A stretch of DNA of 64,000 nucleotides from Robiginitalea sediminis. GTDB taxonomy: Bacteria > Bacteroidota > Bacteroidia > Flavobacteriales > Flavobacteriaceae. The stretch lies in NCBI RefSeq assembly GCF_002198115.1, contig NZ_NGNR01000001.1, positions 1,291,332 to 1,355,331 on the forward strand. The letters are read 5' to 3'. Shown piece after piece: positions 1 through 64,000 of this stretch. The notes below the pieces were generated by a model. The model saw only the letters and a program-made list of their open reading frames with translations. It searched no databases and had not been told where the DNA came from. Position 1 is the first letter of the stretch. Each line of letters opens with the position of its first letter. The translations under genes and the position numbers were made by a program.

Positions 1-74
1 GGGCAGGCGCCGCCGTAACCGCCCGGGGAGTCTTCGGGGATATCCTCCGGATTGCCCAGAGGGGACATACACAT
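1..74 (-). CDS. Possible 5' end of a divergent gene (partial)
   Basis: On the minus strand an open frame with ATG codons at 74 and 68 runs off the left edge. Its visible product begins MCMSPLGNPEDIPEDSPGG, a hydrophilic Pro/Gly/Asp-rich stretch that I do not recognise. It would be transcribed away from metZ with a very short shared upstream region. About 24 residues cannot establish a gene, so this is only a possibility. Confidence 0.25.
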   Translation of the reverse strand, partial: MCMSPLGNPEDIPEDSPGGYGGAC

Positions 75-75
75 T

Positions 76-88
76 AACCTATCAGAAA
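76..88 (+). promoter_or_regulatory. Putative sulfur-gene motif upstream of metZ
   Basis: The sequence AACCTATCAGAAA ends eight bases before the metZ ATG. A copy differing at one base (AACCTATCGGAAA, 2551-2563) sits at exactly the same distance from the sulfite reductase ATG. Same sequence, same spacing and related function suggest a common operator or leader element, perhaps bound by the neighbouring Rrf2 regulator. That assignment is inference. Confidence 0.4.
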
Positions 89-96
89 TCTGAACC

Positions 97-1275
97 ATGA
101 AAAAGAACCACCCGGAAACCGACGCCATCCGAATCCAGCTCGAACGCTCGGACTTTATGGAGCACTCGGCCCCCGTTTACCTGAGTTCCAGCTTTGTTTT
201 CGAAGATGCGGAGGACATGCGGGCGTCTTTTGCAGAGGAAAAGGACCGCATCCTGTATTCCCGCTATTCCAACCCCAATACCTCAGAATGGATCGAGAAA
301 GTCGCCCGGATGGAAGGGGCCGAAGCTGGTTTTGCCTTCGCCTCCGGGATGGCTGCGGTTTATTCCACCCTGGCAGCCCTGCTGGACAGTGGCGACCACA
401 TCCTGGCCAGCCGCTCCGTCTTCGGGTCCACCCATACGCTGCTGACCCAGATCTTCCCCAAGTGGAACATAGACCACTCCTATTTCCGGTTCGACCGTTT
501 GGAGGAGGCCGAGGCCCTGATCCGGCCCAATACCCGGATCCTGTATGCGGAATCCCCCACCAACCCGGGGGTGGATATCCTGGATCTGGAAGCCCTGGGG
601 AAGCTGGCGAAAAAACACGGCCTGCTGCTGGTTATAGACAACTGTTTTGCCACCCCGTATCTGCAACAGCCCATCCGTTTCGGGGCAGACCTGGTGATCC
701 ATTCCGGCACCAAACTCATGGACGGTCAGGGCAGGGTCCTGGCCGGGATTACCGTGGGAAGCCACGACCTGATAGACCGGGTGTACCGTTTTGCGCGGAT
801 TACCGGCCCGGCCCTTTCCCCGTTTCACGCCTGGCTCCTTTCCAAGAGTATGGAAACCCTGCCCGTCCGGGTAGACCGGCATTGCGATAACGCCCTTAAA
901 GTGGCTGAATTCCTTTCGGCCCACCCCAAGGTAAACTGGGTAAAATACCCGTTTTTAAAGAGCCACCCCCAATACGACCTGGCGCGTAAGCAAATGAAAG
1001 CCGGGGGCTGCGTAGTAGCCTTTGAGGTTGCCGGGGGAGTGGAGGGTGGCCGGACCTTTTTCGACCACATCCGCTTGCTTTCCCTGTCTGCCAATCTGGG
1101 GGACACCCGAAGCATTGTAACCCACCCGGCCTCCACAACGCACAGTAAACTCAGTGCGGAAGAACGGGCGGAAAGCGGTATTACGGATGGGATGGTGCGT
1201 ATTTCGGTAGGATTGGAACACCCGGAGGATATTTGTGCGGACCTGGGTCAGGCTCTGGACCATGTTGGGGGGTAG
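97..1275 (+). CDS. metZ: O-succinylhomoserine sulfhydrylase-type PLP enzyme
   Basis: This 392-residue protein belongs to the Cys/Met-metabolism PLP enzymes (fold type I). It should form homocysteine from an activated homoserine and sulfide. The PLP lysine is K206 in the stretch HSGTKLMDGQGR, and D181 in VIDNCFATP should hold the pyridine nitrogen. The DGQGR sequence after the lysine is typical of MetZ rather than cystathionine gamma-synthase. Whether the acyl group is succinyl or acetyl cannot be read from sequence. It sits at the head of the sulfur block, so sulfide made by the downstream CysH and sulfite reductase can feed it, and its homocysteine can feed MetH. The start is the ATG eight bases after the shared upstream motif. 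Confidence 0.9.
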   Translation: MKKNHPETDAIRIQLERSDFMEHSAPVYLSSSFVFEDAEDMRASFAEEKDRILYSRYSNPNTSEWIEKVARMEGAEAGFAFASGMAAVYSTLAALLDSGDHILASRSVFGSTHTLLTQIFPKWNIDHSYFRFDRLEEAEALIRPNTRILYAESPTNPGVDILDLEALGKLAKKHGLLLVIDNCFATPYLQQPIRFGADLVIHSGTKLMDGQGRVLAGITVGSHDLIDRVYRFARITGPALSPFHAWLLSKSMETLPVRVDRHCDNALKVAEFLSAHPKVNWVKYPFLKSHPQYDLARKQMKAGGCVVAFEVAGGVEGGRTFFDHIRLLSLSANLGDTRSIVTHPASTTHSKLSAEERAESGITDGMVRISVGLEHPEDICADLGQALDHVGG

Positions 1276-1302
1276 GAGCATCATTTTTCGTACCTTAGCC
1301 CT

Positions 1303-1710
1303 ATGCTCTCCAAGAAAACCAAATACGGGTTAAAGGCCCTGGCCTACCTGGCCAGCCGGAAGGACCGCCAACCCGTGCAGATCGCCGAAATAGCACGGGA
1401 AGAAAACATCTCCCAGAAGTTTCTGGAGAGCATCCTGCTGACCCTGCGCAAAAACGGGTTTTTAGGTTCCAGGAAAGGTAAAGGCGGGGGGTACTACCTC
1501 ATCAAGGACCCCAAAGACATTCCAATGACCAGCGTAATGCGGGTTCTGGAAGGCCCTATTGCCATGGTACCCTGTGTGAGCCTTAACTTCTACGAACCCT
1601 GTGCCGATTGCCCGGACGAGGCCTCCTGTGCCGTGCATAAGCTCATGTTGCAGGTGCGGGACAGCGCCCTTGAGGTCTACCGTCACAATACTTTGGCCGA
1701 TATCCTTTAG
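1303..1710 (+). CDS. Rrf2-family transcriptional regulator
   Basis: A 135-residue Rrf2 regulator with an N-terminal winged helix (MLSKKTKYGLKALAYLA, recognition region around SQKFLESILLTLRKNGFLGS) and the family's glycine-rich wing GKGGGYYL. The C-terminal half has cysteines at 91, 100, 103 and 109, with His112 close by, so it could bind an Fe-S cluster like IscR or NsrR; this is inferred from spacing only. It lies 27 bases after metZ and before cysH, making it the obvious candidate regulator of the sulfur genes. CymR is a known Rrf2 member that controls cysteine metabolism, but CymR itself lacks the cysteines. Confidence 0.85.
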   Translation: MLSKKTKYGLKALAYLASRKDRQPVQIAEIAREENISQKFLESILLTLRKNGFLGSRKGKGGGYYLIKDPKDIPMTSVMRVLEGPIAMVPCVSLNFYEPCADCPDEASCAVHKLMLQVRDSALEVYRHNTLADIL

Positions 1711-1771
1711 ATTCCGCAAACTCCGTGGCCAGCGGTAACATAATCCATAAAAACCCCTCACGTTTTTTATA

Positions 1772-1793
1772 AATCTATAAAAACGATAGGATT
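1772..1793 (+). promoter_or_regulatory. Inverted repeat upstream of cysH (candidate operator)
   Basis: AATCTAT, seven bases, then ATAGGATT forms an imperfect inverted repeat in the AT-rich stretch before cysH. Its right half, CGATAGG, is the reverse complement of the CCTATCG core seen before the sulfite reductase gene. A related CAATAGG lies at 1864-1870. A dimeric Rrf2 binding site is a plausible reading but is not shown. Confidence 0.3.
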
Positions 1794-1879
1794 TATGTGA
1801 AAATTAACGCAGTTTGGTATTGGGTTTCCGAAAAGTGATGTAGATTTGAAAAGTCTACCAAATCAATAGGATAAATAAA

Positions 1880-2503
1880 ATGAAGTTTGACGGCGCGCAA
1901 ATCCGACACCTCAACCAACAGCTTCGGGGCATACCCCCGGAGGAGATTATTTCCTGGGCCATAGAGCATGCCCGCAGGCCGGTCCTGACTACGAATTTTG
2001 GCCCGTATGCTGCAGCCATCCTCCATGCCGTAACCGAAATCCGCAGGGATATCCCCGTCATCTGGTGCGATACCGGGTACAATACCCCCCAGACTTACAG
2101 GCATGCGGAAGTCCTTATGGAACGGCTGGACCTGAATATGCGCATCTACATCCCGGAAATCACCGCGGCCCGTCGGGATGCCCTGATGGGGGTACCGGAT
2201 ATCGATGACCCTAACCACGCCCGCTTCACGGAGCAGGTGAAGCTGGAACCCTTCCGTCGTGCCATGGCCGAGCACCAGCCCGATATCTGGTTTGCCAACC
2301 TGCGAAAGGGGCAGACCGCCCACCGGGATACCCTGGACATCCTCAGTATTGGCAGGGACGGGGTTTTAAAGGTAAGCCCGTTTTACCACTGGAACGATGC
2401 AGAACTGGATGTCTACCTCAGCCGCAACGGCCTGCCAAACGAGCACCAGTACTTCGACCCAACCAAAGTCCTGGCCAACCGGGAGTGTGGTTTGCACATC
2501 TGA
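1880..2503 (+). CDS. cysH: Phosphoadenylyl-sulfate (PAPS/APS) reductase
   Basis: This 207-residue protein matches the CysH fold. It has a nucleotide-binding segment (VLTTNFGPYAAAILHAV), then WCDTGYNTPQTY, and ends with the catalytic ECGLH motif at the extreme C-terminus. It should reduce activated sulfate to sulfite using thioredoxin or glutaredoxin. The paired cysteines that bind a [4Fe-4S] cluster in APS reductases (CC...CxxC) are absent, so it belongs to the cluster-free type usually linked to PAPS. No sulfate adenylyltransferase or APS kinase gene lies in the window. It is followed by sulfite reductase 68 bases later. Confidence 0.85.
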   Translation: MKFDGAQIRHLNQQLRGIPPEEIISWAIEHARRPVLTTNFGPYAAAILHAVTEIRRDIPVIWCDTGYNTPQTYRHAEVLMERLDLNMRIYIPEITAARRDALMGVPDIDDPNHARFTEQVKLEPFRRAMAEHQPDIWFANLRKGQTAHRDTLDILSIGRDGVLKVSPFYHWNDAELDVYLSRNGLPNEHQYFDPTKVLANRECGLHI

Positions 2504-2550
2504 CTTTTAAATAGAGTGTATCCGGTTCTTTTGCGCTTATTAGTCTATAT

Positions 2551-2563
2551 AACCTATCGGAAA
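2551..2563 (+). promoter_or_regulatory. Putative sulfur-gene motif upstream of sulfite reductase
   Basis: AACCTATCGGAAA ends eight bases before the sulfite reductase ATG and matches the metZ copy at 12 of 13 positions with identical spacing to the start codon. Being so close to the ATG, it would overlap the start of the transcript or lie in the 5' untranslated region, so both a repressor site and an RNA element are possible. Confidence 0.4.
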
Positions 2564-2571
2564 AATATATA

Positions 2572-4671
2572 ATGAAAAGTTTTCAAACCGAAATCGAAGA
2601 CCCCGTCGTTGCCCGCGACATCATTGAACTGGAGCGGAAGATCCGCGCATTCCGGGAGGGTGGGGTCGATGAGGAAAAGTTCCGCAGCCTGCGTCTGGCC
2701 CGGGGCGTTTACGGACAACGCCAGCCCGGGGTGCAGATGGTGCGGATCAAAATCCCCTATGGGAAGCTCACGGCACGGCAGCTGGAGCGTATTGCAGACG
2801 TCTCCGACCGGTACTCCAATGGCAAACTCCACATTACCACCCGCCAGGACATCCAGATCCACCATGTAGACCTGGAGGATACCCCGGAGCTCTGGGCCGA
2901 GTTGGAACAAGACGCCGTAACCCTTAGGGAAGCCTGCGGGAATACGGTCCGCAATGTGACCGCCAGCGAAACGGCCGGGATCGACCCCCGGGAACCCTTC
3001 GATGTTTCCCCATATGCCCAGGCGGTTTTTGAATACTTCCTCCGAAACCCGGTAGGGCAGGAAATGGGCCGGAAATTCAAGGTTTCCTTTTCCGCCTCCG
3101 AGGCCGATACAGGCCTGTCTTACATGCACGACCTGGGTTTTATTGCCCGCCTTCAGGGCAAGGTGCGCGGGTTTAAGGTTTTGGTTGGCGGGGGGTTGGG
3201 TGCCCAGCCCCGGCACGCGGATACGCTTTATGAGTTCCTCCCGGAAAATCAGGTTATCCCATTAATGGAGGCCATCCTCCGGGTGTTCGATCGGTATGGC
3301 GAGCGAAAAAGCCGCGCCAAGGCCCGCATGAAATTCCTGCTGAAAGACTTAGGTCTGGAGGCCTTCCGCGAGCACATTGAAGCGCAGTATCCGGCCCTTA
3401 CGTTCAGGGAATACCCCATAGATGCAGCGGCATATCCGATACCGGCACCTGCCGTAAGCGCCCCTGAAATCCCCGCGATAGCGGATACAAAGGCCTTTCG
3501 TGCCTGGAAAGCCACCAACGTCATCCCCCAGAAACAAGCCGGGTATTGTGCCATCGGGCTGCGGGTCTTCCTGGGGAATTTTACCACAGACCAGGCCCGC
3601 CTACTCGCGGCCCTGGTCCGGCAATATGCTGCAGGGGAACTACGCCTTAGCCTTCGGCAGAACATCCTGATCCCCTTTGTAAAGGAACGGTGGCTCCCCT
3701 ATTTCTACCTGCAGCTCCGGGAGCTGGGTCTGGGAGCTGCCGGCTACAACACGGCAGCCGATATTACGGCCTGCCCGGGAACGGATACCTGTAACCTGGG
3801 TATTGCCAGCAGTACCGGCATCGCTACGGAACTGGAACGCGTCCTGGCCGAGGAATATCCGGAATACCTGGGCAACAGCGATGTGGTAATTAAGATCAGC
3901 GGGTGTATGAACGCCTGCGGGCAGCATACCATGGCCCATATCGGCTTCCAGGGGATGTCTATCCGGACCCCGGACAAACGGGTGGCCCCGGCCCTGCAGG
4001 TCCTGCTAGGGGGTGGAAACCTCGGTGGCGGGTCAGGGGTTTTCGCAGACAAAGTCATTAAGATCCCATCTAAGCGCGGGCCTCAGGCCCTCAGGGATAT
4101 CCTGGACGATTATCGGGAGAACGGCAAGGGACAGCCCTACCACGACTATTACAGTAGTCAGGGACAAGCTTACTTTTACAACCTGCTGAAACCCCTTTCA
4201 GAGGTCGAGGCCTTGTCGGATTCGGATTTTATCGATTGGGGCAGCCGCGAAAAGTACGAGAAGGCCATTGGGGTGGGGGAATGCGCCGGGGTGGTGATAG
4301 ACCTGGTAGCCACCCTCCTGCTGGAGGCAAGGGAAAAACTGGATCAGGCAGGGGAAGCCCTGGCTCAGGGAAAATGGGCTTCGTCCGTGTATTGGGCCTA
4401 CAGCGCCCATATCCACGCCGCCAAAGCCCTCCTTACCGCCGGGGATATCCCGACCAATACCCATGCAGGTATACTCCGGGATTTCGATACCCACCTGGGG
4501 CAGTCCCTCCGGATACCGGGCAGCGAATCCTTCTCTGAAGCGGTGTTCCGGATGAACCGTCATGCCCCGGATGCCGGGTTTGCAGCAGACTACCTGAAAC
4601 AGGCTACAGATTTTGTGAAACTGGCGGAAACCTTCCGCGCCCAAACCCTGGCCCATGATACCGCGAAGTAA
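2572..4671 (+). CDS. Ferredoxin-type sulfite/nitrite reductase with C-terminal HEPN-like domain
   Basis: A 699-residue assimilatory sulfite reductase reducing sulfite to sulfide with six electrons. It has the duplicated ferredoxin-like and siroheme half domains. The cluster/siroheme cysteines are C401-x5-C407 (CPGTDTC) and C445-x3-C449 (CMNAC). The family is usually about 550-600 residues; here roughly residues 560-690 add a helical domain. Its SVYWAYSAHIHAAKALL segment and following H-x-G-I-L-x-D-F resemble HEPN domains. Sulfite rather than nitrite specificity is inferred from neighbours: CysH upstream, siroheme synthesis and a ferredoxin reductase downstream. The last 17 bases overlap the next gene. 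Confidence 0.88.
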   Translation: MKSFQTEIEDPVVARDIIELERKIRAFREGGVDEEKFRSLRLARGVYGQRQPGVQMVRIKIPYGKLTARQLERIADVSDRYSNGKLHITTRQDIQIHHVDLEDTPELWAELEQDAVTLREACGNTVRNVTASETAGIDPREPFDVSPYAQAVFEYFLRNPVGQEMGRKFKVSFSASEADTGLSYMHDLGFIARLQGKVRGFKVLVGGGLGAQPRHADTLYEFLPENQVIPLMEAILRVFDRYGERKSRAKARMKFLLKDLGLEAFREHIEAQYPALTFREYPIDAAAYPIPAPAVSAPEIPAIADTKAFRAWKATNVIPQKQAGYCAIGLRVFLGNFTTDQARLLAALVRQYAAGELRLSLRQNILIPFVKERWLPYFYLQLRELGLGAAGYNTAADITACPGTDTCNLGIASSTGIATELERVLAEEYPEYLGNSDVVIKISGCMNACGQHTMAHIGFQGMSIRTPDKRVAPALQVLLGGGNLGGGSGVFADKVIKIPSKRGPQALRDILDDYRENGKGQPYHDYYSSQGQAYFYNLLKPLSEVEALSDSDFIDWGSREKYEKAIGVGECAGVVIDLVATLLLEAREKLDQAGEALAQGKWASSVYWAYSAHIHAAKALLTAGDIPTNTHAGILRDFDTHLGQSLRIPGSESFSEAVFRMNRHAPDAGFAADYLKQATDFVKLAETFRAQTLAHDTAK

Positions 4672-5443
4672 GCTCACCCTGGTGGGGGCGGGTCCGGGAG
4701 ATCCGGAACTCATTACCCTGAAAGCCATCCGGGCCCTGGGGCAGGCGGACGTAGTCCTGTACGATGCCCTTGTGGCCACCGACCTGTTGGCACACGCCCC
4801 CAAGGCAGAACACATCTTTGTGGGCAAACGCAAAGGCTGTGCGGCCTACCTGCAGCCCCAGATCAACGAGCTGATCGTGGAACTGGGACGCACCCGTGGC
4901 CATGTGGTGCGCCTTAAAGGGGGAGACCCTTTCATATTCGGCAGGGGTTCGGAAGAGATGGAATACGCGGAGGCCCACGGGATGGAAACCGAAATTATCC
5001 CCGGGCTGTCTTCTGCCCTGGCCGTACCGGCCCTGCGACATATCCCCCTGACCCTCAGGGGTGAAGCCGAGAGTTTCTGGGTGGTTACCGGCACCACCAG
5101 GGACCACCAGCTCAGCCGGGACGTGGCCCTGGCGGCCAAGTCTTCCGCTACCGTTGTTGTCCTCATGGGGATGTCCCATCTGGGGCAGATCATGGCCTGC
5201 TTTGCAGCCGAGGGAAAGGCCGGTTTGCCCGTTGCCGTTATCCAGGAGGGGAGTACCCGGGCCGAACAGATGGTAGTGGGTACCGTATGCGACATCCGGG
5301 AGCGGGTAACCCGCGCAGGACTCCGCAGCCCGGCCGTTATCGTGGTCGGGGAGGCCGTCCGGTTGCACCGGAATGTGACCCCGCTGCTCAACGAACTGAA
5401 AACCGCCGGGTTCTCCGACCCGGCCCTGATACGCACCGCATGA
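4655..5443 (+). CDS. cobA: Uroporphyrinogen-III C-methyltransferase
   Basis: A 262-residue SAM-dependent methyltransferase that converts uroporphyrinogen III to precorrin-2, the first step to siroheme. The start shows the family's VGAGPGDPELITLKA motif, followed by LYDALV, GDPFIFGRGSEE and the PVAVIQ/G-T region near the end. It is the stand-alone form without CysG dehydrogenase or uroporphyrinogen synthase domains. It overlaps the sulfite reductase gene by 17 bases and the next gene by ATGA, so siroheme supply is translationally coupled to its consumer. Confidence 0.93.
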   Translation: MIPRSKLTLVGAGPGDPELITLKAIRALGQADVVLYDALVATDLLAHAPKAEHIFVGKRKGCAAYLQPQINELIVELGRTRGHVVRLKGGDPFIFGRGSEEMEYAEAHGMETEIIPGLSSALAVPALRHIPLTLRGEAESFWVVTGTTRDHQLSRDVALAAKSSATVVVLMGMSHLGQIMACFAAEGKAGLPVAVIQEGSTRAEQMVVGTVCDIRERVTRAGLRSPAVIVVGEAVRLHRNVTPLLNELKTAGFSDPALIRTA

Positions 5444-6033
5444 AACGAAATAACCTGTATCCCATTTTTTTGAAAACCTCCCAGTTGGAAATCCTTATCG
5501 TTGGCGGGGGTTATGTGGCCGAGGAGAAACTACATTTCCTGACCAAATCCAGCCCGGATGCCCGGGTAACCCTGGTGGCCCCTTTCTTCAGGGAAGGCAC
5601 CCGGGAGGTGGCCGCTCAATTCCGGGCACACCTGGTCCACGGGGAGTACCATGCCGGCTTCCTGCAAGGCAAGCATATGGTCATTGCTGCCACAGACCAC
5701 ACAACAGTCAACGAGCGCATTTACCGGGACTGCCGCAGCCGGCATATCCTGGTCAATGTGGCCGATAACCCGCCCCTGTGCGATTTCTACATGGGAAGTA
5801 TCGTGACCAAGGGGCACGTAAAGGTGGCTATCAGCACCAACGGGCAGTCGCCCACCACGGCCAAGCGGTTGCGGGAGTACTTCGAGGCCGTCCTCCCGGA
5901 GGACATCAGCCAGCTGGTGGAACACCTCCGGGCCTACCGCCAAACCCTGGCGGCCAGTTTTCAGACCAAAGTGGAAGAGATGAACCGGGTAACCCAACAG
6001 CTGGTTGCCGACAAAAGCGAAACAGCATCATGA
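5440..6033 (+). CDS. Precorrin-2 dehydrogenase / siroheme synthase N-terminal type
   Basis: A 197-residue protein homologous to the N-terminal part of CysG and to Met8p/SirC. It carries an NAD-binding Rossmann motif near the start (ILIVGGGYVAEEKL) and the family's ATDHTTVNERIY and NVADNPPLCDFY stretches. It oxidises precorrin-2 to sirohydrochlorin; Met8p-like members also insert iron, and no separate SirB is visible here. The start is the ATG overlapping the cobA stop (ATGA). An in-frame upstream extension would lie entirely inside cobA and looks non-coding. Confidence 0.9.
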   Translation: MKRNNLYPIFLKTSQLEILIVGGGYVAEEKLHFLTKSSPDARVTLVAPFFREGTREVAAQFRAHLVHGEYHAGFLQGKHMVIAATDHTTVNERIYRDCRSRHILVNVADNPPLCDFYMGSIVTKGHVKVAISTNGQSPTTAKRLREYFEAVLPEDISQLVEHLRAYRQTLAASFQTKVEEMNRVTQQLVADKSETAS

Positions 6034-7094
6034 TACAAACCGATTTACTCATTATTGGGGCGGGCCCTACCGGGCTGTTCACCGTATTTGAAGCCGGGCT
6101 GCTGGGCCTGAGGTGCCACCTGATAGACGCCCTGGCCCAACCGGGTGGCCAGTGCGCCGAGATTTACCCCAAGAAACCCATCTACGATATCCCGGCCTAC
6201 CCGGAAATCCTGGCAGGCGACCTGGTAGAGCGGCTCATGGAGCAGATCCGGCCTTTTCGTCCCGGGTTTACCCTGGGGGAACGGGCCGAAACCCTCGAAA
6301 AAGGGGAGGATGGGCAGTTTACCGTACGGACCGATAAAGGTACCCCCCACCGGGCGCCGGTAGTGGTCATTGCCGGGGGGCTGGGCTCTTTTGAGCCCCG
6401 CAAACCGCAGATCCCGGACCTGGAGCAGTTCGAAGACCGGGGGGTAGCCTATATGGTTAAGGACCCGGAGGCGTACCGGGGTAAGAAGGTGGTGATAGCA
6501 GGCGGGGGGGATTCTGCCCTGGACTGGGCCATCCACCTGGCCCCCCTGGCTTCCGAGTTGCACCTGGTCCACCGCCGCAACGAATTCCGCGGGGCTCAGG
6601 ACTCGGTAGACAAGGCCTCGGCCCTGGCGGCAGGGGGCAGCATCCGGTTGCACACCGAAGCCCAGGTGAACCGGCTCATCGGGGACCACAACGGCCTGAA
6701 GGCCCTTGAAATAACCCACAACGACCCGGCCAAAGCCCAGACCTATGTGGAGGCGGATGCCTTTATCCCCCTGTTTGGCCTTTCCCCCAAGCTCGGGCCC
6801 ATCGGGAACTGGGGGCTGGAAATCGAGAAGAATGCCATTAAGGTGAACAACGCCTACGATTACCAGACCAACATCACGGGGGTGTATGCCGTTGGGGATG
6901 TCAACACCTACCCGGGAAAACTCAAACTCATCCTTTCCGGCTTCCACGAGGCAGCCGTTATGTGCCAGAGCGCCTACCAGGTGGTCCACCCCGGTAAACG
7001 CTATGTGATGAAGTACACTACCGTGGGGGGTATCAACGGGTTCGACGGCAGCAAAAAGGAAGCGAAAAAAGAAGTGGTTCGCGCCATCGCCTGA
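6030..7094 (+). CDS. Thioredoxin-reductase-like ferredoxin/flavodoxin-NADP+ reductase
   Basis: A 354-residue FAD/NADPH enzyme with two dinucleotide-binding motifs: LLIIGAGPTGLF near the start and VVIAGGGDSALDWA in the middle, plus a C-terminal FAD-closing GVYAVGDVNTYPGKLKL. The redox-active CxxC of true thioredoxin reductases is missing, which marks the type 2 ferredoxin-NADP+ reductases. It probably delivers NADPH electrons through ferredoxin to the sulfite reductase three genes upstream. It overlaps the previous stop by ATGA and is the last gene of the sulfite reductase-siroheme unit, followed by a terminator. Confidence 0.9.
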   Translation: MIQTDLLIIGAGPTGLFTVFEAGLLGLRCHLIDALAQPGGQCAEIYPKKPIYDIPAYPEILAGDLVERLMEQIRPFRPGFTLGERAETLEKGEDGQFTVRTDKGTPHRAPVVVIAGGLGSFEPRKPQIPDLEQFEDRGVAYMVKDPEAYRGKKVVIAGGGDSALDWAIHLAPLASELHLVHRRNEFRGAQDSVDKASALAAGGSIRLHTEAQVNRLIGDHNGLKALEITHNDPAKAQTYVEADAFIPLFGLSPKLGPIGNWGLEIEKNAIKVNNAYDYQTNITGVYAVGDVNTYPGKLKLILSGFHEAAVMCQSAYQVVHPGKRYVMKYTTVGGINGFDGSKKEAKKEVVRAIA

Positions 7095-7121
7095 GGCTGT
7101 TTGCGCAAAAGAGCGACCGTT

Positions 7122-7159
7122 CCGCCTTGTGCCCAATGGGGTGCCGGGCGGTTTTTTTT
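7122..7159 (+). terminator. Rho-independent terminator after the sulfite reductase operon
   Basis: CCGCC (7122-7126) pairs with GGCGG (7147-7151), with further interior pairing of GTGCCC against the GGGGTGC side, followed by eight T residues. It lies 28 bases after the ferredoxin reductase stop and separates this unit from the riboswitch-controlled methionine genes. Confidence 0.75.
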
Positions 7160-7192
7160 GGCGCTGAACATCGTAAAAATCCCCGGGATAGC

Positions 7193-7223
7193 TTGCTTTT
7201 AAAGGGGTGGTGCCGTTACTTTG
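7193..7223 (+). promoter_or_regulatory. Bacteroidota-type promoter for the metH transcript
   Basis: A -33-like TTG (7193-7195) and a -7-like TTACTTTG (7216-7223; consensus TAnnTTTG, one mismatch) are separated by 20 bases. Transcription would start about 20 bases before the riboswitch P1 helix, as expected. Confidence 0.5.
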
Positions 7224-7248
7224 CGCCAGTTCATTGCCACCCTGTTTT

Positions 7249-7356
7249 GGTTATCGAGAAAGGTGGAGGGAATAGACCCTGGGAAGCCTTAGCAACCCTT
7301 CGGCCGTGTGCCGGAGAAGGTGCTACATTCTATCCGGCCTGCCCGGGCAGATAACG
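7249..7356 (+). promoter_or_regulatory. SAM-I (S-box) riboswitch
   Basis: The stretch has the S-box core in order: P1 strand GTTATC (7250-7255), the GAGAAAGGTGGAGGGA block, AGCAACCC, a P3 arm CCGG/GGCC-type hairpin, AAGGTGCTACATTC, and the closing GATAAC (7350-7355) that pairs with the first strand. This class binds S-adenosylmethionine. It sits about 85 bases before the first metH gene. I do not see a strong intrinsic terminator right after it, so control may be translational or use a weaker structure. Confidence 0.93.
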
Positions 7357-7439
7357 ACCTGGCGAACAGCCACCTCTTCTCCTTTTCTCGTATTTCCCAA
7401 AACGGTGCCCGGGCCCTTGTATGAAGGCCCAGAAAACCG

Positions 7440-8516
7440 ATGACGATTATGCCGGATATTCGATCCATACTGAACCAACGCATCCTGGTACTGGACGGTG
7501 CCATGGGGACCATGCTGCAGCGATATGCCTTTACCGAGGCCGACTTTCGCGGCGAGCGGTTCCGGGACTGGCCCTCTTCCCTGAAGGGAAACAACGACCT
7601 GCTCTCCCTGACCCAGCCCGGGGCTATCTCGGAAATCCACCGCAAATACCTGGAAGCGGGGGCAGACATTATAGAGACCAATACTTTTTCCTCCACCTCC
7701 GTGGGGATGGCGGATTACGGGATGGAGGACCTGGCCTACGAACTCAACAAGGCCTCCGCCGCCCTGGCCCGGGAAGAAGCAGACCGTATGACCCGGCTAA
7801 ACCCAAACAAGCCGCGATTTGTTGCGGGGAGCATTGGCCCCACAAACAAGACCGCGAGTATGTCCCCGGACGTCAATGACCCGGGGTACCGGGCCATCAC
7901 CTTTACGCAGCTCCGGGATGCCTACCGGGAGCAGGTCGAAGGGCTGCTGGACGGCGGGGCCGACCTGCTGCTCGTTGAGACGGTCTTTGACACCCTCAAT
8001 GCCAAGGCTGCCCTTTTCGCTATTGAAGAAGCCCTGGAAGCCCGGGGGGAGGATATCCCGGTCATGGTAAGCGGTACGATTACGGATGCTTCCGGCCGCA
8101 CGCTCTCCGGCCAGACCCCGGAAGCCTTCCTGATCTCTGTCTCCCATCTGCCGCTGTTGTCCGTAGGGCTTAACTGCGCCCTGGGGGCCAAGCAACTGGT
8201 GCCCTACCTGGAGGTGCTGGCCAAAAGGAACCCCGGTGCGGTTTCGGCCCACCCGAATGCCGGCCTTCCCAATGCCTTTGGGGAGTACGACCAGACCCCG
8301 GAGCAAATGGGCGGTCAGATCCGGGAATACCTGGAGAAGGGCCTGGTGAATATTATCGGTGGCTGTTGCGGCACAACCCCGGACCATATCAGGGTGCTGG
8401 CCGAACTGGTGAAGGAATACGCTCCCAGGAAGGTGGAAGTGGAATTGGATTCCAAATCCCACCCCGAATACGCAAGGGGCCAAAATCCAAAATCCAACAA
8501 CAGGACTAAAGGATGA
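7440..8516 (+). CDS. Methionine synthase, N-terminal half (homocysteine-binding module)
   Basis: A 358-residue stand-alone homocysteine S-methyltransferase barrel equal to the first module of cobalamin-dependent MetH. It shows [13 protein letters not shown] near the start and the zinc-ligand cysteines in GLNCALG and [10 protein letters not shown]. It cannot work alone; the folate, cobalamin and reactivation modules are encoded by the next gene, which overlaps by ATGA. The clean overlap and intact reading frames argue for a true two-subunit enzyme rather than a sequencing frameshift. ATG at 7440 is given; the ATG at 7449 is an equally good start. Expression should be under the SAM-I riboswitch. 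Confidence 0.9.
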
Positions 8517-11194
8517 GTGGAGAAGCGCGATACCTGAAACTCTCGGGCCTCGAGGCCCTGGTCATTACCCGGGAAAGCAATTTCATCAACGTGGGGGAGC
8601 GCACCAATGTGGCCGGGTCCCGGCGTTTTCTCAGGCTCATCAAGGAAGAGCAGTACGAGGAGGCCCTGGAGGTTGCCCGCGAACAGGTGGAAGGCGGGGC
8701 ACAGATCATAGATGTGAACATGGACGATGGCCTTATTGACGGGAAAAAGGCTATGGTTACTTTTCTGAACCTGATGATGGCGGAGCCCGATATCGCCCGG
8801 GTCCCGGTCATGATAGACAGTTCCAAGTGGGAAATCCTGGAGGCCGGCTTGCAGGTAGTCCAGGGGAAGTGCGTGGTGAATTCCATCAGCCTGAAGGAAG
8901 GGGAAGCTGTTTTCCTGGAGCAGGCCCGGAAGATCCGCCGCTACGGGGCCGCTGTCATCGTCATGGCCTTCGATGAGGTCGGGCAGGCGGACACCTACCA
9001 GAGGCGGATTGAAATCGCCGAACGGTCCTACCGCCTCCTGACCGAAAAGGCGGGTTTTCCGCCGGAAGACATCATTTTCGATTTAAATATTTTCCCTGTG
9101 GCCACCGGGATGGAGGAGCACCGCCGCAATGCCGTGGATTTTATTGAGGCCACCCGGTGGGTACGCGAGAACCTTCCCCATTGCAGTGTGAGCGGGGGGG
9201 TCAGCAACGTCTCCTTCAGTTTCCGGGGGAACAACACGGTGCGGGAAGCCATGCACTCGGCCTTTCTGTACCACGCCATCCGTGCGGGTATGAATATGGG
9301 GATTGTGAACCCCACCCTGCTGGAGGTGTACGACGACATCCCCGGGGAACTCCTGACCTATGTGGAGGACGTCCTGCTGGACCGGCGGGAAGATGCTACT
9401 GAGCGCCTTCTGGAGTATGCCCAGACGGTGGAAGGGGCCCAGAAGGAGCGTACCGAGGACCTTACATGGCGGGAAGCCCCCTTGCAGGAGCGCATTACCC
9501 GGGCCCTGGTAAAAGGGATAGACGCCTATATCGTGGCGGATGTGGAGGAGGCCCGACAGGCGGCGGAAGAACCCATTGAGGTTATTGAAGGCCACCTGAT
9601 GACCGGGATGAATGTGGTGGGCGACCTCTTTGGCAGCGGGAAAATGTTCCTGCCCCAGGTGGTTAAATCGGCCCGGGTAATGAAAAAGGCTGTGGCCTAC
9701 CTGACCCCCTTTATCGAGGAAGCCAACGCCGGGAAGGCTTCGGCCGGCGGCAAGGCCGGCAAGGTGCTGCTGGCTACCGTGAAGGGTGATGTCCACGACA
9801 TTGGGAAGAACATTGTTAGCGTGGTGCTGGCCTGCAATAATTATGAGATCACGGACCTGGGGGTTATGGTCCCCCCGGAAAAAATCCTCGCTGCAGCGCG
9901 GGAACACCAGGTGGATATGATTGGCCTTAGCGGGCTGATTACCCCTTCCCTGGACGAAATGGTCTTCCTGGCCTCCGAAATGGAGCGGGAAGGGATGCAG
10001 CTCCCATTGCTCATTGGCGGGGCCACTACAAGCAAGGCCCATACGGCCGTAAAAATCGATCCGGTGTACAACGGCCCAGTGGTCTATGTGACCGATGCCA
10101 GCCGCGCAGTTACCGTTGCCGGGGACCTGTTGAACAAGAAAGAAGGAGAAAGGTATGCCCGCTCGGTGAAGGAATCCTATGCCGAATTCCGGGAAGGGTT
10201 CCAAAAGCGCGGGAAGGCCAAATCCTACCTGGGGCTGGAGGCCGCCAGGGAAAATCGCCTTCGGTTGGAATGGAACCCATCGGATATCGCGGTGCCCCGT
10301 CAGTTGGGCGTGCAGCGCCTGGACCTGATAGACCTTCGAAAGCTGGAGCCCTATATAGACTGGTCCCCGTTTTTCAGGGCCTGGGACCTGCATGGAAGGT
10401 ATCCGGATATCCTGGAGGACAAGGTTGTGGGGGAGCAGGCGAAAAGCCTTTATGCAGATGCGCGGGCCATGCTTCGCCAGGTGATCCGCGAAGGTTCCCT
10501 AAAAGCCCAGGCGGTTTTCGGGCTGTTTCCTGCCAACACGGTAGGGACAGACGACATTGAAATCCGCCGGGAGGGCGCCCCCCCGGAGCGCTTCCTCACC
10601 CTGCGCCAGCAAAGCGGGAAAAAGGAGGGGGTACCCCACCTGGCCCTGGCCGATTTTATCGCCCCTGCCGATACCGGCCTGACGGATTATATGGGTGGGT
10701 TCTGCGTTACGGTCCACGGGGCGGAAACCCTGGCCGCAGCGTACCAGGACAACCTGGACGACTATCGCAGTATCCTGGTGAAGGCCCTGGCCGACCGCCT
10801 GGCGGAGGCAGCTGCGGAATACCTGCACCGGGAAATCCGCATCCGCTACTGGGGCTATGCGCCGGAGGAAACCTTAGACAATGCGGCCCTGATCCGCGAA
10901 GCCTACCAGGGTATACGCCCGGCCCCCGGGTACCCGGCCTGCCCGGACCACCTGGAAAAGAAAACCCTCTGGAAGGTCCTCGATGTGGAAAACCAGATTG
11001 GGGTACGCCTCACCGAGAGCCTGGCCATGTGGCCTGCCGCCAGTGTTAGCGGGTATTATTTTGCCCACCCCCAGGCCCGGTATTTTGGGCTTGGCAAGAT
11101 TACCCGGGAACAGGTGGAAGACTATGCCGAAAGGCGGAGGATACCGGTCGAGGAAGCGCTAAAATGGCTCCAACCCAACCTGGCACAGACGTAA
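8513..11194 (+). CDS. metH: Methionine synthase, C-terminal half (folate, B12 and activation modules)
   Basis: This 893-residue protein begins directly with the pterin-binding barrel ([17 protein letters not shown]). It continues with the cobalamin cap and Rossmann domain: the lower axial histidine motif is D426-V-H428-D-I-G431 in GDVHDIGKN, then [11 protein letters not shown] and [14 protein letters not shown]. It ends with the SAM-binding reactivation domain ([23 protein letters not shown]). Together with the preceding gene it reconstitutes a full MetH of about 1250 residues that makes methionine from homocysteine and methyl-tetrahydrofolate. Confidence 0.95.
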
Positions 11195-11223
11195 AAAAAA
11201 GAATGGAATCAGCACGTTAGCAG

Positions 11224-12174
11224 ATGAAAGTTACCGAACATATCGCCAAGGCCAAGGAAACCCTGTTTTCCTTTGAGGTAATCCCCCCTGTAAAGGGGCG
11301 GAATATCGAGGAACTCTACAGCAATATAGACCCGCTTATGGAGTTCAACCCGCCTTTTATCGACGTCACCACCTCCCGGGAGGAATACGTCTACATCGAT
11401 CGGGACGGGCTCTACGACAAGCGGGTGACCCGCATGCGTCCGGGGACCCTGGGTATCTGTGCCGCCATTATGCACAAATACGATGTGGACACCATCCCCC
11501 ATGTGCTTTGCGGGGGGTTTACCCGGGAGGAGACCGAGTACCTGCTGGTAGATTGCCAGTACCTGGGCATCGATAACGTCATGGCCCTCAGGGGGGATGC
11601 CATGAAGGAGCAGAAGTATTTCGAACCAACCCCGGGCGGGCATACCTATGCCTCCCAACTGGTAAAGCAAATCGCCGACCTGAACCAGGGTAATTATCTC
11701 CACGATGTGGTGGAAACAGACAATGCCCCGGATTTCTGCATTGGGGTGGCCGGGTACCCGGAAAAGCACATGGAAGCGCCCTCCCTGCCTTCAGACCTGA
11801 GGTGGCTCAAGCACAAGGTGGATTTGGGGGCCGACTATATTGTGACCCAGATGTTCTTCGACAACCGCAAATATTTCGAGTTTGTGGCCCTCTGCCGGGA
11901 AGCCGGCATACAGGTGCCTATCATCCCGGGGATCAAACCCATTGCGGTAAAGCGCCACCTGCAATTGCTGCCACAGGTCTTCCGTACGGAACTGCCGGAA
12001 GTGTTGGTAGAAGCCGTGGAGGCCTGTAAGGACAACCAGGCCGTGAGGGAAGTGGGTATTGAATGGGCCATCGAGCAATCGCGCGAACTCCGCGAGGCCG
12101 GGGTCCCCGTATTGCACTATTATTCCATGGGGAAATCGGACAACATCAAGGCTATTGCCCGGGCCGTTTTCTAG
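11224..12174 (+). CDS. metF: 5,10-methylenetetrahydrofolate reductase
   Basis: A 316-residue FAD-dependent reductase supplying methyl-THF to MetH. Recognisable family stretches are FSFEVIPPVKGRN near the start, the glycine-rich LRGD in NVMALRGDAM, IGVAGYPEKH, and GADYIVTQMFFDN, with IPGIKPI in the C-terminal half. It begins 29 bases after metH and likely shares the riboswitch-controlled transcript, completing homocysteine remethylation. Confidence 0.95.
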   Translation: MKVTEHIAKAKETLFSFEVIPPVKGRNIEELYSNIDPLMEFNPPFIDVTTSREEYVYIDRDGLYDKRVTRMRPGTLGICAAIMHKYDVDTIPHVLCGGFTREETEYLLVDCQYLGIDNVMALRGDAMKEQKYFEPTPGGHTYASQLVKQIADLNQGNYLHDVVETDNAPDFCIGVAGYPEKHMEAPSLPSDLRWLKHKVDLGADYIVTQMFFDNRKYFEFVALCREAGIQVPIIPGIKPIAVKRHLQLLPQVFRTELPEVLVEAVEACKDNQAVREVGIEWAIEQSRELREAGVPVLHYYSMGKSDNIKAIARAVF

Positions 12175-12209
12175 GCTGGCACGCCCGTGCCCCGGCATCT
12201 AAAAAGCCT

Positions 12210-12217
12210 TACCTTTG
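12210..12217 (+). promoter_or_regulatory. Bacteroidota -7 element before the PagL-like gene
   Basis: TACCTTTG matches TAnnTTTG exactly. No clear -33 TTTG is seen upstream. The ATG at 12224 lies only about seven bases downstream, so transcription might begin at or beside the start codon. Confidence 0.4.
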
Positions 12218-12223
12218 GCCTGC

Positions 12224-13321
12224 ATGAGAAGCGCAGGTGTCATTCTGTTATGCGGGCTTTTGGCTATCCCGTGCCTTCGGGGCCAGGAGTCTGACCGCCA
12301 TACTACTCTGGATTTTAATCCGTTTTACGGGTCCATCCTCCTGCACAACCCGGATATTACCCACCTGATACAGGGCCATCCGGCAGGCTTTATCCTGGGG
12401 TGGAATACCAAAACCTTCGGGGAAGAACCCTGGCAGGGGCGCTTTAACTACCCGGACACCGGGGTATCCCTGATCTACCAGGATATGGCAGAGCCTACCC
12501 TGGGTCATAACCTGGGCCTTTACCTCCATTACAATTTCTATTTCCTCCGGCGCCAGATGCAGTTCCGCATCGGCCAGGGGATCGCCTATAACACCAATCC
12601 CTACGATGCGGAAACCAACTTCCGCAACAATGCCTACGGGACCCACCTGCTCAGCTCTACCTACCTGATGCTGCAGTACCACCGCGAACGCCTTTGGGGC
12701 CGCCTGGGGCTGCGGGCCGGGATCGCCCTGGTCCACTATTCCAATGCCAATGTAAAGGCCCCCAACACCTCCACCAATACCCTCGGGTTGACCGCCGGGT
12801 TGGTCTACCACCTGGGGGAGGGGGAGCTGCCCGAATACCGAATGGCCGAAGACCCGTTTACCCCGGAACCCGTACGGCTGAACCTGGTTTTTCGCTCCGG
12901 GGTAAATGAAAGCGACGTCATCGGGTCCGGGCAATTCCCTTTCTACATCTTCTCGGCCTATGCAGACAAGCGCGTGGGCCGCCTCAGTGCCTTCCAGATA
13001 GGGGCAGATGCCTATTTTTCCAATTTCCTGAAGGAACTGATCCGGTTCCAGGCCACAGCCTTCCCGGAACTCTCGGTAGACCCCGGGTCCGATTACCGGC
13101 GGGTGGGCCTCTTCCTGGGCCATGAACTCTTTGTCAATAAAATCAGCGTGATAACTCAGTTGGGCTATTACATCTACTACCCCTTCGATTTCGAGGGGCG
13201 GGTATATAACCGCGTGGGCATCAAGCGGTATTTCGGGAAACAGTGGTTTGGTGCCATAAGCCTCAAGTCCCACGCGGCAAAGGCTGAAGCCCTGGAATTC
13301 GGAATCGGGATCCGCCTATGA
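12224..13321 (+). CDS. PagL-like acyloxyacyl hydrolase (outer-membrane lipid A deacylase family)
   Basis: A 365-residue secreted protein with an N-terminal signal peptide ending near LRGQE and a beta-rich, probably eight-stranded barrel body. The segment LVHYSNANVKAPN resembles the PagL/acyloxyacyl hydrolase active-site region, with H171 and S173 as likely catalytic residues. PagL removes a 3-O-linked acyl chain from lipid A in the outer membrane. The protein is about twice the length of proteobacterial PagL, with a longer C-terminal half of unknown purpose. The ATG at 12224 is chosen over an upstream TTG because it follows the -7 element. It overlaps the next gene by ATGA. Confidence 0.75.
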   Translation: MRSAGVILLCGLLAIPCLRGQESDRHTTLDFNPFYGSILLHNPDITHLIQGHPAGFILGWNTKTFGEEPWQGRFNYPDTGVSLIYQDMAEPTLGHNLGLYLHYNFYFLRRQMQFRIGQGIAYNTNPYDAETNFRNNAYGTHLLSSTYLMLQYHRERLWGRLGLRAGIALVHYSNANVKAPNTSTNTLGLTAGLVYHLGEGELPEYRMAEDPFTPEPVRLNLVFRSGVNESDVIGSGQFPFYIFSAYADKRVGRLSAFQIGADAYFSNFLKELIRFQATAFPELSVDPGSDYRRVGLFLGHELFVNKISVITQLGYYIYYPFDFEGRVYNRVGIKRYFGKQWFGAISLKSHAAKAEALEFGIGIRL

Positions 13322-14079
13322 GATTAAAGTATATCCATATCGTCCTGCTGTGCATCCTGGCTCTGGCCGGGTGCGGGGAGAATGCCCCGGATTGCCTGCA
13401 ATCCTCCGGGAAGACCGTTGAGGTGGAACTCGACGTCCCCTCCTTTGAGCGCATTACGGTATTTGAGCGCATCCGCCTGGTGCTCCGGCAGGGGCCCCAA
13501 CAGGAGGTGCGGGTTCAAACCGGGGAAAACCTGTTGCCTGAGATTTCTGCAACCGTAGTGGACGGTACCCTGGAGCTGCGCAATGAAAACACCTGTAACC
13601 TTTTCCGGTCTTATGGCAATACCACCATTTGGGTCACAGTGCCCGACCTGTCCGAGGTACGGAGCAGTACCGGGCTCCCCATAGTAAGCGAAGGCCCCCT
13701 TGGGTTTACGGACCTAAGGCTCATCTCCGAGAGTTTCCAGAATGAGGAAACCGAGACTACCGATGGCACCTTCGACCTGGAACTGTCCGGGGGTCGGGTA
13801 CGGGTCGTCTCTAACGGGATTGCCTATTTCCGCTTGCGCGGTACGGCCAGCCTGCTGGAAGTGCGGGTGGCTGCCGGCGATTCCCGGGTGGAAGCTGGCG
13901 GGCTGCAAGCCGGAATCGTGCGCATTGACCACCGGGGGAGCAATGCCATGGAAGTGTACCCGACAGACCGGATTGAAGGGGTAATCCGGGGGTATGGGGA
14001 TGTGCGCGCCTTTAACCGTCCGGATGAAATTTCGGTGGAAGAATTATTCCGCGGCAGGTTGTTATTTGTAGGGGAATGA
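13318..14079 (+). CDS. Head-GIN (DUF2807) domain lipoprotein
   Basis: A 253-residue lipoprotein: the signal peptide ends in the lipobox LAGC (Cys20). The remainder is a repetitive beta-rich domain of the DUF2807/head-GIN family (ITVFERIRLVLRQGPQQEV, LRSSTG-like strands), which folds as a parallel beta-helix-like adhesin domain. The function of these periplasmic or outer-membrane proteins is unknown. It overlaps both neighbours by ATGA, so deacylase, lipoprotein and serine hydrolase form a coupled operon, perhaps for envelope maintenance. Confidence 0.75.
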   Translation: MRLKYIHIVLLCILALAGCGENAPDCLQSSGKTVEVELDVPSFERITVFERIRLVLRQGPQQEVRVQTGENLLPEISATVVDGTLELRNENTCNLFRSYGNTTIWVTVPDLSEVRSSTGLPIVSEGPLGFTDLRLISESFQNEETETTDGTFDLELSGGRVRVVSNGIAYFRLRGTASLLEVRVAAGDSRVEAGGLQAGIVRIDHRGSNAMEVYPTDRIEGVIRGYGDVRAFNRPDEISVEELFRGRLLFVGE

Positions 14080-15149
14080 GCAACGGGTTCTGGAATACCA
14101 TACTGGGATTTTTTGGGGTTTCGGAGACCACTTCCTCCAGGCCGGAACACCCTGTTGCCGGGGAGGCCGACGCCATGTTGCAGGCTCTGGTCACGGAAGG
14201 CCGGGTTCCCGGACTGGCGGTTGCTGCCATCCGGGATGGAAGGCCGGTCCTGGTAAAGGGATATGGCTATGCCTGCCTGGAAAGCAATACCCCTGTCCGC
14301 CCGGAGCAAACCGTTTTCCGCGTGGCCAGCGTTTCCAAGCCCATCACAGCTACGGCCCTGGCCCGGATGGTCGCTGCCGGGCAGCTTGGTCTGGACGACC
14401 CTCTGGAACGCTATGTCCCGGAATTTCCCCATAAAGGCATCTCCCTGAGACAGCTTGCCGCCCACACGGCCGGGCTCCGCGGTTACAGGGGAAAGGAATG
14501 GGCTCTGAACCGCCCATATAGCATCGCGGATAGCCTGGAGGTCTTCCGGGATGATCCCCTGCTCTTCCCCCCGGGTACGGGTTTCCAATACAACAGCTTC
14601 GATTTTATCCTGCTTTCCCTGGCCATGGAGCGGGTGGCAGGGATGCCTTTCCACAAACTGGTCCGAAAACAGGTTACCGAACCCTTTGGCATGGTGCAAA
14701 CCACCCAGGAGGTCCCGGGAAGCAGGGTGCCGGGGCAGGCAGCATGCTACACCCGGCAACGCAGAGGGTTTCGTCCGGCCATCCCCGTAGACAACCGGTT
14801 TAAACTGGCAGGGGGCGGGTACCTTTCCACCGTTTCGGACCTTACCCGCCTGGGAAAGGCCTATCTGGAGGGGCGTGTAGCCCCGGAGCCCGTCCTGAGG
14901 GAGTTCCTCAAAGGGTATACGGCAGGAGGAACCCCTACCTGGTACGGGTTGGGCTGGCAGGTCAGTCAGGATGCTTCGGGCAGGCGGTACTTCGGGCATA
15001 TTGGCAACGGAGTAGGAGGGTATAGCAACTTTTTCATCTACCCGGAATCGGGCTGGCTGGTCAGTATCCTTACCAATTGCACCGACCCGGGCATCCAACC
15101 CTACCTCGATCTGGTGATCGCATCCCTGCTGGATACCCCATCCCCATAA
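14076..15149 (+). CDS. Beta-lactamase-family serine hydrolase
   Basis: A 357-residue class C beta-lactamase/esterase-fold protein. The nucleophile motif is S85-V-S-K88, the second motif is represented by FQYNSFDF, and the third by HIGNG (the H-x-G of the KTG position). Members include D-aminopeptidases, esterases and penicillin-binding-like enzymes, so the substrate cannot be stated. No clear signal peptide is visible at the N-terminus (MSNGFWNTILGFFG is amphipathic), which is unusual for the family. It is the last gene of a three-gene operon and ends next to a bidirectional terminator. Confidence 0.8.
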   Translation: MSNGFWNTILGFFGVSETTSSRPEHPVAGEADAMLQALVTEGRVPGLAVAAIRDGRPVLVKGYGYACLESNTPVRPEQTVFRVASVSKPITATALARMVAAGQLGLDDPLERYVPEFPHKGISLRQLAAHTAGLRGYRGKEWALNRPYSIADSLEVFRDDPLLFPPGTGFQYNSFDFILLSLAMERVAGMPFHKLVRKQVTEPFGMVQTTQEVPGSRVPGQAACYTRQRRGFRPAIPVDNRFKLAGGGYLSTVSDLTRLGKAYLEGRVAPEPVLREFLKGYTAGGTPTWYGLGWQVSQDASGRRYFGHIGNGVGGYSNFFIYPESGWLVSILTNCTDPGIQPYLDLVIASLLDTPSP

Positions 15150-15151
15150 AA

Positions 15152-15176
15152 AAAGGAAGGCCTGCAGCCTTCCTTT
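15152..15176. terminator. Bidirectional terminator
   Basis: A perfect 10-bp stem, AAAGGAAGGC with GCCTTCCTTT, around a CTGCA loop lies between convergent genes. Flanking A and T tracts allow termination in both directions. Confidence 0.85.
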
Positions 15177-15199
15177 CCTTTTATTGAATCTCTGGCTTT

Positions 15200-15685
15200 T
15201 TAAAGGGCCAGTAACAGACCAATATTGAAGTTCCCCCAAGTGGCGGCATCCGAAACCGTCTCGTAGGAAGCGTTCAACTCCAGGATATCCAGAATGTCCA
15301 GGCCTACCACCGGTCGGAAATAAAACCCGCCATCCAGAAAATCGGAAATCCCAACGGCATATCCGACATCGACTCCCCCGGTAAGGATGCCCAGCAGGGT
15401 GATGCGGGCCGCACCCCCAATGGGAAGGAAAGTACCGTCGTCTATGCTGATGCCCGGGGAGATTTCATCCCCGAAGTAATTCCGGATCCCCACGGTAGGG
15501 CCGAAGTTCAGGAGGGCATCCTCCTTTTCGAACATGTAGTAGACATCCCCGCCGAGCATAAAGGTGGAAATGTCGGCAGCATCGGCAGTGGGAATCCCCC
15601 CGACTACCCCGATTTTAAATACGCCCTGGGCCTGAAGGCTGCCAAAGGCGAGGACGGCAACTAGGGTAAAAAACGCTTTTTTCAT
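15200..15685 (-). CDS. Small secreted beta-barrel protein
   Basis: A 161-residue protein with a signal peptide (MKKAFFTLVAVLAFGSLQAQG) and a body of short alternating beta strands rich in Gly and aromatic residues (FGPTVGIRNYFG, VGLDILDILEL). This is typical of small outer-membrane beta-barrel proteins of Bacteroidota. No specific function is recognisable. It is transcribed alone and converges on the serine hydrolase operon. Confidence 0.7.
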   Translation of the reverse strand: MKKAFFTLVAVLAFGSLQAQGVFKIGVVGGIPTADAADISTFMLGGDVYYMFEKEDALLNFGPTVGIRNYFGDEISPGISIDDGTFLPIGGAARITLLGILTGGVDVGYAVGISDFLDGGFYFRPVVGLDILDILELNASYETVSDAATWGNFNIGLLLAL

Positions 15686-15845
15686 GTTTTTGATGAATTG
15701 GTTTCTACATAAATGTACGAAAAAACAGGATGTGAAGCATATGTGATCAGGTTAAGGCAGCCTTACTTACTCAATGGATGTGCAATTTCACTGATGGTTC
15801 GATGGGCTTTACCCAGCGGCGGTACCAAGTCTGTCTATCCCGGTG

Positions 15846-15853
15846 TACCTTTG
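15846..15853 (+). promoter_or_regulatory. Bacteroidota -7 element
   Basis: TACCTTTG matches TAnnTTTG exactly and lies 37 bases before the ATG of the SIMPL-domain gene. No convincing -33 element is seen. Confidence 0.4.
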
Positions 15854-15890
15854 GTAAAAACACGAATCCATTTTTAAGAAAAATCCATCC

Positions 15891-16586
15891 ATGAAAACGT
15901 ATGCCTTCCTTTTGTGCCTGGTCGTACTGACACAGGCCTCCGCCCAAACCAAATCGTTCCTGGACATCCCGTACCTGGAAACGGCAGCTACCTCAGACAC
16001 CCTGGTGGTGCCGGACCGGATTTTCCTGGGGATCCATCTGCAGGAGGCCGACTCCAAAGACCGGGTGACGCTGGAAGTCCTGGAACAGCGCCTGGTCGGC
16101 GCCCTGGGCAGTTGCCAGGTCGATACGCAGAAACAACTCTCGGTATCCGGCCTTTCCAGCGATTTCCGCACCTATTTCCTGAAAGGGCAGAAGGTGCTGA
16201 AGCAAAAGTATTTTGAGTTGCTGGTTTACGATGCGCAAACGGCCGGCTGCGTGCTTTACGAACTGGAGCAGGCAGGGATATCCAATGTCCGCTTTCTGAG
16301 GTCCGAGTTCGCCGGGATGGATGCCCTCCAAACCACCTTGAAAGCCAGGGCGGTAGCAGCCGCACACCAGCGGGCCTCGGCCATGGCAGGTGCCGTGGGC
16401 CAGGCCGTGGGCAAGGCTGTCTACATTTCCGATACGGGGAGCTATGGCCCGGTGTATTCCCCTACGCCCATGCCCCGGATGGCCATGGCCGAGGCGGATG
16501 CTGCCGCTTCGTACAAGGCCATCGATGCCGAATTCCGCAAGCTCAAAGTGGAGGTACAGGTGCAGGTGAAGTTCTTGCTCGAATAA
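15891..16586 (+). CDS. Secreted SIMPL (DUF541) domain protein
   Basis: A 231-residue protein with a cleavable signal peptide (ending ASAQ) and a SIMPL/DUF541-like body: the early PDRIFLGIHLQEAD strand, a central helix, the ARAVAAAHQRASAMAGAVGQAVG segment and a final KLKVEVQVQVKFLLE strand. Family members are periplasmic or surface proteins of uncertain function; one has been linked to oxidative-stress tolerance in E. coli. A second SIMPL gene lies 1 kb downstream. Confidence 0.65.
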   Translation: MKTYAFLLCLVVLTQASAQTKSFLDIPYLETAATSDTLVVPDRIFLGIHLQEADSKDRVTLEVLEQRLVGALGSCQVDTQKQLSVSGLSSDFRTYFLKGQKVLKQKYFELLVYDAQTAGCVLYELEQAGISNVRFLRSEFAGMDALQTTLKARAVAAAHQRASAMAGAVGQAVGKAVYISDTGSYGPVYSPTPMPRMAMAEADAAASYKAIDAEFRKLKVEVQVQVKFLLE

Positions 16587-16778
16587 CGCCTCCCGATGTA
16601 TGGCGTTCCCATACCCATAGGGAAGTACCTGCAAGGCCTTCAGGGGAATGCGAGTAGGATAATGGCCATGTAGCGGGAAGCCCTCATTTTGCTTGCGGAT
16701 TGCAGGGAGTTCTGTTACCTTGGTGCTGGGGTGGGGGTAGGTGCCCCCAGAAACTACCTGTAAAAACAGCATTTCCCT

Positions 16779-17543
16779 ATGTGTTACGACATCAAGGCAA
16801 GCCTGGAAGGCCAGCTAAAAAGAGCGCTGAGAAGGGGCGATGAGGAGGCCGCTGCGGAAATCCGCGAAAAACTGCTGCCCGATACGGATTTGCCTCTTTT
16901 TCACGCTTCGGGCTTCAACCACCCCAGGCTGCTGATCTACCCGGACGACAGTCCGGATTTTCCCGTGGTGGCCACCTGGGGCCTGGTACCGCATTGGGTC
17001 CGGGACAACGCCCAGCGGCAAAAACTGTGGAACCAGACCCTCAACGCACGGGGCGAAACCATTTTCGAAAAGCCCTCCTTCCGGCAGGCAGCCCGGCAGC
17101 ACAGGTGCCTGCTCTACATAGATGGGTTTTACGAACACCACCACCACGACGGGGCCACCTACCCCTTCCATATCCGGAGAAAGGACGGGGAGCCCCTGGC
17201 CCTGGCCTGCCTGTACAGCGACTGGAAGGACCCCGAAACCGGAAAATGGCTGACGTCCTTCAGTATTGTGACCACCGAGGCCAATACCCTTATGGCCCGT
17301 ATCCACAATAACCCGAAGCTGGCCGGACCTAGGATGCCCCTGATTTTGCCGGATGCCCTGGCAGACCAGTGGCTGGCCCCCCTGCAGGACCCCCTGGACC
17401 GTAAGGAACTTGAAGGGCTTGTACAGCCCTATCCGGAAGGGGAGCTCGAGGCCTATACCGTGGGGAAATTAAGGGGCAAGGCCTACATGGGAAATATCCC
17501 TGAAATCTCAAGCCCTGTGGCCTACCCGGAATTGCAAACCTGA
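16779..17543 (+). CDS. SRAP-domain protein (YedK/HMCES family)
   Basis: A 254-residue SOS-response-associated-peptidase protein. Cys2, exposed after removal of Met1, forms a thiazolidine crosslink with abasic sites in single-stranded DNA. Conserved features seen are WGLVPHWV, NARGE (Asn contact) and the Glu in DGFYEH. The usual histidine directly before RMP is not obvious (GPRMPLIL); a nearby IHNN may serve. It likely shields abasic sites during replication. It stands alone between two SIMPL genes. Confidence 0.85.
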   Translation: MCYDIKASLEGQLKRALRRGDEEAAAEIREKLLPDTDLPLFHASGFNHPRLLIYPDDSPDFPVVATWGLVPHWVRDNAQRQKLWNQTLNARGETIFEKPSFRQAARQHRCLLYIDGFYEHHHHDGATYPFHIRRKDGEPLALACLYSDWKDPETGKWLTSFSIVTTEANTLMARIHNNPKLAGPRMPLILPDALADQWLAPLQDPLDRKELEGLVQPYPEGELEAYTVGKLRGKAYMGNIPEISSPVAYPELQT

Positions 17544-17615
17544 CGTCCGCAGCCGCAAAAGCGACCGTATATGATTATAAACCCGCCGGCCCCGGCCGGC
17601 AAAATCTAAACACCC

Positions 17616-18326
17616 ATGAAATCACCTTCCCTGATCCCGGCAGTAATCCTTGCCCTTGGCCTTGCCCTCGGCGGCTACTTTATCGGCAATACCTACCTGA
17701 AGGGCAAACAGTTTGACCGCATTGTAAGCGTTAAGGGCCTTAGCGAGCGCGAGGTTCCGGCAGACCTTGCGGTATGGCCCATCAACATAGTACTTACCGG
17801 GAACGACCTGCAGACCCTGAGGCGCGAAATCGAAAAGCAGAACCAACAGGTACACGATTTTTTCAGGGCCCAGGGGTTCGATGCCACGGAAGTATCCGCA
17901 GGGGTGGTGAACATCAGCGATGCCCAGGCGAATATCTATAACACCAATGCCCAGTACAGCGCCTACCGCTACCTGGCCAAATCCGAACTTACCGTCCGGA
18001 CCTCGGATATCCCCAAACTGCAGAAGGCCCTCAATGCCAGCCTGCAACTGCTTTCCGAGGGTATCCTCTTTGCCTCCAAGAACGAATGGCAGCCGGTGGA
18101 ATATATCTTCACGGGCCTTAATACCCTAAAGCCCGAAATGATTGAGGAGGCTACCATGAACGCCCGGGAGGTAGCTGCCAAGTTCGCCCGGGATTCCGGT
18201 TCTGAGGTAGGCCCCATCCAGACCGCCAACCAGGGTTTGTTTTCCATTAACAGCCTCGATGCGAACACCCCCCAGATCAAAAAGGTCCGGGTGGTTTCCA
18301 CCATCAATTACCAATTGATAGACTAA
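17616..18326 (+). CDS. SIMPL (DUF541) domain protein, membrane-anchored
   Basis: A 236-residue protein with an N-terminal hydrophobic segment (residues about 6-26), probably a signal anchor. It is followed by the DUF541 signature IVSVKGLSEREVPADLAVWPI and a C-terminal KKVRVVSTINYQLI strand. The long helix EIEKQNQQVHDFFRAQGFD is characteristic of the family. Function unknown; likely periplasmic. It ends 15 bases from the convergent gldA end. Confidence 0.8.
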   Translation: MKSPSLIPAVILALGLALGGYFIGNTYLKGKQFDRIVSVKGLSEREVPADLAVWPINIVLTGNDLQTLRREIEKQNQQVHDFFRAQGFDATEVSAGVVNISDAQANIYNTNAQYSAYRYLAKSELTVRTSDIPKLQKALNASLQLLSEGILFASKNEWQPVEYIFTGLNTLKPEMIEEATMNAREVAAKFARDSGSEVGPIQTANQGLFSINSLDANTPQIKKVRVVSTINYQLID

Positions 18327-18341
18327 AGGCCGCAGCCTGCT

Positions 18342-19247
18342 TTACGGGGTAGGTTGTGTGGTAAGCTGGGAGAAGAGTTGTTCCAGGTTCTGGGTCTTGC
18401 GCGTGAGCTGGAGGGTTTTCAGCTGGTTGTCGTGGGCGAAGTCGAACACCATGGGTCGCATATCCTTGGTGGTATCGAATTGCAGTTCGTAGACAAAGCC
18501 TCCGGTGTTCTTTACATGGGTTACATGGGGCAGGCGTAGCAGCAGGGGTTCCTCCACCCGGTAGTCGAATTCCACCTCGATGACCTGGGTCTCGCCTTCC
18601 CGGAGGGCCTCCATGGATTTGTCTGCCACCAGCCGTCCCTGGTTAATGATCAGCACACGGTCGCAGACGGCTTCCACTTCCTTCATGATGTGGGTAGACA
18701 AAAGGATGGTTTTGTCCTGGGCAATCTCGCGGATGAGTTTCCGGATTTCCACCAGTTGGTTGGGGTCAAGCCCTGTGGTGGGTTCATCTAGGATTAGCAC
18801 CTCGGGGTCGTGGAGCAGGGCTGCTGCCAGGCCCACGCGCTGGCGGTACCCCTTGGAGAGCTGCCCGATTTTTTTATGGGCCTCCGGCTGCAAACCCGTC
18901 TGGGCAATGACTTCTGAAATCCGTTCGCGTCCCAGGCCAAAGACGCGGGCGCAGAACCGCAGGTATTCCTTTACGTACAGGTCCAGGTAAAGTGGGTTGT
19001 GTTCGGGGAGGTAGCCCAGGCTTCGCTGAACCTCCCGGGGTGCCTCCACCACGTCGAACCCGTTTACCGCTGCTGTGCCGGAGTCTGCCCGGTAATAGGT
19101 GGTAAGGATTTTCATCAGGGTGGATTTGCCTGCGCCGTTAGGCCCCAAAAAGCCGACAACCTCACCCTTTCCCACGGAAAAACTTACCTGGTCCAGGGCT
19201 TTCTGGTCCCCAAACTGCTTGCTTATGTTCGATACGCTGATGGACAT
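18342..19247 (-). CDS. gldA: Gliding-motility ABC transporter ATP-binding protein GldA
   Basis: A 301-residue ABC ATPase. Walker A is GPNGAGKST, the signature is LSKGYRQRVGLA, Walker B is VLILDEPTTGLDP, and the switch histidine is in LLSTHIMKE. The N-terminus (MSISVSNISKQFGDQKALDQ) is that of flavobacterial GldA, part of the GldAFG transporter reported as needed for gliding. The membrane components GldF and GldG are not in this window. The ATG at 19247 is preferred to one nine codons upstream because it begins at the family's usual position. Confidence 0.85.
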   Translation of the reverse strand: MSISVSNISKQFGDQKALDQVSFSVGKGEVVGFLGPNGAGKSTLMKILTTYYRADSGTAAVNGFDVVEAPREVQRSLGYLPEHNPLYLDLYVKEYLRFCARVFGLGRERISEVIAQTGLQPEAHKKIGQLSKGYRQRVGLAAALLHDPEVLILDEPTTGLDPNQLVEIRKLIREIAQDKTILLSTHIMKEVEAVCDRVLIINQGRLVADKSMEALREGETQVIEVEFDYRVEEPLLLRLPHVTHVKNTGGFVYELQFDTTKDMRPMVFDFAHDNQLKTLQLTRKTQNLEQLFSQLTTQPTP

Positions 19248-19479
19248 CTGCCGGTTTTTGCCAAAAATACGCATTGCCGGGCAAAAGCAGGTATGCCGGG
19301 TGCCTGCGGAAGGAGATTCTGTTCCGATGGGGGCAAGGGTAGTGCAGAATTCCTAAAAAACGATTCGTTTGGTTTAAGAAAATTCAGCCGCTAAATGGAA
19401 TTGCTTATATTTTTCAAAAATTTCGGGGAATAACGGGTAAATTCAATTTAATACCTACATTAGTGCCGACTAAAGACCT

Positions 19480-19551
19480 ATGAACCATACGTTTTTCTAT
19501 AGCGGATTTTTCTTTTACTTCTTTTACAAGGGGAGTACGGGGCCGTTATAG
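19480..19551 (+). CDS. Phe/Tyr-rich leader peptide of the aromatic operon
   Basis: A 23-codon reading frame: M-N-H-T-F-F-Y-S-G, then FFFYFFY, then K-G-S-T-G-P-L and TAG. Seven Phe and three Tyr codons in 12 consecutive codons (19492-19527) are far beyond chance and match classical attenuator leaders. Its last codons overlap the antiterminator strand at 19537-19544. A weak -7-like TACATTAG at 19456-19463 could start the transcript close to the ATG. Low charged Phe-tRNA or Tyr-tRNA should stall the ribosome here and allow transcription of the downstream biosynthetic genes. Confidence 0.85.
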   Translation: MNHTFFYSGFFFYFFYKGSTGPL

Positions 19552-19604
19552 ATAGTGCGCAACACCATATCTGAGGTCCCGTTCTGAAACGGGACTTTTT
19601 TTTT
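19537..19604 (+). terminator. Attenuator with competing antiterminator before pheA
   Basis: Terminator: GTCCCGTT (19576-19583) pairs with AACGGGAC (19588-19595) around loop CTGA, followed by nine T. Antiterminator: ACGGGGCC (19537-19544) pairs with GGTCCCGT (19575-19582), seven Watson-Crick pairs and one G-U, using the same bases as the terminator's left arm. The upstream antiterminator strand lies inside the last codons of the leader peptide, so a ribosome reaching the stop would mask it and let the terminator form; a stalled ribosome would leave it free. Confidence 0.88.
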
Positions 19605-19636
19605 GGCGGTAACACTAGGGTATAAGCAAAACGCAA

Positions 19637-20467
19637 ATGAAGCCACTGCGCGTAGCCATTCAGGGAGTACTCGGCTCCAACCACCACATGGTTGCCCACG
19701 AGTATTTCGACCAGGAGGTCGAACTACTGGAATGCCTCTCGTTCCACGGGATGGTAGACAGCCTGGTCTGTGGGGAGGCAGACAAGGCCGTTATGGCCAT
19801 TGAGAATTCCATTGCCGGATCCATCATCCCCAATTATGCCCTGGTCTGCGAAAACGGCCTGCACATTATCGGGGAGCATTACCTGAATGTCCACCACAAC
19901 CTGATGGCCCTGCCCGGGCAGCAGCTTTCCGATATCCGGGAGGTCAGGAGCCACCCCATGGCCCTGTTGCAGTGCCGGGAGTACCTGAAGACCCTCCCCG
20001 GGATCCGGATGGTGGAAGATGTGGATACGGCCGAGACGGCCCGACGGATCCGGGAAGAACAGCTGAAGGGGATAGCAGCCATCGCCCCGGCCCTGGCAGC
20101 CGAGCGCTATGGGCTTGACATCCTGGCCCGGGATATACAGACCATCAAGAACAATGCTACCCGCTTTATTATCCTGAAGAAGGTAAACAAGGAGTGGCCC
20201 AAAGAAGTCATCAATAAGGCGAGTATGCGATTTCTTACCGACCACAAAAGGGGAAGCCTTGCCACGGTTCTCAATGTGATGAGCGACTGCAACCTGAACC
20301 TGACTAAAATCCAGTCGCTTCCGGTTATCGAAACCCCCTGGAAGTACTCCTTCTTTGTGGATGTCACCTTTGAGGCCTATGACCATTTTGACAAAGCTAA
20401 GTCCCTGCTGCAGATCATGACAGAAGATTTCAGGGTGCTGGGGGAATACAAAAACGCTAGGATATGA
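19637..20467 (+). CDS. pheA: Prephenate dehydratase
   Basis: A 276-residue enzyme converting prephenate to phenylpyruvate. The catalytic domain is recognisable by IENSIAGSIIPNYALV, SHPMALLQC and the essential TRF triad in KNNATRF. The C-terminal ACT domain (DHKRGSLATVLNVM, then LNLTKIQSLPV) is the usual phenylalanine-binding feedback site. The extreme N-terminus (AIQGVLGSNHHMVAHEYF) departs from the common GPxGTFSxxAA motif, a divergence I believe is shared by flavobacterial homologues. It is the first structural gene after the attenuator and overlaps the next gene by ATGA. Confidence 0.92.
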   Translation: MKPLRVAIQGVLGSNHHMVAHEYFDQEVELLECLSFHGMVDSLVCGEADKAVMAIENSIAGSIIPNYALVCENGLHIIGEHYLNVHHNLMALPGQQLSDIREVRSHPMALLQCREYLKTLPGIRMVEDVDTAETARRIREEQLKGIAAIAPALAAERYGLDILARDIQTIKNNATRFIILKKVNKEWPKEVINKASMRFLTDHKRGSLATVLNVMSDCNLNLTKIQSLPVIETPWKYSFFVDVTFEAYDHFDKAKSLLQIMTEDFRVLGEYKNARI

Positions 20468-21654
20468 TTCGCGAAGCAGACCGGCTAAACCACGTCCAGG
20501 AATACTATTTCTCGACCAAGTTGCGGGAGGTGCGGGCCATGGTGGCCCAGGGACATCCTGTGATCAATATGGGTATCGGGAGCCCGGATTTAGCACCCGC
20601 CCCGGAGGTGCTGCAGATGTTGCAGGAAGCCACCTCCCACGCGGGGGCACACCAATACCAGAGCTACCAGGGCCTTCCGGAACTCCGCCAGACCATAGCA
20701 GCGTTTTACGAAAACAAATTCGGCGTCCACCTCGAGGCAGATACCGAGGTACTGCCGCTGATGGGCTCCAAAGAGGGGATCATGCATATCAGCATGGCGT
20801 TCCTAAACCCCGGAGACCGGGTGCTGATCCCCAACCCGGGGTATCCCACCTATGCCTCCGTAACCCGCCTGGTAGGGGCCGAGCCCTTGTTCTACGAACT
20901 CACCGAAGCTGGGGGGTGGTTCCCCGACCTCGACGCCCTGGAGGCTTCGGGCCTGGACGGGGTAAAACTGATGTGGGTGAGCTACCCCCATATGCCCACC
21001 GGGGCCTGCGCCACCCGGGAACAGCTGGCGGCATTGGTCAGTTTTGCCCGAAGGAACAATATCCTGTTGGTTAACGACAACCCCTACAGCTTTGTCCTGA
21101 GCCGGGAACCCCTCAGCATCCTCGGGGCGGCCGGGGCCGGGGGGCATGTGCTGGAGCTCAACTCCCTGAGCAAGACCTTTAATATGGCCGGCTGGCGGGT
21201 GGGGATGGTCCTGGGGGCGGCCCCGCTGATCGCATCGGTCCTCAAGGTGAAGAGCAACATGGATTCCGGGATGTTTTACGGGATTCAAAAAGGGGCCATT
21301 GCAGCGCTGAAAAGCGGCCCGAAATGGTTCGAAAAACTCGATGAGGTCTATCGCAACCGCCGTAAAGCCGTGTTTGCCCTGGCAGACCTACTTGGGTGTT
21401 CTTACGACCCGGGTGCCGTGGGGATGTTTGTTTGGGCCCGCCTGCCAGAGGGCAGTGCCGATGCGGAAACCTACATCGATGCCCTGCTGCGGGAGAAACA
21501 CATTTTTATTGCCCCGGGAACTATCTTCGGCTCGGCCGGTGCCGGGTATGTGCGCTTTTCCCTTTGCGTACCCGAGGAGAAAATCAGGGAGGCCATCCGG
21601 CGGCTGACCGTGGATAAGCCGGCCCAAAAGCCGGAGCAAAATACAGAGGCATGA
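20464..21654 (+). CDS. Class I/II PLP aminotransferase of the aromatic operon
   Basis: A 396-residue fold-type I aminotransferase. The Schiff-base lysine is K237 in LNSLSKTFNMAGWRVG; NMGIGSPDL is the N-terminal substrate loop. Position in an operon between prephenate dehydratase and dehydrogenase suggests it transaminates phenylpyruvate, hydroxyphenylpyruvate or prephenate. The normally conserved Asn of the NPTG motif is replaced: the sequence reads SYPHMPTGA with Met177. That Asn contacts PLP O3' in aspartate aminotransferase, so the change is notable. Start and end both overlap neighbouring genes by ATGA. Confidence 0.88.
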   Translation: MIREADRLNHVQEYYFSTKLREVRAMVAQGHPVINMGIGSPDLAPAPEVLQMLQEATSHAGAHQYQSYQGLPELRQTIAAFYENKFGVHLEADTEVLPLMGSKEGIMHISMAFLNPGDRVLIPNPGYPTYASVTRLVGAEPLFYELTEAGGWFPDLDALEASGLDGVKLMWVSYPHMPTGACATREQLAALVSFARRNNILLVNDNPYSFVLSREPLSILGAAGAGGHVLELNSLSKTFNMAGWRVGMVLGAAPLIASVLKVKSNMDSGMFYGIQKGAIAALKSGPKWFEKLDEVYRNRRKAVFALADLLGCSYDPGAVGMFVWARLPEGSADAETYIDALLREKHIFIAPGTIFGSAGAGYVRFSLCVPEEKIREAIRRLTVDKPAQKPEQNTEA

Positions 21655-22517
21655 AGATTGTTATTATTGGCATAGGACTTATCGGGGGCTCTATGGCCCG
21701 GGATATGCGAACTGCACTCCCGGGGGCGGCCATCCTCGGGATGGACCGCAATGCAGACCACCTCCGGGAAGCCGAATCCATCGGGCTAATAGACCGGGAG
21801 GCCAGGCCCGAAGACCTGGCCGGGGCAGACCTGGTGGTCGTCAGCATACCGGTAAACCACATTACCGAACAGCTCCCCGGGATCCTGGACGCAGTGGGGG
21901 ACGATACCCTGGTGATCGATGCCGGTTCTACCAAGGGGCCTATTTGCCAAAGCGTATCCGGCCACCCGAAACGACGGAACTTTTTGGCCTGCCACCCCAT
22001 TGCAGGGACCGAATTCACAGGTCCGGGGGCCGCGGTCAGCGGGCTGTTCCAGGACAAGGTGAACATCATCTGTGAGGTAGAGCAGACCGCTTTTAAAATT
22101 CAGGAGCGGGCCCTGGAGCTGTTCCACAAGCTCGGCATGCGTATCCGCTATATGAACCCGGAGGCGCACGACAGGCACATTGCCTATGTATCCCACCTTT
22201 CGCATATCAGTTCCTTTATGCTGGGCAAGACCGTTATTGAGAAGGAGCAGAACGAGCGGGATATTTTTGATATGGCCGGTAGTGGGTTTGAGAGCACGGT
22301 CCGCCTGGCCAAGAGCTCCCCGGCCATGTGGACGCCCATATTCGAGCAGAACAAAGAAAACGTGCTGGAAACCCTGGACGAGTATATCGCCAACCTCCGG
22401 GATTTCCGGGACAAGCTCCAGGCCGGGGCCTACGAGGACCTGTACCAGCAAATGGACCATACCAACCGGATACGAGATATTTTAAAAGGAATTCCATCGA
22501 ACAAAAACAATTCATAA
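21651..22517 (+). CDS. tyrA: Prephenate dehydrogenase
   Basis: A 288-residue NAD-dependent dehydrogenase converting prephenate to 4-hydroxyphenylpyruvate. It begins with the Rossmann motif IVIIGIGLIGGSMA and contains VIDAGSTKGPIC, CHPIAGTE and the family H in HDRHIAYVSHLSH. It is the monofunctional form: no chorismate mutase domain (that activity is fused to the next protein) and no C-terminal ACT domain. It overlaps the aminotransferase by ATGA and is three bases before the next gene. Confidence 0.92.
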   Translation: MKIVIIGIGLIGGSMARDMRTALPGAAILGMDRNADHLREAESIGLIDREARPEDLAGADLVVVSIPVNHITEQLPGILDAVGDDTLVIDAGSTKGPICQSVSGHPKRRNFLACHPIAGTEFTGPGAAVSGLFQDKVNIICEVEQTAFKIQERALELFHKLGMRIRYMNPEAHDRHIAYVSHLSHISSFMLGKTVIEKEQNERDIFDMAGSGFESTVRLAKSSPAMWTPIFEQNKENVLETLDEYIANLRDFRDKLQAGAYEDLYQQMDHTNRIRDILKGIPSNKNNS

Positions 22518-22520
22518 ACC

Positions 22521-23603
22521 ATGGAAAATTCAAAGCAAATGCGCAATTGGCTGGATCAGATGAACCTGCCGCACCCCCTGGTCATTGCCGGGCCCTGCAG
22601 CGCCGAAACCGAGCAGCAGGTGCTGTCCATAGCCCACGAGCTTAAGGATACGGATGTGAACTACTACCGGGCGGGGATCTGGAAACCCCGTACGCGCCCC
22701 GGAAATTTCGAGGGCGTGGGGGCCATTGGCCTGAAATGGCTGCAGAAGGTGAAGGAGGAAACCGGGCTGAAAACAGCCACGGAGGTAGCCAACAAAGCCC
22801 ATGTGGACCTGGCCCTGGAACACGATATAGACCTGCTTTGGATCGGGGCGCGCTCTACGGTGAGCCCGTTTATCGTGCAGGAAATTGCCGATGCCCTGGA
22901 GGGTACCGATAAGATTGTGCTCATCAAAAACCCGGTAAACCCCGACCTTTCCCTCTGGCTGGGTGCCGTAGAGCGGCTCTATTCGGCAAACATCCAGAAC
23001 CTGGGGGTTATCCACCGCGGGTTTTCCACCTACCAGAAAACCAAATACCGGAATATCCCCGAGTGGCAGCTGGCCATTGAACTGCAGACTCGTTTTCCGG
23101 ACCTGCCCCTGATCAATGATCCGTCTCACATAAGCGGGAAGCGGGACCTGATTTTCGATGTTTCCCAGACGGCGCTGGACCTGAATTTCGACGGGCTTAT
23201 GATCGAGACCCATACAGACCCGGACAATGCCTGGAGCGATGCCGCCCAGCAGGTAACCCCCCAACGACTGGTACAGATCATGAAAGACCTGAGAATCCGT
23301 AAGGAAACTGACCAGGAAGCCGAGTACAATTCCAAATTGGCCAACCTGCGGGCCCAGATCGATGTGATCGACAACCAGCTCCTGGACATCCTGGGTAAGA
23401 GGATGAAGATCTCCGACGCCATAGGGGAGCTGAAAAAGGAGCGGAACGTAGCCGTGCTGCAGACCGGGCGCTGGAATGCCATTTTGGGCAGTATGATCCT
23501 GGAAGGGGAGAGCCACGGCCTCAGCGAGGAATTCGTCCTGCGCATGTTTAAGGCCATCCACCAGGAATCCATCAACCACCAGGAGAAAATCATCAACGCC
23601 TGA
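22521..23603 (+). CDS. Bifunctional DAHP synthase / chorismate mutase
   Basis: A 360-residue fusion. Residues about 10-260 are a type I-beta DAHP synthase (GPCSAET, RAGIWKPRTRPGNFEG, DPSHISGKRD, IETHTDPDNAWSDA), which condenses PEP and erythrose-4-phosphate. Residues about 270-360 are an AroQ chorismate mutase helix bundle (LRAQIDVIDNQLLDILGKRM). The fusion order, synthase first and mutase last, is the Bacteroidota form. The mutase domain probably also serves feedback control. It closes a four-gene operon covering pathway entry and the chorismate-to-Phe/Tyr branch. Confidence 0.93.
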   Translation: MENSKQMRNWLDQMNLPHPLVIAGPCSAETEQQVLSIAHELKDTDVNYYRAGIWKPRTRPGNFEGVGAIGLKWLQKVKEETGLKTATEVANKAHVDLALEHDIDLLWIGARSTVSPFIVQEIADALEGTDKIVLIKNPVNPDLSLWLGAVERLYSANIQNLGVIHRGFSTYQKTKYRNIPEWQLAIELQTRFPDLPLINDPSHISGKRDLIFDVSQTALDLNFDGLMIETHTDPDNAWSDAAQQVTPQRLVQIMKDLRIRKETDQEAEYNSKLANLRAQIDVIDNQLLDILGKRMKISDAIGELKKERNVAVLQTGRWNAILGSMILEGESHGLSEEFVLRMFKAIHQESINHQEKIINA

Positions 23604-23616
23604 GGCGCCGCCGGAA

Positions 23617-23633
23617 TTTTTCGTATCGAAAAA
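23617..23633. repeat. AT-rich palindrome upstream of the head-GIN gene
   Basis: TTTTTCGTATCGAAAAA is a perfect 7-bp inverted repeat around TAT. It lies between the aromatic operon and the next gene, 57 bases before that ATG. There is no T-run after it as in a strong terminator. It could end the operon weakly or be an operator. A partly similar TTTTTTATCGAAAAG occurs near 26363 before another secreted-protein gene. Confidence 0.35.
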
Positions 23634-23689
23634 GTGTAACAATGGACCCGGGCCTGCGTCTTTCGTAGCGGAACCAATTAAGAATCCCT

Positions 23690-24364
23690 ATGAGAACACT
23701 AGTATTGGCCCTGATGCTGTCTGCCGGCAGCGCGGCCCTGGCGCAACGCACCATAGACCGGGAAGTGGGCGATTTCCACGAGATCAAGGTCTTTGACCTG
23801 ATTGAGGTCAACCTGATACAATCCGATGAAAACCGCATCCTCATCAAAGGGGAAAATACGGAAGACATCCATTTTGTAAACCGGGACGGGGTGCTCAAAC
23901 TCCGGATGGAGCTGGAAAAGAAATTCACCGGGGAAGACACCTTTATAGAGGTCTATTACACCGACCTGCAGGTAATCGACGCCAATGAAGGCGCCCGGGT
24001 GGTCACCAATGCCCTGGTGGAGCAGGACCGCATCGAACTCCGGGCCCAGGAAGGGGCTCAGATCGAAATCGGGATGCAGGTTCGGGATGCCGATATCCGC
24101 GCGGTAACCGGGGGTATTGTAAAAGCTTCCGGTCTGGCCCAAAACCAGGTGATCCGGATCAATACCGGGGGTATTTTTGAAGGCCGGGAACTCAAGACTG
24201 ACTACAGCGATATCCGCGTATCCGCCGGAGGGGAGGCCGAACTCTATGCCTCTGAGGCCGTGGATATTGAAATCCGGGCCGGGGGGGATGTGTATGTCTA
24301 CGGCAACCCCAGGCGCATCACTAAAGACCGCATGTTCGGGGGTCGGATCTATATCCGGGATTGA
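23690..24364 (+). CDS. Secreted head-GIN (DUF2807) domain protein
   Basis: A 224-residue protein with a signal peptide (ending AALAQ) and one head-GIN/DUF2807 domain (residues about 20-224) of regular short beta strands: FHEIKVFDLIEVNLIQSDE, ANEGARVVTNA, INTGGIFEGRELKTDYSDIRVSAGGEAEL. It differs from the lipoprotein paralogue at 13318-14079 in having no lipobox. Members are thought to be periplasmic or outer-membrane associated; no activity is established. It is monocistronic with a strong terminator behind it. Confidence 0.75.
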   Translation: MRTLVLALMLSAGSAALAQRTIDREVGDFHEIKVFDLIEVNLIQSDENRILIKGENTEDIHFVNRDGVLKLRMELEKKFTGEDTFIEVYYTDLQVIDANEGARVVTNALVEQDRIELRAQEGAQIEIGMQVRDADIRAVTGGIVKASGLAQNQVIRINTGGIFEGRELKTDYSDIRVSAGGEAELYASEAVDIEIRAGGDVYVYGNPRRITKDRMFGGRIYIRD

Positions 24365-24383
24365 CCTCCTCCTAGTTTAAGTG

Positions 24384-24417
24384 AAAAACCCCCGCGGACT
24401 TCTCCGCGGGGGTTTTT
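24384..24417. terminator. Strong bidirectional terminator
   Basis: A perfect 15-bp stem, AAAAACCCCCGCGGA with its complement TCCGCGGGGGTTTTT, around loop CTTC lies between convergent genes. The A/T tails at each end serve both directions. Confidence 0.92.
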
Positions 24418-24439
24418 GATTCAGGCTTCCGACGGGGGC

Positions 24440-24880
24440 CTACTTTCTGAAGATATACCGGGTGATGAATATCCCCTGGCCGTCTCCCTTTCCGCCTTCG
24501 CTTTCCACGGCGCTGGTGACAAAGGCCAGTTCCCACCCATTGGCAATCATATCGTTGATCATGGAGGTAATCACGGCATCGTTGGCGGCGATATTCTGAA
24601 ACCGGATCCCGCCCAGGTTATAGAAGTTGAGTAATTTGGTTTCCTCAAAATTCTTGACGCGGATTTCCCCCCGGTCCGATTTGTTCCGGGTGTTGTCGTC
24701 TTCGGTTTGCACGCTGGTGAATTCCTTGTAGTCCTTTTCCTCGAGGGCGTTGACGATGCGGGAGCGCCCGAGGCCATTCGGCACGATGGATTCCACACTG
24801 GTAATGACCTTGTAGGTCTGGGCGCTCATGTCCCATTGCAGGGCCAGGACCACCAGGGCAAACAAGAATACTTTTTTCAT
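24440..24880 (-). CDS. Secreted protein of unknown function
   Basis: A 146-residue protein with a signal peptide (MKKVFLFALVVLALQWDMSAQ). The mature part is charged, with an FYNLGGIRFQN segment, an AAND-AVITSMINDMIANGWELAFV helix and a final FITRYIFRK strand. I do not recognise the family. It is monocistronic, transcribed toward the shared terminator at 24384-24417, and divergent from rsgA. Confidence 0.65.
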   Translation of the reverse strand: MKKVFLFALVVLALQWDMSAQTYKVITSVESIVPNGLGRSRIVNALEEKDYKEFTSVQTEDDNTRNKSDRGEIRVKNFEETKLLNFYNLGGIRFQNIAANDAVITSMINDMIANGWELAFVTSAVESEGGKGDGQGIFITRYIFRK

Positions 24881-24973
24881 AAGAGTTGATCTGAAAGTTA
24901 TTAGATAAGGCTATAGTTGACTCCCTACAATGTTACGGGAATATTCTTATTTTGCGAAGCACCAACGTGTAAA

Positions 24974-25903
24974 ATGCAGGGAACCGTTTATAAATCGACA
25001 GGAAGCTGGTACCAGGTGAAAGCCCGGGACGGCTCCTTCCACGACTGCCGCATAAAGGGAAAATTCCGGATCCAGGACATCAAAAGCACCAACCCCGTTG
25101 CCGTAGGGGACGAGGTGGTTTTTGAACTGGAAACCGTGGCCGGGGAAACCGTGGGCCGTATAGACGAAATCCTCCCCCGTCGTAACTACCTGGTGCGCAA
25201 ATCGGTCAAGCTCTCCAAGCAAACCCATATTATTGCGGCCAATATAGACCAGGTCTTCCTGCTTATTACCCTGGATAACCCCAGGACATATACCGTATTC
25301 ATTGACCGCTTCCTGGCCGCTGCCGAGGCGTATTCCATTCCTTGTATCCTGCTTTTCAACAAGGCCGATACCTTCAGCGCGGAAACCGGGGCCTCTACCC
25401 AGGAGCTTATGGAGTTGTATACCAGCATCGGGTATGAGTGCCTGGAGATCTCGGCTAAAACCGGCCGTAACGTGGAGAAGGTTGTAGCGCGGATGAAGGG
25501 AAAAACCTCCATGTTTGCCGGGCATTCCGGGGTAGGAAAATCTACACTCATCAACCGGATAGCTCCGGAGTTGGCCCTGCGCACCATGGAGACCTCCGAG
25601 CAGCACCGGCAGGGGCAGCACACTACCACCTTTGCCGAGATGTTCGACCTGCCTTTCGGTGCGCGGATCATCGATACCCCGGGTATCCGGGGCTTCGGTT
25701 TGGTCGATATGGATAAAGAGGAGATCGGGGATTATTTTCCCGAGCTGTTCGCCCTGAAATCCGAATGTAAATTCAACAATTGCCTGCATCTGGACGAACC
25801 CAAATGCGCCGTTAAAAAGGCGGTGGAGGAAGGCCGGGTTCCCGAAAGCCGGTACCATTCCTATTTGCAGATTCTCACCGGGGAGGACGAAACCTACAGA
25901 TAA
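24974..25903 (+). CDS. rsgA: Ribosome small-subunit GTPase RsgA
   Basis: A 309-residue circularly permuted GTPase that checks late 30S assembly. An N-terminal OB fold (residues 1-75) precedes the G domain with motifs in permuted order: NKAD (129-132), then GHSGVGKS (183-190), then DTPG (234-237). The C-terminal zinc site is C265, C270, H272, C278. The ATG at 24974 is chosen because the product then starts with the family's MQGTVYKSTG; an upstream TTG would add 19 residues of no family character. A TTATTTTG near 24948 resembles a -7 element. The dtd ATG follows the stop by one base. Confidence 0.93.
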   Translation: MQGTVYKSTGSWYQVKARDGSFHDCRIKGKFRIQDIKSTNPVAVGDEVVFELETVAGETVGRIDEILPRRNYLVRKSVKLSKQTHIIAANIDQVFLLITLDNPRTYTVFIDRFLAAAEAYSIPCILLFNKADTFSAETGASTQELMELYTSIGYECLEISAKTGRNVEKVVARMKGKTSMFAGHSGVGKSTLINRIAPELALRTMETSEQHRQGQHTTTFAEMFDLPFGARIIDTPGIRGFGLVDMDKEEIGDYFPELFALKSECKFNNCLHLDEPKCAVKKAVEEGRVPESRYHSYLQILTGEDETYR

Positions 25904-25904
25904 T

Positions 25905-26357
25905 ATGCGAGCCGTTATCCAGCGCGTACGTGAAGCCTCCGTTGTGGTGGAGGGTCGGAAAGTCTCAGAGATCGGGCCGGGCTTGCTGGTCCTGTTGGGT
26001 GTGGAAACCCAGGACAATCCTTCCGACGCCGAATGGCTGGCCCACAAGATTGCCAACATGCGGATCTTCAACGACCCCGAAGGCGTCATGAACTGCTCCC
26101 TGCTCGAAACCAGGGGCGACCTGATCGCCGTGAGCCAGTTCACCTTGCTGGCATCAACCAAAAAAGGACACCGTCCTTCCTACATCCGCGCCGCCCGCCC
26201 GCCGGAGGCCGTACCCCTTTACGAGTACTTCAATGAGCAAATGGAGCATCTATTGGGAAAACCCATCGGTAAGGGGGTCTTTGGGGCCGATATGAAGGTC
26301 CACCTGGTAAACGACGGGCCGGTAACCATCACCATAGACAGCAGGAAGAAGGAATAG
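25905..26357 (+). CDS. dtd: D-aminoacyl-tRNA deacylase
   Basis: A 150-residue DTD. It removes D-amino acids (and glycine from tRNA-Ala) from mischarged tRNAs. Both signature motifs are present: SQFTLLAS around residue 78 and NDGPVTITID near the C-terminus. Normal family length. It is one base downstream of rsgA and so shares its transcript and translation link. Confidence 0.95.
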   Translation: MRAVIQRVREASVVVEGRKVSEIGPGLLVLLGVETQDNPSDAEWLAHKIANMRIFNDPEGVMNCSLLETRGDLIAVSQFTLLASTKKGHRPSYIRAARPPEAVPLYEYFNEQMEHLLGKPIGKGVFGADMKVHLVNDGPVTITIDSRKKE

Positions 26358-26436
26358 GCTTTTTTATCGAAAAGTATGCGGGAATTTGTAAGAAAAAGCA
26401 CAAATTTAAGTTGCATACCTAGCCAGATTTTACTTT

Positions 26437-28368
26437 ATGAACCGAATTCGCATCCTGCTGTTCGGAACGTTTTTTTCGTTTCTTACCCTTGCCCAGGCCC
26501 AGAATCTTGAATACCAGGCCTTAGTACTACCCGATACCCTTACCCGGCATGCCGATGCCATTGTGCGGCAGGAATCCATGGTAGTCCATATCCGGAACCC
26601 TTTCCGTATGGAGATCGAAATGGAACGCGCCGTAACCGTTTTAAACGGCAAGGGGGACGCCCATGCCTTGGCCATGGTTTCCTACAACAAAAGCCGGAAG
26701 GTGGGGTATATCAGTGCCGCGGCCTACGATGCCCTGGGGCGGGAGACTCAAAAATACAAACAGCGGGATTTCCGCGACCTGAGTGCCGTAGACGGGGGCA
26801 CCCTGTATTCGGATGCCCGGCGGTTGTATCTGGATTATACACCGGTTTCTTACCCGTATACCCTGGTGGTTCGTTATACGCTCGAGGATGCCAATACGGC
26901 ACCCCTTCCCAATTGGTATTTCCTGAGTGGCTACCGGGTAAGCACCCAGGAAAGCCGTTTTGAGCTTCGGTACGACTCCCCGGAACTTCGTCCCGATTTC
27001 CAGGAATCGCACCTGGAGGGCTATGCCATAGAGAAGGAATCCTTCCACAACGGGTTTCGGTATGTAGGGCGTAACCTGCCGGCGATCCGGGATGAGAGCC
27101 TCAGCCCTCCCTTTACCGAAGTGGCACCCAGTGTAATGTTGCGTCCGCGCCGTTTCGGATACGAGGGGATCGATGGGGAGGTAGACACCTGGCAGGATAT
27201 CGGGAAGTGGATGCACCAGCATATGCTCGATGGCCGGGATGCCCTTCCCGAAGCCACCAAACAAAAGGTCCGGACCTTAGTACAGGACACCCGGGATACC
27301 CTGGAACGCGCGCGGCGGGTGTACCGGTTTGTCCAGGAAAATACCCGGTATATCAGTGTACAGGTGGGGATAGGGGGCATCCGCCCCATAAGCGCCATAG
27401 AAGTGGACCGCGTAAAATACGGCGATTGTAAGGGGCTTTCCAATTATACCAAGGCCCTGCTGGATGCGGTAGGGGTAACGGCCTATTACGTCCACGTGGA
27501 AGCGGGGCAGGTCAAGTCCGACTTTAAGCCCGATTTTGCGGATCTCGCCCAGGGCAACCATGTAATCCTGGCGATTCCCTACCAAGGGCAGCTGCACTGG
27601 ATAGACTGTACCTCTCAGACCATCCCCTTCGGATTCCTGGGGGATTTCACCGATGACCGCCTGGTGCATGTCATCGACCCGGAGGGCGGGTATCTGGTTC
27701 GCACCCCCCAGTACAAGGACGAGGCAAACGGACAGGTTACCGAAGCCCGGGTTCGCCTGGATGCTGAGGGTACTCTTGCCGGAAGCGTGGAGGTACGGAC
27801 CTCGGGTATCCAGTACGACAGCCACTATGCCATCCAGGACCTCAAACCCGACGATCAGGTGGCCATCTACAGACGGCGCTGGGGGTACCTGGAGAACCTC
27901 CAGCTGGAAGACCTCAGGTTCAAGAACGACACGGATTCGGTACGCTTCACCGAAACCCTGACCCTCAAAGCAACCAATTACTGGAAGAAGGCCGGGAATA
28001 GGATCCTGCTGACTGCAAATGCCTTTAATCGTCTGCGGTATGTGCCGGACCGGTACCGGGACCGTACCCTGCCGTTTCAGGTCCTCCGCGGGTACCAGGA
28101 CCGGGAGCATTACCAAATTGAGCTGCCCGAAGGATACAAACCGGAGGCCATTCCGGGTCCGGTGGCCATCGAAAGCCCGTTCGGATCGTATCGGATGGAG
28201 GTGCAATACCTCCCGGAAGAACACATTCTGGAGTACAAGCGGGAGGCCCTGGTCCGGGAAGGCCGTTATGACGCCGAGCAGTATGAAGCATACAGGGACT
28301 TTCACCGGCAGGTGGCCCGGGCCGAGTCGGCCCAGGCAGTCCTGATACAAACCCAAGAATCCAAATAA
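26437..28368 (+). CDS. DUF3857/transglutaminase-like secreted protein (intact triad)
   Basis: A 643-residue exported protein (signal peptide ending AQAQ). The N-terminal half is a DUF3857 domain. The middle is a transglutaminase-like papain-fold core with a complete candidate triad: C331 in GDCKGL, H375 in GNHVIL, D390 in WIDCTS. The C-terminal part is beta-rich (DUF2569-like arrangements occur in relatives, not verified). Such proteins are common in Bacteroidota and poorly characterised. It lies eight bases before a paralogue of similar size that has lost the triad, suggesting they act together in the periplasm. Confidence 0.8.
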   Translation: MNRIRILLFGTFFSFLTLAQAQNLEYQALVLPDTLTRHADAIVRQESMVVHIRNPFRMEIEMERAVTVLNGKGDAHALAMVSYNKSRKVGYISAAAYDALGRETQKYKQRDFRDLSAVDGGTLYSDARRLYLDYTPVSYPYTLVVRYTLEDANTAPLPNWYFLSGYRVSTQESRFELRYDSPELRPDFQESHLEGYAIEKESFHNGFRYVGRNLPAIRDESLSPPFTEVAPSVMLRPRRFGYEGIDGEVDTWQDIGKWMHQHMLDGRDALPEATKQKVRTLVQDTRDTLERARRVYRFVQENTRYISVQVGIGGIRPISAIEVDRVKYGDCKGLSNYTKALLDAVGVTAYYVHVEAGQVKSDFKPDFADLAQGNHVILAIPYQGQLHWIDCTSQTIPFGFLGDFTDDRLVHVIDPEGGYLVRTPQYKDEANGQVTEARVRLDAEGTLAGSVEVRTSGIQYDSHYAIQDLKPDDQVAIYRRRWGYLENLQLEDLRFKNDTDSVRFTETLTLKATNYWKKAGNRILLTANAFNRLRYVPDRYRDRTLPFQVLRGYQDREHYQIELPEGYKPEAIPGPVAIESPFGSYRMEVQYLPEEHILEYKREALVREGRYDAEQYEAYRDFHRQVARAESAQAVLIQTQESK

Positions 28369-28376
28369 CCCTAACC

Positions 28377-30416
28377 ATGAGAAACCTTTTGATTGTACTG
28401 ACCCTGTTGGCAGCAACAGCCATGCAGGCCCAGGATGTGAAATTCGGGAAAGTGGACGATGCCTTGGTCGCCCTCAAGGCCCACCCCGCCGATTCGTCCG
28501 TGGTGGCCTCGGTGGTGCACCGCAGTGTATATGTGTATTATAAATACGTGGAAGGGGATGGCTTCCACCAGTACCGGGATGTGCACGAGCGCATCAAGAT
28601 CTACACCAAGGACGGGTACGACTACGCCACCGTAAGCGAAAGCCTGTACCACAATGGAGGCGACCGGGAAGGAATCAGTTCCGTTAAAGGAATCACCTAC
28701 AATATGGTAGGGGGTAAGGTGGAAGAGGACAAACTCAAAAAGAGCGACCAGTTCGACGAGAAGGTCAACGCCTATTACGACCGCCTGAAATTCACCATGC
28801 CCAATGTGCGGGAAGGGAGTGTTATCGAGTACGAGTATACGGTCCATTCCCCCTTTGCCTACAGCATCGACGAGATTCCCATGCAGTACGATATCCCTAT
28901 CGAACACCAGCGGGTACGGGTAGAAATCCCCGAGTTTATCGTCTTCAAGCCCCGGTATAAGGGCTACCTGATGCTCCAGCCGGAATTCGGCAAGCGGAGT
29001 GGTAAGATCAATCTGGTCTATAATACCAACGACTACCAGTACGAAGCCGGGAACTTCCGCACCGCAGCGGTAGACTACGAAATCAATACCATTACCTACG
29101 ACATGAAGGATGTCCCCGCCCTGGAGCAGGAGCCTTATGTGAACGATATGGATAACTACCGATCTGCGGTAAATTACGAATTGCTTTACGTACAGTATCC
29201 GGACAGCCCCAGGGAGAACTTCAGCACCTCCTGGGACCAGGTGGTGGAACGCATCTACCAGAACGACAATTTCGGGTACCAGCTCAACCGGACCAATTAT
29301 TTCAAGAAATCCCTGGAATCCCTGCTGAGCCCGGAAATGGGCCCGATCGATAAGCTGGCCGCTGTTTTCTTCCATGTTCAACAGCGGATGAACTGGAACG
29401 GGCTTTACGGCTATATCACCGACCAGGGGGTGCGGAAGGCCTACGACCAGCAGACGGGCAATGTGGGGGATATTAACCTCATGCTTGTGGCCATGCTCCG
29501 CGAGGCCGGCCTGGATGCGCGCCCGGTACTGATCAGTACGCGGGACCACGGAATCCCGTCCATGCCTACCCAGGAAGGCTTTAACTATGTGATTGCCCAG
29601 GTGGTCCTGGACCAGGGGTATGTTCTGATGGATGCCACCAGCAAATACACCAAGCCCAACCTGTTGCCCGTTCGGGCCCTGAACTGGTTTGGCCGGTCCA
29701 TTTCAGAAGATGGATCTTCCAGCAGCCTTTCGGTGTTTCCCTCGGCACCTTCCAAGGAACTGCACTTTGTCCAGATGGACATGCAACCCGATGGGAGCAT
29801 TAGCGGAAAAATGCGCAGCCAGTATACCGATTACCGGGCCTATACCTACCGCAACCGCTATGGTACCCTTTCCGAGGAGGAGTATCTGGAGGACTACGAA
29901 AACCGGCGGAAAGGGATGGAAGTCGGGACCCTGGAACGCAAGAACCTCGGAGCCATCGGGAAACCGGTCATGGAAGTCCTGGATTTCACCCTGGAAGACG
30001 GCATAGGGGTGGTGGCAGACAATATCTACCTGAACCCCCTTATGTTCTTTACCATGGCCGAAAACCCGTTTAAACGGGAGGCCCGGGAATACCCTGTGGA
30101 TTTTGCATACCCCTGGCAGGAAAAGATGAACATCAGCATTAACCTTCCCGAGGGCTACCAGGTATCATCCCTCCCGGAATCGGTGGCCATGGGCCTGCCC
30201 GAAGATATCGGGAGCTTCAGTTACCATGTGGGCCAGCAGGGCAACACCCTCCAGCTGGTGGTGGAACTCAACATCAACAAGGCGGTGGTGCCGTCCACGT
30301 ATTACCAGAGCCTGCGGGAATTGTATAAAAATGTTGTGCAGAAAGAATCGGAACAAGTAGTTTTGACAAAAATCGGTTCCGATGGAGATCAAAAACGCAC
30401 AACAGGCGGTAGATAA
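28377..30416 (+). CDS. DUF3857/transglutaminase-like secreted protein (degenerate active site)
   Basis: A 679-residue paralogue of the previous gene, with a signal peptide (ending AMQAQ), DUF3857 domain and transglutaminase-like core. The catalytic cysteine position is occupied by I366 (GNVGDINLM, versus GDCKGL in its neighbour) and the histidine position reads GFNYVIAQ. The final acid is retained in LMDATSKY. It therefore probably binds rather than cuts or crosslinks. The reading frame is intact over its whole length, so it is not a decaying pseudogene. Its last 35 bases overlap mazG. Confidence 0.8.
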   Translation: MRNLLIVLTLLAATAMQAQDVKFGKVDDALVALKAHPADSSVVASVVHRSVYVYYKYVEGDGFHQYRDVHERIKIYTKDGYDYATVSESLYHNGGDREGISSVKGITYNMVGGKVEEDKLKKSDQFDEKVNAYYDRLKFTMPNVREGSVIEYEYTVHSPFAYSIDEIPMQYDIPIEHQRVRVEIPEFIVFKPRYKGYLMLQPEFGKRSGKINLVYNTNDYQYEAGNFRTAAVDYEINTITYDMKDVPALEQEPYVNDMDNYRSAVNYELLYVQYPDSPRENFSTSWDQVVERIYQNDNFGYQLNRTNYFKKSLESLLSPEMGPIDKLAAVFFHVQQRMNWNGLYGYITDQGVRKAYDQQTGNVGDINLMLVAMLREAGLDARPVLISTRDHGIPSMPTQEGFNYVIAQVVLDQGYVLMDATSKYTKPNLLPVRALNWFGRSISEDGSSSSLSVFPSAPSKELHFVQMDMQPDGSISGKMRSQYTDYRAYTYRNRYGTLSEEEYLEDYENRRKGMEVGTLERKNLGAIGKPVMEVLDFTLEDGIGVVADNIYLNPLMFFTMAENPFKREAREYPVDFAYPWQEKMNISINLPEGYQVSSLPESVAMGLPEDIGSFSYHVGQQGNTLQLVVELNINKAVVPSTYYQSLRELYKNVVQKESEQVVLTKIGSDGDQKRTTGGR

Positions 30417-30708
30417 CTGGATAAAGGCACACGGGGTTCGGTATTTCAACGAACTGACCAATATGGCCCAGCTCACCGAGGAGGTGGGGGAGGTAGCCCG
30501 TATTATTGCGCGCCGGTACGGGGAGCAGAGTGAGAAGCCCTCGGACCGGGACAAGGACCTGGGTGAGGAACTGGCCGATGTGGTCTTTGTGGTGCTTTGT
30601 TTGGCCAACCAGACCGGGATTGACCTGCAGACGGCCTTCGACCGGAAGCTCGAGCAGAAAACCCGTCGGGACCACGATCGCCACCAGGGCAACGAAAAGC
30701 TCAAATAG
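30382..30708 (+). CDS. MazG-family nucleotide pyrophosphohydrolase
   Basis: A 108-residue single-domain MazG-like NTP pyrophosphohydrolase. The metal-binding acidic residues are visible in LTEEVGEVARII (E-E-x-x-E) and GEELADVVFVV (E-x-x-D). Members hydrolyse non-canonical nucleoside triphosphates to monophosphates. It overlaps the preceding gene by 35 bases in another frame; the conserved N-terminus beginning MEIKNAQQAVDNW supports this start. Confidence 0.88.
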   Translation: MEIKNAQQAVDNWIKAHGVRYFNELTNMAQLTEEVGEVARIIARRYGEQSEKPSDRDKDLGEELADVVFVVLCLANQTGIDLQTAFDRKLEQKTRRDHDRHQGNEKLK

Positions 30709-30710
30709 GC

Positions 30711-30718
30711 TATCTTTG
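30711..30718 (+). promoter_or_regulatory. Bacteroidota -7 element before aroA
   Basis: TATCTTTG matches TAnnTTTG exactly, three bases after the mazG stop. A start site about seven bases on (near 30725) would favour the aroA TTG at 30748 over that at 30724. Confidence 0.4.
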
Positions 30719-30747
30719 GCCCTTTGCCAACTATAAATCCAGGACCA

Positions 30748-31977
30748 TTGGACATAGTGCTATCCGGCCCCCGGCCTGCCCATTTCGACCACGAGGTTAA
30801 CATTACCGGCTCCAAGAGCGAATCTAACCGGTTACTGCTCCTGCAAGCCCTGTTTCCCGGCCTGACCATCGAAAACCTTTCCAATTCGGACGATGCGGAG
30901 GTGATGCAAAAGGGATTGCAATCCCAGGGCGATTTGGTGGATATCCACCACGCGGGGACTGCCATGCGTTTTCTGACCGCCTATTTTGCCAGCCGACCGG
31001 GACGGGAAGTGACCCTAACAGGGTCTGCCCGGATGAAGCAAAGGCCCATACGGGTGCTGGTGGACGCCTTACAGGAGCTGGGCGCGAAGATCGTTTACCT
31101 GGAGGACGACGGGTGCCCGCCCCTGCGGATAACCGGTGCCCGATTTGAAAAAAGGCAGGTAAGCCTGCCCGCCGATGTCAGCAGCCAGTACATTTCGGCC
31201 CTGCTGCTCATTGCGCCTTCCCTTCCCAATGGGTTGGAGCTGACCCTGAAGGGGACCATTACCTCGGTGCCCTATATCCGGATGACTTTAAGTTTGCTGA
31301 CCCGGCTGGGCATCCCCAACCATTTTGAAGGGAATACCATTGTGGTAGACCCCGTGGATAGCCTTCCAGCACAGGACTGCGTGGTGGAATCCGATTGGAG
31401 TTCCGCCTCGTATTTCTTCAGCCTTGTAGCCCTTTCCGGCGAAGGCAGCCGGGTGCGGCTTGGCTCCTACCGCAGCGATTCCCTCCAGGGAGACAGTGTA
31501 CTCCCTGAAATCTTTGGCCGTCTGGGGGTGGCTACCCGCTTTCAGGGGAACCGCATGGAATTGTTGCGCACCGGCGACCCTTCTGTCCAGTCGTTGGAGC
31601 TGGACTTAATAGAGGTACCGGACCTGGCACAAACCCTTGCCGTATGTTGTTTCGGCCTGGGGCTGGGGTGCGACCTTGCCGGGCTGCACACCTTGAAAAT
31701 CAAAGAGACCGACCGGCTGGTGGCCCTGGAGAACGAGCTCACCAAACTAGGGGCGGAAATCCGTGTTACCCAGGATTCCCTGCATCTGGAACCCAGCCGC
31801 AGGATTGTTCCCATGCAGCGTATTGCCACGTATAACGACCACCGCATGGCCATGGCCTTTGCCCCCCTGGCCCTGAAGACTGACCTGATCATTGAGGATG
31901 CCGGGGTAGTCTCCAAATCCTACCCTGATTTCTGGAAGGACCTGGCACAGCTGGGTTTTCACAGTAAGGCGTTATAA
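30748..31977 (+). CDS. aroA: 3-phosphoshikimate 1-carboxyvinyltransferase (EPSP synthase)
   Basis: A 409-residue EPSP synthase joining shikimate-3-phosphate and PEP in the chorismate pathway. Recognisable stretches are NITGSKSESNRLLLLQA (substrate loop with the conserved Lys), HAGTAMRFLTAYFA, the QRPIRVLVDAL region, SSQYISALLL, and IKETDRLVALENELTKLGAEI near the end. No ATG lies near the N-terminus. TTG at 30748 is preferred because of the -7 element just upstream; TTG at 30724 would add eight residues. It lies apart from the aromatic operon at 19.6-23.6 kb, and supplies it with chorismate. Confidence 0.92.
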   Translation: MDIVLSGPRPAHFDHEVNITGSKSESNRLLLLQALFPGLTIENLSNSDDAEVMQKGLQSQGDLVDIHHAGTAMRFLTAYFASRPGREVTLTGSARMKQRPIRVLVDALQELGAKIVYLEDDGCPPLRITGARFEKRQVSLPADVSSQYISALLLIAPSLPNGLELTLKGTITSVPYIRMTLSLLTRLGIPNHFEGNTIVVDPVDSLPAQDCVVESDWSSASYFFSLVALSGEGSRVRLGSYRSDSLQGDSVLPEIFGRLGVATRFQGNRMELLRTGDPSVQSLELDLIEVPDLAQTLAVCCFGLGLGCDLAGLHTLKIKETDRLVALENELTKLGAEIRVTQDSLHLEPSRRIVPMQRIATYNDHRMAMAFAPLALKTDLIIEDAGVVSKSYPDFWKDLAQLGFHSKAL

Positions 31978-32074
31978 CCGGATCTCAAACGGTAAAATGG
32001 GGTGCTTCCCTGGAGCCTGATTGGGGGTTTCAGGGGAGGGGTGTATATTGAGTTCGGGTGGGTGGGGGAAGTGT

Positions 32075-32431
32075 TTATCCCGATTGCTCCGGGTCTTCCG
32101 ACCATACAGCCAGTTCATTACCGCCCGGGTCCCGGAAGTGAAACCGCCGGCCCCCGGGAAAGGAAAATATTCCCTGTGTAATCTTACCCCCGAGGGCTTT
32201 TACCTGAGCCAGAATTTCCTCCAGGTCCTGATGGTAAAGGACTATCAGTACGCCGTCCTGCACAGGGCCCTCCGTTTTGCGGAAACCACCGGTAACCCCG
32301 CTGTTTTCGAAGGATACATACTCCGGACCGTAGTCTGTAAAAGACCACCCGAAACACTGGCTGTAAAAAGCCTTTACGGCCGGGATATCCAGGGTCGGGA
32401 ATTCGATATAGTCAATGTGGTTGTTCTTCAT
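32075..32431 (-). CDS. VOC (glyoxalase-like) superfamily protein
   Basis: A 118-residue single vicinal-oxygen-chelate domain with the usual paired beta-alpha-beta-beta-beta modules: IEFPTLDIPAVKAFYSQCFGWSF, then a C-terminal GRRFHFRDPGGNELAVWS. Relatives include glyoxalases, fosfomycin-resistance proteins and many uncharacterised stand-alone domains. A specific substrate cannot be assigned. An equally long open frame on the plus strand here is a shadow. Confidence 0.85.
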   Translation of the reverse strand: MKNNHIDYIEFPTLDIPAVKAFYSQCFGWSFTDYGPEYVSFENSGVTGGFRKTEGPVQDGVLIVLYHQDLEEILAQVKALGGKITQGIFSFPGGRRFHFRDPGGNELAVWSEDPEQSG

Positions 32432-32440
32432 GGTGTTTGG

Positions 32441-32872
32441 TTATTCCGGATTCGGGATCTTTCGAAACCCCATCAGAAGGATTTCCCCATGGAGCAATTG
32501 CAATTTCCCATCCGCAGTGAGTTCCCAAAGGTCTGCCTGCTGCAACATTTCACGGAAAAGACCTTCTCCTTCCCCGCAATACATCAGGGTGGACGGCCCC
32601 GGCGTTCCAAAGGAAAGGGAAGCCCCTGATACCTCTATAGGGGCAGCATATCCGTTGCACCCGCTGTTGCCCATTGCCTTTTTGGAATCTGCCTCAAAAA
32701 TCAGGTAGGGTTTGCGATCCGGGAATAGGGCATCGGGCTCTGGCCCACTGCTGCCAAGGTATGCGAGTTCCCAGGCCTGGTTATACGGGAATAGGTCCTG
32801 CTGGATTTTAGACCCTCCGCACGCGGCGATCAGAAGGCCAGCCAGAACACCGAGAATTCGTAGGCTTTTCAT
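32441..32872 (-). CDS. META-domain (HslJ-like) lipoprotein
   Basis: A 143-residue lipoprotein: signal peptide with lipobox IAAC (Cys18), then a META/HslJ-type domain. The family signature is visible as NQAWELAYLGSSG, YLIFEADSKKAMGNSGCNGYAAPIEV (conserved GxxGCNxY) and LFREMLQQADLWELTADGKLQL. Such domains occur in heat-inducible and outer-membrane lipoproteins of unknown function. It is ten bases upstream of the VOC gene and probably cotranscribed. Confidence 0.8.
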   Translation of the reverse strand: MKSLRILGVLAGLLIAACGGSKIQQDLFPYNQAWELAYLGSSGPEPDALFPDRKPYLIFEADSKKAMGNSGCNGYAAPIEVSGASLSFGTPGPSTLMYCGEGEGLFREMLQQADLWELTADGKLQLLHGEILLMGFRKIPNPE

Positions 32873-33071
32873 AGTTACTAAACCAGGGTTTTATACTTAA
32901 AGGTACTGAATTCCAAGACAGGAATAGAGGTTAAACAAAAGAAGAGGTGCTTGCTAATAATAGCGAAATGAAGTTGCGGGGAGACGGGGGCTTATGGGAA
33001 ATCCAGTGAGGTTTTTACAGTGTTACAGACTGCAATATCCTATCGGTTTGGGGAGATATCCCGGCATTTAC

Positions 33072-33103
33072 TTGACTTCCCTTGCCTGGGGGTCGTATAT
33101 TTG
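33072..33103 (+). promoter_or_regulatory. Bacteroidota promoter for queA
   Basis: TTG (33072-33074) and the exact -7 element TATATTTG (33096-33103) are 21 bases apart, matching the -33/-7 consensus of the phylum. The queA ATG lies 32 bases downstream. Confidence 0.7.
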
Positions 33104-33135
33104 CACCCGCAAAAATCGATAACGTACCCAAACGC

Positions 33136-34185
33136 ATGAAGCTATCACATTTCAATTTTGAATTGCCCAAGGAACTCCTTGCCGAATACCCTTCCGAGAA
33201 CCGGGATGAGTCCAAACTGATGGTTATCCACAGGGATAGCGGCAAAATTGAGCACAAACTCTTTAAGGACCTGATCGATTATTTTGACGAGGGCGATGTG
33301 ATGGTGCTGAACAATACCAAGGTCTTCCCGGCCCGCCTTTACGGGAATAAGGAAAAAACCGGGGCCCGGATTGAGGTGTTCCTCCTTCGGGAACTCAATG
33401 AGGAGCAGCGCCTCTGGGATGTGCTGGTAGACCCTGCACGGAAAATCCGTATTGGCAACAAACTCTATTTTGGAGACGATGAAACACTCGTGGCTGAAGT
33501 CATCGACAATACCACCTCCCGCGGGCGTACCTTGCGTTTCCTCTACGACGGGTCCTACACGGATTTCCGCCGCAAGCTCAGGGAGCTGGGGCAGACCCCC
33601 TTGCCGAAATACATCAAGCGCGACCCGGAACCGGAAGACGAGAGCCGCTACCAGACTATTTATGCCAAGCACGAAGGTGCTGTGGCAGCCCCAACAGCCG
33701 GGCTGCACTTCTCCAAGCACCTGTTGAAGCGGTTGGAGATTAAAGGCATCGATTTTGCAGAACTGACTCTCCACGTGGGCCTGGGAACCTTCAGCCCGGT
33801 TGAGGTGGAGGACCTCTCCAAGCACAAGATGGACTCCGAGGAGCTCATTATTGACGAGAAGGCCACGGAAATCGTGAACAATGCCAAACGGGGCAAACGC
33901 AAGGTTTGTGCCGTGGGAACCACGGTAATGCGTGGGCTGGAGAGCGCTGTATCTTCCGAACAAATGCTCAACACCTACCAGGGGTGGACCAACAAGTTTA
34001 TATTCCCCCCTTATGATTTCAGCATAGCCAACTGCATGATCACCAACTTCCATCTGCCCAAGTCCACACTGCTGATGATGATATCGGCCTTTATGGGACA
34101 TGACCTGATGAAGCGTGCCTATAAGGAGGCTATCCTGGAGCAGTACCGTTTTTATTCCTACGGGGATGCCATGCTGATCCTCTAA
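33136..34185 (+). CDS. queA: tRNA preQ1(34) S-adenosylmethionine ribosyltransferase-isomerase
   Basis: A 349-residue QueA. It transfers and isomerises the ribosyl moiety of SAM onto preQ1 at tRNA wobble position 34, giving epoxyqueuosine. The typical start is [19 protein letters not shown], followed by [24 protein letters not shown] and LHVGLGTF. The ATG at 33136 is chosen because it begins at the conserved N-terminus and follows the promoter; longer in-frame starts overlap the -7 element. The tRNA/rRNA methylase gene rlmN follows 21 bases on. Confidence 0.95.
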
Positions 34186-34206
34186 GGGTTCAAGCCCGAA
34201 TTGCGT

Positions 34207-35256
34207 ATGAACGCGGAAGCCAAAACCGATATAAGAGCCCTGAGCCTGGATGCGCTCCGGGCTTTCTTTATGGAACAGGGGGAGCAGCCCTTCCGCGGCA
34301 ACCAGGTATACGAGTGGCTTTGGAAAAAAGGGGCGCACCGCTTCGAGGATATGACCAACCTCTCCAAACCCCTCAGGGAAGCCCTGGAGGAGCGCTTCAC
34401 CATAAACCATATCGCGGTGGACCAGATGCAGCGCAGTGCGGATGGAACCATAAAAAATGCGGTAAAGCTCCACGACGGCCTGGTGGTGGAATCTGTCCTG
34501 ATTCCCACGGATTCCAGGACCACAGCCTGTGTTTCGAGCCAGGTGGGCTGTAGTCTGGATTGCCGGTTTTGTGCCACGGCCCGCCTCAAACGCATGCGCA
34601 ACCTGAACCCGGACGAAATCTACGACCAGGTGGTAGCCATAGACCGCCAAAGCCGGCTGTATTTTGACCGCCCGCTGAGTAACATCGTCTTTATGGGGAT
34701 GGGGGAACCGCTAATGAACTACCCCAACGTGATGAAGGCCATAGAAAAGATCACCTCGGAAGACGGCCTGGGTATGTCGCCCAAACGCATCACTGTATCT
34801 ACTTCCGGGGTGCCCAAGCTGATCCGTAAAATGGCAGACGAGCAGCCCCGCTTTAACCTGGCGGTCTCCCTGCATTCGGCCATTGAGGAAACCCGTACCC
34901 GAATCATGCCCTTCAATGAGAAGATGCCCCTTTCCGAATTGCGGGAAGCGGTGGTGTACTGGTATGGGAAAACCCGAAGCCGCATCACTTACGAATATGT
35001 GGTCTGGGAAGGGGTAAACGATAAGGCAGTTGATATCCGGGCACTGCTGGATTTCTGCAAGGCCGCCCCCTGCAAGGTAAACCTGATCGAGTACAACCCC
35101 ATAGACGACGGGGAATTCCGGCAGGCCTCACCCGAGGCCATAGACCGCTATGTGCAGGCCCTGGAAGGTGCGGGGGTAACTGTCACGGTCAGGCGCTCCC
35201 GCGGGAAGGATATCGATGCCGCCTGCGGGCAACTCGCCAACAAATCGCAGGAATAG
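34207..35256 (+). CDS. rlmN: 23S rRNA/tRNA (adenine-C2) methyltransferase RlmN
   Basis: A 349-residue radical-SAM enzyme that methylates A2503 of 23S rRNA and A37 of some tRNAs. The [4Fe-4S] cysteines are C115-x3-C119-x2-C122 in GCSLDCRFC. The GMGEPLMNY motif and the C-terminal catalytic cysteine (DIDAACGQL, near residue 341) are present. ATG at 34207 or an in-frame TTG six bases earlier could start it. It forms an RNA-modification pair with queA. Confidence 0.95.
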   Translation: MNAEAKTDIRALSLDALRAFFMEQGEQPFRGNQVYEWLWKKGAHRFEDMTNLSKPLREALEERFTINHIAVDQMQRSADGTIKNAVKLHDGLVVESVLIPTDSRTTACVSSQVGCSLDCRFCATARLKRMRNLNPDEIYDQVVAIDRQSRLYFDRPLSNIVFMGMGEPLMNYPNVMKAIEKITSEDGLGMSPKRITVSTSGVPKLIRKMADEQPRFNLAVSLHSAIEETRTRIMPFNEKMPLSELREAVVYWYGKTRSRITYEYVVWEGVNDKAVDIRALLDFCKAAPCKVNLIEYNPIDDGEFRQASPEAIDRYVQALEGAGVTVTVRRSRGKDIDAACGQLANKSQE

Positions 35257-35350
35257 TACGAGGGTTGCCCCCGGCATTTCCTCTGAGGTCTTTCCGGCCT
35301 TTTTCCCTACTTTTACGACAGCTAAACAGCCAGACCCAAAACACCCCTCC

Positions 35351-36328
35351 TTGAAGATCAGTGCGCAGATCCGCCAGCCCATTGAACGGGAAATGGAACT
35401 TTTCGAGAAGAAGTTCCATCAGTCCATGTCTTCCAGTGTCCCCCTGCTGAACCGCATTACGTATTACATCGTTAATCGCAAGGGGAAGCAGATGCGGCCG
35501 ATGTTTGTTTTTCTTACGGCCAAGTTGCTTAACGAGGGAGTGGTTAATGAAAGGACCTACCGGGGGGCATCGGTCATTGAATTGATCCATACCGCCACCC
35601 TGGTGCATGACGATGTGGTGGACGACAGCTACAAACGCAGAGGGTTCTTTTCCATTAATGCCCTTTGGAAGAACAAAATCGCGGTCCTGGTGGGCGATTA
35701 CCTCCTCTCCAAGGGCCTGCTGCTCTCCATAGACAACGGCGATTTCGACCTGCTTCGGATTATCTCAGTTGCCGTTCGGGAAATGAGCGAGGGAGAATTG
35801 CTGCAAATTGAAAAAGCGCGGAGGCTTGATATTACAGAGGACGTCTATTTTGACATCATCCGCCAGAAGACTGCCACCCTTATTGCCGCCTGTTGTAGCC
35901 TTGGCGCGGCTTCGGTACGCCCGGAATCCGAGCACGTAGAGGCTTTCCGTAAATTCGGGGAATTATGCGGGATGGCGTTTCAGATCAAAGACGACCTGTT
36001 CGACTACGGGCAGGAACGCATCGGGAAACCCACAGGGATCGATATCAAGGAACAGAAAATGACACTTCCCCTCATTTATGCCTTAAACCAGGCCACCCCC
36101 GACCGCCGCAAATGGCTGATCAACTCGGTTAAGAACCACAACAAAGACCGCAAAAGGGTACGGGAAGTGATTGAGTACGTAAAGGATTCCGGCGGCCTGG
36201 AATACGCTTCGGGAAAGATGCAGGACTTTAAGACTGAGGCCCTGGCCCTGTTGGGGGGATATCCCGAATCGGCCTACCGGGACGCACTGGAGCTGATGGT
36301 CAATTACGTGGTAGACCGGAAGCAGTAA
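35351..36328 (+). CDS. Polyprenyl (octaprenyl-type) diphosphate synthase
   Basis: A 325-residue all-helical trans-prenyl diphosphate synthase. Both aspartate-rich motifs are intact: DDVVD in LVHDDVVDDS (first) and DDLFD in IKDDLFDYG (second), with KGKQMRPMFVF binding the substrate. The chain likely serves menaquinone side chains, inferred from the phylum. The TTG at 35351 is chosen: it gives the family N-terminus LKISAQIRQPIEREMELFEKK, whereas the upstream in-frame extension overlaps rlmN and is low complexity. A near -7 element TACTTTTA lies around 35307. Confidence 0.9.
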   Translation: MKISAQIRQPIEREMELFEKKFHQSMSSSVPLLNRITYYIVNRKGKQMRPMFVFLTAKLLNEGVVNERTYRGASVIELIHTATLVHDDVVDDSYKRRGFFSINALWKNKIAVLVGDYLLSKGLLLSIDNGDFDLLRIISVAVREMSEGELLQIEKARRLDITEDVYFDIIRQKTATLIAACCSLGAASVRPESEHVEAFRKFGELCGMAFQIKDDLFDYGQERIGKPTGIDIKEQKMTLPLIYALNQATPDRRKWLINSVKNHNKDRKRVREVIEYVKDSGGLEYASGKMQDFKTEALALLGGYPESAYRDALELMVNYVVDRKQ

Positions 36329-36542
36329 AAGACTTTGCTTTGGGAGGTATTGCTTCTTGCACCCCCCGGGGGCCTGCCCCCGCCCCCAAGCCCGAAGAAA
36401 ACGGTTCCCGCTGTAACATCCTTTCAGTTGGCCCCGCAAGAGCATTTTTTTGGCCTGTTTCTTGCACCCCTAAAAAAGTTGACTTCCCGGGCAACGGCTG
36501 TGGAAGTATTTACGTCATACCTATAGAAACCGACGAGAACCC

Positions 36543-37103
36543 TTGAAAATCATTACCCTCTTCCGGAACGAAAAGGCCCTGATCCGAAAGGCTGCTGCAG
36601 GCGACAGGGATGCGCAGCGGGCGCTCTATGAGCAACTGGCTCCCCGCATGCTCGCCACCTGCCGGCGTTATATCCGGGACAGGCATTTTGCCGAGGATGT
36701 AATGGTGGAAGGGTTTGTGAAGGTTTTTAAAAACCTTGGTCAGTACCGGTTCGAGGGGGCATTTGAAGCCTGGGTACGGCGTATAATGGTGCGGGAATCC
36801 ATCGATTACCTCAGGAAAAGGCAGTTTGTGGTCTTCCAGGAGGAATTGCCGGAGCCCCAGACCAGGCCAGCCCCGGCATCGGACTTCCTGGAACTGGAAC
36901 AGATAGAGGCCTGTATTGATGCGTTGCCCGAAGGCTACCGGATGGTTTTTATCCTGGCTGCCGTGGAAGGGTATTCCCATCCGGAGATTGCCCGGATGCT
37001 CGACATTTCCGAGGGGACTTCCAAGAGCCAGCTTTACAAGGCACGCCAGGTCCTGCAAGCCCAATTGTCAACACTAGCAAAACACCGTTATGGCACCCGT
37101 TGA
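36543..37103 (+). CDS. ECF-type RNA polymerase sigma factor
   Basis: A 186-residue sigma-70 family protein with only regions 2 and 4. Region 2 is around residues 25-95 (LYEQLAPRMLATCRRYIRD, AEDVMVEGFVKVFKNLGQY, FEAWVRRIMVRESIDYLR); region 4 is around 125-180 (YRMVFILAAVEGYSHPEIARMLDISEGTSKSQLYKAR). It starts with TTG. The next gene overlaps by 14 bases and encodes a single-pass membrane protein that could be its anti-sigma partner. Regulon unknown. Confidence 0.9.
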   Translation: MKIITLFRNEKALIRKAAAGDRDAQRALYEQLAPRMLATCRRYIRDRHFAEDVMVEGFVKVFKNLGQYRFEGAFEAWVRRIMVRESIDYLRKRQFVVFQEELPEPQTRPAPASDFLELEQIEACIDALPEGYRMVFILAAVEGYSHPEIARMLDISEGTSKSQLYKARQVLQAQLSTLAKHRYGTR

Positions 37104-37818
37104 ATTCGAAAAGAAAATCAGAAATGCTCTGGAAAAAAGGGAAATCCAACCTTCTAAGGAGGCCTGGCAACGCATTGCCAATCGACTGGATAAAGAGGGG
37201 CCGGCTCCATCCAGATCCCGCAGCACCTGGTGGTACCTGGCAGCGGCTTGCCTGGTTCTGCTGATCGGAGCGCGCATCTTCCTGGTCGAAGAAGAAGGAG
37301 CCTTGCCACTGCCCGCTCCTCAGGTGGCTGCCACCCCAGGCGAAACGCCGGTTGCGTCCCCGGCCACCCAGGAGCCTGTCCTGGAAATGGTCGTAACCAC
37401 TCAGGAAGCGCCCATGGACCAGGAAACTGTTTCCCAACCTGAGCCCGTACAGCCCAGGCTTCCGGAAACCATTGCCGATGCCGCGATAGCGGTGGCCCCT
37501 GAAGGTGTAAACCAGCCGGATACCCTGGACCTGGACGCCCGCATTGATGCGGAGGTGGATCGGTTGGTGGCAGCGGTTGCCGCCCTGGAAGCCGGGGAAG
37601 GCACCGTTACCGATGCTCAGATCGACTCCCTGCTCCAGGCCGCCCAGGCCGATATTGCCCGTACCCTTCCGGGAGTGACTTCCGAATCTACGGATCCGAT
37701 GGCCTTGCTGGCAGAGGTGGAGGACGACCTGAACCGCAGTTTCCGGGACGATATTTTCAACCGGCTGAAGAACGGGTTTATAAAAGTGCGTACCGCCGTG
37801 GCTGCCCGAAATCAATAA
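37090..37818 (+). CDS. Single-pass membrane protein, possible anti-sigma factor
   Basis: A 242-residue protein with a short cytoplasmic N-terminus (FEKKIRNALEKREIQPSKEAWQRI...), one transmembrane helix (residues about 46-65, TWWYLAAACLVLLIGARIFLV) and a long Pro/Ala/Glu-rich, acidic exterior region. The layout matches sigma-associated membrane proteins of Bacteroidota, and it overlaps the ECF sigma gene. I see no recognised anti-sigma (ZAS) motif such as HxxxCxxC, so the role is inferred from context alone. Confidence 0.6.
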   Translation: MAPVEFEKKIRNALEKREIQPSKEAWQRIANRLDKEGPAPSRSRSTWWYLAAACLVLLIGARIFLVEEEGALPLPAPQVAATPGETPVASPATQEPVLEMVVTTQEAPMDQETVSQPEPVQPRLPETIADAAIAVAPEGVNQPDTLDLDARIDAEVDRLVAAVAALEAGEGTVTDAQIDSLLQAAQADIARTLPGVTSESTDPMALLAEVEDDLNRSFRDDIFNRLKNGFIKVRTAVAARNQ

Positions 37819-37903
37819 CAAACGACTAATCCGGATTTTACAGGGGAATCCCGGAGGTTCCCCAGGACGTTTATTCATCAATCATCATCAAAAATCAAAA
37901 ACC

Positions 37904-38971
37904 ATGAACACTATTACCAGACTGCTTATTCCTGTTTTGTTGCTGTTTTCCCTCCAGGCCTTGCTGGCCCAGGAAGATTACGCCGAAAGGATACGGGTAC
38001 TGCGCCAGCAACGGGAAGAAGTTTCTCTTCAGGAGAAAGAAGCCCTGAAACAGGAAGTCCTCGCCATTGAGGCCCGCCTGGAGGCCGGTGAGATCAATAC
38101 CATAGAGGCGCGTGAACTCAAGGAGGAGGCCGCCCGTAAGCGGGCTTTGAATATAGAGGACAGGAGGCAAATGATAGATCGGGAGATAGCCCTCCTCCAG
38201 CGTAATGAAGGAGAAATAGCCACCGGCGAGGTCAGCGACTTTTCCGACGAGACGGACCGCATCGAGTTGAGTCTGGGTATCGGGGAACAGGACTGGATCC
38301 GTTGGGAACGCCGCGACCGACCTGTCAAGTACGACCGGCGGACCTATTCCGATATGGTATTGGCCTTCGGGTTTAACAATGCCATCATAGAAGGGCAGGG
38401 CCTGGAGGATTCACCTTACAAGGTAGCTGGCAGCCGCTTCTTTGAGATTGGATGGGCCTGGCGGACGCGTGTATTCCAAAACTCTAATTTTATGCGCCTC
38501 CACTACGGTTTTTCATTCCATTTTAATGGGCTTAAGCCGGAAGGCAACCAGTATTTCGAGACCGATGCAGGGCAAACCACCTTGCAGGAATTCGATGCCG
38601 AACTCACCAAATCCAAGTTCCGTATGGATAACCTCGTCATACCCGTACACCTGGAATTCGGCCCGTCCAAATACCGGGAATACGAGGACCATGTGCGCTA
38701 TTCCCTGCACAACAAGTTCAGGATCGGGATCGGAGGCTATGGAGGCGTTAACCTGGGGGCGCGCCAGAAACTGAAATACCGGGAAGACGGCGAACGCGTT
38801 AAAGACAAACTCAAAAGGGATTACAATACCAGCGATTTCGTCTACGGCCTGAGTGCCTACATGGGTATAGAGGGGGTTTTGCTCTATGCCAAATACGACC
38901 TGAATCCCATTTTCGAAAATGCAGCTGTGGAACAGCGCAATATTTCCTTCGGGCTTCGCCTGGACCTTTAA
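37904..38971 (+). CDS. Secreted protein with coiled coil and beta-barrel-like domain
   Basis: A 355-residue protein. A signal peptide (ending ALLAQ) is followed by a charged coiled coil (residues about 25-105, Arg/Glu-rich) and a C-terminal region from about residue 120 with alternating strands ending in FGLRLDL, the aromatic/Leu-terminal pattern of outer-membrane barrels. It follows the sigma and membrane-protein genes by 85 bases and may be a target or part of the same unit. No precise family recognised. Confidence 0.65.
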   Translation: MNTITRLLIPVLLLFSLQALLAQEDYAERIRVLRQQREEVSLQEKEALKQEVLAIEARLEAGEINTIEARELKEEAARKRALNIEDRRQMIDREIALLQRNEGEIATGEVSDFSDETDRIELSLGIGEQDWIRWERRDRPVKYDRRTYSDMVLAFGFNNAIIEGQGLEDSPYKVAGSRFFEIGWAWRTRVFQNSNFMRLHYGFSFHFNGLKPEGNQYFETDAGQTTLQEFDAELTKSKFRMDNLVIPVHLEFGPSKYREYEDHVRYSLHNKFRIGIGGYGGVNLGARQKLKYREDGERVKDKLKRDYNTSDFVYGLSAYMGIEGVLLYAKYDLNPIFENAAVEQRNISFGLRLDL

Positions 38972-38991
38972 GCCTGGGATGACCCATCATC

Positions 38992-39015
38992 AAAAGGCGC
39001 CATAGGGCGCCTTTT
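38992..39015. terminator. Bidirectional terminator
   Basis: AAAAGGCGCC pairs perfectly with GGCGCCTTTT around loop ATAG; T and A tracts flank it. It serves the convergent genes ending at 38971 and 39016. Confidence 0.88.
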
Positions 39016-39267
39016 TTAGTCTTCCAACCGCTGTAGTTCCCGCTCCATCTCTGCCGTAAAATCCGAGGCTTCATAGCCTTTTTTACAATGGCTGCAGGTA
39101 ATCAGCCGCCAGGGCCTGAGGCGATATACCGGGACCCAGAACAGGTGCACATAATGCGGGATGACCTCGGCCTGGAGGTGGCCCGAAAGACCACAATGGG
39201 GGCAGGAGGTCTGGGGAAGTGGAAAGGTCTTTCCCTTGCCCGCACGGGTGCCGAAAAAGAGGATCAC
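39016..39267 (-). CDS. Small zinc-ribbon protein
   Basis: An 83-residue protein with two CxxC knuckles: CPHCG and CSHCK, separated by HYVHLFWVPVYRLRPWRLI. This resembles the zinc-ribbon family whose members start with FFGTR. A GTG at 39267 is chosen as start because the product then begins VILFFGTRAGKG, matching that family; a longer frame exists but its extra residues look non-coding and reach into the dnaG upstream region. Function unknown. Confidence 0.65.
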   Translation of the reverse strand: MILFFGTRAGKGKTFPLPQTSCPHCGLSGHLQAEVIPHYVHLFWVPVYRLRPWRLITCSHCKKGYEASDFTAEMERELQRLED

Positions 39268-39382
39268 AGCTATTGGGTTTACCCCTAAAGGTACGAATCC
39301 TGTCCATGGGAAGGACTCCGCAAAGTACCTTTCCGCGTCGGCTGCGTTTTTAGTACATTTATCCACTGGCTTTAGTCCGCCC

Positions 39383-41359
39383 ATGATTACGAAAAGCACC
39401 ATAGACAAGGTTTACGAAGCAGCCCGCGTGGAAGAGGTGATCGGGGATTTCGTGCAGTTGAAGAAATCCGGCTCCAATTTCAAGGGCCTCAGCCCGTTTA
39501 CCGACGAGCGCACCCCCAGTTTTATGGTCTCTCCCGTGAAGCAGATCTGGAAGGATTTTTCCAGCGGGAAGGGAGGCAACGCGGTGGCCTTTCTCATGGA
39601 GCACGAGCATTTCACCTATCCGGAGGCCATCCGCTACCTGGCAAAGAAGTACGCCATTGAGGTAGAGGAGACCCAGCAGACCGATGCGGAAAAGGAAATG
39701 GCCAGCGAGCGGGAGAGTATGCTCCTGGTTACGGAATTCGCCCGGGATTACTACGAACGAAGCCTTTGGGAATCGGAACCGGGAAGGGCTATCGGCCTCT
39801 CGTATTTCCGGGAGCGGGGCTTTTCAGAGGATACCATTCGCACCTTCCAGCTGGGCTATAACCCGGACCAGTGGGATGCCCTTACACAAGCTGCCCTGGA
39901 CAAGGGATACCAGATCGAGTTCCTGGAAAAGACGGGGCTCAGTATCGTGAGGCCCGCCGAAGGCGAGAAGCCGGCCCGGCAGTTCGACCGCTTTAAAGGC
40001 CGGGTCATGTTCCCCATCCATTCCATGAGCGGTCGGGTCCTGGGCTTTGGGGGTCGGACCCTTCGCTCGGACAAAAAGGTGGCTAAGTACATGAACTCGC
40101 CGGAAAGCGAGATTTACCACAAGAGTAAGGTGCTTTACGGGATTTATCATGCCAAACAGGCAATTGCCCGGGAAGACAGATGCTACCTCGTAGAGGGGTA
40201 TACGGACGTGATCCAGCTCTACCAGGCCGGGGTGGAGAATGTGGTGGCTTCCAGCGGGACGGCCCTTACCCCGGAACAGATTCGGTTGGTGCGGCGCCTG
40301 ACCCAGAATATCGTAGTCCTCTTCGACGGCGATGCGGCTGGGCTTCGGGCTTCCCTCAGGGGGGTCGATCTGATCCTGGAGGAAGGGATGAACGTAAAGG
40401 TCTGTACCTTTCCCGAAGGGGAGGACCCGGATAGTTTCGCCCGTAAAAACTCCCGCGACGCCATAGAGGCGTACCTGGAGGAAAACGCCAGGGACTTTAT
40501 ACAGTTTAAAACGGCGTTACTCACCGAAGAGGCCGCTCAGGACCCCATTAAACGGGCCGATATGATCCGGGATATCGTTTCCAGTATCTCACGGATCCCG
40601 GACCGGATCAAACGGGAAGTGTATATCCAGGAATGCGCTTCACTCATGCGGATTTCCGAAGATGTTCTTTTCAACACCCTGGCCCAGATGGGCCGCAAGC
40701 AACAGCAGGATGCGGCGCGAAAACCCCAGCGGCAGGAGATGGAGGTGGTGCGGCCCGAACCTGGGGAAACCCGGGTGGATGTGCAGTATGAGCTGGAACG
40801 CAAGATTATCGAACTATTGCTACTCTACGGGACCCAGACAGCGGAATTCGAAGACCTGGTGCTAAAGGAGGCCGAATCCGGCGAACTGGTCATGGAACCT
40901 GAAAGCAAACAGGTGCGGGTTTTTGAAAAGGTCTACCTGGACCTGCAGGAGGATGAGATCGAATTGAGCCATGAGCGCTTCAGGAGTATTTATTTCCGCC
41001 TTATCGAGCGGATGATCGCCGATGCCGGCTTCGATCTGAATACCTTTATTGCCGAAATGGATGCCGATGGGGTACAGGAAATCTCATCCATCCTCATGGA
41101 GGAGGAAAAGTATCGCCTGCACAGTTGGGAGCGGAAGGATATTTATCCCAAGGACAAGCGCGATGGGCTGGCCCAACTGGTAACAGAAACCATCCTTTCC
41201 CTGCGGTCCTTCCTCATTAAAAAGCGAATTGAACAGTTGCGCAAGGATACCGAGGCCCATGCTGCGGAAACGAACCGGGAGGTCCTGGAGGAAATCGTAA
41301 ACTACCTCCAGCTCAACAAGTTGCTCAGCCAGAAACTCAACCGGATCTTATCCTGTTAG
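39383..41359 (+). CDS. dnaG: DNA primase DnaG (zinc ligands lost)
   Basis: A 658-residue primase. The N-terminal zinc-binding region, the TOPRIM catalytic core (LVEGYTDVIQLYQAG; VLFDGDAAG) and a C-terminal helical DnaB-interacting region are in normal order. In the zinc region the usual Cys/His/Cys/Cys ligands read S37, T40, D58 and S61 (GLSPFTDERTPSF; IWKDFSSGKGGN), so no zinc can bind there. The fold-defining residues around them are kept. The ATG at 39383 gives the family start MITKSTIDKVYEAARVEEVI. Confidence 0.93.
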   Translation: MITKSTIDKVYEAARVEEVIGDFVQLKKSGSNFKGLSPFTDERTPSFMVSPVKQIWKDFSSGKGGNAVAFLMEHEHFTYPEAIRYLAKKYAIEVEETQQTDAEKEMASERESMLLVTEFARDYYERSLWESEPGRAIGLSYFRERGFSEDTIRTFQLGYNPDQWDALTQAALDKGYQIEFLEKTGLSIVRPAEGEKPARQFDRFKGRVMFPIHSMSGRVLGFGGRTLRSDKKVAKYMNSPESEIYHKSKVLYGIYHAKQAIAREDRCYLVEGYTDVIQLYQAGVENVVASSGTALTPEQIRLVRRLTQNIVVLFDGDAAGLRASLRGVDLILEEGMNVKVCTFPEGEDPDSFARKNSRDAIEAYLEENARDFIQFKTALLTEEAAQDPIKRADMIRDIVSSISRIPDRIKREVYIQECASLMRISEDVLFNTLAQMGRKQQQDAARKPQRQEMEVVRPEPGETRVDVQYELERKIIELLLLYGTQTAEFEDLVLKEAESGELVMEPESKQVRVFEKVYLDLQEDEIELSHERFRSIYFRLIERMIADAGFDLNTFIAEMDADGVQEISSILMEEEKYRLHSWERKDIYPKDKRDGLAQLVTETILSLRSFLIKKRIEQLRKDTEAHAAETNREVLEEIVNYLQLNKLLSQKLNRILSC

Positions 41360-41365
41360 GGGAAC

Positions 41366-41393
41366 AAAAAAAGCCCGGCAAAAGCCGGGCCTT
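41366..41393 (-). terminator. Terminator of the response-regulator gene
   Basis: GCCCGGC (41373-41379) pairs with GCCGGGC (41384-41390) around AAAA. On the minus strand it is followed by seven T (41366-41372), 23 bases past the regulator stop. It may also slow dnaG transcripts from the other side. Confidence 0.8.
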
Positions 41394-41415
41394 AAGAGTG
41401 CGGGTTATACGCTTA

Positions 41416-42045
41416 TTAATAGAGTTCCAGGGCTTTGGCCTGTTGCAGCAGGTCTACCATGTTGTCTACATTGAGTTTTTTCATGAGCCTGGCCTTGTAG
41501 GTGCTCACCGTTTTTTCGTTCAGGTTCAGCCCCTGTGCCACTTCTTTGTTACGCTTGCCTGAGGCCAGCATTTTAAGGACTTCCACCTCCCGTGTAGAGA
41601 GCTTGCGGAAAAAGCGCCGGGGTTTTTGGGTTCCTTCGTCGAAGGCCAGCCGCTGTGCCAGTTCGTTGGTGATAAACATCCCCCCTTCGCTCACCTTCAG
41701 GACGGCATCTGCCAGGTAAGACAGATCGGCAGCTTTGGACAGGTACCCACTGGCACCACTGCGGATGGTACTCAGGGCGTAGACATCCTCGGACTGCCCG
41801 CTGTAGATCAGCACCTTTACATTGGGGTGATCTTGTTTCAGTTTCCTTAAGGCGGCAATCCCGTTGATTTCGGGGATATCCATCTCCATAACCAGGACAT
41901 CGGGTTGCTTTTTACCGAGGGTGTGGAAGAGTTCCGAGGTAGTGCCCACATCGCCCATGATATGGAAGCTGGGGTGTTGTTCCAGGGTCGATCGGATACC
42001 GTGGCGGACAACCGGGTGGTTGTCGGCAATGAGAACTTGAACCAT
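41416..42045 (-). CDS. NarL/FixJ-type response regulator with Glu at the phosphorylation site
   Basis: A 209-residue protein: receiver domain (1-120) and LuxR-type HTH (about 145-205, LSTREVEVLKMLASGKRNKEVAQGLNLNEKTVSTYKARLMKKL). The receiver's acidic pocket is altered: IADNHPVVR has one Asp followed by Asn, and the phosphoacceptor position is E54 (VLVMEMDIP). The conserved Lys (GYLSKAAD) is kept. No histidine kinase gene is nearby. Glu can mimic phospho-Asp, so a permanently active or phosphorylation-independent regulator is likely. It converges on dnaG. Confidence 0.88.
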   Translation of the reverse strand: MVQVLIADNHPVVRHGIRSTLEQHPSFHIMGDVGTTSELFHTLGKKQPDVLVMEMDIPEINGIAALRKLKQDHPNVKVLIYSGQSEDVYALSTIRSGASGYLSKAADLSYLADAVLKVSEGGMFITNELAQRLAFDEGTQKPRRFFRKLSTREVEVLKMLASGKRNKEVAQGLNLNEKTVSTYKARLMKKLNVDNMVDLLQQAKALELY

Positions 42046-42220
42046 AATTATCGTGTTTTCGGGGGTAGGGTTGGGTGTCCGTTTTTCGAAAACTTTTTGT
42101 CCTTAAAAACTGACACGCAATGTAGGTTTTAATTATCTTAATCTGTAACAAAGTTGACAAAAAATTCCTGCACCTGACCGAAACCACGTGTAAAAATCGT
42201 GCTAATGCACTGATTTATAG

Positions 42221-43018
42221 TTAAGATGTAATTTTGAGGGTTTCCGGTATCTCGCACACCGGGATAGGAAGCATTTTATGTCGATTAACGGTATTCAAAT
42301 GCTTGTAAATACGAAATACCTCGCGCTGGCGGCCTTCAAAATCGGATTCCTTGCGCCCGGCTTCGTCCATAGCCATGGCCCATTCCAGTTCCGGATAGGT
42401 TGCCCCAATCTGGTCCTCGTCCGTCCGGTCGTCCCCCCAAAGGCCGTCGGTAGGGGCCGCTGTTAAGATTTCCTCATTGATACCCAGGTGCCGGGCCAGG
42501 GCGTACACTTCGGTTTTCAACAGGTCTGCGATGGGGCTGAGGTCTACCCCGCCATCCCCGTACTTGGTATAGAAACCAACCCCGAAATCCTCCACTTTGT
42601 TTCCGGTGCCCGCCACCAGTTTTTTCTCCAGGGCGGCGAAGTAGTACAGGGAGGTCATCCGCAGGCGCGCCCGGGTATTGGCCAGGGACATAAAGCGGCT
42701 CTCTTCCTCTTCCACCGGGGGGAAACTGGCAATGAGCTCGTCGAATACGCCCGTGAGGTTGATCCATTCCGAGCTCACGTTGGGGAAACGTTCCTTGAGC
42801 CAGAAAATATGGTTGGCGGCCCGGGTAACCTGGTTCTTGGATTGGTGGATGGGCATCTCCAGGCAAAGGACCTCCATCCCCGTCATGGCGCAGAGCGTTG
42901 AGGTCAGGGCGGAATCGATGCCCCCGGAAACCCCCACCACAAAACCATTCATCCCCGCATCGGAGGCGTATTGCTTTAACCAGTTCACAATGTGTTCTAC
43001 AACGGCTTTGCTTTGCAT
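42221..43018 (-). CDS. nadE: NAD synthase, ammonia-dependent
   Basis: A 265-residue NAD synthetase of the N-type ATP pyrophosphatase fold. It adenylates and amidates nicotinic acid adenine dinucleotide. The PP-loop GVSGGIDSALTSTL is near the N-terminus, and GFGVGFYTKYGDGG and LSPIADLLKTEVYALAR follow. No glutaminase domain is present, so free ammonia should be the nitrogen donor. The ATG at 43018 begins at the conserved helix (KAVVEHIVNWLKQY); upstream in-frame residues extend into the gldB promoter region and look non-coding. Confidence 0.93.
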   Translation of the reverse strand: MQSKAVVEHIVNWLKQYASDAGMNGFVVGVSGGIDSALTSTLCAMTGMEVLCLEMPIHQSKNQVTRAANHIFWLKERFPNVSSEWINLTGVFDELIASFPPVEEEESRFMSLANTRARLRMTSLYYFAALEKKLVAGTGNKVEDFGVGFYTKYGDGGVDLSPIADLLKTEVYALARHLGINEEILTAAPTDGLWGDDRTDEDQIGATYPELEWAMAMDEAGRKESDFEGRQREVFRIYKHLNTVNRHKMLPIPVCEIPETLKITS

Positions 43019-43094
43019 TCGTGCTTCGGATTGAGAGTGAAAACTACTACCTTTACCCAGTAAAAATACGACCTGTACCCTTAAAAAGGAAACC

Positions 43095-44066
43095 TTGGGA
43101 AGAATACAGAATACCTTTTTGGCGGTTTTAGCGGTTTTGTGGTTCTCGGGCTGTGCAGATTCCAAACCAGAGGTCGCCGCGGAAGTCCGGGAAATCCCCC
43201 TGGAACTCAGTGTACAGCGCTTCGACAGGGACTTCGATAAAATGGGGCCCTCCCAGCTGCCTGCCTTGAAACAAATGTATCCCTACCTGTTTCCGGAGCA
43301 AGTACCGGACAGCATCTGGCAGGCCAAACATCGGGATACGCTCCAAATTGAAATCCGCGCCCAGGTCGATTCTGTTTTTGCCGATTTCGGACCCTACCAG
43401 GCAGACCTCGAGCTTTTCTTCAAACACGTAAAATATTATTTTCCGCAGGCGCCCGTCCCAAAGGTGGTCACCCTTACCTCCGATGTCGACTATCAGAACC
43501 GGGTAATCCTGGCGGACAGCCTTCTGTTACTGGGCCTGGACAATTACCTGGGGCCGGGGCACCGCTTTTACGGGAATATGGACCGGTATATTGCGGCCGA
43601 ACTGCGTCCGGACTACCTGACCAGCGATGTGGCCAGCGCCTTTGCCGGGAAGGTGATACCTCCGCCGCGGGACCGCTCCTTCGTGGCGCAAATGGTCTAC
43701 CATGGTAAAAAGCTATACCTGAAGGACCTGATGATGCCTCTGGCTGCGGATTCCGTGAAGATCCGCTACTCGGCAGACCAGATGCAGTGGGCCAAAGATA
43801 ACGAGGGCCAGATTTGGAGGTATTTTGTGGAGCGGGAGCTCCTTTATAGTACCGATCGGGAACTGGGACCCCGGTTCCTGGACCCTGCGCCTTTCAGCAA
43901 ATTCCGCCTGGTGCTCGATAATGAATCGCCCGGGAGGCTGGGGCGCTACATCGGGTGGCAGATCGTGAGAGCCTATGCTGCACAGCATGAAGGCACCCTT
44001 CAAACCCTCCTGGAGATGCCGGGAGAGGAACTATTTAAAGCGTCGAACTACAAACCACCGAAATAA
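43095..44066 (+). CDS. gldB: Gliding motility lipoprotein GldB
   Basis: A 323-residue lipoprotein with lipobox FSGC (Cys20). The body matches GldB: LSVQRFDRDFDKMGP near the N-terminus, FFKHVKYYFPQAPVPKVVTLTSDVDYQNRV, and ESPGRLGRYIGWQIVRAY at the end. GldB is required for gliding in Flavobacterium johnsoniae. The start is TTG. The order nadE (divergent) - gldB - gldC is what I recall from flavobacteria. gldC follows by three bases. Confidence 0.9.
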   Translation: MGRIQNTFLAVLAVLWFSGCADSKPEVAAEVREIPLELSVQRFDRDFDKMGPSQLPALKQMYPYLFPEQVPDSIWQAKHRDTLQIEIRAQVDSVFADFGPYQADLELFFKHVKYYFPQAPVPKVVTLTSDVDYQNRVILADSLLLLGLDNYLGPGHRFYGNMDRYIAAELRPDYLTSDVASAFAGKVIPPPRDRSFVAQMVYHGKKLYLKDLMMPLAADSVKIRYSADQMQWAKDNEGQIWRYFVERELLYSTDRELGPRFLDPAPFSKFRLVLDNESPGRLGRYIGWQIVRAYAAQHEGTLQTLLEMPGEELFKASNYKPPK

Positions 44067-44069
44067 GAT

Positions 44070-44426
44070 ATGTCCAAATTACACACCTCGGAAATCAAGC
44101 TCAGGGTTACTCTGGACGAAAACCGGGTCCCGGAAGCTCTCCACTGGTCGGCAGAGGACGGCGGGATCAACAACGAAGAGGCCAAGGCCATGTTGTTGTC
44201 CGTTTGGGACCAAAAGAATCAAGAGTCTCTCAAGATAGACCTCTGGACCAAGGATATGCCGGTGGATGAGATGAAAGTCTTTTTCCACCAAAGCCTAGTG
44301 GCCCTGTCCGACACCTATATGAAAGCCACACAGGATGAAAAAATGACCGCGACGATGAAGGATTTCTGCGATTACTTTGCAGAGAAACTTGAACTGCGCG
44401 GGAAACCGCCCGGCAGGGACGCCTAA
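44070..44426 (+). CDS. gldC: Gliding motility protein GldC
   Basis: A 118-residue soluble protein matching GldC: SEIKLRVTLDENRVPEALHWSAEDGGI and EAKAMLLSVWDQKNQESLKIDLWTKDMPVDEM. GldC assists gliding; its loss in F. johnsoniae impairs rather than abolishes motility. No signal peptide, so probably cytoplasmic. Three bases after gldB, 12 bases before pfk. Confidence 0.92.
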   Translation: MSKLHTSEIKLRVTLDENRVPEALHWSAEDGGINNEEAKAMLLSVWDQKNQESLKIDLWTKDMPVDEMKVFFHQSLVALSDTYMKATQDEKMTATMKDFCDYFAEKLELRGKPPGRDA

Positions 44427-44438
44427 TACCGTAAACCC

Positions 44439-45758
44439 ATGTCTGAGAACCGTTTTGAGATTCGCCATTTGGGCGAACCCACCCATATGTCCCCCCTCCC
44501 CCTGAGCAGTGAATCGGGGGATAAGCTCTTTAACTTTGTAGACGACGGGCAACAGGTGCTCTTTAGCACAGAAGCCTCTGAATTCAACCGTTGCCTCCGT
44601 TCGGGTGAACCACCCCTGGTGCTGCAAAAAGCCGGCCCCCGGCAAAAACTCTATTTTGACCCTGAGCAAACCACTGCGGCTATTGTCACCTGTGGGGGGT
44701 TATGCCCGGGAATAAATAACGTAATCAGAGGGGTGGTCATGGGCCTCTACTACTTTTACGGCGTCAAGAAAATTATCGGGATTCCCTATGGGTTTGAAGG
44801 CCTCACAAGGGATTGCCCGCACCCGTACCGGGAACTAACCCCGGATTCGGTCCGGGACATCCACCAGTTTGGTGGCACCATCCTGGGGTCCTCCCGGGGA
44901 GCGCAGGACGTGGGGGAGATGGTGGAAACCCTCCAAACTCTGGGGGTTAACATGCTCTTTACCATTGGCGGGGACGGAACCCTCAAAGGGGCAGACGCCC
45001 TGGGTGCCGAAATCCAGAAGCGCGGCCTGGACATTGCCGTGGTGGGTATCCCCAAAACCATCGACAACGACATTGACCTGATCGATAAATCCTTTGGGTT
45101 TGAAACCTCCTATGGGGTTGCCGCAACGGTAATCCGCGATGCCCACAATGAGGCTACCGGGGCCTACAACGGCATCGCCCTGGTGAAGCTCATGGGGCGC
45201 GACAGCGGGTTTATAGCCGCTTCTGCCGCCATGGCCATGCCGGAGGTGAATTTTGTTTTGGTTCCGGAGTTGCCTTTCCGTCTCGATGGGGACAATGGTC
45301 TTTTAAAACTCCTGGAGCACCGGCTGAAAATAAAGAAGCACGCGGTCATTGTGGTGGCCGAAGGCGCCGGGCAGTATCTCTTTGAGAAAGGAGAAACGGT
45401 GAAGGACGCCTCGGGTAACATCAAGCACCAGGATATCGGGGTCTTGCTGAAGGACCGCATTGGCGCCCATTTCAAGGCCCTGCAGACCGAAGTGACCATC
45501 AAGTATATAGACCCGAGTTATATCATCCGCTCGGCCCCGGCCAATGCCAGTGACAGCATTTTCTGCAACCGGTTGGCCTACCAGGCCGTCCATGGCGCCA
45601 TGGCAGGCAAGACCCGTTTTTTGGTAGGTCTTGCCAACAACCAGCTGGTGTACTTCCCCATCGAAGCAGTGGGAGGCCGTCGCAAGAAAATCGACCTGGA
45701 AGGGGAGTTTTGGTTCGCTACCCTCCAGAGTACGGGGCAGCCCTACCATATCGGTTAG
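44439..45758 (+). CDS. 6-phosphofructokinase (ATP-dependent, plant-like clade)
   Basis: A 439-residue PFK of the long plant-like group. The phosphate-donor site reads GGDGT (177-181); Gly at the fourth position points to ATP, whereas PPi-dependent enzymes have Asp there. The catalytic motif is PKTIDND (205-211); the Lys is shared by plant ATP-PFKs. MGRDSGFIA and VVAEGAGQ follow. An extra N-terminal segment of about 70 residues precedes the core. It overlaps the convergent glucan phosphorylase gene by four bases, so both glycan breakdown and glycolysis genes lie end to end. Confidence 0.88.
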   Translation: MSENRFEIRHLGEPTHMSPLPLSSESGDKLFNFVDDGQQVLFSTEASEFNRCLRSGEPPLVLQKAGPRQKLYFDPEQTTAAIVTCGGLCPGINNVIRGVVMGLYYFYGVKKIIGIPYGFEGLTRDCPHPYRELTPDSVRDIHQFGGTILGSSRGAQDVGEMVETLQTLGVNMLFTIGGDGTLKGADALGAEIQKRGLDIAVVGIPKTIDNDIDLIDKSFGFETSYGVAATVIRDAHNEATGAYNGIALVKLMGRDSGFIAASAAMAMPEVNFVLVPELPFRLDGDNGLLKLLEHRLKIKKHAVIVVAEGAGQYLFEKGETVKDASGNIKHQDIGVLLKDRIGAHFKALQTEVTIKYIDPSYIIRSAPANASDSIFCNRLAYQAVHGAMAGKTRFLVGLANNQLVYFPIEAVGGRRKKIDLEGEFWFATLQSTGQPYHIG

Positions 45759-47410
45759 TCGGCGTATAATTCCCGGTAATACTGTTCTGCCATCCGGTGG
45801 CTTGAAAACCCGGGGACCACGTCCTGCATCCCGTTAAAGACCATTTCCTGCCAGGCTTCGGGTTTCTCATAGTAGAGGGGTACTACCTCCTCTTCCAGAA
45901 TCCGGTACAGGTTGCCTGCATCCATGTCGTCCTGGACCGGGTGCGGCTGCCGGGCATCGGCCTCGGGCAGAATGAAGGCATTTTTGCCGTGTTTTCCGAA
46001 TTCCGGGATCCACCCGTCGTTAACCGTCAGGTTCAGGGAGCCGTTCATGGCCGCTGTCATCCCGCTGGTGCCGGAGGCTTCCCGGGTAATCCTCGGCGTA
46101 TTGAGCCAGATATCGGAGCCTTCCTTCAGGGCCCGGGAGAGGGCCATCTCGTAACCGGTAAGGACGGCCAGGTTGGGAAACTGCCAACTTACTTCCATGA
46201 GCCTGTTGAACACCTGTATGGCCCCGAAATCGGTCGGGTAGGGTTTTCCGGCCCAGATAATCTGCACCGGGCGGTCCGTTTGTGAAACCAGTTTCCGGAA
46301 GCGCTCGAAGTCGCGCAACAGGAGGTCGGCCCTTTTATAAGCCGCAAAACGGCGCGCCCAGACCACCGTGAGAACATTCGGGTCGAAGCGTTTGCCGGTC
46401 TGGTCCAGGACGGTTTCGAACAGGGCGGCTTTGAGTTCCCCTTTACGCCTTTTAAAAGCCCGGGTATTTCTTTTTTCAAAGGCCTTTTGCAACGCGGCAT
46501 CGGTCCAGTAAACGGGGTGTTGGGCGTTGGTGATGGGGATAATCTTCCCCTCCAGCCCGAAAGGCTGCCACATGCCCCTGGCCACCTCGGCGTGTAGCTT
46601 GGAGACCGCATTGGCCTTTTTACTGTGGCGCAGGGCAGAGACCGTATAGTTCAGGGTATCTCCCCCAACCAGTTCCTGTTGCAGCTCGGGTGGGGTGAGT
46701 TCCCGCCCGAAAAACCCCCTGTTGTTCAGATGGTATCCGTTGCGTTCCTCGTTTCCGCCTTTTTCCGGGGTATGGGTAGTAAAGACCATTTGGGACTGCG
46801 GGACGCCGCGGTCCCGAAGGTAGTAGAAGGCCGGGAGGGCGTGGCCCTCGTTTAGGTGGTAGATAGATGCCCCACCCAGCATCTCGACAATCTTGGCGCC
46901 CCCGACCCCAAGGACGATGCTTTGGGAGATCCGGGTCTCGTCGTTGGAATCGTAAAGCTGGTCTGTAATAGTCCGGGAAAGGTGGTCGTTTTCGGGCAGG
47001 TCCGTGGTGAGCAAATACAGGGGGACAGAACCGAAGACTTCCGGCTTCAGGATATAGGCCCGGACCCTGACGTTAGGGTTGCCACTGATGGTAACCGAGA
47101 CTTCCAGCCCCGTATCCTCAAGGAAATCGTAGCGTTTGCGGATGCGTTCGGCCCGCATACTGCGGTCCTCGTGCCGGCTTTGGTCGTAATACCCGTATTT
47201 CCAGAGCATCCCTATACCAATCATGTTTTGCTTCAGGTCGAAGGCCGACCGCAGGTGCGAGCCCGCCAAAAACCCCAGGCCGCCACTGTAAATCTTAAGG
47301 GCCTGGTCGATGCCGAATTCCATGCTGAAATAGGCCACGCGTTTGGAGAAAGCTTTTGCCGGCGTATAAGGGTGGTGCCAGGTACGGTATAGGGAAGGTG
47401 AGGTGGACAT
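45755..47410 (-). CDS. Short alpha-glucan phosphorylase homologue lacking the PLP lysine
   Basis: A 551-residue member of the glycogen/starch phosphorylase family (GT35), in the short AgpA/GlgP clade. Recognisable stretches: VAYFSMEFGIDQALKIYSGGLG, HLNEGHALPAFY, VVWARRFAAYKRADLL, IIWAGKPYP. The PLP-binding motif, normally EASGT-x-x-MK, reads EASGTSGMTAAMNGS: Thr452 replaces the lysine that forms the Schiff base. The rest of the pocket looks preserved. The enzyme might be inactive, work in another way, or place PLP differently. Convergent with pfk. Confidence 0.85.
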   Translation of the reverse strand: MSTSPSLYRTWHHPYTPAKAFSKRVAYFSMEFGIDQALKIYSGGLGFLAGSHLRSAFDLKQNMIGIGMLWKYGYYDQSRHEDRSMRAERIRKRYDFLEDTGLEVSVTISGNPNVRVRAYILKPEVFGSVPLYLLTTDLPENDHLSRTITDQLYDSNDETRISQSIVLGVGGAKIVEMLGGASIYHLNEGHALPAFYYLRDRGVPQSQMVFTTHTPEKGGNEERNGYHLNNRGFFGRELTPPELQQELVGGDTLNYTVSALRHSKKANAVSKLHAEVARGMWQPFGLEGKIIPITNAQHPVYWTDAALQKAFEKRNTRAFKRRKGELKAALFETVLDQTGKRFDPNVLTVVWARRFAAYKRADLLLRDFERFRKLVSQTDRPVQIIWAGKPYPTDFGAIQVFNRLMEVSWQFPNLAVLTGYEMALSRALKEGSDIWLNTPRITREASGTSGMTAAMNGSLNLTVNDGWIPEFGKHGKNAFILPEADARQPHPVQDDMDAGNLYRILEEEVVPLYYEKPEAWQEMVFNGMQDVVPGFSSHRMAEQYYRELYAD

Positions 47411-47483
47411 AGGTCGGATTTAAAGACCCCGAAAATACATATTAATCCCCATTTGCAATACGCTCTGTCCGTTTAACAACCGG

Positions 47484-49322
47484 TTAGTACGGCCAGAATA
47501 CCGGAACCAGCAGGAGGGTGGCGGCAAAAAACAGCAGCAGCAGGGGAAACCCAACCCTGAGGTAATCGGTAAACCGGTACCCCCCGGCAGACAGCACCAT
47601 GGCATTGGTGGTAGTCCCCACCGGGGTGAGGAATGCCGTGGAAGCACTTATGGCCACCGCGATCAGGAAGGGTTCGGGGGACAGATTCAAAGATGCGGCC
47701 GCCATGAGGGCTATGGGAGCCATCAGGACGGCAGTTGCCGAATTATTGATGGTTTGGCTAAAGGCAGTGGTCAGCAGGAAAATACCGCCCAGCAACAGGG
47801 TCGGGTGGGTATTGCCCAGGGCTGTAACCAGGGCAGTAGCGGCCGTAGCGGCCATCCCGGTCTTCTGGAGGGCAACCCCCATGGGAATCATTGCGGCAAT
47901 CATAACGACGCTGGTCCAGGAGATCCGGGCATAGGCTTTACTGACCGGGACGCAGCCGGTAAGCATCAGGATGCCGGCTGCAAGTAGCGCGGCCATGGCC
48001 CCTGGCATAATTTTGAAAACAAGCAGCAATACGAGCAGCAGCAGGCAGCCCATGGCAATCCAGGATTTGGGGGTGAGCTGTTCCACATCCCGCGCCATGG
48101 ATTCCGGGCTCCCGGTAATAACCAGGTTCCGGTATACGCGTTTGAGCTGGTCCATATTTTCCCAGGCGCCCCGGATGACAAAGGCGTCACCGGCCTGGAT
48201 GTCCACCTCAGGGCCGGATAGCGGTTTGTTATTGCGGGAGGCCCCTAGAAGCTGGATGCCATACTTTTCCAGGTAGGCCCCCATAGCCACCCGCCTGCCC
48301 ACAAAATAGGAGTTGGGGGTAATGAGCATTTGGGCCATGCCGATTTCCTGGTTGATGAATTCGGATTTCAATTCCTCGGGGCTGAAGGGCTGCGGCAGGA
48401 CCCCCAGCTTGCAATCCCGCTGCAGGCGGTCTACCGCCTGGGGCGTACCCTTTACCGTCAGGATATCGTGGTAGCGCAATTCGGTCTCAGGGGCCGGGAA
48501 TTCCACAAATCCTGCCCCGGGTTCGCGCAGGAGCGGGTGGCGCCGGCGCAGGCGCAAGGCCTGAACCCCATAGGTGCTTTCGAGGTTCCACGCCCCCAGC
48601 AGGGTCCCGATCATGGGCGACATGGACCGGATCCGCAGGCGGTACACATCTTCTGCTATGCTGAAATGCCCGAGCCAATTCTGCATTTCCGAGTCGATGT
48701 TGGCGGGCTGGTTAGAGGTGCGGTTGGAGGGAAGCAGGCGGTGCCCCACAAAGCGGAAATACAAGAGGGAGATGACCAGCAGAGGTAACCCGATTAAGCC
48801 AAATTCGAAAAAGGAAAACCCTTCGGCCCCGGACTGTTCCAGTACCCCGCTTACAATGATGTTGGGCGGTGTCCCGGTCAAGGTCAGCAGCCCCCCGGTG
48901 TTGGAACCGAAGGCAAGGGGCATCAGTACCTTGGAGGGAAAAGTACCGGCGCTCCAGGCAGCGGCAACGGCTACCGGAAGCAGGGCGGCAACCGTCCCGG
49001 TGTTGCTCACAAAGCCGGACAGGAGGCTGGAGCCCCCGCTCAGGATGACGGTAAGGCGGGAAGCGCTGCGCCGTGCCAGGGAGACAAAGGTCTTTCCGGC
49101 CACGGCCGTCCAGCCCGTACGGGAGAGGCCTTCCCCAATGATAAACAGGGCGGCAATCATGATCACGGTGGGGTCGCTGAAGCCGCTGAGGGTTTCCCCC
49201 AGGGTCAGGATACCTGTAAAGAACAGGGATAGCATCGCCATCATGGCCACTACATCCGGGGGCCATTTCCCCCAAAGGAATAGCAGCACCGTTAGCAGGA
49301 GGATAATCAGGACCAGGGTCAT
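47484..49322 (-). CDS. SLC13/DASS-family permease with two TrkA-C domains
   Basis: A 612-residue membrane protein. About ten hydrophobic segments surround a central soluble part (residues about 205-385) with two TrkA-C/RCK_C modules: RLRRRHPLLREPGAGFVEFPAPETELRYHDILTVKG and LLGASRNNKPLSGPEVDIQAGDAFVIRG. The transport halves contain SNTGTVAALLPVAVA and SNTGGLLTLTGTPPN, then NNSATAVLMAPIAL in the C-terminal half, the repeated SNT/NNS motifs of sodium-coupled dicarboxylate or sulfate carriers. Substrate unknown; sulfate would fit the sulfur genes but they are 40 kb away. It is 12 bases downstream of the stress-protein gene. Confidence 0.88.
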   Translation of the reverse strand: MTLVLIILLLTVLLFLWGKWPPDVVAMMAMLSLFFTGILTLGETLSGFSDPTVIMIAALFIIGEGLSRTGWTAVAGKTFVSLARRSASRLTVILSGGSSLLSGFVSNTGTVAALLPVAVAAAWSAGTFPSKVLMPLAFGSNTGGLLTLTGTPPNIIVSGVLEQSGAEGFSFFEFGLIGLPLLVISLLYFRFVGHRLLPSNRTSNQPANIDSEMQNWLGHFSIAEDVYRLRIRSMSPMIGTLLGAWNLESTYGVQALRLRRRHPLLREPGAGFVEFPAPETELRYHDILTVKGTPQAVDRLQRDCKLGVLPQPFSPEELKSEFINQEIGMAQMLITPNSYFVGRRVAMGAYLEKYGIQLLGASRNNKPLSGPEVDIQAGDAFVIRGAWENMDQLKRVYRNLVITGSPESMARDVEQLTPKSWIAMGCLLLLVLLLVFKIMPGAMAALLAAGILMLTGCVPVSKAYARISWTSVVMIAAMIPMGVALQKTGMAATAATALVTALGNTHPTLLLGGIFLLTTAFSQTINNSATAVLMAPIALMAAASLNLSPEPFLIAVAISASTAFLTPVGTTTNAMVLSAGGYRFTDYLRVGFPLLLLFFAATLLLVPVFWPY

Positions 49323-49334
49323 ACGCTCCGGACC

Positions 49335-50120
49335 TCAGTGCTCGATAGCCAATAGGGGAGAGTGTGACTGCAGGGTCAGGATGCGTGTCAGGCGGCCTTC
49401 CGAAGGCGTCCCTTTACGGGCATGGTTCCTCGGCAGGATGGCCAGCATGTCGATTTCCTTTTCCCGAACGTAGTCGAAAATACCCTGTACCACATCTTCA
49501 TTTTCAATAAAGATGTGATGGGAGTAGAAACTCTCCAGGTAGTACTCCAGGAGCTGTTCGTTGCGCTCCTCGCTTTCGGAGTACCCATAGGTCCCTGGCT
49601 TGTTCTCTATGGTAAGCACGTGGACTTTGGCATTGAAGGTCCGGGCGACATCCAGGAGGGTGCCCAGTACATGGGGGTCGTCTATTTCCTTGGAACCCAG
49701 TACCAGGGCGATGGTTTTCAGCTGGAATTCCTCTTGTACATCATGAGGGACCACCAGTACCGGGCATTCAGTGGAAAGGACGGTTTCGGATGTCTTGGTA
49801 GTACCGTTGGGGTCCTCCGACCCGGCGGTACCCATAACGATCAGATCCGGTTGCGCCCATTGGCATTTTTTGAGCAGCCCTTCCACAGATGGGGGGGAGA
49901 ACGCCACCCAGGAAAGTTTCGCCCTGAAGGCCTTGCTTAAGCCGGACTTGATTTTATTGAAAGCTGCCTCCAGGGCGGGTTGATCTTCTTTTTCCTGCAT
50001 AAAGCACACTTCGATGTGCTTCTCCGGCCTGCTGCCGGCAAAATCGATCGCATAGCGCAGGGCGCGATCCGAAACCTCACTGAAATCGTAGGGAACGAGG
50101 ATTTTGGTAATTCGATCCAT
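49335..50120 (-). CDS. Universal stress protein, tandem-domain
   Basis: A 261-residue UspA-like protein. The first domain starts KILVPYDFSEVSDRALRYAIDFA and contains the nucleotide-loop-like MGTAGSEDPNGTTKTSETVLSTECPVLVVP; a second, more divergent half ends LAILPRNHARKGTPSEGRLTRILTLQSHSPLLAIEH. Usp proteins bind ATP or act as stress-state sensors. Just upstream of the SLC13 permease (12 bases), it probably modulates or is co-regulated with transport. Confidence 0.85.
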   Translation of the reverse strand: MDRITKILVPYDFSEVSDRALRYAIDFAGSRPEKHIEVCFMQEKEDQPALEAAFNKIKSGLSKAFRAKLSWVAFSPPSVEGLLKKCQWAQPDLIVMGTAGSEDPNGTTKTSETVLSTECPVLVVPHDVQEEFQLKTIALVLGSKEIDDPHVLGTLLDVARTFNAKVHVLTIENKPGTYGYSESEERNEQLLEYYLESFYSHHIFIENEDVVQGIFDYVREKEIDMLAILPRNHARKGTPSEGRLTRILTLQSHSPLLAIEH

Positions 50121-50239
50121 TTGAGCGGGTGATTGAGTTATGGCATAAAACTAAGGGTAAGGTTACGAACAATTCATGACAATTATCAAATCTTTGCCCG
50201 AACTTTTCCCTGTTTTGCAGGAATTGAAGGATACGCCCG

Positions 50240-50947
50240 CTATAGGGGTACTTCCATAAGCAGGACCTTGCCGGGGGTATCGAAATGGAAGGATAGGGAG
50301 TCCGTTCCGGATACTTCCATGGCATCGCGTTTGCCGAGCAACTGATCCCCTGCCTTTGCAGACCCCTCAGTGACAAAGACGTACACGCCATTCTCAGGAT
50401 TTTTAAGGGTGTAGGAGGAGGAACTCCCGGCCTGGAATTCCCCGAGGTGGAACCAGGCGTCCTGGTAAATCCACAACCCGTCGAAGGCTCCGTGTGGCCC
50501 CAGGATGGTATTCCACCTACCCTGGGATTGGGCGGGGTCCAGGGTAACCTGGCCGTAGCGGGGTTCCACCCCCTGGGTATGCGGCAGGATCCAGATTTGG
50601 AGGAAGGCTACCTCCTTGTCTCGGTTTTTGTTGTATTCACTGTGGGTAACCCCTGTTCCGGCACTCATCACCTGGATGTCGCCCTGGCGGATAACCGTGG
50701 TATTCCCCATATCGTCCTTGTGCTCCAGGTCCCCTTCCAGGGGGATGGAAATAATTTCCATGTCGCGGTGCGGGTGGGTGCCAAACCCCATCCCGGGCGC
50801 CACCCGGTCGTCGTTAAGGACCCTCAGGGCGCCGAATTGGATGCGCTCCGGGTTGTAGTAATTCGCAAAACTGAAACTGTGGTAACTCCTGAGCCAACCG
50901 TGGTTGGCAAAGCCGCGGGAATCTGCACGGTGCAGGGTTGTTTTCAT
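50240..50947 (-). CDS. Pirin-family bicupin protein
   Basis: A 235-residue pirin. The metal ligands are visible in the first cupin: HPHRDMEIISIPLEG (two His), then LEHKD (His) and the Glu in THSEYN. Pirins bind iron; some are quercetin dioxygenases, others transcription cofactors. It is a shorter form of the family with a reduced second cupin. Substrate unknown. A single gene with 119 bases to its downstream neighbour. Confidence 0.9.
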   Translation of the reverse strand: MKTTLHRADSRGFANHGWLRSYHSFSFANYYNPERIQFGALRVLNDDRVAPGMGFGTHPHRDMEIISIPLEGDLEHKDDMGNTTVIRQGDIQVMSAGTGVTHSEYNKNRDKEVAFLQIWILPHTQGVEPRYGQVTLDPAQSQGRWNTILGPHGAFDGLWIYQDAWFHLGEFQAGSSSSYTLKNPENGVYVFVTEGSAKAGDQLLGKRDAMEVSGTDSLSFHFDTPGKVLLMEVPL

Positions 50948-51053
50948 AGTAGGAATAAGGTTGAGGTGGTTGTTTGATGTGTAAAAATACGGCGGGAAAG
51001 AGGATTGAGGGCTTAAGGAAAGGTTAAAGACCTTAGGGGGTCCACCCGCCCTC

Positions 51054-52103
51054 CTAAACCGACCTGAGCGCCACCAGTATATCCCGCTGTATGGCCTGGT
51101 CTACCCGGTGGTCAAATTGCTGGTAGGGTCCTTCGGTAAGCACCTCGAATCCCGCTTCCCGGAAGGCCTTTTCCATGTCCTTCCTGGGGGTTACCCGGGT
51201 GTTCCAGGACAGGGCGATGGCGCCGCCCGGGACCAAAACCTCTTTCCAGGCCGGCAAACAGTCCCGGACCAGTTCCAGGGTGTTTCGGGACCCACCCTTT
51301 CCTTTGCGCGCGTTTTTGCTGGTATGGGCAATCCCGTAGGGGAGGTCGCCTGCAATAAGCTCAAAAGACGCCTTCTTAAAATAGGTGTCCGCCAGGCGGG
51401 AGTCTCCCTGCACCAGGGCCCAGGTTTTGGGTTGTGGAGATTTGCCGCCATCGGGAAGATTCGGGGTGTAAAGGATTTCCCGGGCCATGACGGCGTCGGA
51501 TTTCTGCCGGCCGGCCACCCGGCGCTGGCCTGCCTGGTGCTTGATGCGTTCCTTCTCCAGGAATTTTTTGAAATAGGTAAAACCTTCATGAACCGCTTTG
51601 GGGTCCAGTTCTATCCCCTGGGCCTCGTACCCCTTTATTGCAGCTTCGTATAAAGTGGTACCCCGGCCGGCTACCGGGTCCAACAGGCGGATGGGCCGGT
51701 TGGGTTCGGTTTCGGCGGAAAGCCCTGCCACACTTAGGAGCAACCGGGTAAAATTCTCATTGGTTTTGCCCTTGTATTTCAAAAGGGAACTGAGTTTGTT
51801 ATCCAACACCCCGGAGGCCGGTCTGGCCAGGGGTTTCAGACAAGGGCCATGGTCGGCTTCCAGGAGCTGGAATAGGGCATAGGTAAAGGACAGGCCGGCG
51901 AGCAGGCCGAGGTCTGCTTCGGAAGGGGTCCCATCGAGTTCCAGCCGGAGGTAGCGCACCCCGCCCAGGCGCACCAGTTCCGGGGGTTTCCCGCCAACGG
52001 ACAGTTTGCGCAACCCCAATTCCAGTTCTGCGAGGGCCATAGGGGCAGACGCTTCAAAATACATCTGGTTATGCCCGGGGTGTTCCAGGATCAACAGGGT
52101 CAT
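51054..52103 (-). CDS. TRM11-like SAM-dependent RNA/DNA methyltransferase
   Basis: A 349-residue Rossmann methyltransferase of the UPF0020/TRM11 group. SAM motif I is LLDPVAGRGTTLYEAA and motif IV is GDLPYGIAHT, an (N/D)PP(Y/F)-like catalytic loop suited to exocyclic amino methylation. The N-terminal 130 residues may be a recognition domain but no THUMP signature is clear. ATG at 52103 is chosen; it overlaps the engB stop by ATGA. A longer in-frame start inside engB is unlikely. Probable tRNA or rRNA substrate. Confidence 0.8.
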   Translation of the reverse strand: MTLLILEHPGHNQMYFEASAPMALAELELGLRKLSVGGKPPELVRLGGVRYLRLELDGTPSEADLGLLAGLSFTYALFQLLEADHGPCLKPLARPASGVLDNKLSSLLKYKGKTNENFTRLLLSVAGLSAETEPNRPIRLLDPVAGRGTTLYEAAIKGYEAQGIELDPKAVHEGFTYFKKFLEKERIKHQAGQRRVAGRQKSDAVMAREILYTPNLPDGGKSPQPKTWALVQGDSRLADTYFKKASFELIAGDLPYGIAHTSKNARKGKGGSRNTLELVRDCLPAWKEVLVPGGAIALSWNTRVTPRKDMEKAFREAGFEVLTEGPYQQFDHRVDQAIQRDILVALRSV

Positions 52104-52723
52104 GGGTTGTTCTTTTGAGATTCCCTGAACGCCTGGTTCACTCCTTCTATATAAGTAAGGACTTCCTCTTTTCCCACACCATGGGCCGATGAGGTAATAA
52201 AGTGGGGCGGGGTTTCTACCCACCCGGCCTCGCGCATCTGCTCCAGGTACTGCCCGGCCTGCCGCTCCTGTGCCCCCTGTTTTAATTTGTCTGCCTTGGT
52301 AAAGACCATGCAGAACGGGATGCCTGCCCCGTTAAGCCAGGCCATAAAGTCGAGGTCAACGCTCTGGGGTTCGTGCCGGAGGTCCAGCAGGACAAAAGCA
52401 CAGAGCAGCTGGCGCCGGTTGGCGAAATAATGCCGGATAAGGCCCTGGAAGGCAGCCTTGTCCTTTTTGGAAGCGCGCGCATAGCCATACCCGGGGAGGT
52501 CTACCAAATACCAGGTGTCGTTAATCAGGAAATGGTTAATGAGCTGGGTCTTGCCCGGGCGTCCGGAAGTCTTGGCCAGGTGCTTGCGTTCGGTGAGCAT
52601 ATTGATCAGGGAGGATTTCCCCACATTACTCCGGCCTATAAAGGCGTATTCAGGCAGGTCGCCCCCCGGGCACTGGTCTGCTTTGGTACTGCTTTTAACA
52701 AAAGTGGCGGATTTGATTTTCAT
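52100..52723 (-). CDS. engB: Ribosome biogenesis GTPase EngB (YihA/YsxC)
   Basis: A 207-residue TrmE-Era-Obg group GTPase needed for 50S assembly. G1 is GRSNVGKSS, G3 is DLPGYGYA, G4 is FTKADKL, and SSAHGVGKEEVL gives G5. Normal family length. A perfect minus-strand -7 element lies just upstream (52755-52762). It is the first gene of a two-gene operon with the TRM11-like methyltransferase, consistent with an RNA-related role for that enzyme. Confidence 0.95.
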   Translation of the reverse strand: MKIKSATFVKSSTKADQCPGGDLPEYAFIGRSNVGKSSLINMLTERKHLAKTSGRPGKTQLINHFLINDTWYLVDLPGYGYARASKKDKAAFQGLIRHYFANRRQLLCAFVLLDLRHEPQSVDLDFMAWLNGAGIPFCMVFTKADKLKQGAQERQAGQYLEQMREAGWVETPPHFITSSAHGVGKEEVLTYIEGVNQAFRESQKNNP

Positions 52724-52754
52724 CTTCGGGCAAATGGGCCTGCTGCTTTTTGGG

Positions 52755-52762
52755 CAAAGTTA
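52755..52762 (-). promoter_or_regulatory. Bacteroidota -7 element for engB
   Basis: On the minus strand the bases read TAACTTTG, an exact TAnnTTTG, 32 bases before the engB ATG. No clear -33 element is seen. Confidence 0.45.
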
Positions 52763-53151
52763 CGTGTTTTCCTACGACCGGATTTCCGATAGACTACTAA
52801 AAGGACTGTTCAACGACACCTGCAAATATATCAGGGAATACGCTGATTTTTATGGAAATCCCCAGAACAGTTACTTAAACGAGATTTTATGCAGTTCATC
52901 GACTAAAAATCACGGTGAATTGTAAAATCCTATACCCGGCCGGAACTTTAAATAAGCATTTTTTTTGGCCGAAAAGGCATGTTCCGGATTGCTTTTTCAG
53001 CCTTCAGCCCGGGTTCGGGTATCCATGATACTTCCCAAGGAAGATGTCCCCAACATCTTCGGGTACAGCAACTACTTATTGCGTGTTTCGGCACAGCCAA
53101 CAGGCTATGGTTTTTGGATTATCTAACCTTTAATAATTAAAACCGTTAACC
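52763..53151 (+). other. Long non-coding leader/intergenic region before the curli genes
   Basis: No gene is apparent here. Features seen: an AT-rich run with CATTTTTTTTGG near 52960; a perfect 8-bp hairpin GAAGATGT/ACATCTTC with loop CCCCA at 53040-53060; and an AT-rich ACCTTTAATAATTAAAACC just before the first curlin ATG. I find no clean TAnnTTTG promoter. The length (about 390 bases) and hairpin suggest the amyloid operon carries a regulated 5' region. Confidence 0.4.
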
Positions 53152-54294
53152 ATGAAAAAAGTAGTTTTATCTGCACTGGCACTGGCTATGGGGTCTTTTA
53201 TGATGGCCCAGGACAATGACAGTAAGGTTACTCAGAACGGAGATGCGAACAAAGCCACGGTCAACCAGGCCGGGACCACCCACCGCAGTGTGGTACGCGT
53301 TTTCGGGGACGAAAACCAAAGCAGCGCATTCCAGCGCGGAAATTCCAACAACCAGGTTACCGAAATTGCCGGACTGGGCAGTTCCGATGGGAACAAAACC
53401 AGTGTGGAGCAGCGCGGTACGACCAATAATGCGACCTTGGATATTGCAGGGGATGGCAACACCGTAAGTGTAGACCAAAGGGGTAACTCCAACAACAATG
53501 GCCCCAACTCAGGCAGTGTCTGGTCTGGCGATCCGAATGCTGTGGAAATCACCGGTAACGACAACCGGGCAACCCTTAAGCAAAACGGACACCTCAATGA
53601 AGGTTTTGTGTTGACTCAGGGAGATGGCAACATTGCCAAAATTACCCAGATGGGAGACGAAAACCTGTCCTATGTTACCGCTACAGGCGATGCCACCGGA
53701 AACCGGGGAGAATCCTTCCAGGACGGTGCGTCAAACAAGTCGTTTATCAACCAGACCGCCACAGGTATTTTTGCGGATTCCCGGCCCGATGGCAATACGG
53801 CATTCGTTCGTCAGGTAGGAACCTCCAATGAAAGTACCGTAGAACAATCCCGGTATATGGCCTATGCCAATGTAGACCAGGGAGGAACCGGGCATATGAG
53901 CGAAGTAGTTCAGGAGTCCTGGGGAGACGACAGGGCTTACGTAGAACAACGGGGCCAGAACCAGGATAGCTATATCGAACAGGTATCCGGACTTGGTAAC
54001 CGCGCGGATGTAACGCAGCGTGGCGATGGCAATGAAAGCGACGTCATTCAGGGCGGCGAGTACGACAAAGCCGTGGTTTTCCAAAGCGGAAGCGGAAGCG
54101 TCAGTATGATAGACCAGGATACCAATGCCAGTAAGGCAAACGTAAACCAACAGGGCATGAACCACGACAGCATGATCCTGCAACGCGGGGCCGGTATGAA
54201 CCAGGCCAATGTGACCCAGACAGGCATGGGCCAGATCAGCACCATTAACCAAAACGGCATGTCTAACGTGGCAACCGTTATTCAAAGCAACTAA
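53152..54294 (+). CDS. Large curlin-repeat amyloid subunit 1 (CsgA-like)
   Basis: A 380-residue secreted protein: signal peptide (MKKVVLSALALAMGSFMMAQ) followed by many imperfect curlin repeats of the kind N-x-A/S-x-V-x-Q-x-G-x-x-N. Examples are KVTQNGDANKATVNQAG, TSVEQRGTTNNATLDIAG and DVTQRGDGNESDVIQGG. Classical CsgA has five repeats in about 150 residues; this protein is about 2.5 times as long. Cys is absent and Asn/Gln/Gly/Ser dominate. Each repeat should form one rung of a beta-solenoid amyloid fibre on the cell surface, exported by CsgG. The Gln and Asn at ladder positions are kept throughout most units; a few units are degenerate (for example around residue 120). Confidence 0.88.
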   Translation: MKKVVLSALALAMGSFMMAQDNDSKVTQNGDANKATVNQAGTTHRSVVRVFGDENQSSAFQRGNSNNQVTEIAGLGSSDGNKTSVEQRGTTNNATLDIAGDGNTVSVDQRGNSNNNGPNSGSVWSGDPNAVEITGNDNRATLKQNGHLNEGFVLTQGDGNIAKITQMGDENLSYVTATGDATGNRGESFQDGASNKSFINQTATGIFADSRPDGNTAFVRQVGTSNESTVEQSRYMAYANVDQGGTGHMSEVVQESWGDDRAYVEQRGQNQDSYIEQVSGLGNRADVTQRGDGNESDVIQGGEYDKAVVFQSGSGSVSMIDQDTNASKANVNQQGMNHDSMILQRGAGMNQANVTQTGMGQISTINQNGMSNVATVIQSN

Positions 54295-54307
54295 TCCGGA
54301 TGGTTCA

Positions 54308-54350
54308 GGAAGGGAAGGGTATCTTCTGCGATGCCCTTTCCTTCCCTTTT
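54308..54350 (+). terminator. Hairpin between the two curlin genes (partial terminator)
   Basis: GGAAGGGAAGGGTATC (54308-54323) pairs with GATGCCCTTTCCTTCC (54330-54345): 16 bp including two G-U pairs, followed by C and four T. The T-tract is short, so partial read-through or 3'-end protection is likely, giving more transcript of the first curlin than of the downstream secretion genes. Confidence 0.6.
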
Positions 54351-54427
54351 GCCTTGTCCTGCCTTGAGTATTTCCGGAACCCGGGCGGGACGGATTAGCA
54401 ATATTCATTCTTTAAAAACCATTAATC

Positions 54428-55765
54428 ATGAGAAAAGTTTTATTAAGTGTAATGGCACTTGCCATCGGGTCCTTTGGTATGGCCCAGAGCAACACCAGTG
54501 CCGTAACCCAGTCGGGTACGGGCAACGCTGCCAATGTGTCCCAGACAGGAGCCAGCAATGCCTCTACCATAACCAACACCAACGGGGTGGACAATACTGT
54601 AAAAGTGGCCCAGGTGGGCCAGACCAACGTTTCCACCTTCGAAACCACCGATGGTTCCAGCACCAACGTAGCAGACCGCATTTACCAGAATGGGGTTACC
54701 AATACCTCAGCCTCCATCATCACCGGAAACGGGAATGACCAGAGCGTGGACCAGCGCGGGGAAATGAACGTCAGCACCGTAACGGTAGTGGGCGACAATA
54801 ATACCGTTGAGGTGGATCAGCGGGGGAATAAAAACACCTCTGTTATTGACCAGATCAACGGTACATCAGGCAGTACTGCAGATGTTTACCAAGGCAATGG
54901 CTCCGACAAGCAGATGAGCACCATCAATCAGGATGGCGCTACGGATAGTGATGCTTTTGTTCGGCAGATCGGGCCGGACAAAAATACCAGCACGGTAAAA
55001 CAAACGGGTACTACCAATGCCTTGGCGGATGTGTACCAGAATGGTACGGGTAATACCAGTACGGTACAGCAAATTACCGGCCAGGCAGAAGGAAATACAG
55101 CCATGGTAGACCAGATCGGAACCAATAACAAGAGCTTTGTGAACCAGATTTTCGGGGCGCCCAACCTTGCGACGGTTAACCAGAATGGTGACAGCCATGA
55201 GAGCCAAATTCGCCAGGAATCCGCTCAGCGCAATGAGGTTCAGGTTTCGCAGTCCGGTGTGGGCCAGTGGAGCTGGGTGAAGCAACGCACCAGCCAGGAT
55301 AACCTTGCCAAGGTAAATCAGTCCGGTACTGCAAACCGCAGTAAAATCCAGCAGGGATTTGCACCCCCAACTGCATCTGTGGGTTCAGTAGCCGATGTGA
55401 AACAAACTGGTAATGCGCAGAACAGCTATGTGGAGCAAACCGGATTCGGGGATGTAGCCACAATTAGGCAATCCGGAGCGGTTGGCGGTAACGACAGCTT
55501 TGTGCAACAGGATACCGACGCCAACAGTATGGCCAAAGTAACCCAGAACGGGGAGGCCAACGAGAGCGACGTCCTCCAGAACGGTGCGGGCGATAACATG
55601 GTTACCGTGAACCAGAATGGTGCTGCCAACATGAGCCTGGTAGACCAGATGGCAACCGGTGCCGGCCAGAACGCCGCCACTGTGATGCAGAATGGCTCCG
55701 GCCACATGAGTACAGTTAGCCAGATGGGCGCCGCAAACGTGACCAATGTCATGCAAAACAACTAG
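54428..55765 (+). CDS. Large curlin-repeat amyloid subunit 2 (CsgA-like)
   Basis: A 445-residue paralogue of the previous protein, with a near-identical signal peptide (MRKVLLSVMALAIGSFGMAQ) and even more curlin units. Examples are AVTQSGTGNAANVSQTG, TVEVDQRGNKNTSVIDQ, AKVTQNGEANESDVLQNG. It ends in V-M-Q-N-N, parallel to V-I-Q-S-N in subunit 1. No Cys is present. The two repeat arrays differ enough in sequence to be old duplicates rather than a recent copy. It should co-polymerise with subunit 1 or form a distinct fibre. Confidence 0.88.
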   Translation: MRKVLLSVMALAIGSFGMAQSNTSAVTQSGTGNAANVSQTGASNASTITNTNGVDNTVKVAQVGQTNVSTFETTDGSSTNVADRIYQNGVTNTSASIITGNGNDQSVDQRGEMNVSTVTVVGDNNTVEVDQRGNKNTSVIDQINGTSGSTADVYQGNGSDKQMSTINQDGATDSDAFVRQIGPDKNTSTVKQTGTTNALADVYQNGTGNTSTVQQITGQAEGNTAMVDQIGTNNKSFVNQIFGAPNLATVNQNGDSHESQIRQESAQRNEVQVSQSGVGQWSWVKQRTSQDNLAKVNQSGTANRSKIQQGFAPPTASVGSVADVKQTGNAQNSYVEQTGFGDVATIRQSGAVGGNDSFVQQDTDANSMAKVTQNGEANESDVLQNGAGDNMVTVNQNGAANMSLVDQMATGAGQNAATVMQNGSGHMSTVSQMGAANVTNVMQNN

Positions 55766-55857
55766 GATGGAAAGTACCTTCCGTCTGTGATTTAAAAGGG
55801 CTGCGGGGCGCCAACCAGGTGTTCCGCTGCCCATTTTAACCCTCTAAGTGCTCAGTT

Positions 55858-56373
55858 ATGAGACCCATTACTTTCATATTATCCTTTCTGATGTCTTGTG
55901 CCACAGCCTTTCAGGTCAGCGCCCAGGGTATAATCAATACCGAAATCACGGGGGAGACCGAAGCGCAACAGTTTAGTTTTCTCACCCTGCAATCCGACCA
56001 GGCGCCAGCGCCTTCCGACCTGCTAATTGCCAACAACGGCGTGTTTATCAACCAGGTGGGCAACGATAATGCTGCCCTTGTGGCCATACGGTCCAAGGTA
56101 AGTGACGTAAACCTGCTCCAGGCGGGCGACCTGAACAAGATGCGCCTGAATCTGCAGGCCGATTTTGTGGACTACCAGGCCCTCCAGCTTGGGACGAACA
56201 ACTTATTGCTCGAATACCCCTCCCTTGGGAACAAAACCCTGCTGCAGCGGGTGGTAGAGCAGTACGGGGATAACCAGAGCCTCATTATCCACGGCCAGAA
56301 CAGCATTATTGACAAAATGAGGATCCGCATGGAGGCCGGGTCCCAAAGCCTGATTATCAGGAATACCCAGTAA
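55858..56373 (+). CDS. Short curlin-like protein, possible CsgB nucleator
   Basis: A 171-residue secreted protein (signal peptide ending QVSAQ). Four or five degenerate curlin units are visible: FINQVGNDNAALVAI, LLQAGDLNKMRLNL, ALQLGTNNLLLEYP, VVEQYGDNQSLIIHGQ. The size and repeat number equal E. coli CsgB, which nucleates CsgA on the surface. The units have more hydrophobic and charged residues than the large subunits, and a non-repetitive N-terminal part (residues 25-55). Nucleator function is inferred from size and position. The next ATG follows the stop by two bases. Confidence 0.75.
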   Translation: MRPITFILSFLMSCATAFQVSAQGIINTEITGETEAQQFSFLTLQSDQAPAPSDLLIANNGVFINQVGNDNAALVAIRSKVSDVNLLQAGDLNKMRLNLQADFVDYQALQLGTNNLLLEYPSLGNKTLLQRVVEQYGDNQSLIIHGQNSIIDKMRIRMEAGSQSLIIRNTQ

Positions 56374-56375
56374 CG

Positions 56376-57164
56376 ATGGTCTTGCCCCGGATGACCACAC
56401 CAAAGGCGATATGCCTGTTCCTTATCCTTGGAATCCACGGCCAGCTCCTGCTTGCCCAGAATTTCAACCGGGAAGTGGAAGCCTTTATTGATGTGGATTC
56501 CCGGGGGGTCCGCACTTCTATCGTCTTCTCGGCCTACAACAAAACCCCCTTAAAGAAAAGCCTGAGGTACCGTGCCCTGATCGTGAAGAGCGACCGGGAA
56601 GGGACCTCCCAACAATACGAGGACGAGCAGTACTTCATTGCCGAGGCCGGTGAACGGAAAATCATCAGCCAGGCCAATATCGAAATCTCCGAAGGGGAGC
56701 GAACCATTGTCTTTGTCCTGATTTATGAAGAGGACCAGGTCATTGGGAAGGACCGCATTGTGATTAACGGTTTTGAGGGTGAGGACGACCTGCAGCCCAG
56801 TATTGTGGAAGAGCAGCGCCTCGTGCCTCAACAAGAGGCCGCTCCTTCGGCAGATGTGGAGCTACTTACAGGGCTGGTCTTCGAAAACACCAAAACCAAG
56901 CCGGGCCGGGATTTCTACCAGAAATTTTATCTGGCCTATACCACCAACAATATCAACGGAAACAAGATGGTCAAGGTAGACGAGGTCCTGGCCATTGGGG
57001 GCAATACCCAAATCCGCATTTATGCGGGGGACGACCTGGTGGTCCAGTTCTTTGTGAACCCCAGAAGCTCCTACATGGATCAGATGGTGGAGTATTCCAT
57101 CCGCCGGGTGAACCAGTATTTCCAGCAGAATAAGGCCATCCGCCAAAACACCATATCCTATTAA
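56376..57164 (+). CDS. csgE: CsgE secretion factor with N-terminal CsgC/CsgH-like domain
   Basis: A 262-residue periplasmic protein with two domains. After a signal peptide (ending LLLAQ), residues about 32-131 form a beta-sandwich-like unit: SLRYRALIVKSDREGTSQQY, then the AEAGER turn and NIEISEGERTIVFVLIYEED. It resembles CsgC/CsgH, the amyloid inhibitors of proteobacterial curli. A linker (132-158) leads to CsgE (160-262): GLVFENTKTKPGRDFYQKFY, then IRIYAGDDLVVQFFVNP. CsgE is about 130 residues in E. coli and targets subunits to CsgG. ATG at 56376 or 56391 could start it. csgF follows one base after the stop. Confidence 0.85.
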   Translation: MVLPRMTTPKAICLFLILGIHGQLLLAQNFNREVEAFIDVDSRGVRTSIVFSAYNKTPLKKSLRYRALIVKSDREGTSQQYEDEQYFIAEAGERKIISQANIEISEGERTIVFVLIYEEDQVIGKDRIVINGFEGEDDLQPSIVEEQRLVPQQEAAPSADVELLTGLVFENTKTKPGRDFYQKFYLAYTTNNINGNKMVKVDEVLAIGGNTQIRIYAGDDLVVQFFVNPRSSYMDQMVEYSIRRVNQYFQQNKAIRQNTISY

Positions 57165-57165
57165 G

Positions 57166-57567
57166 ATGAAACGATTCCTTTTCACCTGCCTTCTCCTGGT
57201 ATTTTCAGGATACACCTACAGCCAACAGCTGGTCTATACCCCCAAGAACCCGAATTTCGGGGGGAACACCTTTAACTACCAGTGGCTGCTGAGCTCTGCC
57301 AATGCGCAGAATTCCTTTACCGACAATACGGACCGATTCGGGTCCGACCGGTCGGAGCTGGAGGATTTTCAGGAAAGCCTCAACCGCCAGCTGCTGGGCC
57401 AGCTCACCCGTTCGGTTTTCGATTCCGAATTGGGCGACGGCTTGCAGCCCGGCACCTTCAATATAGGGGATCTGCTCCTGGAAATTTTCGAATCCGGTGA
57501 AGGCCTGGTCATCAACATCCTCGATACCACCACCGGGGAGCAAACCCAGATTATTGTCCCGAACTAA
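57166..57567 (+). CDS. csgF: Curli assembly factor CsgF
   Basis: A 133-residue secreted protein (signal peptide ending TYSQ) whose mature N-terminus, QLVYTPKNPNFGGNTFNYQWLLSSANAQN, is the CsgF segment that plugs the CsgG pore in E. coli (FxYxPxNPxFGGN). The C-terminal part (INILDTTTGEQTQIIVPN) is also typical. CsgF couples nucleator to the secretion pore on the outer surface. It lies one base from csgE and ten bases from csgG. Confidence 0.95.
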   Translation: MKRFLFTCLLLVFSGYTYSQQLVYTPKNPNFGGNTFNYQWLLSSANAQNSFTDNTDRFGSDRSELEDFQESLNRQLLGQLTRSVFDSELGDGLQPGTFNIGDLLLEIFESGEGLVINILDTTTGEQTQIIVPN

Positions 57568-57577
57568 CCCCGTATCT

Positions 57578-58966
57578 ATGAAGCGTTACAGAACGTTCGC
57601 AGCCCTGGGAGCCCTCCTCGCATTATCGGCCTGCGGCACCTATTTTAACCAGCCCGTTGCACCCACTACCTCCAGGACAGGGGAAACCACTTCGGAATCG
57701 GATGCGCTTAGGAGCTTACCCCTCCCGGCAGAGCCAATCGTGGTGGGGGTGTACAATTTCAAGGATCAGACCGGGCAGTACAAGGCGGTCGAAAACGCCA
57801 GTACCTTCAGCACGGCGGTTCCCCAGGGGGCAACTACCATGCTGATTAAGGCCCTGGAGGATTCCAAATGGTTTACCCCCATAGAGCGGGAGAACCTCTC
57901 CAACCTCCTCAATGAACGCAACATCATCCGTTCCACCCGCCAGGAGTATACGGGCGACCAGAGTGGTCAGCCCAACCTGCCCCCCTTGCTCTATGCCGGG
58001 ATCCTGCTCGAGGGGGGGATTATTTCCTATGACACCAATATCATCACTGGCGGCTATGGCGCCCGGTATTTCGGGGTAGGGGGCTCTGCCCAATACCGGC
58101 AGGACCGGATCACCATCTATCTCAGGGCCGTATCCACCTCCAATGGAAAAATCCTGAAAACCGTTTACGTGTCCAAGACCATCCTGTCCCAGGCCCTGGA
58201 TGCCAGCCTTTTCCGTTATGTAAAGTTCCAGCGCCTGCTGGAAGTGGAAACGGGGATTACCAAGAACGAACCCATACAACTGGCTATTCAGAATGCGATA
58301 GAGAATGCCGTCGAATCCCTGATCATTGAGGGGATACAGGATAACCTCTGGAGTACCGCTGAGGGGCTAGAGGTAAACGATTCCCTGGTGTTGGCCTACA
58401 ACCTAAGGAAGCAGGAAGAAGAGTCGTCCCTCCTGTACAACCGGTCGCAAGCCGGTGAATTGCGCAAGTCCGGGCTTAGTGTGTACGGGAATGCCCCCGT
58501 GTTCAACGGGGACTTCACCAAGAAATCCTTAGGGGTAGGCGGCGGCCTTCGATACAGTTTGTACCTGACCCCACACCTGGACCTCGGACTGCGCGGGGAC
58601 TATTTCTATTTCACCGGCGGGCAGAACTTTTATAAGGAATATATGTCCGCGAACCTGAACCTGGGCTACACCATCCTCCCGCGGGACCGGTTTACCCCCT
58701 ATGTATATGGCGGCGGCGGGCGTATTTTCGATTTGCGATCGCCCAAGCCGGGCCTTACCGAGGACCCTTCAGGTTTTAACTTCCAGTACGGACTGGCCCT
58801 GAAATACCGGGTTAACCCCGGCCTGTCCATTTTTATTAGTGCAGAGAACAACCATACGACCACCGATGCCCTGGACGATGTCGTCAACGGGGTGCGTGAC
58901 GATTTTTACAGCAACTTCAGCCTGGGGCTGGAGTGGCGATTTGGAAAAAACATATCAATACGATAA
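57578..58966 (+). CDS. csgG: Curli secretion pore CsgG with C-terminal barrel-like extension
   Basis: A 462-residue lipoprotein (lipobox LSAC, Cys19). Residues about 50-265 are the CsgG channel subunit: EPIVVGVYNFKDQTGQYK, AVPQGATTMLIKALEDSKWFTPIERENL, NERNIIRS, ILLEGGIISYDTNI, YLRAVSTSNGKIL. CsgG forms a nonameric outer-membrane pore with two strand pairs per subunit. E. coli CsgG is 277 residues. Residues about 298-462 are extra: alternating amphipathic strands (GVGGGLRYSLYLTPHLDLGLRGDYFYF ... FSLGLEWRFGKN) like a small OmpA/OmpW-type barrel. The ATG at 57578 starts the signal peptide. Confidence 0.92.
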   Translation: MKRYRTFAALGALLALSACGTYFNQPVAPTTSRTGETTSESDALRSLPLPAEPIVVGVYNFKDQTGQYKAVENASTFSTAVPQGATTMLIKALEDSKWFTPIERENLSNLLNERNIIRSTRQEYTGDQSGQPNLPPLLYAGILLEGGIISYDTNIITGGYGARYFGVGGSAQYRQDRITIYLRAVSTSNGKILKTVYVSKTILSQALDASLFRYVKFQRLLEVETGITKNEPIQLAIQNAIENAVESLIIEGIQDNLWSTAEGLEVNDSLVLAYNLRKQEEESSLLYNRSQAGELRKSGLSVYGNAPVFNGDFTKKSLGVGGGLRYSLYLTPHLDLGLRGDYFYFTGGQNFYKEYMSANLNLGYTILPRDRFTPYVYGGGGRIFDLRSPKPGLTEDPSGFNFQYGLALKYRVNPGLSIFISAENNHTTTDALDDVVNGVRDDFYSNFSLGLEWRFGKNISIR

Positions 58967-58976
58967 CTGATAACCC

Positions 58977-60500
58977 ATGACCCAACGCTATTTCATCCGT
59001 TTACTGGCGCTTTCAGCCTTGTTATTTGTAGGTTCATGCGAGGAGGAGACCCTGGACGACCAGGCCTTCGGCACCCTGGAGGGAAAAGTGGTAACCCAGG
59101 GGGATAACACCCCGGTGGAGAACGTCAAGATTACCACGAGCCCCTCTTCAAACACCGTCTTCACAGACCGGGATGGGAATTTCAGGATTCCCGATATCCT
59201 GGTGGGGGACTATTCTGTGCAGGCCGAACAGGAGGACTTCCAGGCCGCTTTCGAGCCCGCCTCAATCCTGGCGGGTAAAACTACGAATGTGGTTTTTGAG
59301 CTGGACAGCCTTCAGGCAGCTAACCTGAGGCCACGGGTACCCCTGTTGCTGGCCCCGGAGGACAAGCAGACCGATGTGCTGAGCCCCGTGGAGTTCGTCT
59401 GGTCGTCCGCTGCCAATGACCAGGACCCCATAACCTACTCTCTGGAGCTGCGAAATGGAAATACGGGAGCTACCCAGACATTTGAAGCCCTTGCCGATAC
59501 GGTCCTGGTCGTGGAGGACCTGGCTATTGGCGCCAATTATTTCTGGCAGGTAACCGCTACGGACGATATTACCGAGCCGGTCCAGAGTAAAATCGGTAGT
59601 TTTCAGCTGAGGGGTGTTTCACAGAACCGCTACCTTTTTGTAAGGAACCTGGAAGGCAACAATGTTATTTTTTCCGGTGGCGAACCGGGGGGAACTTCGG
59701 CAGAAGTCAACCAGAACGAGATCCAGCTGACCGCTTCGGGCATCAATGCCTACAGGCCAAAGGCCAACCGCCTGGTGGGTAAAATTGCCTATATCCGGAC
59801 CGTAGGGGGAGAAGCGCATATCTTCACCATGAACCTGGACGGTACCGACCAGAAACAACTTACTGCCGAGGTGCCCGTGGCCGCATTCCGCCAGGATGAG
59901 GTGGAATTCGCCTGGTACCCGAATGGCAGTGCCCTCTATTACCCGAATTTCAACAAAGTGTACAGCATCAACCTGGATGGTTCCGGGGTGCAGGTGGTCT
60001 ATGAGGCTGCTGTCAATGAATTTATTACGGAAATTGCCGTGAGCCCGGGAGGAGGGGAACTTGCCCTGAAACTCAACGATGCACAAGGCTACAATGCCGA
60101 AGTACGGACCGTCAATATCGCCAGTGGCCAGGTAACCCGGACGGTCATTTCCGGGGTGAGTGGTGCCCTGGGTGGCATTGATTATGCCCCGGACGGAAAC
60201 CGGATCCTGTACACCCGGGACGTATCGGGCACCCAGAACAACCAGTACCGCCAACTCGACGCGCGCATTTTTGAATACAACCTGGTAAGCGGTACAGCTG
60301 TGGAGATCGATACCCGGAAACCTGCGGGCTTTAATACCCTCGATGCCAAATACGCGCCCAATGGCGGGTCTGTTATCTATACGTATACTTCCAACGATGG
60401 GATTTCCGAAAGGAGTATCCGAAGGAAGCAGCTGGATACCGAAGAATTCTTCGAAAGCGAAGTGGTATTCACCAATGCCTCTATGCCGGATTGGGAATAA
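58977..60500 (+). CDS. Carboxypeptidase-regulatory-like / beta-propeller lipoprotein in the curli operon
   Basis: A 507-residue lipoprotein: lipobox VGSC (Cys21) followed by an acidic run CEEETLDD resembling the lipoprotein export signal for surface display in Bacteroidota. Domains: a CarboxypepD_reg-like fold (about 33-110, KVVTQGDNTPVENVKITT ... GNFRIPDILVGDYSVQAE), an Ig/FnIII-like segment (115-205), and a WD40/TolB-like propeller region (about 210-505) with blades such as IAVSPGGGELALKLND and DYAPDGNRILYTRD. It begins ten bases after csgG, so it is probably part of the operon, perhaps a fibre-binding surface protein. Function inferred from context. Confidence 0.8.
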   Translation: MTQRYFIRLLALSALLFVGSCEEETLDDQAFGTLEGKVVTQGDNTPVENVKITTSPSSNTVFTDRDGNFRIPDILVGDYSVQAEQEDFQAAFEPASILAGKTTNVVFELDSLQAANLRPRVPLLLAPEDKQTDVLSPVEFVWSSAANDQDPITYSLELRNGNTGATQTFEALADTVLVVEDLAIGANYFWQVTATDDITEPVQSKIGSFQLRGVSQNRYLFVRNLEGNNVIFSGGEPGGTSAEVNQNEIQLTASGINAYRPKANRLVGKIAYIRTVGGEAHIFTMNLDGTDQKQLTAEVPVAAFRQDEVEFAWYPNGSALYYPNFNKVYSINLDGSGVQVVYEAAVNEFITEIAVSPGGGELALKLNDAQGYNAEVRTVNIASGQVTRTVISGVSGALGGIDYAPDGNRILYTRDVSGTQNNQYRQLDARIFEYNLVSGTAVEIDTRKPAGFNTLDAKYAPNGGSVIYTYTSNDGISERSIRRKQLDTEEFFESEVVFTNASMPDWE

Positions 60501-60525
60501 ACGGGGAACAGGAGTTTCCTGAGTA

Positions 60526-61317
60526 TCAGAACCCCCTGGCTACCAGCCAGCTCTCCAGGATGCGGTTGAAGTCATTGGGGTGCTCCATCATAGGGGCATG
60601 CCCGCATTTCGGGATCCAGAACAGGTCTGAATCCGGCAATAGCTGGTGGAATTCCCGGGCCACGTTGGGTGGGGTAACCGAATCGTTTTCCCCCCAGATG
60701 ATACAGGTGGGGGTGGTCATCTTGGGCAGGTCCTTGGACATGTTGTGGCGGATGGCGCTCTTCGCTATGGAGAGGGTCTTGACCAGTTTCATCCGGTCGT
60801 TCACCGTGGCGAATACCTCATCCACAATCTCCTTGGTGGCCACAGCCGGGTCATAGAACACATCCTGCGCCTTTTTCTTGATAAACTCGTAATCGCCCCG
60901 TTTCGGGTATCCGTCCCCCATAGCGCTTTCGTAAAGGCCGGAGCTCCCGGTAATGACCAGGGCCTTCACCATTTCAGGGTACATCTTGGTGTGGAGCAGG
61001 CCGATGTGCCCGCCCAGGGAATTTCCCAGCAGGATGACATCCTTCAGGCCTTTGTATTCTATAAACTGCTCCAGGAAACGCGCAAAATTCTTGACGTTGG
61101 TCTTGATCAGCGGCATGTCGTAGATGGGCAGTTCCGGGATCAGGACCTTATATCCTTTGGCAGGAAAGTACTCCGAAACCCCCTGGAAGTTGCTGAGGCC
61201 TCCCATGAGGCCGTGCAGGATGATCATGGGGGTGCCTTCCCCCATCTCGATATAGCGGTATTTACCATCCTTTATTATCTGCTCTTCCATCCCTGGGGCG
61301 TTGTTATGAGTTGGCAA
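60526..61317 (-). CDS. Alpha/beta-fold hydrolase
   Basis: A 263-residue alpha/beta hydrolase. The oxyanion region is ILHGLMGGLSNF, the nucleophile elbow is LGNSLGGHIG (Ser), the acid is in WGENDSVTP and the histidine is in CGHAPMMEHP. The cap region is short and helical. No signal peptide, so cytoplasmic. Such enzymes range from esterases to C-C bond hydrolases; the substrate is not indicated. It converges on the curli operon and is divergent from mraZ. Confidence 0.88.
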   Translation of the reverse strand: MPTHNNAPGMEEQIIKDGKYRYIEMGEGTPMIILHGLMGGLSNFQGVSEYFPAKGYKVLIPELPIYDMPLIKTNVKNFARFLEQFIEYKGLKDVILLGNSLGGHIGLLHTKMYPEMVKALVITGSSGLYESAMGDGYPKRGDYEFIKKKAQDVFYDPAVATKEIVDEVFATVNDRMKLVKTLSIAKSAIRHNMSKDLPKMTTPTCIIWGENDSVTPPNVAREFHQLLPDSDLFWIPKCGHAPMMEHPNDFNRILESWLVARGF

Positions 61318-61485
61318 ATATAGGGATTTCCCCCTTACCGCAAGGCCTCAGGCCGCTTTCCCGAACGGACAGGAGGCCGGTGGGATGCCAGTTTTCGGCG
61401 CAGGGACCCTTCCCACTTTACAACCACAATAAAACCAATGCCTGAAGGCGTGTTGGTATGACTTCTTTCACTTTTTTTTCACAAA

Positions 61486-61511
61486 GTGGGATTTTGTGGT
61501 AAAATGTGGTA
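61486..61511 (+). promoter_or_regulatory. MraZ-binding direct repeats
   Basis: Three direct repeats GTGGGA (61486), GTGGTA (61496) and GTGGTA (61506) have exact 10-base spacing, one DNA turn. MraZ is known to bind tandem TGGGN-type repeats before its own gene and repress the division cluster. They sit just upstream of the -7 element, where bound MraZ would block polymerase. Confidence 0.8.
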
Positions 61512-61521
61512 ATAATTTCTA

Positions 61522-61529
61522 TATATTTG
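61522..61529 (+). promoter_or_regulatory. Bacteroidota -7 element for mraZ
   Basis: TATATTTG matches TAnnTTTG exactly, 11 bases after the last MraZ box and 32 bases before the GTG start. The -33 region overlaps the boxes. Confidence 0.65.
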
Positions 61530-61561
61530 AGTTTTATAAGAAGAATCAACCTGACTTTTTC

Positions 61562-62026
61562 GTGATCACCTTCGTAGGAACATACGATTGCAAGGCCGAT
61601 GCCAAGGGGCGTGTTATGATCCCCGTGGCCTTGAAAAACCAGATGGCGCCCGTGGTGAACGAAGGGTTTGTGATCAAGCGGTCGGTGTTCCAGAATTGCC
61701 TGGAACTCTATCCGATGTCTGAGTGGAACCAGTTGATGCAGCAGATGCATCGCAAGAACCGGTTCAAGAAAAAGAACAACGATTTTATCCGGAGGTTTAC
61801 GGCCGGCGTCAAGATTGTGGAAATCGATGCCACAGGCCGTTTGCTCATCCCCAGGAACCTGATGGCGGTGGCCGGCATAGACAAGGAAGTCGTGCTGAGT
61901 TCTGCCATCAATATTTTGGAAATCTGGGACAAGGATAGCTATGAAAAAGTGCTGGAGGAAACCGCGGCAGATTTTGCCGACCTGGCCGAAGAGGTAATGG
62001 GCGATGACGGAGACGCCCTACCATAG
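61562..62026 (+). CDS. mraZ: Division/cell-wall cluster regulator MraZ
   Basis: A 154-residue protein with two AbrB-like SpoVT modules, each with a D-x-x-G-R motif: CKADAKGRVMIP and EIDATGRLLIPRNL. It forms ring oligomers and represses the dcw operon. The GTG at 61562 is chosen: it yields the family N-terminus VITFVGTYDCK and lies just behind the promoter, whereas a longer in-frame start would cross the -7 element and the boxes. It overlaps rsmH by 23 bases. Confidence 0.93.
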   Translation: MITFVGTYDCKADAKGRVMIPVALKNQMAPVVNEGFVIKRSVFQNCLELYPMSEWNQLMQQMHRKNRFKKKNNDFIRRFTAGVKIVEIDATGRLLIPRNLMAVAGIDKEVVLSSAINILEIWDKDSYEKVLEETAADFADLAEEVMGDDGDALP

Positions 62027-62933
62027 GCCCGTGCTGCTGAGGGAGTCGGTCGACGGGCTGGCGGTCCGTGCAGATGGGGTCTATGTAGATGTCACCTTCG
62101 GAGGCGGGGGGCACAGCCGGGAAATCCTCAGCAGGTTGGGTTCTGAAGGCAGGCTAATCGCGTTCGACCAGGATGAGGACGCCTTGGCCAACGCCCCTCA
62201 GGACGACCGGTTTTTGCTGGTCAATGAAAATTTCAGATACCTGAAAAGGTATTTAAAGTTCTATGGCATTCTGAAGGTTGACGGTATCCTGGCGGATTTT
62301 GGGGTTTCTTCCCATCAATTCGACCAGGCCAGCCGGGGCTTTTCCACCCGTTTGGAAGGGGAACTCGATATGCGCATGTCGCGCCGTTCGGGGCGTTCGG
62401 CCAGGCAGGTGATCGGGGAATACCCTTTTGAAGCCCTGCGGGAAATCCTCCGGAATTACGGGGAACTCCGCAACCCGGCACCCGTGGCCCGTGCTATTGT
62501 GGAGGCCCGGGAGAAGGCGCCCATCTTAACCACCTCCGACCTGAGTGCCGCGGTGCGGCCCCTCTTGCAAAAAGGGAAGGAGAACAAAGGGTTGGCCCAG
62601 GTGTACCAGGCCATACGGATGGAGGTCAATGAGGAGCTCGGCGTGTTGCGCGAATTCCTGCTGCAGACCCCGGATGTCCTGAAGGCAGGGGGCAGGCTGA
62701 GCCTGATCAGTTACCATTCCCTGGAGGACCGGCTGGTTAAGCGCTATATCCGCTCGGGCAAGTTCGAAGGGGAGGTGGAGAAGGATTTCTTCGGGAACCC
62801 CATCAGGCCGTTTAAGGCTGTGGGCAAACTTATCGTCCCGTCCGATACTGAAATACAGGTCAACCCCAGAGCCAGAAGCGCCAAACTGCGGATCGCAGAG
62901 CGGCTGCAAACGCATAACGAGAGCAAAAAATGA
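62004..62933 (+). CDS. rsmH: 16S rRNA (cytosine(1402)-N4)-methyltransferase
   Basis: A 309-residue SAM methyltransferase acting on C1402 of 16S rRNA. Family marks: YHRPVLLRESVDGL at the start, VDVTFGGGGHSREIL (SAM loop), DGILADFGVSSHQFD, and ISYHSLEDRLVKRY near the C-terminus. Standard second gene of the dcw cluster, overlapping mraZ by 23 bases and ftsL by ATGA. Confidence 0.96.
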   Translation: MTETPYHRPVLLRESVDGLAVRADGVYVDVTFGGGGHSREILSRLGSEGRLIAFDQDEDALANAPQDDRFLLVNENFRYLKRYLKFYGILKVDGILADFGVSSHQFDQASRGFSTRLEGELDMRMSRRSGRSARQVIGEYPFEALREILRNYGELRNPAPVARAIVEAREKAPILTTSDLSAAVRPLLQKGKENKGLAQVYQAIRMEVNEELGVLREFLLQTPDVLKAGGRLSLISYHSLEDRLVKRYIRSGKFEGEVEKDFFGNPIRPFKAVGKLIVPSDTEIQVNPRARSAKLRIAERLQTHNESKK

Positions 62934-63247
62934 AAAAAGGAATCGTGGCCATACTGAAAGGAACCTTCCTGGTGAGCGGGGATGCCCTGCGCAACTGGAA
63001 GTTTATCCTTTTTGCCTCCGCCCTGGCTACCATCATGATTGCCAGCTCTCATGCCGCAGACCGGAAGGTGCACCAGATTGCAGCTATGAATGATGAGGTG
63101 CGCGAGCTGCGGAGCGAGTTCGTGGAGACCCGTTCCCGTGCCCAACGCCTCAAACTGGAATCGACCATCCGCGAACGGGTCCGGGAGGTTGGGTTGTTGC
63201 CCGCCCAGAGCCCGCCCCGCAAAATCCTTATAAACGCAACTCCGTAA
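62930..63247 (+). CDS. Cell division protein FtsL-like
   Basis: A 105-residue bitopic membrane protein: short cytoplasmic part, one transmembrane helix (residues about 24-42, NWKFILFASALATIMIASS) and a periplasmic leucine-zipper-like coiled coil (RKVHQIAAMNDEVRELRSEFVETRSRAQRL). Size, layout and position between rsmH and ftsI identify FtsL/FtsB-type divisome scaffold function, although sequence identity in this family is low. It overlaps rsmH by ATGA. Confidence 0.85.
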   Translation: MKKGIVAILKGTFLVSGDALRNWKFILFASALATIMIASSHAADRKVHQIAAMNDEVRELRSEFVETRSRAQRLKLESTIRERVREVGLLPAQSPPRKILINATP

Positions 63248-63250
63248 CCC

Positions 63251-64000
63251 TTGGCCATCACCCCGAAAAACATATTGATCCGTTTGTACGTCGTGGCCGG
63301 CGGGATGTTCCTTTTCGCCCTTGCCGTGGTCTTTAAGCTGGTGAATATCCAGACGGTAGACGGCGACAAGTATCGCGATCTGGCCATGCAGCGGACCGAG
63401 AAAATGTTTACCATTGCCCCCAACCGGGGCAACCTCTATTCGGACGATGGCAGCCTGCTGGCCACTTCCGTTACCAAATACACCATCCGCTTCGATGCCG
63501 TTACGGTTTCCGAACAGGATTTCCAGGAAGAGGTCGGTCCCCTGGCTTCTGCCCTGGCCAACCTCCTGGGCAAACCCCAGGCACACTATGAGCGGCTGCT
63601 TCGCAAGGCGCGCTCGGGTAAGAACCGCTATGCCCTGGTGGCCCGCAACCTGGATTATTCCCAGTACACGGCCGTTAAGCAGTTCCCGCTTTTTAGAAAA
63701 GGCCCCTACAAAGGGGGCATGATCGTGGAGCAGCGCACCGTACGGGAACACCCCCTGGGCAAGATTGCCGAACGCAGTGTAGGGTACGAGCGCATTGACG
63801 ACAATGGCTATGCCACCCGGGTAGGCCTGGAAGGGGCTTTCGGGAATTACCTCCGCGGGATGGAGGGTAAGCGGCTCAAGCAGCGCATTGCCAAGGGGCA
63901 ATGGAAACCGATCGGCCTGGACAACATCATTGAGCCCAAGGACGGGTATGATGTGGTTTCCACCATAGATATCAACATCCAGGATATTGCCCACCACGCC
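63251..64000 (+). CDS. ftsI: Peptidoglycan transpeptidase FtsI/PBP3 (partial, 3' end cut off)
   Basis: The first 250 codons of a class B penicillin-binding protein run to the window end with no stop. A TTG at 63251, three bases after the ftsL stop, starts a product with an N-terminal membrane anchor (LIRLYVVAGGMFLFALAVVF). The pedestal domain follows: KLVNIQTVDGDKYRDLA, IAPNRGNLYSDDGSLLATS (class B motif RGxIYxxxG), GLEGAFGNYLRGMEG and DNIIEPKDGYDVVSTIDINIQ. The catalytic SxxK region lies beyond the window. It should make septal peptidoglycan with FtsW. Confidence 0.93.
   Translation, partial: MAITPKNILIRLYVVAGGMFLFALAVVFKLVNIQTVDGDKYRDLAMQRTEKMFTIAPNRGNLYSDDGSLLATSVTKYTIRFDAVTVSEQDFQEEVGPLASALANLLGKPQAHYERLLRKARSGKNRYALVARNLDYSQYTAVKQFPLFRKGPYKGGMIVEQRTVREHPLGKIAERSVGYERIDDNGYATRVGLEGAFGNYLRGMEGKRLKQRIAKGQWKPIGLDNIIEPKDGYDVVSTIDINIQDIAHHA

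Follow-up and report, generated by a model that had tools for sequence, protein, structure and literature searches.

The csgE Locus and the Domain Organization of its Product

The stretch of DNA analyzed here (referred to as the window; 64,000 nucleotides of the Robiginitalea sediminis contig NZ_NGNR01000001.1, positions 1,291,332 to 1,355,331, RefSeq assembly GCF_002198115.1) contains a curli locus in which the genes for two long curlin subunits are followed by csgE, csgF and csgG. The two curlins comprise 380 amino acids with eight curlin-repeat stretches (53152..54294, +) and 445 amino acids with 13 curlin-repeat stretches (54428..55765, +), as identified with the Pfam model PF07012. Directly upstream of csgE lies a gene for a third, 171-residue curlin-like protein with a leader (55858..56373, +), whose single weak PF07012 match (16.5 bits) falls below the cut-off of 20.7; genes of like size and letters are found, as judged by eye, at the same place in L047 and L048 (two loci of a large genus discussed below) and in L211 and L212 (the loci of two Maribacter species), and one might guess that this protein is a CsgB-like nucleator. 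Downstream of csgE, csgF (57166..57567, +; PF10614, E 1.7e-36) and csgG (57578..58966, +; PF03783, E 2.2e-66) are present, the start of the latter being taken at the ATG of 57578 rather than at the upstream GTG of the open reading frame list. The CsgG protein carries an extra C-terminal outer-membrane beta-barrel domain (PF13505, E 5e-10, residues 303-455), and CsgG is of like length (453 amino acids) in L047 and L048. A lipoprotein-like gene (58977-60500) with a CarboxypepD_reg match and a PD40 match just below its cut-off follows csgG, and a similar gene, again judged by eye, follows csgG in L047 and L048.

The csgE gene itself (56376..57164, +) encodes a protein of 262 residues. Its C-terminal part (residues 162-262; 56859..57161, +) is a CsgE domain, with the Pfam model PF10627 matching residues 164-255 (E 7.9e-10, 39.4 bits against a cut-off of 25), so that more than 100 ordered residues precede it. 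A structure predicted with AlphaFold2 from 55 sequences (mean pLDDT 86) shows a helix at residues 8-26, seven strands at residues 34-43, 46-55, 61-72, 78-89, 94-103, 109-118 and 121-130, a low-confidence linker (pLDDT below 50 at residues 142-161) and then the CsgE domain. The helix and its hydrophobic residues point to a probable Sec leader (residues 1-27; 56376..56456, +), the cleavage site of which was judged by eye. The ordered N-terminal domain comprises residues 29-131 (56460..56768, +), and the disordered linker residues 132-161 (56769..56858, +). The pTM of the whole model is only 0.51, and the placement of the two domains relative to each other is hence not predicted.

Relationship of the N-Terminal Domain to CsgC and CsgH

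The original prediction, which held that this CsgE protein carries an additional N-terminal domain related to the amyloid inhibitors CsgC and CsgH, is confirmed with respect to the observation and supported with respect to its interpretation. When taken alone, the window domain matches no Pfam or NCBIfam family at E-values up to 1, nor any Pfam family at E-values up to 10, and a search of the PDB with the single protein sequence gave nothing at E-values up to 10. As a family, however, its affiliation is clear. A profile built from 15 N-terminal domains (that of the window and those of 14 Flavobacteriales relatives) finds CsgC first among 177,635 distinct PDB sequences (E 3.8e-6); the next matches after the two CsgC sequences are HIV envelope proteins with E-values of 0.05 and above, which we regard as chance matches. 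At E-values up to 10, 11 of the 15 domains match the Pfam Tafi-CsgC family (PF10610) and 3 of 15 match CsgH (PF21112), with best E-values of 1.4e-5 and 0.02, respectively. The resemblance exceeds chance: against a model of the 14 relatives built without it, the window domain scores 61.1 bits while the best of 200 shuffled sequences scores 9.1, and against a model of six free-standing CsgH-like genes it scores 23.0 versus 4.9 bits. Of the two sequence motifs put forward in the original prediction, the first is not literally present (the sequence reads RALIVKSDREGTSQ), while the second (IEISEGERTIVFVLIYEED) fits.

The predicted fold points in the same direction. A Foldseek comparison with 350,542 PDB chains ranks CsgH from R. 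palustris (2n59; E 2.7e-6) first and CsgC from E. coli (2xsk; TM 0.81 by CsgC length) eighth. It should be noted that Ig-like sandwiches are common, that many unrelated ones are listed between and below CsgH and CsgC, among them GH2 enzymes and transglutaminases with E-values close to those of CsgH and CsgC, and that the identity to CsgC and CsgH is just 12-13%. One could therefore argue that the domain is a generic Ig-like sandwich resembling CsgC/CsgH by convergence only. We consider this very unlikely and already largely refuted, since sequence profiles used without any structural information find CsgC or CsgH first, the profile-profile probability is 98.9 to free-standing genes whose own profile finds CsgH at an E-value of 2e-11 (see below), and the setting is that of curli loci.

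Neither csgC nor csgH was found as a separate gene. None is present in the window locus, and at E-values up to 10 the domain profile finds only this gene in the 3.3 Mb assembly. The Pfam models for CsgC and CsgH detect none either, although PF21112 gave no hit in any control genome, and its silence taken alone hence proves little.

Distribution of the Fused and Free-Standing Forms

We inspected 47 csgE loci from 45 genomes, 42 of which were found with the CsgE family over the phylum and five with the window protein in the order. Among these, 17 have the domain fused in frame, two have it in a neighboring frame, five have a separate gene 3-5 kb from an unfused csgE (E 4e-10 or better), one has a weak separate match (E 2e-3), and 22 have none that the model can see, including one locus of the own order. 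None of the 47 has both forms at a meaningful score, as the separate match in one fused locus has an E-value of 0.5. The six separate genes, all within 8 kb of an unfused csgE, align with the fused domain (HH probability 98.9, E 3.2e-17), their own profile finds CsgH (E 2e-11) and CsgC (E 6e-6), and one of the six exceeds the Pfam cut-off for CsgH (30.9 versus 27 bits). In a scan of named genome contigs, all 80 loci kept of 385 confirmed ones are fused, but these were the best when ranked on the whole window protein, a procedure that favors the fused form. Three Olleya loci and one Lutibacter MAG of this set carry two tandem copies of the domain before CsgE (395-398 amino acids), while Maribacter antarcticus and M. 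litoralis possess, besides the fusion, a separate copy with a leader directly upstream (2594-2989 in L211 and 2591-2998 in L212). The M. antarcticus copy is also predicted to adopt the CsgC/CsgH fold (mean pLDDT 91.6; CsgH at rank 1 and CsgC at rank 2). Hence, the domain is a movable unit of curli systems that is used free or fused. Relatives were also sought in viral contigs, but none of 29 pattern matches was confirmed.

The long form of CsgE is the usual one in the Flavobacteriaceae loci read. A survey of the family found csgE in 86 of 397 genomes; 28 newly retrieved loci of these were read and 28 are fused, one of them cut by a contig end, and the short CsgE noted in genome G1116 during the survey reflects a contig end. 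The premise of the original prediction that CsgE should be about 130 residues long therefore does not hold in this lineage; this appears to be the proteobacterial length (the NCBIfam CsgE model has 129 positions), whereas about 240-270 amino acids is usual in the fused loci read here. It also follows that the fusion is not a local replacement event. Nevertheless, in the parts we consulted, no such fusion is mentioned in the 2012 survey of curli systems (PMC3521004), the 2016 CsgH paper (PMC4838910), a 2016 review (PMC5135000), in which the words "fusion" and "fused" do not occur, or a 2025 review (PMC12822426).

A Conserved A10-G Run at a Frame Change in csgE Genes of Relatives

The main new result lies not in the window gene but in its relatives. 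In one large genus of the Flavobacteriaceae (from its size very likely Flavobacterium), 93 of 398 genomes have csgE. With one further genome added, 94 loci were read in all frames: 52 are fused, 41 have CsgE in the -1 frame relative to the N-terminal domain, and one has it in the +1 frame; two more genomes of this genus, both fused, are not among the 94. All 41 genes with a -1 change switch frame at exactly ten A followed by G, in the phase xAA AAA AAA AAG, which contains the dnaX heptamer A_AAA_AAG; the A-run lies, for instance, at 7864-7873 in L047 and at 8064-8073 (-) in L048. In the 94 loci, runs of ten or more A occur 48 times at this junction and only twice elsewhere in 341 kb. The zero frame stops within four codons of the run in 40 of 41 genes, while the matching frame does so in 9 of the 44 fused genes without a run. 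Three in-frame genes with A10-G stop one codon after a -1 slip, but 24 of 44 fused controls stop within two codons too, and we therefore place no weight on this apparent mirror arrangement. The linker of the window gene contains no A-run, and what follows does not apply to it. Outside of this genus we saw no such split, as 28 of 28 loci of the family survey and 80 of 80 named loci are in frame.

One might suspect that the frame-split genes are two ordinary, translationally coupled genes, pseudogenes or assembly errors. Indeed, the stop codon of the first frame lies within the second open frame (overlap 13-64 bases), and 10 of the 41 genes have some ATG, GTG or TTG before the CsgE domain. However, 31 of 41 have no such start codon there, and in the other 10 the start lies within about eight codons of the domain, leaving no room for the leader that a periplasmic CsgE needs; exported CsgE should thus need the start of the N-terminal domain. 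Both halves look conserved as protein: in 24 pairs both show an excess of third-position and synonymous change, with differing codons being synonymous/non-synonymous 605/450 in the N-terminal part and 457/235 in the CsgE part, although this is not a formal dN/dS analysis. Furthermore, an error at one site in 41 separate genomes is hard to credit. We therefore regard these explanations as very improbable.

Alternatively, the run may be a phase-variation tract in which DNA slippage switches the fusion on and off between cells. It is a homopolymer, genes for surface fibers are typical phase-variation genes (PMC3711429), one frame-split gene has A12, and one in-frame gene has A11 and five have A10 at the junction. 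The A12 gene is the one in the +1 frame (genome G894), and its near relative G737 has A10. However, a switching tract should show a spread of lengths, with many genes in frame, whereas of 50 junctions with nine or more A, 46 have exactly ten (41 split, 5 in frame), two have nine, one has eleven and one has twelve, and all 41 genes split at A10 share one phase and a following G. On a tree of the 94 loci plus the window, 41 of the 42 frame-split genes fall in one clade of 46 (support 100/99) together with five in-frame members; these counts are not independent, since the genes are related. The remaining frame-split gene (G735), with the same A10-G, lies among fused genes, which suggests a second origin. 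Phase variation remains possible, but it fits the single length poorly and seems unlikely to us.

The arrangement fits programmed frameshifting or transcriptional slippage, and either mechanism would give both products. A run of ten A is long enough for slippage by RNA polymerase (runs of nine are named in PMC1088944), while the G following the run in 41 of 41 genes fits the ribosomal heptamer. No convincing stimulator was found. Shuffles that keep only base composition initially suggested a downstream hairpin (mean z -1.41, 20 of 41 below -1.5, against 0.00 and 3 of 41 in one control segment), but with dinucleotide shuffles over 23 positions the same place, though lowest (-1.04, 15 of 41 below -1.5), was nearly matched elsewhere (-0.90 at +80, 14 of 41), so that a selected hairpin was not upheld; Shine-Dalgarno-like 4-mers are present upstream in 12 of 41 genes.

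We suggest that in many species of this genus csgE is probably a programmed recoding gene. In this scenario, the zero frame makes a secreted, free CsgC/H-like amyloid inhibitor of about 134 residues, and a -1 slip at A_AAA_AAG by the ribosome or RNA polymerase makes the inhibitor-CsgE fusion that caps the export pore; the slip rate would then set the ratio of free inhibitor to gate chaperone. The site is direct sequence evidence, but the expression step is inferred. We found no report of recoding in csgE, or of the fusion, in the titles, abstracts and text passages of the openly licensed papers examined without their supplements; a survey of frame changes (PMC3711429, main text) and a recoding review (PMC5009743, first 300,000 of 475,107 characters) contain neither "curli" nor "csg". 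It may also be inferred that gene callers see a short CsgE and a nameless small protein in these genomes.

Proposed Role of the Two-Domain CsgE Protein

We consider it likely that the window CsgE is a two-part periplasmic chaperone. Its C-terminal domain is ordinary CsgE, which by analogy with E. coli, where CsgE forms a 9:9 cap (PMC5135000), caps the CsgG export pore, and its N-terminal domain is a predicted CsgC/CsgH-type sandwich on a flexible linker of about 30 residues. Up to nine inhibitor-like domains might hang on tethers around the mouth of the pore, touch the large curlins transiently, keep them unfolded and raise the chance of hand-over to CsgE and CsgG. Amyloid inhibition, the ring at the pore and the benefit for large curlins are all inferences. 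A 2012 survey reported that Bacteroidetes lack csgC (PMC3521004), and a CsgC/H domain joined to the pore-cap chaperone could fill that gap for these bacteria.

Several properties of the domain caution against a plain reading. It lacks the cysteines by which Taylor et al. define CsgC-like and CsgH-like proteins (PMC4838910), and its pI of 5.05 is less than one unit above that of the curlins (4.37-4.67), whereas CsgC and CsgH are reported to be more than two units above (PMC4838910); the basic part of the protein is the CsgE domain, with a pI of 9.23. The free products of the frame-split relatives have a median pI of 5.54, with 8 of 41 over 7. However, CsgC of Salmonella (AgfC) has a pI only 0.5 above that of its curlin and is still a CsgC, though a weaker inhibitor of E. 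coli CsgA (PMC4838910), and the modest pI is hence not decisive.

The main rival view is that the domain descends from CsgC/CsgH but now serves to place CsgE in the periplasm, to hold CsgG or to bind another partner, with no inhibitor activity of its own. In other Bacteroidota-group families, LysM domains sit at the same end of CsgE (over the Pfam cut-off in 7 of 10 csgE proteins of one set, with an eighth just below and the other two having none, and in 2 of 5 csgE proteins from outside the order), which suggests placement of CsgE on peptidoglycan. In addition, of 15 invariant columns in a 55-row alignment, only two lie in the N-terminal domain and 13 in CsgE, and 22 of the 47 loci show neither a fused nor a nearby separate CsgC/H-like match. 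On the other hand, free-standing copies exist in curli loci, and the frame-split genes have a prompt stop that would release the domain alone; both would be odd for a mere placement tag. We regard a pure placement role as possible but less likely.

Comparison with Known Systems

CsgE (PF10627) is represented in the window protein by its C-terminal 100 residues and is followed by csgF and csgG, but proteobacterial CsgE, at about 130 residues, appears to have no such N-terminal domain. CsgC (PF10610; E. coli, PDB 2xsk and 2y2t) shares with the N-terminal domain the seven-strand sandwich, as predicted here, and the curli locus, but it is encoded by a separate gene and has a CxC motif, whereas the window domain is fused to CsgE, has no cysteine and does not reach the Pfam cut-off. 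CsgH (PF21112; R. palustris, PDB 2n59) is the top structural match and is reached by sequence from the free-standing relatives of the domain, and Taylor et al. (PMC4838910) note CsgH-like subfamilies in Bacteroidetes; the window domain, however, lacks the distant cysteine pair, is not clearly basic and is fused to CsgE.

For the frame-split relatives, although not for the window gene, the closest counterparts are -1 frameshifting in dnaX and the tail chaperones gpG/gpGT of phage lambda (PMC5009743). While slippage by RNA polymerase is equally possible and no convincing downstream hairpin or upstream Shine-Dalgarno stimulator was seen with the shuffle and 4-mer analyses described above, A_AAA_AAG is the E. 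coli dnaX shift site, and gpG/gpGT is a chaperone made short and as a frameshifted fusion, as proposed here for these relatives.
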